A stretch of DNA of 24,267 nucleotides, from the IMG/VR virus record IMGVR_UViG_3300013132_000253, positions 1 through 24,267 of that record. One strand, written 5' to 3'. The position numbers and the translations under genes were made by a program. The DNA is from a virus. Shown here piece after piece: positions 1 to 24,267 of this stretch; the stretch's first letter is position 1; every line of letters begins with the position of its first letter. The notes beneath the pieces are model-generated. The model was not told the origin of the DNA and did no database searches. It worked only from the letters and a program-made list of their open reading frames with translations.

Positions 1-104
1 AACCCAATATCAACACCTTTTCCAAAAGCATCGACAAGGAATTCTGAAAGAATTCCTACGCTAGACAGTATCTTATGTTTTATTTCTGATCTGAATTTAT
101 TCAT
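1..104 (-). CDS. Partial unknown protein, N-terminus only
   Basis: An ATG on the minus strand at 104 opens a frame that stays open for 34 codons to the window edge. It begins MNKFRSEIKHKILSSVG and continues with mixed hydrophobic and charged residues. It lies 14 bases downstream of the stop of the 219-aa minus-strand gene, so the two are probably co-transcribed. The upstream sequence carries only a weak A-rich ribosome site. No family is recognised from so short a piece. The regular helix-like start and operon position make it likely to be real. Confidence 0.5.
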   Translation of the reverse strand, partial: MNKFRSEIKHKILSSVGILSEFLVDAFGKGVDIG

Positions 105-118
105 AAGTTTCTTTATGT

Positions 119-778
119 TTAAAAAACATCAAAAAATACTTCATTTTTTGATATAAATTTAAGAATTCCAAATTCTGATGGAGAAACATCTCCGCTTTCA
201 ACTATGACTCCATCTGTATCCGTAATAGAAACATTTACATTATAAACTGTTGTATATAATCCTTCTGTCTTAATGTTTCCTTCTGGAAATACAACTGGAC
301 CTACTCCGTATGTAAGATACATACCTTCATACACCCCTTCTCTGATATATTGTCCATCTATCTGTGCTGTATATTTTCTAATTGAGGGAGGAAAAAATGT
401 TCTTGTTATCCAATAAATTATTGTGCCTGTTGGTAAATTTTCAAATTCTATGTCAGCAGCATTTGTAACCATACTTTCATCAATCCATGGTTTGCCATCG
501 GCATCATATCCGCTATCTCTCACAACAAATAACTGCTCATCTCCTTTTGCAACTTTTTCGGTTAATAAAACACGATATCCTGGATAGACAGCAGTTCTTA
601 TAGAATAAGATGGAGGGTCTTCTGGTTCGGCTGGATTATAGAAGGTTATTTGCCAGGTAGGGTTCCCATCCACAATTTCTGGCATGTAATAAATCTTATC
701 ATATTGTATATTTTCTATTATAGAAATATAATAATTGTTATATTGATTAACTGTTAATTGTTTAGGTGGATAAGCCAT
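119..778 (-). CDS. Unknown 219-aa protein, beta-rich, possibly virion-associated
   Basis: A complete minus-strand frame of 219 codons starting MAYPPKQLTVNQYNNYY. The composition is rich in Tyr, Thr, Val, Ile and Gly, with few Lys clusters and no cysteine. Alternating hydrophobic stretches suggest a beta-sheet protein. There is no signal peptide or membrane segment. Tyr- and Thr-rich beta proteins of this size are common among phage virion and baseplate accessory proteins, but no specific family is recognised. It is followed closely by another minus-strand start at 104. The ribosome site is weak. It is divergent from the phosphoesterase gene at 902. Confidence 0.75.
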   Translation of the reverse strand: MAYPPKQLTVNQYNNYYISIIENIQYDKIYYMPEIVDGNPTWQITFYNPAEPEDPPSYSIRTAVYPGYRVLLTEKVAKGDEQLFVVRDSGYDADGKPWIDESMVTNAADIEFENLPTGTIIYWITRTFFPPSIRKYTAQIDGQYIREGVYEGMYLTYGVGPVVFPEGNIKTEGLYTTVYNVNVSITDTDGVIVESGDVSPSEFGILKFISKNEVFFDVF

Positions 779-884
779 ATTGATTAATTATTTCAATCAT
801 CTGATATCCAAAAAAACCACCATGAAATTAAAATTAACATGGAAATAAAATAGAAGATTAGAGTTTCGACTGGAAGACCAGACA

Positions 885-892
885 TATAAATA
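885..892 (+). promoter_or_regulatory. TATAAATA box, T4-late-promoter-like
   Basis: The octamer TATAAATA, identical to the T4 late promoter consensus, lies in the gap between divergent genes, ten bases before the ATG at 902. I saw no other exact plus-strand copy in the window. If used, it would start a transcript with almost no leader, which is unusual. The genome is AT-rich, so chance is a real alternative. Confidence 0.3.
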
Positions 893-901
893 ATTACAGC
901 T

Positions 902-1726
902 ATGAAAAAAATGAAAAATATTGCCTGGGCAACCGATACTCATTTTGAAATAGCTACCGATAAACAATTTAAAAAATTTATAGATAGCGCAAGAGAATAC
1001 GATGCCCTGATCATTACAGGTGATATAGCTCAAGCAACCTCTTGGCAACACTACATGCATAAAGTAGCAAAGAAACTGGCTCCCATGCCAGTTTTTTTCA
1101 TTTTAGGAAATCATGATATCTATTTCTCTGATCTAGTTTCTGAACATGATAAACTACTATCAATTACCATAGATAATCTACATCCATTAACAATAATGCC
1201 TCCATACATCATAAATGATGAAATAGCGATTGTAGGGCATCAAAACTGGTGGGATGGCGGTTACTCTGAAGAAAAAACTGGATTATTGGATAGAACATTT
1301 ATGTTTCAAGATTATTCCCTAATAGAAAACCTTAAATACTTTGTTAATCAAGAGCAAAGATTTATCTGTCTGAAGGGTATGAGCGAAGCAGCCACTACAA
1401 TCATTATAGAAAAGCTTACGTTGGCTTTTGAAAAGGTAGACCGGGTTATACTGGCAGTTCATGTGCCGCCCTTTAAAGAGAACTGTACGCACTTTGGACT
1501 GCCAATGACAAATAATTTCCTATCTCACTTCTCCTCGAAAATATTAGGAGATGCACTCTACTTTCTTATGAGGAGTATGCCAAATAAAAAACTTGTAGTT
1601 TTGTCCGGTCATACACATGAAGAAACCCTATATTCTCCATTGCCAAATCTAACCAGTAGAACTTCTAAAGCAAATCTATTAAAGCCAAGAGTACATACTG
1701 TCTTAAAGCTTAAAGACTTATTTTGA
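902..1726 (+). CDS. Calcineurin-like metallophosphoesterase
   Basis: The 274-aa protein has the ordered metal-binding motifs of the calcineurin-like phosphoesterase superfamily: D-x-H at residues 12-14 (TDTHFE), GD at 40-41, GNHD at 69-72, a His at 187 (AVHVPP) and GHTH at 236-239. These residues bind two metal ions and hydrolyse phosphomonoesters or phosphodiesters; the substrate cannot be read from the sequence. Length is normal for a single-domain member. The start at 902 or an in-frame ATG at 911 is possible; neither has a clear ribosome site. Its stop is immediately followed by the stop of the convergent minus-strand gene, with no base between them. Phage members of this superfamily include nucleases and protein or cyclic-nucleotide phosphatases, and no choice among these is made. 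Confidence 0.9.
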   Translation: MKKMKNIAWATDTHFEIATDKQFKKFIDSAREYDALIITGDIAQATSWQHYMHKVAKKLAPMPVFFILGNHDIYFSDLVSEHDKLLSITIDNLHPLTIMPPYIINDEIAIVGHQNWWDGGYSEEKTGLLDRTFMFQDYSLIENLKYFVNQEQRFICLKGMSEAATTIIIEKLTLAFEKVDRVILAVHVPPFKENCTHFGLPMTNNFLSHFSSKILGDALYFLMRSMPNKKLVVLSGHTHEETLYSPLPNLTSRTSKANLLKPRVHTVLKLKDLF

Positions 1727-2065
1727 TTATCCTTTTAATAGTTTTTTATTTTGTTTTTTTAAAAATTTATTTTGATTTCGAGTACTTAATTCTTCTAATT
1801 TAGCTTTTAATTCCTCCATTTCTCTTTCAAGAATCTCTATCTTTTTTTCTAATAATTCTTTTTCATTTTCTGAATTAGGATTTAGATATGCTGGTATATT
1901 TCTTGTATATTTAACGGTATCTAAATCATACATTTTTTGCAATTGATAATTTTTGCAAACACAAGTAAACGTTGGTGGCGGGGGAGTTATGCCTCCCCAA
2001 ACGCTAGGAACATATATAGGAGCGCCACAAGAAGGACAATTTGAAACAACATTCCATCCTGACAT
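1727..2065 (-). CDS. Zinc-ribbon and coiled-coil small protein
   Basis: A 112-aa protein with a CPSC pair at residues 10-13 and a CVC pair at 35-37, the layout of a small four-cysteine zinc ribbon. A proline run (PPPP) sits between the pairs. Residues 64 to about 100 are Glu/Lys/Leu-rich with heptad spacing (KKIEILEREMEELKAKLEEL), a probable coiled coil, and the C-terminus is basic (KKQNKKLLKG). The fold suggests nucleic-acid or protein binding and oligomerisation. No named family is recognised. It is convergent with the phosphoesterase gene, stop codon against stop codon. Confidence 0.75.
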   Translation of the reverse strand: MSGWNVVSNCPSCGAPIYVPSVWGGITPPPPTFTCVCKNYQLQKMYDLDTVKYTRNIPAYLNPNSENEKELLEKKIEILEREMEELKAKLEELSTRNQNKFLKKQNKKLLKG

Positions 2066-2116
2066 ATATTTTTATACCTTTCTTATCTAATTATAAAAGA
2101 GAAAATTTCCAGTATT

Positions 2117-2788
2117 ATGAACAAATACAATAAAATAATTTTAAAAAGACTGATTGAAAGCGAAGTTTCAAATTATATTTCTCTTCTTTTGGAACAAGAA
2201 ACTCCCCCAGCTCCACCAGCCCCAGAGGAACCTGCCGCCGACGCGCCTGCGCCTACACCAGAGGCACCAGCACCACCAACCCCTGATGCCACAGGCGCTG
2301 CTCCTGCACCTACCGATACGGCTGCGCCGCCTCCAGATGCCGCAGCAGGAGCCCCACCAGATGCAGGAGGAGCAGCACCCGCACCAGACGCTGCTATGTC
2401 ACCTGATGCTGCCGCTGGAGCCCCGGCAGGAGCTGAAGGTGGTGATATGGGTGCAGCCCCACCAGGAGCAGATGCAGGGACAGGAGAACCTGCCGAGGAG
2501 ACTTTTGGTATCAAACAAATTGAAGCACCGCCAGATGCATCTCCAGAACAAGGAGAAAAAATACAATTCAATAATAGTTTATTAGATTTAGCAAAAACAA
2601 AAAGAGAAGAATATAAAAATCTTACAAATCCAGATCAATTAATCTGGAATGAATTAAAAACAGAATTAATAAATTCTAATAAAGATTTAAGCGAGGCAAT
2701 ACCTGCCACTTTAGCTTTATCAGTCTCTACAGATCAAATTATGTCAGCAGTAGGACGAAATTTAGCAGTTTTTATATTACTTAAATAA
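2117..2788 (+). CDS. Tagged protein with long Pro/Ala-rich linker
   Basis: A 223-aa protein in three parts. Residues 1-28 form an amphipathic helix (ILKRLIESEVSNYISLLLE) resembling the N-terminal tag of neighbouring proteins. Residues 29-130 are an almost pure Pro/Ala/Gly/Asp/Glu linker with repeated PAP, PDA and GAP units. Residues 145-223 are an ordinary helical, charged domain. The linker DNA (about 2201-2506) is GC-rich inside an AT-rich genome. Long open frames on the other frames of this segment are by-products of that composition. It is the first gene of a plus-strand run ending at 5629. Function is unknown; an extended spacer in a virion or core protein is plausible. The LLLE before the linker could be a prohead protease site by T4 analogy. 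Confidence 0.75.
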   Translation: MNKYNKIILKRLIESEVSNYISLLLEQETPPAPPAPEEPAADAPAPTPEAPAPPTPDATGAAPAPTDTAAPPPDAAAGAPPDAGGAAPAPDAAMSPDAAAGAPAGAEGGDMGAAPPGADAGTGEPAEETFGIKQIEAPPDASPEQGEKIQFNNSLLDLAKTKREEYKNLTNPDQLIWNELKTELINSNKDLSEAIPATLALSVSTDQIMSAVGRNLAVFILLK

Positions 2789-2815
2789 TATATAATTTAA
2801 GGTACGGAGAATTCA

Positions 2816-3130
2816 ATGAAGATTACAAAGCAAGAATTAAATGAAATTATCAAGGAAGCAGTACAAAATAAATTAGCTTCTTTAAATGAAGATGTAAATT
2901 TTACAGCAAAAAGAAATGTTGTTATGGCTGCTCAACATGCTGCAAAAGCATTTGAAAGTGAAATCATTAAGACATTTGATCTCCGTCATCCAGATAAATT
3001 GCCAACAGAGATTCAAGAAGCATATTATGCTGTTGTAAAAGAAATGGAAAAAGACTTTGTTGCCGCAGTTCAAAAAGCTGTTCGTCAATTGGTTCGTTTT
3101 CCAAAAAACAAAGGAAGAAATGAACGCTGA
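2816..3130 (+). CDS. Small helical protein with N-terminal tag peptide
   Basis: A 104-aa protein, probably all helical. The first 22 residues (MKITKQELNEIIKEAVQNKL) nearly match the start of the 109-aa protein at 5300 (MKITKEELNKIIKEAVQKKL), while the remainder of the two is unrelated by eye. The tag ends in LNE at 23-25, an [LI]-x-E site. The body is rich in Ala, Glu and Lys with a basic end (RFPKNKGRNER). A clear ribosome site (GGAG) lies nine bases before the ATG. The gene overlaps the following gene by 11 bases. No known family is recognised; a prohead-interior or core role is inferred from the tag. Confidence 0.75.
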   Translation: MKITKQELNEIIKEAVQNKLASLNEDVNFTAKRNVVMAAQHAAKAFESEIIKTFDLRHPDKLPTEIQEAYYAVVKEMEKDFVAAVQKAVRQLVRFPKNKGRNER

Positions 3131-3317
3131 TTCAAAAAAAACACTTGCAGAAGCAAGAATGTTTTCTGCTCCAAAAGTAATAAACGAAATGTTAGAACTT
3201 TTAGAATATTTTGGAGATATTGAATTTTGTACCAAATTTGTTAATAGATTAAATGAAGACCAAAAGCTGTTAGTGGTCCTTCAAGAGATAAAAAGAAAAG
3301 AAAAATTAGGTTTATAA
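3120..3317 (+). CDS. Small 65-aa helical protein, unknown function
   Basis: The open frame extends upstream to 3057, but the ATG at 3120 is preferred because AAGGAAG stands just before it and because the extra residues only overlie the preceding gene. The resulting 65-aa protein starts MNADSKKTLAEARMF and is predicted helical, with alternating Leu/Glu/Lys. It overlaps the upstream gene by 11 bases and is followed one base later by the next start, so the three are probably translationally coupled. No family is recognised. Confidence 0.65.
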   Translation: MNADSKKTLAEARMFSAPKVINEMLELLEYFGDIEFCTKFVNRLNEDQKLLVVLQEIKRKEKLGL

Positions 3318-3318
3318 T

Positions 3319-4212
3319 ATGACAACATTTAATTCAAAACGTTTTGCTAAATTAGCTGGACTCTTAAAGGAAGCATCCAAGGCAGAATTAGCCTCAGCAT
3401 ATCGTACCGAAGATTCACACTTGGATGCTGAGGAACAAAGAATAGAAGATGAGCTAGCAGTTCGTGATGCAGTTAAACAAATGAATGATAAGGCAAAAGG
3501 AGGTATTGGACCTAATGATATTGTTATCTTATTAAGTGCTGATGCTCTGATAGAATCTGGCATAAACACCTTAGAAAAATTAAGTAAATATTTTGAAAAA
3601 GAAGAAGCGAGAGAAACATTTAAAAACTCTCTTGCCAGTCAATGGGATGATTGGGAACTTTATATTAAAAATACTAAAAATACTGAAGAAAAATCTAAGA
3701 CTTCCAATGGAAACAATCAAAATGATGATGATTATGATGATTATTATTCCCATCTTGGTCCCGGTGGCAAGATAGGTATGGGTCGTAGAGTAGAAGAATC
3801 AAAAAAAACTCAGAAAAAAGTCTTATCTTCATCTCCGGTATCAATATCTTTAAAAGCCGCAATGAAAAGCTGCGATCATTTAAATGAATGCGGTTGCCAA
3901 ATGCAATCACCATTTGATGCTCCAGAATACGAACCACAAGGTTACATGCTTGTACAAAACTTACGTCGTATTGCACACAAGGCAGAAGAAATGTCTCATA
4001 TTGCAAGAGTTGAAGATGATGCAGAACCATGGGTTGAAAGCAAAATTAATTCTGCTGCCGATGATATTAGCGCCGTTTATGATTATATCAAATATGGTCG
4101 CTCATATAATAAACATGACGCCGAGGAACATCATCATGAAAAAGATATGCCACATGATGATTTTTCAGATCTTGATATGCGTGTAGTAAATACTTATGAA
4201 GAAAATGAATGA
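3319..4212 (+). CDS. Phage structural or core protein with conserved helical C-terminal module
   Basis: A 297-aa acidic protein. Residues 1-25 (MTTFNSKRFAKLAGLLKEAS) form a basic amphipathic helix, a looser version of the tag on its neighbours. Residues 125-150 are an Asn/Asp-rich linker (DDDYDDYY) followed by a Gly stretch. A three-cysteine cluster occurs at 185-193 (C-x6-C-x-C). Residues 209-260 contain a helical module with EPWVESKINSAADDISAVYD and YIKYG; from memory, similar W-x-x-[KS]-x-x-x-A-x-D-x-[IL]-x-x-V segments recur in proteins of large environmental phages. The C-terminus is His- and Asp-rich. The stop overlaps an ATG of the next gene (ATGA). A virion or prohead-core role is likely but the exact function is unknown. 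Confidence 0.75.
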   Translation: MTTFNSKRFAKLAGLLKEASKAELASAYRTEDSHLDAEEQRIEDELAVRDAVKQMNDKAKGGIGPNDIVILLSADALIESGINTLEKLSKYFEKEEARETFKNSLASQWDDWELYIKNTKNTEEKSKTSNGNNQNDDDYDDYYSHLGPGGKIGMGRRVEESKKTQKKVLSSSPVSISLKAAMKSCDHLNECGCQMQSPFDAPEYEPQGYMLVQNLRRIAHKAEEMSHIARVEDDAEPWVESKINSAADDISAVYDYIKYGRSYNKHDAEEHHHEKDMPHDDFSDLDMRVVNTYEENE

Positions 4213-4220
4213 GAGATTTT

Positions 4221-5276
4221 ATGAATAAAAAGCAATTACAAACCTTAATTGAATCAAATGTTCGCTCTGTATTAACAGAAGAAAAACGAAAAATTATTTT
4301 AGAACAAAAAATGAATAAGTTGCTTCAGGAAGCAAAAATAATTAAAAAACAAAAAGCAATGTTACGTGAATCAATTCGTACAAAAAAAGTTTCTCTTTTG
4401 TTCATTAATGAATCTATTGAATTTCATGAAGGAATTTGGGACTCTTTTAAAAGAGGATTGAAAGGTGTTTTTGGTGGTGGATTAAGTCCCGATGATCTTC
4501 GAGCATCTGAAGAAGAAAAAGAAGCTGCAAAAACTGCGGCTGAAGAAAAAAAGATTACTCGTATCACTACAAATGCAGGCGAAAAAATAGATAAACTAGC
4601 AAATATTTTGAATTCTAAATTCAGAGAAAAAACAGCAAGAACTCCGGAGTTAGAAGATTTGGAAGCTTTAAATGCTGCTACGAATTCCGTTCATTCCTCT
4701 GTAAAAGAATTAGAAAAATCAGAATTCAAAGATGCCGCAGATGTAAAAGAAGCAATATTAGCCTCTTTAGTGGTTGTTAGAACAGCATTGTCAAGACTTA
4801 ATTCTGTAAAAGAACAGGTAAAAATTAATTTAGAAAAACAAATAGCAACAGTTCAAGATGAGCTTTCAAAAGCCGAAAAAGCAATTTCTGAAAAATTTAA
4901 TGATTATACATCTGAATTAGAAAAATTAACTCCTGAACCTGATTTGACTAGAAATATGTCGTTTCGTGGATTAGTAAGAGCAGCCAAAATGCGAAGTGCA
5001 GTGCCAACAACTTCTCAAGAAGTTGCTCCATCTACTGTCGATATGCCTGTAACTCCAGAATCAGAAACAGAAACTCCATCAGAAACAGAAACTCCAATTG
5101 AATTAATTAGACGCAAGATATCAGCTCCTGAATTAGCTCCTGCTGCCGCTGCTGCTAAAAGAAAAAGAGGAAAAAAAGACGCAGCAGAACCAGTAGTACC
5201 ACCAGCAGTAGCAACGCCATCAACAAAATCACCTAAACGGGTTTCTGCGCGTGCAGGTATAAACCCAAGAGCCTGA
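4221..5276 (+). CDS. Tagged coiled-coil protein, scaffold- or core-like
   Basis: An upstream in-frame ATG at 4209 overlaps the preceding stop, but the ATG at 4221 is preferred: GAGAG lies five bases before it, and the product then starts MNKKQLQTLIESNV like other tagged proteins here. The 351-aa product has six [LI]-x-E sites in its first 65 residues (LIE, LTE, ILE, LQE, LRE, INE), then a helical, Lys/Glu/Ala-rich body with long coiled-coil stretches, and from about residue 265 a Pro/Thr/Ser/Glu and Ala linker ending in a basic tail (KSPKRVSARAGINPRA). This resembles scaffolding or internal head proteins that a T4 gp21-like protease trims, but no homolog is recognised. Confidence 0.75.
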   Translation: MNKKQLQTLIESNVRSVLTEEKRKIILEQKMNKLLQEAKIIKKQKAMLRESIRTKKVSLLFINESIEFHEGIWDSFKRGLKGVFGGGLSPDDLRASEEEKEAAKTAAEEKKITRITTNAGEKIDKLANILNSKFREKTARTPELEDLEALNAATNSVHSSVKELEKSEFKDAADVKEAILASLVVVRTALSRLNSVKEQVKINLEKQIATVQDELSKAEKAISEKFNDYTSELEKLTPEPDLTRNMSFRGLVRAAKMRSAVPTTSQEVAPSTVDMPVTPESETETPSETETPIELIRRKISAPELAPAAAAAKRKRGKKDAAEPVVPPAVATPSTKSPKRVSARAGINPRA

Positions 5277-5299
5277 TAAAATCATTTAGGAAATAAATT

Positions 5300-5629
5300 A
5301 TGAAAATAACAAAAGAAGAATTGAATAAAATTATTAAAGAAGCTGTTCAGAAAAAACTAAAAGAAGCAGCATTAGATTATACAGATTTACTTCCTGGTGT
5401 TGATGGTGGTTTACAAGAATACGTTGAAGAAGTAGAAGTATTCCTACTTGAAACAGCTAATCGTGCTGAGGAACTATACAGAAAAGCTGATGAAATGATG
5501 AGAGCAGATATTCTTAATCATCCAAAAATTGGAGAAAAAAATAGAGTTCTACTTTCACATGCTGGTGTTCTCCGAACATTACACGGTAATATTACAACAA
5601 TATTTCGTTTCCTTCGTCAACAAGGCTGA
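5300..5629 (+). CDS. Small helical protein with N-terminal tag peptide
   Basis: A 109-aa helical protein whose first 21 residues nearly copy those of the 104-aa protein at 2816 (MKITK-ELN-IIKEAVQ-KL). After the tag the sequences differ: this one is acidic (EYVEEVEVFLLETANRAEEL) and ends in a helical segment with basic residues. AGGAAAT upstream supports the ATG. The next start is 55 bases on, past an A/T-rich gap with a weak AACAA...TTGTT hairpin and T runs, so this may be the last gene of the tagged run. Function is unknown. Confidence 0.7.
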   Translation: MKITKEELNKIIKEAVQKKLKEAALDYTDLLPGVDGGLQEYVEEVEVFLLETANRAEELYRKADEMMRADILNHPKIGEKNRVLLSHAGVLRTLHGNITTIFRFLRQQG

Positions 5630-5684
5630 TTTTTTTAAATTTTAACAATATACAACTGTTGTTTTTGTTTTCATTATTTTTAAC

Positions 5685-6566
5685 ATGACTACGAAAACAA
5701 CAGTTTCTATTTTTGGCGGCGGATTTGTAGGCGGCACTACCTATAAAGTTTTTAAAAAATTAGAAGAAGCACAATGGGATAAGTGGGAATTCTTATTGTA
5801 CGATACCAATCCATCCGTGACAACAACTTCTAAAGAAGAAGCTATATCTAAAGCACATATAGCTTTTGTAGCTGTTCCAATTCCAACTGATTTAAAAAAG
5901 AAAAAATGTGATGTTTCTATTGTAGAATCTGTTGTAAAAGAAATAAGAGTTGGAAATTCTAGTTGTGAAATAATAATTAAATCCACTGTTCCTCCGGGAA
6001 CAACGGAAAAATTAGCTAAAGAATTCGGAAAAGTATTTTTCAATCCAGAGTTTTTAACTGAGAAGAATGCATTAGAAGATTTTTTATCTATCCAGTATCA
6101 ATTGTTAGGTGTATCGAAAAATGAACAAGATAAAGATGATCTATTTGAAAAAACTCAATCCCTATTTAAAGCTCTCTCTGAAGAAAAAATCTGGAACACC
6201 AACCACATAATTCTTGGCGATGCGACTTCTACTGAATTGGCAAAATATGGTAGGAACGCATATTTGGCTACGAGATTATCTTATTTCCAAGAATTAAGAG
6301 CAATTAGTGAAGCATTAGGTTGCGATCCAGAATATGTCAAAGGTGTAGTTGGACTAGATCCAAGAATTGGGAACCATTATAGCACTTTTAATGGAAAATG
6401 GGGGAAAAAATGTTTGCCAAAAGATATCAATGCTCTTATAGGCACGGCTTTAGAATCTGGTGTAGATCCAGTATTGTTAGAAGCGGTTTGGGAAAGAAAT
6501 ATGTTAACGCCAGGAGAAGAAGATTGCTTTCAAATTCCTGGCGCTATAATCTCAACTAAAGATTGA
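5685..6566 (+). CDS. Nucleotide-sugar (UDP-glucose/GDP-mannose type) dehydrogenase, short form
   Basis: The 293-aa protein follows the UDP-glucose/GDP-mannose dehydrogenase family in order: Rossmann motif GGGFVG at 11-16, VAVPIPT at 62-68, STVPPGTT at 100-107, NPEFLTE at 120-126, the central helix KYGRNAYLATRLSYFQE at 188-203, and KKCLPKD at 241-247 with the catalytic cysteine at 243. The family makes uronic acids by two NAD-dependent oxidations of a nucleotide-bound sugar. Usual members have 390-440 residues; this one stops about 45 residues after the catalytic cysteine, so most of the C-terminal sugar-nucleotide-binding domain is missing. The stop is clean and the end is not ragged, suggesting a trimmed phage form. 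It could supply modified sugars or have a changed activity. Confidence 0.9.
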   Translation: MTTKTTVSIFGGGFVGGTTYKVFKKLEEAQWDKWEFLLYDTNPSVTTTSKEEAISKAHIAFVAVPIPTDLKKKKCDVSIVESVVKEIRVGNSSCEIIIKSTVPPGTTEKLAKEFGKVFFNPEFLTEKNALEDFLSIQYQLLGVSKNEQDKDDLFEKTQSLFKALSEEKIWNTNHIILGDATSTELAKYGRNAYLATRLSYFQELRAISEALGCDPEYVKGVVGLDPRIGNHYSTFNGKWGKKCLPKDINALIGTALESGVDPVLLEAVWERNMLTPGEEDCFQIPGAIISTKD

Positions 6567-6584
6567 TATTTTTATATTATATTA

Positions 6585-6854
6585 TCAAACGGGATGATGA
6601 GTAACAGTTTCTTCTTCTGTGGCTTCTGAAACATTTTCTGTAGCTGTTACTTTTTGTGCAGCTTCTTTTGCTGCTTTCATTGCCCTTTTAAAGACCATAG
6701 CAGCCTCTTTATCGTCTTTCATTCTTGCCTTAGCTTCCTGTTCATATCGTTCATCTAAAAACGTTTCTAGAGCCTTATAGGCGTCTTTAGCAACCTCTAA
6801 GGTTACATCATCTACAAACTTCATAAAATGTTTTGTAATTTTTTTAACAAGCAT
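6585..6854 (-). CDS. Small Lys/Glu/Ala-rich helical protein
   Basis: The minus-strand frame opens at a TTG at 6866, but the ATG at 6854 is preferred because GGAG of a ribosome site (TTGGAGAAAAAT) overlaps that TTG. The 89-aa product (MLVKKITKHFMKFVDD...) is helical, rich in Lys, Glu and Ala, and ends in an acidic Thr/Glu tail with HHPV. No cysteine, no membrane segment. It ends 18 bases after the convergent dehydrogenase gene. Function is unknown. Confidence 0.6.
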   Translation of the reverse strand: MLVKKITKHFMKFVDDVTLEVAKDAYKALETFLDERYEQEAKARMKDDKEAAMVFKRAMKAAKEAAQKVTATENVSEATEEETVTHHPV

Positions 6855-6873
6855 ATTTTTCTCCAAAATTTCT

Positions 6874-6892
6874 ATATGTAATATTTACATAT
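6874..6892. repeat. Inverted repeat in divergent promoter region
   Basis: ATATGTAA and TTACATAT form an 8-bp perfect inverted repeat with a three-base centre, in the 89-base gap between divergent genes (starts 6854 minus and 6944 plus). Its position would suit an operator or an early leader hairpin. CATAAATA, one base off the T4 late box, reads leftward at 6923-6916 and could serve the minus-strand gene. Both could be chance in AT-rich DNA. Confidence 0.3.
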
Positions 6893-6943
6893 GCAGTAAC
6901 TCTTATATTACAACATATTTATGAATAATTGCAAAGGAATTTT

Positions 6944-7615
6944 ATGTCAAGTAGAGAAAGATTAGAATTTAAAAGAAAAATGTTTGAGACGAAGCAAGCT
7001 AGAATTTATGGAAAAAATCTTTTAAATGAAGCAAAAAAACAATCTTCTACGGAAGGATCTAAAAGTGATCCACTAGAACTTGCCTATATGAAAGATTCCA
7101 GTGTAATGACACATCCAATTCTAGATCTTGGTACAGCAGAAAATCCAGAACCTGGAAGAGCCAAAGATACAAATGTTTCTTTTGAAAAGAAAAAAGAAGC
7201 TCCTGTAAGGATGCCAAAATCAAAAGAGGGTGCTCCTCCAAAGCCACTAGATCCAGAAAAGCTTTTAAAATCAGATAAAGCAAATGTTGAAGAACACGAA
7301 AAAGAAGTAGAAGAAGTTCTAAAACTTAAAGAAGTTCTTGTAGCATTGATTAGAGAAGAATTACAAGAAGCAAAAAAAAAAGTAAAAACGTATAAAGGGA
7401 AATCCATGCGCTTAGGCGGTGGTGGACGTTTTGCTAAAATGGTAGATGCTCTTGTTAGAAAAGGTTATTCTAAAAAATCGGCTAAATCTATTGCTGCCAA
7501 AATTGGAAGAGACACATACGGAAAACAAAAAATGGCTCAATGGGCAGCGGCTGGTAAAAAAAGAAAAGCTAAAAAAGAAAAAGTAGAAGAATTAAGATTA
7601 ACTTTTGAAAGTTGA
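6944..7615 (+). CDS. Lys-rich phage protein with basic C-terminal module
   Basis: The frame opens at a TTG at 6929, but the ATG at 6944 follows AAGGAA and is preferred, giving 223 aa starting MSSRERLEFKRKMFETK. Residues 85-110 are a Pro/Lys linker. Residues 128-146 (KLKEVLVALIREELQEAKK) resemble the tag peptide seen at the N-terminus of other proteins here. Residues 161-209 form a basic module (GYSKKSAKSIAAKIG, then YGKQKMAQW). From memory, similar GYS-x-x-[SA]-A-x-x-I-A-x-x-IG plus YG-K modules occur at the ends of diverse phage structural proteins. Its last 18 bases overlap the convergent minus-strand gene. Exact role unknown. Confidence 0.75.
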   Translation: MSSRERLEFKRKMFETKQARIYGKNLLNEAKKQSSTEGSKSDPLELAYMKDSSVMTHPILDLGTAENPEPGRAKDTNVSFEKKKEAPVRMPKSKEGAPPKPLDPEKLLKSDKANVEEHEKEVEEVLKLKEVLVALIREELQEAKKKVKTYKGKSMRLGGGGRFAKMVDALVRKGYSKKSAKSIAAKIGRDTYGKQKMAQWAAAGKKRKAKKEKVEELRLTFES

Positions 7616-7969
7616 TAGCGGCTGAAAATACATCGCTAGCTCGCCATCGTTTTCTGATAAAATAAAATATAAATTTTTATCTTCGTACAAGATTTTATAT
7701 AGTCTATAATATCTTCCGCCAAGCCCCCTTCTTTCTTCTATGTCTAGAAATAATACAATATTACCATTTTGAAAGAATGAATATTCTGAAGATGAAAGAC
7801 TTGTAACATCTTGAAGAAAGTCTTTCATGCTTTCAATCCATAGCATATTATTATTAAACTTTTTTGTGTTTGAAATTTGCTCTTCGTTTAAAACTATATG
7901 AGGATTAGGTAAGTTATATTGCATTAATTTACCTATCCATTTTTTTTCAATTTCAATAGAAATGGTCAA
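7598..7969 (-). CDS. Unknown 123-aa protein, third gene of minus-strand operon
   Basis: A 123-aa protein (MTISIEIEKKWIGKLMQYN...) with aromatic and beta-strand-like segments such as RYYRLYKILYEDKNLYFIL. No motif is recognised. Its ATG overlaps the stop of the BRCT gene by four bases, a layout typical of translational coupling. Its 3' end overlaps the convergent gene by 18 bases. Gene content suggests an accessory cluster separate from the flanking structural genes. Confidence 0.65.
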   Translation of the reverse strand: MTISIEIEKKWIGKLMQYNLPNPHIVLNEEQISNTKKFNNNMLWIESMKDFLQDVTSLSSSEYSFFQNGNIVLFLDIEERRGLGGRYYRLYKILYEDKNLYFILSENDGELAMYFQPLSTFKS

Positions 7970-8472
7970 ATTTTCTGACTTTCAAAAAGTTCCCAAAAAG
8001 CATTTTCATTTATTATTTTTATATTACGGGATTTTGCTTTATTTATTTTTTGTGTTTTTTCACAAGCATTTGTAATCAAATAATCAACATTATCAGAAAT
8101 ATTTTCTTTATAAGAAGCTCCGAAAAGATTTATTAACGTTTCATAAAATTTTCTATCATGTTTCAATCTTCCGGTTATGCAAAAATTTTTATTAGCCAAA
8201 GAACTGTTTGGTTTTACGAAATAAAAATATTTTTTTAAAATATATGGAATTTCTAAAACTTTTTCTTCATATAGAACTTTTATGATTTTATTTCCAGATG
8301 GCTGTTTATAGATATCAGCAACAAATGCCACTTCTCCAAATGAAAAAACTACTGCATCATTACAGCTATTTTTTTTCCACGTAATTTCTACGTCATCTGA
8401 GCAAATCATACAATATCCAATTTGTGGATGTAAAAATTTCTTGCCACTAAATATAAGATTATTTTTTTTCAT
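7966..8472 (-). CDS. BRCT-domain protein
   Basis: A 168-aa protein. Residues 95-165 fit the BRCT fold as found at the end of NAD-dependent DNA ligases: KNFCITGRLKHDR (first strand and TG turn), LFGASYKENIS (the G-[AG] turn), DYLITN (third strand), then KINKAKSRNIKIINE and the final helix with W160. BRCT domains bind phosphopeptides or DNA ends. The N-terminal 90 residues, with three cysteines (C-x2-C at 21-24 and C37), are not recognised. There is no ligase catalytic domain here or next door. It overlaps both neighbours (14 and 4 bases), so it is the middle gene of a coupled operon. A role in DNA repair, replication or host interference is possible. Confidence 0.8.
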   Translation of the reverse strand: MKKNNLIFSGKKFLHPQIGYCMICSDDVEITWKKNSCNDAVVFSFGEVAFVADIYKQPSGNKIIKVLYEEKVLEIPYILKKYFYFVKPNSSLANKNFCITGRLKHDRKFYETLINLFGASYKENISDNVDYLITNACEKTQKINKAKSRNIKIINENAFWELFESQKI

Positions 8473-8854
8473 TTTTTATGAATTCTTCTAAGAGCTTTAA
8501 CTTAGATAGAATTAATTGTAGTTCTTTCTGATGTGTTTTTAAACACAATTGAGAAGTTTGCTCTATTATGTCAAATAATAAATCATGTTTATTATTTTTA
8601 ATATCTGTTTCTAATTCCTTGTGAAGATAATATTTTCCAATCCATATTGCTTCACTTCTTTGATTTATTATCTGAACTCTAGTGTTGCTTTCATCTAAAA
8701 TTAAAACCCCATCTCCTAGTACATCTCTTGAAAGATATCCTTCACAATTACTTTTTGGATTAGAATAATATGGAATTGTTTTATTCTTTCTTAATAAGAA
8801 TATTTTCCCAATCATTGGTTTAAACTTTATATGTAAACTACGTTTTGCTGGCAT
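8459..8854 (-). CDS. Unknown 131-aa protein, first gene of minus-strand operon
   Basis: A 131-aa protein starting MPAKRSLHIKFKPMIGK. The first 80 residues look beta-rich, with a GDGVLILDESNTRVQIIN stretch; the last 50 form a helical Leu/Lys/Glu segment (LQLILSKLKLLEEFIKNEKK). No family is recognised. Its end overlaps the BRCT gene by 14 bases across a run of eight A. The ribosome site is weak. A promoter was not identified upstream; a terminator of the preceding gene lies just behind it. Confidence 0.65.
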   Translation of the reverse strand: MPAKRSLHIKFKPMIGKIFLLRKNKTIPYYSNPKSNCEGYLSRDVLGDGVLILDESNTRVQIINQRSEAIWIGKYYLHKELETDIKNNKHDLLFDIIEQTSQLCLKTHQKELQLILSKLKLLEEFIKNEKK

Positions 8855-8871
8855 TTTTCATTTAATTATGA

Positions 8872-8914
8872 TACAAAATAAAAATGAGATCTAGATATTG
8901 TACTAGATCCCATT
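8872..8914 (-). terminator. Intrinsic terminator after the 453-aa gene
   Basis: AATGAGATCTAG (8883-8894) and CTAGATCCCATT (8903-8914) pair over 12 positions with one mismatch around an eight-base loop. On the minus strand the stem is followed by TTTTTATTTTG. It begins 27 bases after the stop of the minus-strand gene at 8941 and separates it from the BRCT operon. Confidence 0.75.
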
Positions 8915-8940
8915 CTTAGTTATTTAAATCAAATATTAAA

Positions 8941-10302
8941 TCATGAAGGTATTAATCCATTCTTATTAATAACATCTGGTACCAAATCATTTCTAGGAAC
9001 ATCTCTAACATCTGGAGTTAGATCATTCTCAGGCACCGTTCTTTCTCCAGGTGGAGGAATAAGACGTTTACCCGTTGGCGCAGGAGGAGCAGCAGTTATT
9101 GTTATATCTACGCCCAATACTTTGCCTATTGGATCATTTGAAAAACCAATATCGGTATAGAGATAAACAAATTGATCAATTTCATCAACTGAAACTACTG
9201 TGATTGTTTCTCCAGAATAAGTTAATTGATCTCCTGCGTTTACAACAGATCCAGTAATAACTTGAAGAGATGGTGTATCTGTTTGTACAACTACTTGACC
9301 ATTTACTGGCGCATCTCCTAGTGTTACTTCGGTTCCTAATATTTTAGTTACAGGAGATGTTGTAAATGCACTATTAATGTTTATAGCGAAATAATTTTGG
9401 TCGCCTGTTATATCTGTTGTTTCTGTTATATATCTACTTTCACCATTAAAGTTTAATTTATAGCCGCCATAATTGTAGTTTGGATCTAAGGCAGTAACTG
9501 TAGGTGTAACATATAGTGTTCCATCGCTATATTGATAGATTTCACTAGCAACTGGTTCTCTTAGATATGTAACCGTAGATAATCCTAGAACTGGGGCAGG
9601 ATCAAATGCTGTATTTGATTTTAAGTTTGCTCCATCTCTACGAAGCCAATATTGTTGCCCACTATATTGAACATATGCTCCATTGACTGGCCATGTGTAT
9701 GGATTTACTCCTTGAAGAATAATTGAAGGTTCTGGTGGTGGACCTTCTTCGCCGCCACCACCGCCTCCTCCTGAACTTGCGGTAACGTAGCTAAGTATTT
9801 TATAACTTGAACCAGAGACAGCCGTAACGCCTGGAGCTACCACTATATCTGATCCTATTACTTTTCTTATAGGATTTGTTGTAAAGATATCATTTAAAGT
9901 AAGTTGATATGTTGAAAAAAGTAAATCTCCACCACCACCAAATTCGGCGTTTGTAATCAATCTTGTTTCGCCGCCATATTCTAAGAAATCACCGGCTCCA
10001 GCACTAGCGGTTACATTTACAAATAATTTTTTTGCTGGAGATATGCTTTGAGTTATTACCTGACCATTAGAAGCATATCCTGAGAATGTTATAGTTGACA
10101 CATCAACTGTAGGTGCTGGATCTAAAGCTGGTGTAGCAATAAAAATTCCACCACTTTCTTGTTGAAAATATATGTTAGAACTATATTCCATGAAGCCTTT
10201 GGCTCCATCGGTTGCAATTGCTCCAGATAAAGTATAGTTGGTGTTTTTTTCACCAATTAAACTGTTTATTGTATAGCTTGATCCACTAACTAAGTTTGCC
10301 AT
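8941..10302 (-). CDS. Repeat-containing beta-rich virion-type protein
   Basis: A 453-aa protein, Gly/Thr/Ser/Val-rich and free of cysteine. It has an internal duplication: residues 36-154 (ending IFTTNPIRKVIGSDI) resemble 209-326 (ending AFTTSPVTKILGTEV), and 357-402 (ending GFSNDPIGKVLGVDI) repeat the last part again. A Gly7 linker at 178-184 joins the halves. The C-terminus has a VPENDLTPDV / VPRNDLVPDV repeat. A strong ribosome site (GGAGAAAAAT) precedes the ATG, and an intrinsic terminator follows, so it is a single-gene unit with expected high expression. Such beta repeats are usual in decoration, fibre or baseplate-decoration proteins; which of these is not decided by sequence. Confidence 0.75.
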   Translation of the reverse strand: MANLVSGSSYTINSLIGEKNTNYTLSGAIATDGAKGFMEYSSNIYFQQESGGIFIATPALDPAPTVDVSTITFSGYASNGQVITQSISPAKKLFVNVTASAGAGDFLEYGGETRLITNAEFGGGGDLLFSTYQLTLNDIFTTNPIRKVIGSDIVVAPGVTAVSGSSYKILSYVTASSGGGGGGGEEGPPPEPSIILQGVNPYTWPVNGAYVQYSGQQYWLRRDGANLKSNTAFDPAPVLGLSTVTYLREPVASEIYQYSDGTLYVTPTVTALDPNYNYGGYKLNFNGESRYITETTDITGDQNYFAININSAFTTSPVTKILGTEVTLGDAPVNGQVVVQTDTPSLQVITGSVVNAGDQLTYSGETITVVSVDEIDQFVYLYTDIGFSNDPIGKVLGVDITITAAPPAPTGKRLIPPPGERTVPENDLTPDVRDVPRNDLVPDVINKNGLIPS

Positions 10303-10556
10303 ATTTTTCTCCTGTTTTTACTATTTCTTTTATTTTCAATTGGAATTGGTTTTTTAATGTTTGGCATAAGTTTGAAAATAAATTCAAAATTAAATATTGA
10401 CAAATTTTTAAATAATTAATCTTTAGAAACAAAAATATTATTAATTAAATTAATAAGGAAATATTTCCTACAAATAACAAAAAATAGTGTTTATTATAAA
10501 TTTAAGATTTTGCAATAAGAGTGGAACCCTACCCTATATAATAAGAGTAAGAAGAT
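10303..10556. promoter_or_regulatory. AT-rich divergent intergenic region with palindrome and short repeats
   Basis: This 254-base gap is the longest gene-free stretch. It separates the divergent 453-aa gene and the first HDxxH paralog, so it must hold promoters both ways. It contains TTGACA at 10397-10402, without a convincing -10 partner, a 14-base perfect palindrome AGGAAATATTTCCT at 10456-10469, a nine-base direct repeat AATAAGAGT at 10514-10522 and 10540-10548, and TATAAT at 10537-10542 just upstream of the plus-strand gene. No open frame of note is seen. Confidence 0.45.
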
Positions 10557-11642
10557 ATGATCCTGTTAAAAGAGTATATTAAATTAATTGTTGAAGAACT
10601 GATAAACGAGGACATTGATGTTAAAAAACTATCTCCTTCAATGATTGGCATTTATTCTCTAGCCCAAGCAATGAATAAGTTAATATATCTGGGGGCTGCA
10701 TTACCTGGAGCTCTTCAAATAGATATCATAGATGCTGGCAAGGGAATAAAATCTGCTCCTATGACTACATCTAAAGAGAGAAAATCTGGACTAAGTTTTC
10801 AATCTGATCGTAGTGGTTTTAAACTTTATCTCAATCCAAGTTTTAAAAGCCCCAGAATGATTGGCGATAGTGAAACTCATGATCTTATTCATGCGTTTAC
10901 TGGTCATTTAGCCAAAAAATTTGGAAAAAGAAAGCAATCGATAGAGCAAAATAACCAATACACTGCGACTCCATCAGAGTTTAATAGGACACGTCTTGAT
11001 AAAGATGCTATGAGACTTTATAATGATGCTTTTAGGAAAGCATTTAACTTTGCTCCGCCGGATGAAGTTTTTACAAATCCTTTCAAAATGTCTGAAGACA
11101 ATTATACGGATTGGTTTATGAATTTATTTGTTAAAGAATTTACTGACAAAGAAGAGAAAAAGAATTTTACCTTATATGATATTAGGCTTTTATCACGAGA
11201 TACATATAATGCAGTTTTAGGTGATAAATTTTCACCAGGCAGACTTAGTAAAAGATATTATGTCAGATATGAAAAATTTAAAAAACCTTTTGATTTTACC
11301 AACTATAGCCAAAGAGATTTCCCTTTTCGCGCTCCTCTTCCAGATATAAAATATAATGAATCACTTGAAGATGAAGAAGAACTTGGGAATAATATGTTAT
11401 TTAAGATTAAACAATATGTGACTCAAGGAAAAAAGATACCTGATCCAGAAGATATAGCAAAGAAGATAAGAGAATCATATAAGAAATCTCTTGGATTGAC
11501 AAAAATTAGTCCAGATGAATTTTGGCACCGTTATGATACTGATGAAGTTGAAAATTCAATGAAAACATTATTTGAATTATATAATGAATTTCTTGACAGA
11601 TACAAAAAAGCTCAAGCAAAAAAAGCAGAAGGTACTAGCTGA
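10557..11642 (+). CDS. HDxxH-motif protein, paralog A, with N-terminal tag
   Basis: A 361-aa protein. Residues 1-20 (MILLKEYIKLIVEELINEDI) are the amphipathic tag. Residues 106-117 read ETHDLIHAFTGH, giving H108, D109, H112 and H117; this is identical in paralog B and among the best-conserved parts of the pair. HDxxH with following TG resembles the zinc motif of Coq4-like proteins, but the glutamate that follows at a fixed distance in Coq4 is not in the same place, so the match is only suggestive. The rest is charged and helical, with shared blocks (SPSM-G-YS-AQA-NKL, IDIIDAG, EVFT-PFKM, LYNEFL-RYK). It is not a known protease motif (no HExxH). A metal-binding or enzymatic role is inferred. 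Confidence 0.8.
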   Translation: MILLKEYIKLIVEELINEDIDVKKLSPSMIGIYSLAQAMNKLIYLGAALPGALQIDIIDAGKGIKSAPMTTSKERKSGLSFQSDRSGFKLYLNPSFKSPRMIGDSETHDLIHAFTGHLAKKFGKRKQSIEQNNQYTATPSEFNRTRLDKDAMRLYNDAFRKAFNFAPPDEVFTNPFKMSEDNYTDWFMNLFVKEFTDKEEKKNFTLYDIRLLSRDTYNAVLGDKFSPGRLSKRYYVRYEKFKKPFDFTNYSQRDFPFRAPLPDIKYNESLEDEEELGNNMLFKIKQYVTQGKKIPDPEDIAKKIRESYKKSLGLTKISPDEFWHRYDTDEVENSMKTLFELYNEFLDRYKKAQAKKAEGTS

Positions 11643-11717
11643 AAAATTTCAGTATGATAAGAATACTACATTCAGATATTATTTATCAATGTCAATCTGC
11701 CTTGAATACTTATCTAT

Positions 11718-11774
11718 ATGACTAGATTGCTTATAATAAATAGAAACATTTGATTTATTAACGATATTATTAAA
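11718..11774 (+). pseudogene. Remnant of the neck-protein gene 5' end
   Basis: Translated from the ATG at 11718 this reads MTRLLIINRNI*FINDIIK, against MARLFITNREVQFINDITK for the start of the intact neck gene at 14905: 12 of 19 positions identical in frame, with a TGA at codon 12. Similarity stops after codon 19. The DNA differs mostly at third positions, so the copy is old. It lies 75 bases after paralog A, the same side on which a four-codon copy follows paralog B. It is best explained as the tail of a duplicated [paralog + neck] unit. Confidence 0.75.
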
Positions 11775-11792
11775 ACTAATCCCGCATCATCT

Positions 11793-11818
11793 GAATTGTT
11801 TAATAAACAAAACAATTC
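11793..11818 (+). repeat. Hairpin in the leader of paralog B
   Basis: GAATTGTTT (11793-11801) and AAACAATTC (11810-11818) form a perfect nine-base stem with an eight-base loop, ending 17 bases before the ATG of paralog B. There is no T run after it, so it is not a standard terminator. It may affect translation or transcript processing, or be chance. Confidence 0.35.
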
Positions 11819-11835
11819 CATTTAAAGAACATTAT

Positions 11836-12996
11836 ATGAAATTGCTGAAAGAGTATATTAAATTAATTGTTGAAGAACTAATAAATGAAGATATAAATAT
11901 CGAACGTTTGTCTCCTTCAATGCTTGGTGTTTATTCTTTTGCCCAAGCTATAAATAAGTTGCAATCTGAAGGTAATGCTTTGCCAGGAGCTATTCCTATT
12001 GATATCATAGATGCTGGTGAAAACATTAAATCTGCTCCTCTGACAACAGGAACCGAACGTGAACATGGAACGAGTTTTCAATTTACCGGAAGTAGCTTTA
12101 AGCTTTATTTAGACCCAGCGGCTAAAGGTCGTATGAACAGCGCCGATGAAACTCATGATCTTATTCATGCTTTTACTGGACATTTAGCTAAAGCATTTGG
12201 TAGAAGAAGACAATCGATAGAAAACAGTGGACAGTACAGTATAAGTCCTTCAAAATTTAATAAAATTATCCTTGATAAGAATCAGATAAAACGTTTTAAT
12301 GAAGGTTTCGAAAAAGAATTTGGTTTTTCTTTACCGCCAGAAGTATTTACTAAGCCTTTTAAAATGCAGAAAGAAGAGGTAGATGAAGAAGACTATTTGG
12401 AATGGTTTCAAACAGAATTTGCCACTGCTGAAAATTATAAAAAATATAAAACACACAAAGAGACAACAGCAGAGTCTCTTAGTCTTAAAGATTTTAAGTT
12501 AACCATGAAATTGGTTGCATCTCGTACATGGAATGCATTATTAGGCGATGAATTTCGTCCAGGAATCCTTGGACAAAGATATTATGCAAAATACAAGAAA
12601 AAAGATCATAAATATGATTTCACTAATTTTATTCAACAAAGCCAAGCATTTAGAATTAATCCAGGAGAAGTAGAATATAAACAATCTGCTGAAGATGAAG
12701 AAGAAATTGGAAATAAAATGAATGATTTGATTGGCGCATATATTAGTAAATCAGACCCTATTCCTTCAGCAGAAAGCGCAGCAAAAGCTATTATACAAAA
12801 TTATAAACTCTCTTCTGGATTGACTGGACTATATGCAAGCGATTTTAAACATCGGTTTGATACTCCAGAAGTTAAATCAGCGATGATAAGATTATTCCAA
12901 TTATACAATGAATTCTTGAAAAGATATAAGAGCGCAAAAGAATTAAGCAATAGAAAAAATTTGCCGAAAAATTCTAATAATGAAAATATTAGGTAA
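11836..12996 (+). CDS. HDxxH-motif protein, paralog B, with N-terminal tag
   Basis: A 386-aa paralog of the preceding gene, roughly 40-50% identical by eye over the whole length. It shares the tag (MKLLKEYIKLIVEELINEDI), ETHDLIHAFTGH at 105-116 (H107, D108, H111, H116), IDIIDAG and the C-terminal LYNEFLKRYK. A 32-base DNA identity covers the tag, and a 24-base identity covers the HDxxH region. It has an insertion after KPFKM (about residues 180-215) and a longer Asn/Lys-rich end. Together with the decayed neck start between the pair, it points to tandem duplication. Both copies are intact, so both are presumably kept by selection. Function unknown; a virion-packaged metal-binding protein is a possibility. 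Confidence 0.8.
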   Translation: MKLLKEYIKLIVEELINEDINIERLSPSMLGVYSFAQAINKLQSEGNALPGAIPIDIIDAGENIKSAPLTTGTEREHGTSFQFTGSSFKLYLDPAAKGRMNSADETHDLIHAFTGHLAKAFGRRRQSIENSGQYSISPSKFNKIILDKNQIKRFNEGFEKEFGFSLPPEVFTKPFKMQKEEVDEEDYLEWFQTEFATAENYKKYKTHKETTAESLSLKDFKLTMKLVASRTWNALLGDEFRPGILGQRYYAKYKKKDHKYDFTNFIQQSQAFRINPGEVEYKQSAEDEEEIGNKMNDLIGAYISKSDPIPSAESAAKAIIQNYKLSSGLTGLYASDFKHRFDTPEVKSAMIRLFQLYNEFLKRYKSAKELSNRKNLPKNSNNENIR

Positions 12997-13037
12997 AGAC
13001 AAAATCTTTATAAGATTAGCCTGTCCAAATAATTGTC

Positions 13038-13052
13038 TATATGACTAGATTA
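13038..13052 (+). repeat. Left copy of neck-start repeat at endonuclease gene edge
   Basis: TATATGACTAGATTA matches the neck-gene start TATATGGCTAGATTA (14902-14916) at 14 of 15 positions. It also shares TCTATATGACTAGATT exactly with 11713-11728. It overlaps the stop codon (TAG on the minus strand) of the endonuclease gene. It encodes M-T-R-L before similarity to the neck gene ends, so it marks one boundary of the inserted gene. Confidence 0.7.
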
Positions 13053-14883
13053 ATTTTTTTATCCACAATCTTTGTCCAGCATCATAAATTTTTATATAAT
13101 GTTTTTCTTGAGCATATTCTTTTTCTGTTAATTTTCTTGAATCCATGTTTGCCCTACAAGAAAGTCTATTAAATGTTTTTTTATAATTGGTCCATTTCCA
13201 ACTTAAAACTTCTTTTGATATAAAAAAATTATAATTTTTAAGATGTTTGCCGGTACCATATCGCAAATCAACCCAGTTATGAATTTCGTTTATTTGAAGA
13301 TTGTGAGTTTTTATAATATTTTCAAGAAAAGATAAGAGTTTTCCGAATCCTCCAATTACATTGGTGTTGATTTCGCTACAAAATCTTTCTATTTTACAGA
13401 TTTTTTTATGGGGATATATTTTATAGGAAAGAATACAAACTAGTTTTTCCTTTAGATTAGCGTCTTTAAAATAAAGACCAACATGTTTGGCACTTGTAGA
13501 ACCCATCATATGATTTTTTTCCAGAAAAACATTAGCTTCGGTTTGAGCTAATTCTTTTATCGTACATTTTCTTGCATATATTTTTTTTTCACTTTTTCCA
13601 AGTGCATTTTGAACTATCGATTTAATAATAGCTGGACATTCTTCCAATTCGCTGGAATAAAATTGAAATAATCTTATATTTTTTTCTTCAAAACCTTTTC
13701 GGAGTTCAAAATGTGCTTCTTTTTTTCGAAACGCTTCTGAGTGCCAATACAACCCATCTATGTTTAATGCAAGATTATTGGATAACATAAAATCTGGTCT
13801 ATAAGAAAGTTGAGTTTCAGGTATTGCTTTGTTCCAATGTGAAATTCCAAACATTTCTTGAATCTTAATTTCAAGACTAGTCTTGTTTTTTTTAAATTCT
13901 TCAATAAAAGATTCCATCTCTTCCATTGTAATTTCTTGTTTGTTTTTATCTCGAAGCCAATTAATAACGGTTGTATATGAAGGACCATCTTTGTTTTCTT
14001 CGATATATGATTTAACAGAAAGTTTTTTGTCATATATTTCGTATTTTATGAAGTGACTATCAAAAACCCTTTTGGAGTGTTTTGTGTTGTTACGAAACAG
14101 TCGTTCTGGAGTTTGTACAAAATAATCTCCAATCACTTTGTCAAAAAATTTTGCTGGCTTAGTCCAGCCAATGTAATTTTCTTTATCCAAAGATAAGTCT
14201 ATTCTCTTTGTGTTTAGAATACATCTCTTTACAGCTTCTTCATATGAAATAATATTTCCATTATGTTGCCTGGATACGATAATTTTTTTTAAGCTGTCTT
14301 TTTTTCCAACGCTTTTATTATTATAAACAAGATTTGCTTGTGCGGTCCATGTGTTTCCTGTTTGTTTGTTTTTAAATAAACATTTTTTTGACCAACCATA
14401 GAATTCTAATATTTCTATAAATTCAAGGTTAGCTTTATTGAAAAGCTCCTGCGCTTCTTCTTTTGTCTTTGGACCTATTTGTTTTTTACGTCTCTCTGGA
14501 TGTGTCGTATTTCTTCTTATGACATTATTGAAACAGGCTTCAAAAGTTTTATTAACAATTTTATCAAAAAACAAAGCCTTTTTAGATGTGCCGTTATATT
14601 CTAATAAATCTAAATCTTGTCTTTTATTTCCATCAGGACCATGCAGCTTATTTTTTGCCTCTTCTAGAGAAGCAATTTGCGAATCGGATTTATTTTTTGT
14701 ATATCGAATAAAATTACAGGGTTTTGACCAACTCTCTTTGTTGAGCTTTACATTTAACACTTTACATGGCTTGTTCCAGCCAAAATATTCTAAGATAATA
14801 ATATCTTTTCTTCCATGTGCTTCAAGTTTTTCTTGAGCCTTTTGCTTTTCAATATTGTTGTCCATAAGAAGGATTTTAATCAT
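13045..14883 (-). CDS. Homing-endonuclease-like protein (Vsr/EDxHD-type nuclease core)
   Basis: A 612-aa protein. The N-terminal half has four degenerate repeats at about 31-62, 94-125, 159-190 and 237-267, each of the form LEYxGWxKPCxF...W/F...N, resembling DNA-reading repeats of other phage endonucleases. A helix-turn-helix-like segment follows at 287-312 (SVKSYIEENK, SYTTVINWL). The nuclease core lies at 335-412: SLEIKIQEMFG, YRPDFML, IDGLYWHSEA, then KNIRLFQFYSSEL, the pattern of Vsr-like EDxHD homing nucleases. The C-terminal 180 residues (CTIKEL to SCRANMDS) form a further conserved-looking domain of unknown role. It lies opposite to the late genes, between two copies of the neck start. 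No intron was recognised. Start codon choice (14883 or an internal ATG at 14865) is uncertain. Confidence 0.8.
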   Translation of the reverse strand: MIKILLMDNNIEKQKAQEKLEAHGRKDIIILEYFGWNKPCKVLNVKLNKESWSKPCNFIRYTKNKSDSQIASLEEAKNKLHGPDGNKRQDLDLLEYNGTSKKALFFDKIVNKTFEACFNNVIRRNTTHPERRKKQIGPKTKEEAQELFNKANLEFIEILEFYGWSKKCLFKNKQTGNTWTAQANLVYNNKSVGKKDSLKKIIVSRQHNGNIISYEEAVKRCILNTKRIDLSLDKENYIGWTKPAKFFDKVIGDYFVQTPERLFRNNTKHSKRVFDSHFIKYEIYDKKLSVKSYIEENKDGPSYTTVINWLRDKNKQEITMEEMESFIEEFKKNKTSLEIKIQEMFGISHWNKAIPETQLSYRPDFMLSNNLALNIDGLYWHSEAFRKKEAHFELRKGFEEKNIRLFQFYSSELEECPAIIKSIVQNALGKSEKKIYARKCTIKELAQTEANVFLEKNHMMGSTSAKHVGLYFKDANLKEKLVCILSYKIYPHKKICKIERFCSEINTNVIGGFGKLLSFLENIIKTHNLQINEIHNWVDLRYGTGKHLKNYNFFISKEVLSWKWTNYKKTFNRLSCRANMDSRKLTEKEYAQEKHYIKIYDAGQRLWIKKLI

Positions 14884-14901
14884 TCTGAGAATATATTTAA
14901 A

Positions 14902-14916
14902 TATATGGCTAGATTA
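14902..14916 (+). repeat. Right copy of neck-start repeat
   Basis: TATATGGCTAGATTA covers the ATG and first codons (M-A-R-L) of the intact neck gene. With 13038-13052 it forms a direct repeat directly outside both ends of the endonuclease gene, one base differing. Confidence 0.7.
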
Positions 14917-15588
14917 TTTATCACCAACCGAGAAGTACAGTTTATAAATGACATCACGAAAGAAGTGATAAAAGATATAGTAGGACAATTTATATATTAT
15001 TATCCGATATCGACATTAAAAACGCAAGTTCATCCAATATACGATGAAGCTGTTGAAAAAATATTTGAAAATCCAATTAAATTAGAAGTTCTAGCTGGAC
15101 AACCAGAATGGGAAGCAAAATCTAATCAATTTGGTTTTGAGCAGACAAGAAAATTAGAATTATATGTTCAAGTAAGAGATTTACTTGATAAAGGATTTAC
15201 TGTGTCTGAGGGCGATTATTTTGTTTATGGTGATATGGCTTATGAGATAATGACAGCCTTACAGATTAATAACATTTATGGTCAAGTAGATTATGAGATT
15301 GGATATAAATTATCTGCAAGATTAGCTCGTCAAAATGAATTTAATGCAAATTTCTATAAGAAAAAGATTGTTGATAATAATCCTAAGTTTGAAGAAACAG
15401 ATGTTCAGAAGACATTTGAACAACAGCGTGGTCTTGAGTCTAATGAATCTGACGGACTTACTGGTGACGTAAGACAATTAAGAGAAAGACTTAAAGAAGA
15501 TATGGCACCTATAGCATTAGATGAGGGTCCAAGAAAAATAGTAATTGATGAATCTAATAAGAGTAATAAATTCTATGAGGATGATTGA
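14905..15588 (+). CDS. Neck / head-completion protein, T4 gp14-like
   Basis: The open frame continues upstream to 14815, but those codons lie inside the endonuclease gene; the ATG at 14905 gives a 227-aa product starting MARLFITNREVQFINDITKE, a start repeated in the upstream remnants. The body is beta-rich in the middle (GFTVSEGDYFVYGDMAYEI) as in head-tail connector and stopper proteins, with an acidic Lys-rich end (KSNKFYEDD). I recall closely similar starts in proteins annotated as neck proteins in marine T4-like phages. Position directly before the gp15-like and sheath genes matches T4 gene order. It caps the portal and provides the head side of the head-tail joint. Exact assignment between gp13 and gp14 types is inferred. 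Confidence 0.7.
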   Translation: MARLFITNREVQFINDITKEVIKDIVGQFIYYYPISTLKTQVHPIYDEAVEKIFENPIKLEVLAGQPEWEAKSNQFGFEQTRKLELYVQVRDLLDKGFTVSEGDYFVYGDMAYEIMTALQINNIYGQVDYEIGYKLSARLARQNEFNANFYKKKIVDNNPKFEETDVQKTFEQQRGLESNESDGLTGDVRQLRERLKEDMAPIALDEGPRKIVIDESNKSNKFYEDD

Positions 15589-15604
15589 TTAACTACTTAT
15601 TAGT

Positions 15605-16816
15605 ATGTCTAAAAACGTTACCAGACAAAACATACCACAAGATCCACAGAATCCAAAAGATCATTTAAATTCTGGATATGAAGATTCTCCTTCTGATTTT
15701 GGAATTCCTGCATGTGGGATAGAGGATTGTGATTTTTCTGTATTTAATTTATTTGATAAAACCATACCTTTTACTAAAAAAGTGATTGCAGCTTCTGCTG
15801 GTCCTGTTGAGTTAAATAAGCCATTTGTTATATTAGCTACCGGCGAAAGATTTGCTTTGGCTAAGAGACTTAAGCCACCTAGAGATAAAAGAACCAAGAA
15901 TTTAGTTCTTCCAGCAATATCAATAAGAAGAACAAGTATCGAACAGACATCGGATGATATTACAAGAAGAGGCATTAATCAATTTACTGGTAATTTAATA
16001 ATCAAAAGGCGTTTAGATTCCCAGGATACCTATTTTCAAAATTTGATTAATAAATTAGGATTACAAAATCTAGGTGCAGATTTCCCAGAAACAACAAGAA
16101 AAACTGGTGAATATAAAAATGAACTTGAAGTTAGGCAAGGAGGGCTATTAACTCCATATAACAATCAAAACATTTTTGAAGTTATTAGTATTCCTCAGCC
16201 CCAATTTTTTACTGCAACATATGAGGTAGTATTTTGGACAAGTTATACACAGCATATGAATTATTTAATTGAAACGCTGATGAGTTCTTATCTTCCGCAA
16301 GGAAAAATGTGGAAATTAGAAACTGATAAAGGATATTGGTTTATGGGTCATTTTCAAGATCAATATCAAAATGGAGAAAATATAGATGATTTTACCGAAA
16401 CCGAAAGATTAATAAGATATAATTTTTCAATTAAGGTAAAAGGATATTTATTAGCTCCACAAGGAGCATCAAACATAGTCCCTGTACGAAAATGGATTTC
16501 GGCACCAAATATTTCTTTTGAATCTATAGATTTTTCTTCTGAACTATCTCCTAAGAGAACTATAGACAAATTGAAAGACATTCCAAAAGAAAAATTTGTG
16601 TTATCTGACATTGAAAGAGATCCTAAGACCGCTCAAACGCCTACTTATAATCAGAAATTACTTTATAAAAAGGAAGTAATAAATCCGATAACTGGTAAAA
16701 AACAGATTAAATACGCAAGAATTGTTGATTCCAATAGTAAAAAAGGAGAAACCGTATTTACGGCATCAGATATAAAAACACTAGAGGAGTTTTTAGCTAC
16801 TTATAAAACCCCCTAA
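15605..16816 (+). CDS. Tail sheath stabiliser / tail completion protein, T4 gp15-like
   Basis: A 403-aa protein. The central region (about 95-290) has a beta-rich core with RRTSIEQTSDDITRRGINQF, then TATYEVVFWTSYTQHMNYLI and LMSSYLPQGKMWKL, the arrangement of T4 gp15-type tail terminator proteins, where a strand is followed by a helix that counts subunits round the ring. T4 gp15 has 272 residues; this one carries an extra N-terminal segment of about 90 residues (with PACGIEDCDFSVF) and a basic C-terminal tail. It follows the neck gene by 16 bases and precedes the sheath genes. The role would be to cap the tail end and hold the last sheath ring. The assignment rests on pattern and place rather than on a named motif. 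Confidence 0.6.
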   Translation: MSKNVTRQNIPQDPQNPKDHLNSGYEDSPSDFGIPACGIEDCDFSVFNLFDKTIPFTKKVIAASAGPVELNKPFVILATGERFALAKRLKPPRDKRTKNLVLPAISIRRTSIEQTSDDITRRGINQFTGNLIIKRRLDSQDTYFQNLINKLGLQNLGADFPETTRKTGEYKNELEVRQGGLLTPYNNQNIFEVISIPQPQFFTATYEVVFWTSYTQHMNYLIETLMSSYLPQGKMWKLETDKGYWFMGHFQDQYQNGENIDDFTETERLIRYNFSIKVKGYLLAPQGASNIVPVRKWISAPNISFESIDFSSELSPKRTIDKLKDIPKEKFVLSDIERDPKTAQTPTYNQKLLYKKEVINPITGKKQIKYARIVDSNSKKGETVFTASDIKTLEEFLATYKTP

Positions 16817-16841
16817 AAAATAAAATGAAATATATGTAGAT

Positions 16842-16874
16842 TTCAGAATTTAGAAAAACTAATTACATTCTGAA
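16842..16874 (+). repeat. Inverted repeat upstream of sheath 1
   Basis: TTCAGAAT (16842-16849) and ATTCTGAA (16867-16874) are perfect inverted copies with a 17-base loop, in the 99-base gap before the first sheath gene. No T run follows, so a terminator is unlikely; a leader structure is possible. Confidence 0.35.
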
Positions 16875-16915
16875 GTGTTAAAGGCAGCAGCCAAATGCTC
16901 AAGTAAGAGGATAAA

Positions 16916-19900
16916 ATGGCAGAACAAATTTTTAAATTTCCAGGTTTTTTTGATAGAGAAATAGATTTAACCGCACAAACATCATCTCCATTAGGTATTC
17001 CCGCCGGAGTTGTTGGCGCATCTGAAAAGGGTCAAGCTTTTATTCCATACACTGTGGGATCTTTTAGTGATTTCATCACTAAGTTTGGTGATTTAGATCC
17101 AAATTTAGCTGCTCCATATGCTGTAGAAAAATTTCTACAAAATAGAAATGCACTTACTTTCATAAGAGTGCTCGGTGCAGGTTCTAATACAACAACTGTT
17201 GATTTCGAAGCAACTCGTACAAAAGGAACAGTAAAAAATGCTGGTTTTAAAGTTGTCGGAACTGCTGTTGGCGGCACTGACGGTAGACAAAAAGGAGCAG
17301 TACAGTTTATAGTTGCAAAACATAAAGTATCCGGCTCCGAAGCTATCGGATTCCCTGTATTTACAGATAATCAAAGCTACCCAAATATGACTTCTGGCAC
17401 GGCTGATGATGAAGTAAATGTAGTACGTGCTCAAATATTCTGTGCCTCTGATACTAGAGTAATGTTATTAAGTCACAATGAAAGCTGGGTGAGTTCTGTA
17501 GATGATTTCGCTACTGCAACCGGTTCTGTAGGAGTTAATTACGTACCTGCTAGATTTAAGTTGGTAATTTCTTCTTCTCAAGGTGCAGCCTTCGGCAATT
17601 CAGATGGATTTGCAGGATTAAGAATTTTTACAGCCAGCTTGGATCCAAGTGATCAAAACTATGTTGGAAAACTTCTAAATAAAGATCCACAAAAATTTGA
17701 AGAAGAAAGACACTATCTCTATTCTGATTTTGCTGTTGATGCAGAAATTGCTTCACTGTCAACAGGATCAGATTGTGTTGCAGTTCTTTCTGGTTCTAGT
17801 TCAACTTCCCTTGCAGGAAATTCTTTCCTAGAAACTTATGGAAGATTTGATACTAGATATACTACTCCTTCAACTCCATGGTTTATTTCTCAACCATTTG
17901 GCGGCATAGAATATGATCTTTTTAGAATTGAATCTCGTGACGATGGCGCATATGCAAACAGCAGATACAAGATCTCAATTACAAATATAGTTGCTTCAAG
18001 TAATCCAAATAATCTATATGGAACATTTACTGTAGCAGTTCGTGAATTTGGTGACAGCGATTTCCAGCCAAGAGTAATTGAACAATTTATAAATGTAACT
18101 CTTGACCCAAATTCTGATACTTATATTGCAAAAGTAATTGGCGATAGAAGTGCATACTTTAATTTTGATGTACTAGAGCCAAGTGATAGAAGAATTATCA
18201 CAAGTGGCAAACATCTCAATAGATCAAATTATATTAGAATTGTAATGAATCCAGAGCTAGAAGCAGGCAATATTCCTGTAAATGCATTACCATTTGGATT
18301 CAGAGGTCCACAACTATTAAATACCAATTCAACATTAACCGACGTTACTGGATCGGTCTTTAGACTAGCTGGCTCAGGCTCTGCTGTTGGTTCTAATGGA
18401 GATCTACTTGGCTCTATAGTTCCACCTATGCCTTATAGATTTAAAGTTACAAGAGGCGAAGTAGATTCAAGTCCATCTTATGTTGGAGAACCTGGTATTC
18501 TAGAAATAGCAGATTCAAGATATTACTGGGGTGTTAAACTTGAAAGAACAACAGACGTTCTCAATTCAAATATTGATCCCCTACAAAATAACTTAATCAG
18601 ATCTCTAACACAGTTTGGTGGTATCGCTAAACTTGATGCTATGGTAACTGGTTCTTATACTGATCAATTTAATAGCAATAAGTTTACTTTAGCTAAGGTT
18701 GCTCTATTCAATTCTTCTATTTCAGATGTAACAGCATCCTCAAATGTTCACATGAGAGAAGCATCTTACATAAGAGACGGAGTGCCAGATGTTACAAATT
18801 ATACAATAACAGATGTTCTATCAGGTAATCCAAGAATTACATTTGCAAGCTTGCTTCAAAAGGCACCAGCATCAACTTTTAATATATTCTCAAATTATAC
18901 TAAATTTACGACTATAATGCTTGGCGGATTCGATGGAACAAATATTCTAGACAAGAATGCTGCATCTCTAAATGATAGAGCTACGTCAACGGAAAACAGA
19001 GGAGCAATAAGAGGTAATTGTAATTCTTCTTTCATCTCTCCCGGTCTTGCAACTAACGTAAATGGTGTTGGCATACAAAACAATACTGTAGCTTCGTATA
19101 GGACTGCCCTAGACATAATCACAAATCCATTATTATCAAATGCTAATCTCTTGGCAATACCAGGGCAGAGAGATCCATTGGTGGTAGATTATGCTAGAAG
19201 TGTAAATCAAGATTATGGTCTTTCCATGTATCTAATGGATGTACCAAACTATAATGATCAACAACAAAGAATTTGGGACGGCGATCCTGTAAACTCAGGA
19301 ACAATAATCAGCGTACCAGATACTGCGGCTATATTTGAATCAAGAAATATAGACGATACACTAGTTGCAGCATACTTCCCTGACATTGTTATTAATGACG
19401 CAAGAAACAACAGAAGAGTTACAGTCCCAGCATCTATTGCTGCCCTAGCAGCTCTTGGATACAATGATAAAGTTGCATTCCCGTGGTTTGCTCCTGCTGG
19501 TTTTAATCGAGCAGCACTAGATTTCGTATCTCTTACAAGAACAAGATTAAATCAATCTGATCGTGAACGATTATATCAAGTTAGAATCAATCCAATTGTT
19601 AAGTTCCCAAGAGAAAATTATGTAATCTTTGCTCAAAAAACACTTGATAATAATCAAACTTCTCTTGATAGTATTAACGTTCAAAGAATGGTTCTTGATG
19701 TCAAGAAACAAGTAATTGATGTTGGTAATAGATTGATCTTTGAACAATTGACACCAGCATTAAGACAACAATTTGTTAAGAATGTTACACCAATCCTAAC
19801 AAATGTTCAGAGTAGAGGTGGTTTACAACAATTCAAAATTATCTGTGATAACACAAATAATACAAACTTGGATGTTGAAAACAATAGAATGAATGCAAAA

Positions 19901-19981
19901 ATCTTACTAGTACCAGTTAAAGCAGTAGAATTTATTGCAATCGACTTTATTATCACAAGAGCGGGTGTGGAGTTCGTCTGA
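16916..19981 (+). CDS. Tail sheath protein 1
   Basis: A 1021-aa contractile tail sheath protein. The N-terminal part (FPGFFDREIDLTAQ, GIPAGVVGASEKGQAF, TFIRVLGAG at about 80-90) and the C-terminal domain (PWFAPAGFNRAALD, INPIVKFP, NVQRMVLDVKKQVID, KAVEFIAIDFII) match known sheath proteins such as T4 gp18. The middle contains DDGAYANSRYKISI and YGTFTVAVREF, typical sheath motifs. T4 gp18 has 659 residues, so this copy has large surface insertions in the middle. AAGAGG stands five bases before the ATG. It is followed 36 bases later by a paralog. It forms the outer contractile tube. Confidence 0.95.
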   Translation: MAEQIFKFPGFFDREIDLTAQTSSPLGIPAGVVGASEKGQAFIPYTVGSFSDFITKFGDLDPNLAAPYAVEKFLQNRNALTFIRVLGAGSNTTTVDFEATRTKGTVKNAGFKVVGTAVGGTDGRQKGAVQFIVAKHKVSGSEAIGFPVFTDNQSYPNMTSGTADDEVNVVRAQIFCASDTRVMLLSHNESWVSSVDDFATATGSVGVNYVPARFKLVISSSQGAAFGNSDGFAGLRIFTASLDPSDQNYVGKLLNKDPQKFEEERHYLYSDFAVDAEIASLSTGSDCVAVLSGSSSTSLAGNSFLETYGRFDTRYTTPSTPWFISQPFGGIEYDLFRIESRDDGAYANSRYKISITNIVASSNPNNLYGTFTVAVREFGDSDFQPRVIEQFINVTLDPNSDTYIAKVIGDRSAYFNFDVLEPSDRRIITSGKHLNRSNYIRIVMNPELEAGNIPVNALPFGFRGPQLLNTNSTLTDVTGSVFRLAGSGSAVGSNGDLLGSIVPPMPYRFKVTRGEVDSSPSYVGEPGILEIADSRYYWGVKLERTTDVLNSNIDPLQNNLIRSLTQFGGIAKLDAMVTGSYTDQFNSNKFTLAKVALFNSSISDVTASSNVHMREASYIRDGVPDVTNYTITDVLSGNPRITFASLLQKAPASTFNIFSNYTKFTTIMLGGFDGTNILDKNAASLNDRATSTENRGAIRGNCNSSFISPGLATNVNGVGIQNNTVASYRTALDIITNPLLSNANLLAIPGQRDPLVVDYARSVNQDYGLSMYLMDVPNYNDQQQRIWDGDPVNSGTIISVPDTAAIFESRNIDDTLVAAYFPDIVINDARNNRRVTVPASIAALAALGYNDKVAFPWFAPAGFNRAALDFVSLTRTRLNQSDRERLYQVRINPIVKFPRENYVIFAQKTLDNNQTSLDSINVQRMVLDVKKQVIDVGNRLIFEQLTPALRQQFVKNVTPILTNVQSRGGLQQFKIICDNTNNTNLDVENNRMNAKILLVPVKAVEFIAIDFIITRAGVEFV

Positions 19982-20017
19982 GAATAATAGTTAAATAATA
20001 GAATATTGGAGTAATAA

Positions 20018-22984
20018 ATGACACAAATATCGTTTAAATCTGCTGGAGTCTCAGCGAGAACAATCAATCTAACCGGTCCTACGGCAATACAGCCCACAGG
20101 AATCCCTGCTGGCGTAATCGGACCTTCTCTAAAGGGTCCAGCATATGTGCCAGTAACAGTTGCTACAAGTCAAGACTTTAACGTAATTTTCGGAAACCCT
20201 ACAGATAATTTCAATTATGGACCATTGTCCGTATCTGAATGGCTAAGAAATCAAGGTTCTGCGACCTATATTAGAGTACTAGGAATTGGAAACGGTCAAG
20301 CTAGAACCACCGATAGTCTTAACGCTGGTCGAGTTGTTAATGCAGGTTTCGTAGCTGGTGACGAACAACCAAGAGAAGACGGTAAATTATCAGAAAATTC
20401 TTTTGCTAATGCTGGTGGTGATCTTGGCAGAGCCTATTTCTTAGGTTGCTTTATGAGTCAAAGCCTAAATTCTACTGTCTTTACGGATGCAGGGCTTCCA
20501 AGTGCCGGTGTTCCAGTTGTTAGAGCAGTATTAATGGCTCCATCCGGTGTATTGCTTACTCTATCTTCTGCCAGAGATACAAACAATGCAATTACTTCTG
20601 CAACTATAGGTGCAGTAGGTAGTGCTCTTGGTGCCCCAACTGGTTCTCTTATATTGTCAGCTTCAAGACAAGAATTCGTAATGCTTCTTAATGGACACAA
20701 AGGAAACGATACGCAAAATCCAAATGTCCTAACCGCATCATTTGATATTAATGCACCAAATTATTTCGGTAATGTATTCAATACAGATCCAGATAGTTTC
20801 CAAAAAGCTGGACACTTACTCTATGCAGAATATAAACTATCTCCAAGTTTGGCAGTTCCAACCGGTTCCTCAATTGTTATCGCAGCTTCTGGCAGTACCG
20901 GAGTTGAAAATATTGCATTCCTAGTTACTGGATCTGTAGCTAGAAATTCTGGTAGCTCAACAGCACCAAATTATGAAAACTATGAAGATAGATTCAGAAC
21001 AGCTAAATCTCCATGGATAGTTTCACAACAATTCGGTGGAGCAGTTCAAAATCTATTTAGAGTTCACTCACTAGATGATGGCTCATATCCAAATGCTCAA
21101 GTCAAATTCTCAGTAGAAAATATTACACCAAGTAATACCTCAGATCCTTATGGAACTTTTGATCTTGTCGTCAGAAGCTTCTCAGATAATGACAAAGCAA
21201 AAGTTGTTTTTGAGGCATTTAGAGGCGTTAGTTTGAATCCAGGTTCAGATAGATATATCGCCAAAGTTGTTGGCGATTATAAAACATATTATGATCTAGA
21301 CCAAACTTTGGTTGCACAAAAACTTATTACAGTTGGCGATTATACAAATAATTCAAAATATATTCGTGTAGAAATGGCTGATAAAGTAGCTGCTGCTGAA
21401 CTAGATCCCTCAGCATTGCCATTCGGTGTTCGTGGTCTACCTCATTTAGTTACCTCTGGTTCTGCTCTCTCTTCACAAGTTGATGCAAACTATTATCAAG
21501 TAGCTACGAATATATTCAATGGAACTGTTCAAGTACCAGTTCCGTTTAGACAAAATCTAAATCGTGGAACAGGTGCCGCATTAACCGCAGACCCAGGACT
21601 CTACTGGGGTGTTCAGTTTGAACAAAAAATCTCTGCAACTGAATTAAATTCATCAACTGTTCCAGATCTAACCCTAGAAAGCCTTACAAAATATTTCCCA
21701 GATTTCCAAAAAGGCTATATAAACGTAGTTGTTTCCGATAATGCTGGTGCTCCAGATGGAGCAAATGGTATTGTAGACGCAGATAGATTTAATAACAATC
21801 TATTCTCTCTAGGAAACATCAGAGTACCATATATCTCAGGTTCAACAAGCGTTGATACTGTTAATACAGTAAGCTGGTCTTATGTAAGACAAGGTGGAGT
21901 AACAACAGATACTGCAAACTTTACTCGTGCGCTAGCTGTAGACGATCTTCTAGACCCAACAGTAAGAAGATTGTCTAAATTCAATTTCTGCCTACAAGGT
22001 GGTTTTGATGGCGTAAGAATTTTTGATAAACAAACAAGACTATTAACTGACGTAGCTGTTTATCAAGAAATGCAACACTCAAATCGTGGAACAATTAATG
22101 GTGCAACAGTATCTGCTTATAATAAAGCACTAGACCTAATTTCTGACGCAACAGAAGTCGATGTTCAATTGTTAACAATTCCAGGATTACGTCATCCAAT
22201 TATTACAGATAGAGCATTGCAAGTTGTAGAAAATAGATTTGATGCACTTTATATCATGGATATTCAAGAGAAAGACATAAACAATAATCTAGTATCTTCA
22301 AGTAATCAAATTGTTTCTGTTCCAAATACAGTTCTTGATTTTACAAGCCGTGGAATAAATACCTCATTTGGAGCAGCATACTTCCCAGACGTTGTTCTAA
22401 GAGATTCAGTTAATAACACAGTCCGTCAAGTACCTCCATCAGTTGCTGTTCTTGGAGCATTTGGTAAAAACGACTCTGTAGCATATCCATGGTTTGCACC
22501 AGCAGGCTTTACCAGAGGTGCCCTAGAAACGACCCTAGAAACCTCCGTACAGCTTTCTAGACTGAACCTAGATGATCTATACTCCGCAAGACTAAACCCC
22601 CTTACTTCCTTCCCAGGAAGCGGTGGAGTGGTAGTCTGGGGTCAAAAGACAATGCTTACGGCAGAATCTGCTCTTGAAAGAGTAAATGTTCGTAGACTTC
22701 TCATAGATCTCCGTCGTCAAGTAAAGAGAATTGCAAATCGTATCGTATTCGAACAAGGTCTACCAGAAACGCTCGCTCGCTTCTCACAACTTGTAACACC
22801 AATCCTTAAGAGAGTTCAAGACCAAAACGGTGTTGATCGTTATCTCGTCAAGATTGATACTAGCACTACTACGCAAGCCGATTTCGAGAACAAGACGATC
22901 CGGGGCAAGATTTATATCCAGCCAACTCGTACTCTTGAATTCTTGTCTATCGACTTCGTACTTAGTAACCCTGGTACAATCTGA
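20018..22984 (+). CDS. Tail sheath protein 2 (tandem paralog)
   Basis: A 988-aa sheath protein with the same layout as its neighbour: GIPAGVIGPSLKGPAYVP near the start, TYIRVLGIG, SPWIVSQQFGG, DDGSYPNAQVKFSV, YGTFDLVVRSF, AYFPDVVLRD, PWFAPAGFTRGALE and a C-terminal TRTLEFLSIDFVL. Divergence from sheath 1 is substantial, with the greatest similarity at the ends and in the SPW/YGTF region. GGAG lies six bases before the ATG. From about 22500 to the stop the codon choice becomes distinctly richer in C and G (CTC, TCC, CGT, TTC) than in the rest of the gene. An intrinsic terminator follows the stop. Confidence 0.95.
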   Translation: MTQISFKSAGVSARTINLTGPTAIQPTGIPAGVIGPSLKGPAYVPVTVATSQDFNVIFGNPTDNFNYGPLSVSEWLRNQGSATYIRVLGIGNGQARTTDSLNAGRVVNAGFVAGDEQPREDGKLSENSFANAGGDLGRAYFLGCFMSQSLNSTVFTDAGLPSAGVPVVRAVLMAPSGVLLTLSSARDTNNAITSATIGAVGSALGAPTGSLILSASRQEFVMLLNGHKGNDTQNPNVLTASFDINAPNYFGNVFNTDPDSFQKAGHLLYAEYKLSPSLAVPTGSSIVIAASGSTGVENIAFLVTGSVARNSGSSTAPNYENYEDRFRTAKSPWIVSQQFGGAVQNLFRVHSLDDGSYPNAQVKFSVENITPSNTSDPYGTFDLVVRSFSDNDKAKVVFEAFRGVSLNPGSDRYIAKVVGDYKTYYDLDQTLVAQKLITVGDYTNNSKYIRVEMADKVAAAELDPSALPFGVRGLPHLVTSGSALSSQVDANYYQVATNIFNGTVQVPVPFRQNLNRGTGAALTADPGLYWGVQFEQKISATELNSSTVPDLTLESLTKYFPDFQKGYINVVVSDNAGAPDGANGIVDADRFNNNLFSLGNIRVPYISGSTSVDTVNTVSWSYVRQGGVTTDTANFTRALAVDDLLDPTVRRLSKFNFCLQGGFDGVRIFDKQTRLLTDVAVYQEMQHSNRGTINGATVSAYNKALDLISDATEVDVQLLTIPGLRHPIITDRALQVVENRFDALYIMDIQEKDINNNLVSSSNQIVSVPNTVLDFTSRGINTSFGAAYFPDVVLRDSVNNTVRQVPPSVAVLGAFGKNDSVAYPWFAPAGFTRGALETTLETSVQLSRLNLDDLYSARLNPLTSFPGSGGVVVWGQKTMLTAESALERVNVRRLLIDLRRQVKRIANRIVFEQGLPETLARFSQLVTPILKRVQDQNGVDRYLVKIDTSTTTQADFENKTIRGKIYIQPTRTLEFLSIDFVLSNPGTI

Positions 22985-23009
22985 TAATCAAGGAAAAATA
23001 AACACACAT

Positions 23010-23045
23010 AAGCCATCAGAAATAAATCTGGTGGCTTTTGTTTTT
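23010..23045 (+). terminator. Intrinsic terminator after sheath 2
   Basis: AAGCCATCAG (23010-23019) and CTGGTGGCTT (23028-23037) pair over ten positions (one G-T wobble) around the loop AAATAAAT, followed by TTTGTTTTT. It begins 26 bases past the sheath 2 stop and is the strongest terminator in the window. Confidence 0.85.
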
Positions 23046-23142
23046 GCATAGAAAATACATATTTATAACAGTTAACAAGCAACTTGCTCATCTACTGCTT
23101 CCGCAGTTAACTTTTTAATAAAGTTGCGTGTAAAGGAAATAT
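23046..23142. promoter_or_regulatory. Leader region before the double-tagged gene
   Basis: After the terminator a new promoter is needed here. The region holds a direct repeat CAGTTAAC at 23069-23076 and 23104-23111, and TATTTATA at 23060-23067, which is TATAAATA on the minus strand (a T4-late-like box pointing back toward sheath 2). No plus-strand late box was found. AAAGGAAAT just before 23143 is the ribosome site. Confidence 0.3.
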
Positions 23143-23739
23143 ATGAAAGTTACAATTCAAGAATTAAGAAGTTTAATAGCCGAAGCAATAAAAGAATGTG
23201 GTGATATGTCACCAGAAGAATATATGGATAGACCCATGATGGATAGAGAAGATGAAATGGCTTCTCTAACAAGAAGATCTCGTATGATGCCACCCTATGA
23301 TACAATAAGCGATTTAGCACCAGAAGCAGCCCTAATGTCAGGAACAGAAATCTATGATGAACCTTCAATGGATATGAAAAGCCCAAGAGATGAAAAACTA
23401 ACATTACTTCTTCCACTTCAAGAAAAGAAGAAAAGAAAAAAGAAATGGATGCAATCTGCTGTTAAAAAACCAGGTGCATTGTCAAAAGAATTAGGAATTC
23501 CAGAGGAAGAAAATATTCCAATGGGTCTTTTACAAAAGAAAAAAGCAGCTCTTAGCAAAAAAGCAGAAGGAGATAAAAAACTTTCAGCACATGAAAAAAA
23601 ACTTCTTCAAAGAATTAATTTTGCAATAATTGCTAAAAAACAAGCCGGGAAGAAAAAAAAGAAACCAGCTAAAAAAATAGATGAATCCTTCATCAGAAAC
23701 GAAATAGTCAAAATAATAAAAGAAGAATTAAGTAAATGA
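23143..23739 (+). CDS. Lys-rich protein with tag at both ends
   Basis: A 198-aa protein between sheath and tube. Residues 1-18 (MKVTIQELRSLIAEAIKE) are the shared amphipathic tag, and the C-terminus (IDESFIRNEIVKIIKEELSK) is a second copy of the same kind of helix. The middle is Met/Asp/Pro-rich (20-85), then strongly basic with KKKWMQSAVKKPGALSKELG at 100-119. From memory, W-x-[QG]-x-A-[VI]-KKPGAL segments are common in proteins of cyanophages and other large T4-like phages. AAAGGAAAT precedes the ATG. It is transcribed apart from the sheath genes because of the terminator at 23010. Function unknown; the tag suggests virion or prohead association. Confidence 0.75.
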   Translation: MKVTIQELRSLIAEAIKECGDMSPEEYMDRPMMDREDEMASLTRRSRMMPPYDTISDLAPEAALMSGTEIYDEPSMDMKSPRDEKLTLLLPLQEKKKRKKKWMQSAVKKPGALSKELGIPEEENIPMGLLQKKKAALSKKAEGDKKLSAHEKKLLQRINFAIIAKKQAGKKKKKPAKKIDESFIRNEIVKIIKEELSK

Positions 23740-23857
23740 AACTAATTTGAAAGTAAATTACAAAAATTTATTAAAAATATTTAGTTGAATACATACTTAT
23801 TTCCAGCAATCAAAAATTTGCATAATTTAGAATAAGCAACATTAAAAGGTAATTAAA

Positions 23858-24267
23858 ATGGCTGAAACACTATCCGTAACAGATATGCTACCCACAAAGT
23901 TTGAACCTCTCGCAAAACGTAGGTTCATACTTGCAATCGAAGGTATCGACTCCTTCCTAGTCAAAACAGGCAATAGACCAACAATGGCTACAACCGAAGT
24001 TGCTATCAACTGGGTTAATAGCACTCGATATATCGCCGGTAAAACAAAGTTCGAAACTATGCAATTCACACTCCATGACCCAATCGCTCCTTCAGGTGCT
24101 CAACAAGTCATGGAATGGATTCGCTCATGCTTCGAATCAGTCTCCGGTCGTGGCGGGTACTCAGATTTCTATAAACGTGATATCCAACTTAAAATGTTAG
24201 ATCCAGTCGGGACCGTCGTACAATTATGGGATATCAAAGGCGCATTCGTTACCAATGCTACCTTCGG
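23858..24267 (+). CDS. Tail tube protein, T4 gp19-like, partial
   Basis: An ATG at 23858 preceded by AAAAGG opens a frame with 136 complete codons that runs off the window with no stop. It starts MAETLSVTDMLPTKFEPLAK and contains the tail-tube pattern RRFILAIEGIDSFLVKTGNR, INWVNSTRYIAGKTKFETMQ, LHDPIAPSGAQQVMEWIR and VQLWDIKGAFVTNATFG, as in T4 gp19 (163 residues), so about 25-30 residues are missing. It forms the inner tube inside the sheath. Codon choice is C-rich (ATC, TTC, TCC, GTC), in line with a high-copy protein. A 118-base AT-rich gap precedes it. Confidence 0.93.
   Translation, partial: MAETLSVTDMLPTKFEPLAKRRFILAIEGIDSFLVKTGNRPTMATTEVAINWVNSTRYIAGKTKFETMQFTLHDPIAPSGAQQVMEWIRSCFESVSGRGGYSDFYKRDIQLKMLDPVGTVVQLWDIKGAFVTNATF

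Follow-up and report, generated by a model that had tools for sequence, protein, structure and literature searches.

Between two paralogous genes of a phage genome fragment lies a short, decayed sequence that reads like the beginning of a neck protein gene, the complete copy of which is found farther downstream, and the question raised by this locus is how the start of an essential gene came to stand there. The window, that is, the whole stretch of DNA analysed here (24,267 bases), is an IMG/VR record of a tailed phage that carries two tail-sheath genes. The genes of interest are paralog A (10557–11642, plus strand, 361 aa), paralog B (11836–12996, plus strand, 386 aa), a free-standing homing endonuclease gene (HEG; 13045–14883, minus strand, 612 aa) and the complete neck gene (14905–15588, plus strand, 227 aa), and the positions given for all four in the initial annotation hold. 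What is known of how free-standing HEGs and accessory genes first arrive beside essential phage genes comes mostly from T4 crosses. Where natural scars retain the 5' end of the invaded gene, they reveal the position of the break or join, the illegitimate side, the replaced allele and the order of the cassettes.

Identity of the neck gene

Profile searches with the neck protein yielded no Pfam or PHROG family match, and a search of a phage collection with the neck or a paralog protein returned zero matches. A structural model of the neck protein, based on 30 relatives and with a mean pLDDT of 59, matches the T4 portal-neck-tail chain 9mkb_0 with an E-value of 8e-5 and, in the same kind of structure search, the neck chains of many other phages, which bears out the label “neck” that had been assigned from the letters alone. 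In the related loci (denoted here by L and a number), a head-tail adaptor (connector) gene of phrog_211 precedes the neck gene, and the gene order is T4-like, namely connector, neck, next gene and sheath. The gene at 14905–15588 is, judging by the modelled fold and its place between the connector and tail genes, a T4 gp14-type neck protein gene. Its leader (14884–14904, plus strand) includes AATATATTTAAATAT and is common to the window and L001. The tail-sheath genes form a tandem pair at 16916–22984 (1021 and 988 aa, 32% alike), an arrangement that is the same in all close relatives.

Truncated neck-gene starts

The sequence at 11718–11774 (plus strand) opens with an ATG at 11718 and reads MTRLLIINRNI*FINDIIK, that is, 19 codons with an internal TGA, of which 12/19 are identical to the neck start MARLFITNREVQFINDITK. 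This in-frame match had been reported earlier, and both its coordinates and its count were reproduced; the sequence described as identical after both paralogs was likewise found, with TCTATATGACTAGATT present at 11713–11728 and at 13036–13051 within a 22/24 match. As DNA, the remnant agrees with its own neck start at 36/57 positions, a similarity no better than that of other AT-rich sequence of the window (gap versus neck start, p about 0.11; observed score 30, top null 32), so that in the comparison with shuffled sequence proposed in the initial annotation the remnant would fail if DNA were the measure. At the codon level, the scores are far beyond chance: the BLOSUM score against the neck start is 57, whereas no other 19-mer in the six frames of the window exceeds 26, and against all neck starts the remnant scores 44.7, compared with 29.2 for the best unrelated sequence among 2.2 million positions in about 100 related loci, where, outside neck genes, only two other neck stubs score higher. 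The segment 11718–11774 is thus a decayed neck start, derived from the 5' end of a neck gene. Its differences from the present neck gene number 6, 3 and 12 at the first, second and third codon positions, and this excess at third positions (12/19 versus 9/38 for the rest, Fisher p 0.008) indicates that the stub diverged while coding and that decay came later. The remnant is closest to foreign necks (42/57 identical bases for L038, 41/57 for L001 and 40/57 for L011), as compared with the 36/57 for the neck gene downstream of it.

The second neck stub (13041–13052, plus strand) comprises 4 codons (ATGACTAGATTA), the antisense strand of which encodes the last codons and the stop of the HEG. What supports the shorter neck copy noticed earlier at this place is where it lies and the leader that it shares, whereas its length by itself gives no support; for the shortest stubs, of 4 and 7 codons, support comes from position as much as from sequence. 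The leader between paralog A and the first stub (11643–11717, plus strand) is homologous to the leader that separates A from the neck gene in L008 (p 0.0016) and L010 (p 0.005), and the leader between this stub and paralog B (11775–11835, plus strand) is homologous to that preceding B in L011 (0/5000 shuffles as good) and to that preceding paralog D in L012 (p 0.003). These matches on both sides imply that the spacer between A and B consists of an A-to-neck leader plus 19 neck codons joined to a B leader. The leader of the second stub (12997–13040, plus strand) ends in TCTAT, and its similarity to the A-to-neck leader of L010 is insignificant alone (p 0.12). The box TGGAACCCTACC precedes paralog A (10522–10533, plus strand) and is conserved, as TGGAACSCTACC, before most of the relatives' paralogs; it lies just 5' of nearly every paralog (in the window, L001, L010, L011, L012 and, twice, L008), with no further exact match elsewhere in these loci, and is a candidate shared regulatory or recombination element.

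Five further neck stubs, of 7, 8, 11, 17 and 18 codons, were found in the corresponding slot of relatives, which together with the two in the window makes at least seven. The 8-codon stub of L008 lies between D and A and matches the neck gene of L019 at 23/24 bases and its own at 19/24; the 7-codon stub of L012 follows paralog C; and the stubs of L045 (18 codons), L064 (17 codons) and L107 (11 codons) each end in a reverse GIY-YIG HEG. The 4-codon stub of the window also ends in a reverse HEG, of a different family, so that 4/7 stubs lie directly at such a gene, and in the window, L045 and L064 the final codons of the HEG, with its stop, are located in antisense stub DNA. The stub of L045 is found where the neck gene starts in the HEG-free L002, after a gene of another family of the slot (named g318 here), and that of L064 where it starts in the HEG-free L047, after the connector leader. 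Assembly chimeras were ruled out for L008 and L064, which are identical across the junctions to L009 and L063, respectively, from different metagenomes, and for the first stub of the window by its decayed state.

Exchange between phages at the connector-to-neck slot

In relatives, the slot between the connector and neck genes contains paralog A, B, C or D, D with A, D with C, the family g318, GIY-YIG HEGs, or nothing. Two “empty” loci, L028 (6840–7000) and L021 (5380–5559), retain the first codons of A and its last codons with the stop (ATGAACCTAT...CTGTTTGA), the internal deletion leaving a five-codon ORF; these deletions, which form a near-isogenic pair with L010, indicate that paralog A is dispensable. 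Paralog A is also internally deleted in L025, and L023 contains fragments of C and of the HEG of L012. The slot is a hotspot that holds paralogs A–D, HEGs or deletion scars, and its cargo is dispensable and turns over fast. In a number of loci, the neck gene starts with ATT instead of ATG (L012:4912, L017:1244, L023:1036, L036:5553, L039:1401, L040:1507, L041:7001, L043:4009, L048:6411 and L056:510), often just 3' of a forward HEG or a piece of one. The HEG of L012 appears to have captured the neck leader and ATG, whereas in others recoding of the first four codons is complete.

The nuclease gene of the window is an ORF of its own on the opposite strand, with matches to phrog_3339 (2e-33) and phrog_559 (9e-33) and a weak match to Phage_endo_I; by family relation it is a free-standing HEG, outside any intron or intein, with predicted homing activity. 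The similarity between phages changes at this gene: the window and L001 are 87.7% identical from 13053 to 23209 (10 kb), and the similarity stops at the 3' end of the HEG, to the left of which the paralogs are divergent. The junction between the HEG and the neck gene is common to both phages and the left junctions differ, a pattern expected if one side of an exchange is homologous and the other illegitimate.

We consider it probable that 11718–11774 is the left scar of such an inter-phage exchange, likely started by an HEG. In a phage of the A type, A would have stood immediately 5' of the neck gene, an order found in L008 and L010, and this neck gene would have been interrupted within its first ~20 codons. 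The break may have been made by a homing endonuclease at the conserved neck start, a putative cleavage target that we infer from the stub ends, and repaired on the right by homologous recombination, within the neck gene or past it, and on the left by illegitimate, microhomology-based joining. The left end would thereby have become attached, with no real homology between the two, to the B leader of a cassette that came from a B-type phage such as L011, the right side of the exchange would have brought a complete neck gene, and the interrupted neck start would have decayed into the 19-codon remnant, the cargo paralogs travelling along with the exchange. Later, the reverse HEG would have entered the junction between B and the neck gene likewise, leaving the 4-codon stub and, on the right, a complete neck gene. 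As a counterpoint, no reverse HEG itself lies to the right of the stub between A and B of the window or of those in L008 and L012. L011 has an HEG just 5' of B, so a B-type donor with an HEG exists, and the present neighbor of the first stub of the window is B. In L008, the polarity may be reversed, with the connector side homologous and the stub side illegitimate, in which case the common feature is the join and not its direction.

Random illegitimate recombination between phages, in which selection would preserve those with an intact neck gene and HEGs would merely occupy a tolerated slot and play no part in stub formation, is an unlikely explanation, although it fits the general modular-evolution view of phages. 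Illegitimate events are frequent in these loci, as the deletion scars of A, C and an HEG in L028, L025 and L023 indicate, and may be general in this lineage, as one further stub suggests: a 25-codon ORF of the window (MPNIKKPIPIENKRN..., 10290–10367, minus strand) resembles a 5' stub left from an adhesin-like gene, which has 2096 codons in L013, the remainder being gone from the window, where another gene (8941–10302) comes next. This stub, starting at 10367, arose without an HEG, apparently by deletion. Against randomness stand the direct contact of 4/7 neck stubs with a reverse HEG and the distribution of the stub ends, 7/7 of which fall within codons 1–19 of about 227 (for six stubs, the chance under uniform breakpoints is 3e-7); the short lengths could alternatively be due to selection, if longer truncated neck proteins are disfavored. 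The scars make codons 1–20 of the neck gene a definite candidate site, as read from these sequences, for cleavage by several unrelated HEGs, and the stubs taken together suggest a recurrent route of entry for additional genes and selfish nuclease genes, which break into an essential gene at its start so that its first codons stay behind.

The type of process is known from T4 experiments, in which one-sided illegitimate repair with microhomology junctions follows homing-endonuclease breaks (1999 work, as reviewed in PMC2988022). That proposed route to new sites resembles the present proposal in its endonuclease break, its homology on one side and its microhomology on the other; it was, however, observed in a laboratory intron assay, whereas the events considered here are natural and recurrent, involve free-standing HEGs together with cargo paralogs, and leave behind the 5' end of an essential gene as a stub that can still be read. 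HEG-islands (PMC10448857) likewise have HEGs beside essential structural genes, where they mark the edge of the exchange while essential and cargo genes move together, and the similarity of the window to L001 also stops exactly at the HEG; here, by contrast, a single HEG or none is found at the border, and the junction stubs give the polarity and order of events. Target-gene stubs are not mentioned in the passages considered. In such islands, HEGs flank the essential genes on both sides; the window and L001 have one HEG to the left of the neck gene and none in ~9 kb rightward, both records being fragments. HEGs within essential phage genes are also exemplified by mobE in nrdA of phage Aeh1 and mobA in T4 gene 60 (PMC2988022), where both halves of the divided gene still work; here, the complete neck gene on the right makes the left part useless, and it decays. 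SegB-dependent amplification of T6 anti-defence loci (PMC13096335) similarly gives HEG-dependent arrays, truncated gene ends and microhomology junctions; there, however, identical units are amplified in tandem inside a single phage, whereas the units seen here are divergent and of different lineages. The portions of the literature searched do not mention natural scars that repeatedly leave stubs of a single essential gene and are accompanied by divergent cargo paralogs, and such recurrence at one gene is the new part.

Tentatively, and with rather less confidence than in the exchange itself, the HEG and the adjacent complete neck gene can be viewed as a “home and rescue” module, in which the nuclease would cut the conserved first ~20 neck codons of other phages and the differently coded neck gene would restore function. 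Repeated rounds would build up the paralog arrays, and the stubs would then be a record of the order in which the cargo paralogs were added.

Relationships of the paralogs

The initial annotation had proposed that a single ancestral unit, one paralog followed by the neck start, was doubled in this lineage, that the first neck copy decayed and that the second was later broken. The order is exactly as such a tandem duplication predicts: leader, paralog and neck start recur twice with the same unit boundaries, the leaders and stubs align, and both stubs have ACT as codon 2 and share 16 identical bases. Relatives with one paralog, the comparison that had been suggested, have it directly before the neck gene (L010 and L011, the latter with a B-like gene). 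The two units in tandem are real, and what lacks support is their origin from one ancestral paralog in this lineage. In the tree, paralog A of the window is placed with the A genes of L008 and L010 (69% identity, support 100/100), its identity to B of the window is 52%, and the two are not each other's closest relatives; B is 54% identical to the B-like gene of L011, a pairing by identities only, the tree being undecided on B. The stub, moreover, is closer to foreign necks than to its own, its substitutions point to long coding constraint, and like stubs follow D, C and an unrelated family (L045) and precede HEGs. The recurrence of stubs at the same place in unrelated paralog and HEG contexts argues for a repeated process, not a single duplication, and the supposed breakage of the second copy is the insertion of the HEG between the 4-codon stub and the complete neck gene. 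An in-lineage duplication is accordingly improbable, more so than random recombination.

A function of the remnant as a short leader peptide or as a regulatory element that serves paralog B is very improbable: its ATG and leader are retained and an 11-codon peptide could be made, but this would stop >80 bases before B, the neck match continues in frame beyond the stop codon to codon 19, and the other stubs precede different genes and differ in length.

Movement of cassettes between phage lineages, as the HEG-started exchange entails, is indicated by the mosaic structure of C, which is 88–97% identical between L001 and L012 over 300 columns and 55–45% thereafter, the neck proteins of these phages being about 60% alike. 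Comparison of the paralogs with Pfam, PHROGs and PDB sequences gave nothing useful, none was found in bacterial genomes, and a model of paralog A (pLDDT 69) had no significant match in the PDB or among viral structures, with weak metallopeptidase-like matches. Many proteins of these phages share an N-terminal motif, MK(x)nLIIKEA, with I/L-x-E sites (in the window at 2117, 2816, 4209, 5300, 10557, 11836 and 23143, plus strand; in L107 at 5205, minus strand). The motif resembles the capsid-targeting peptides of T4, and the head may be where paralogs A and B are packaged.
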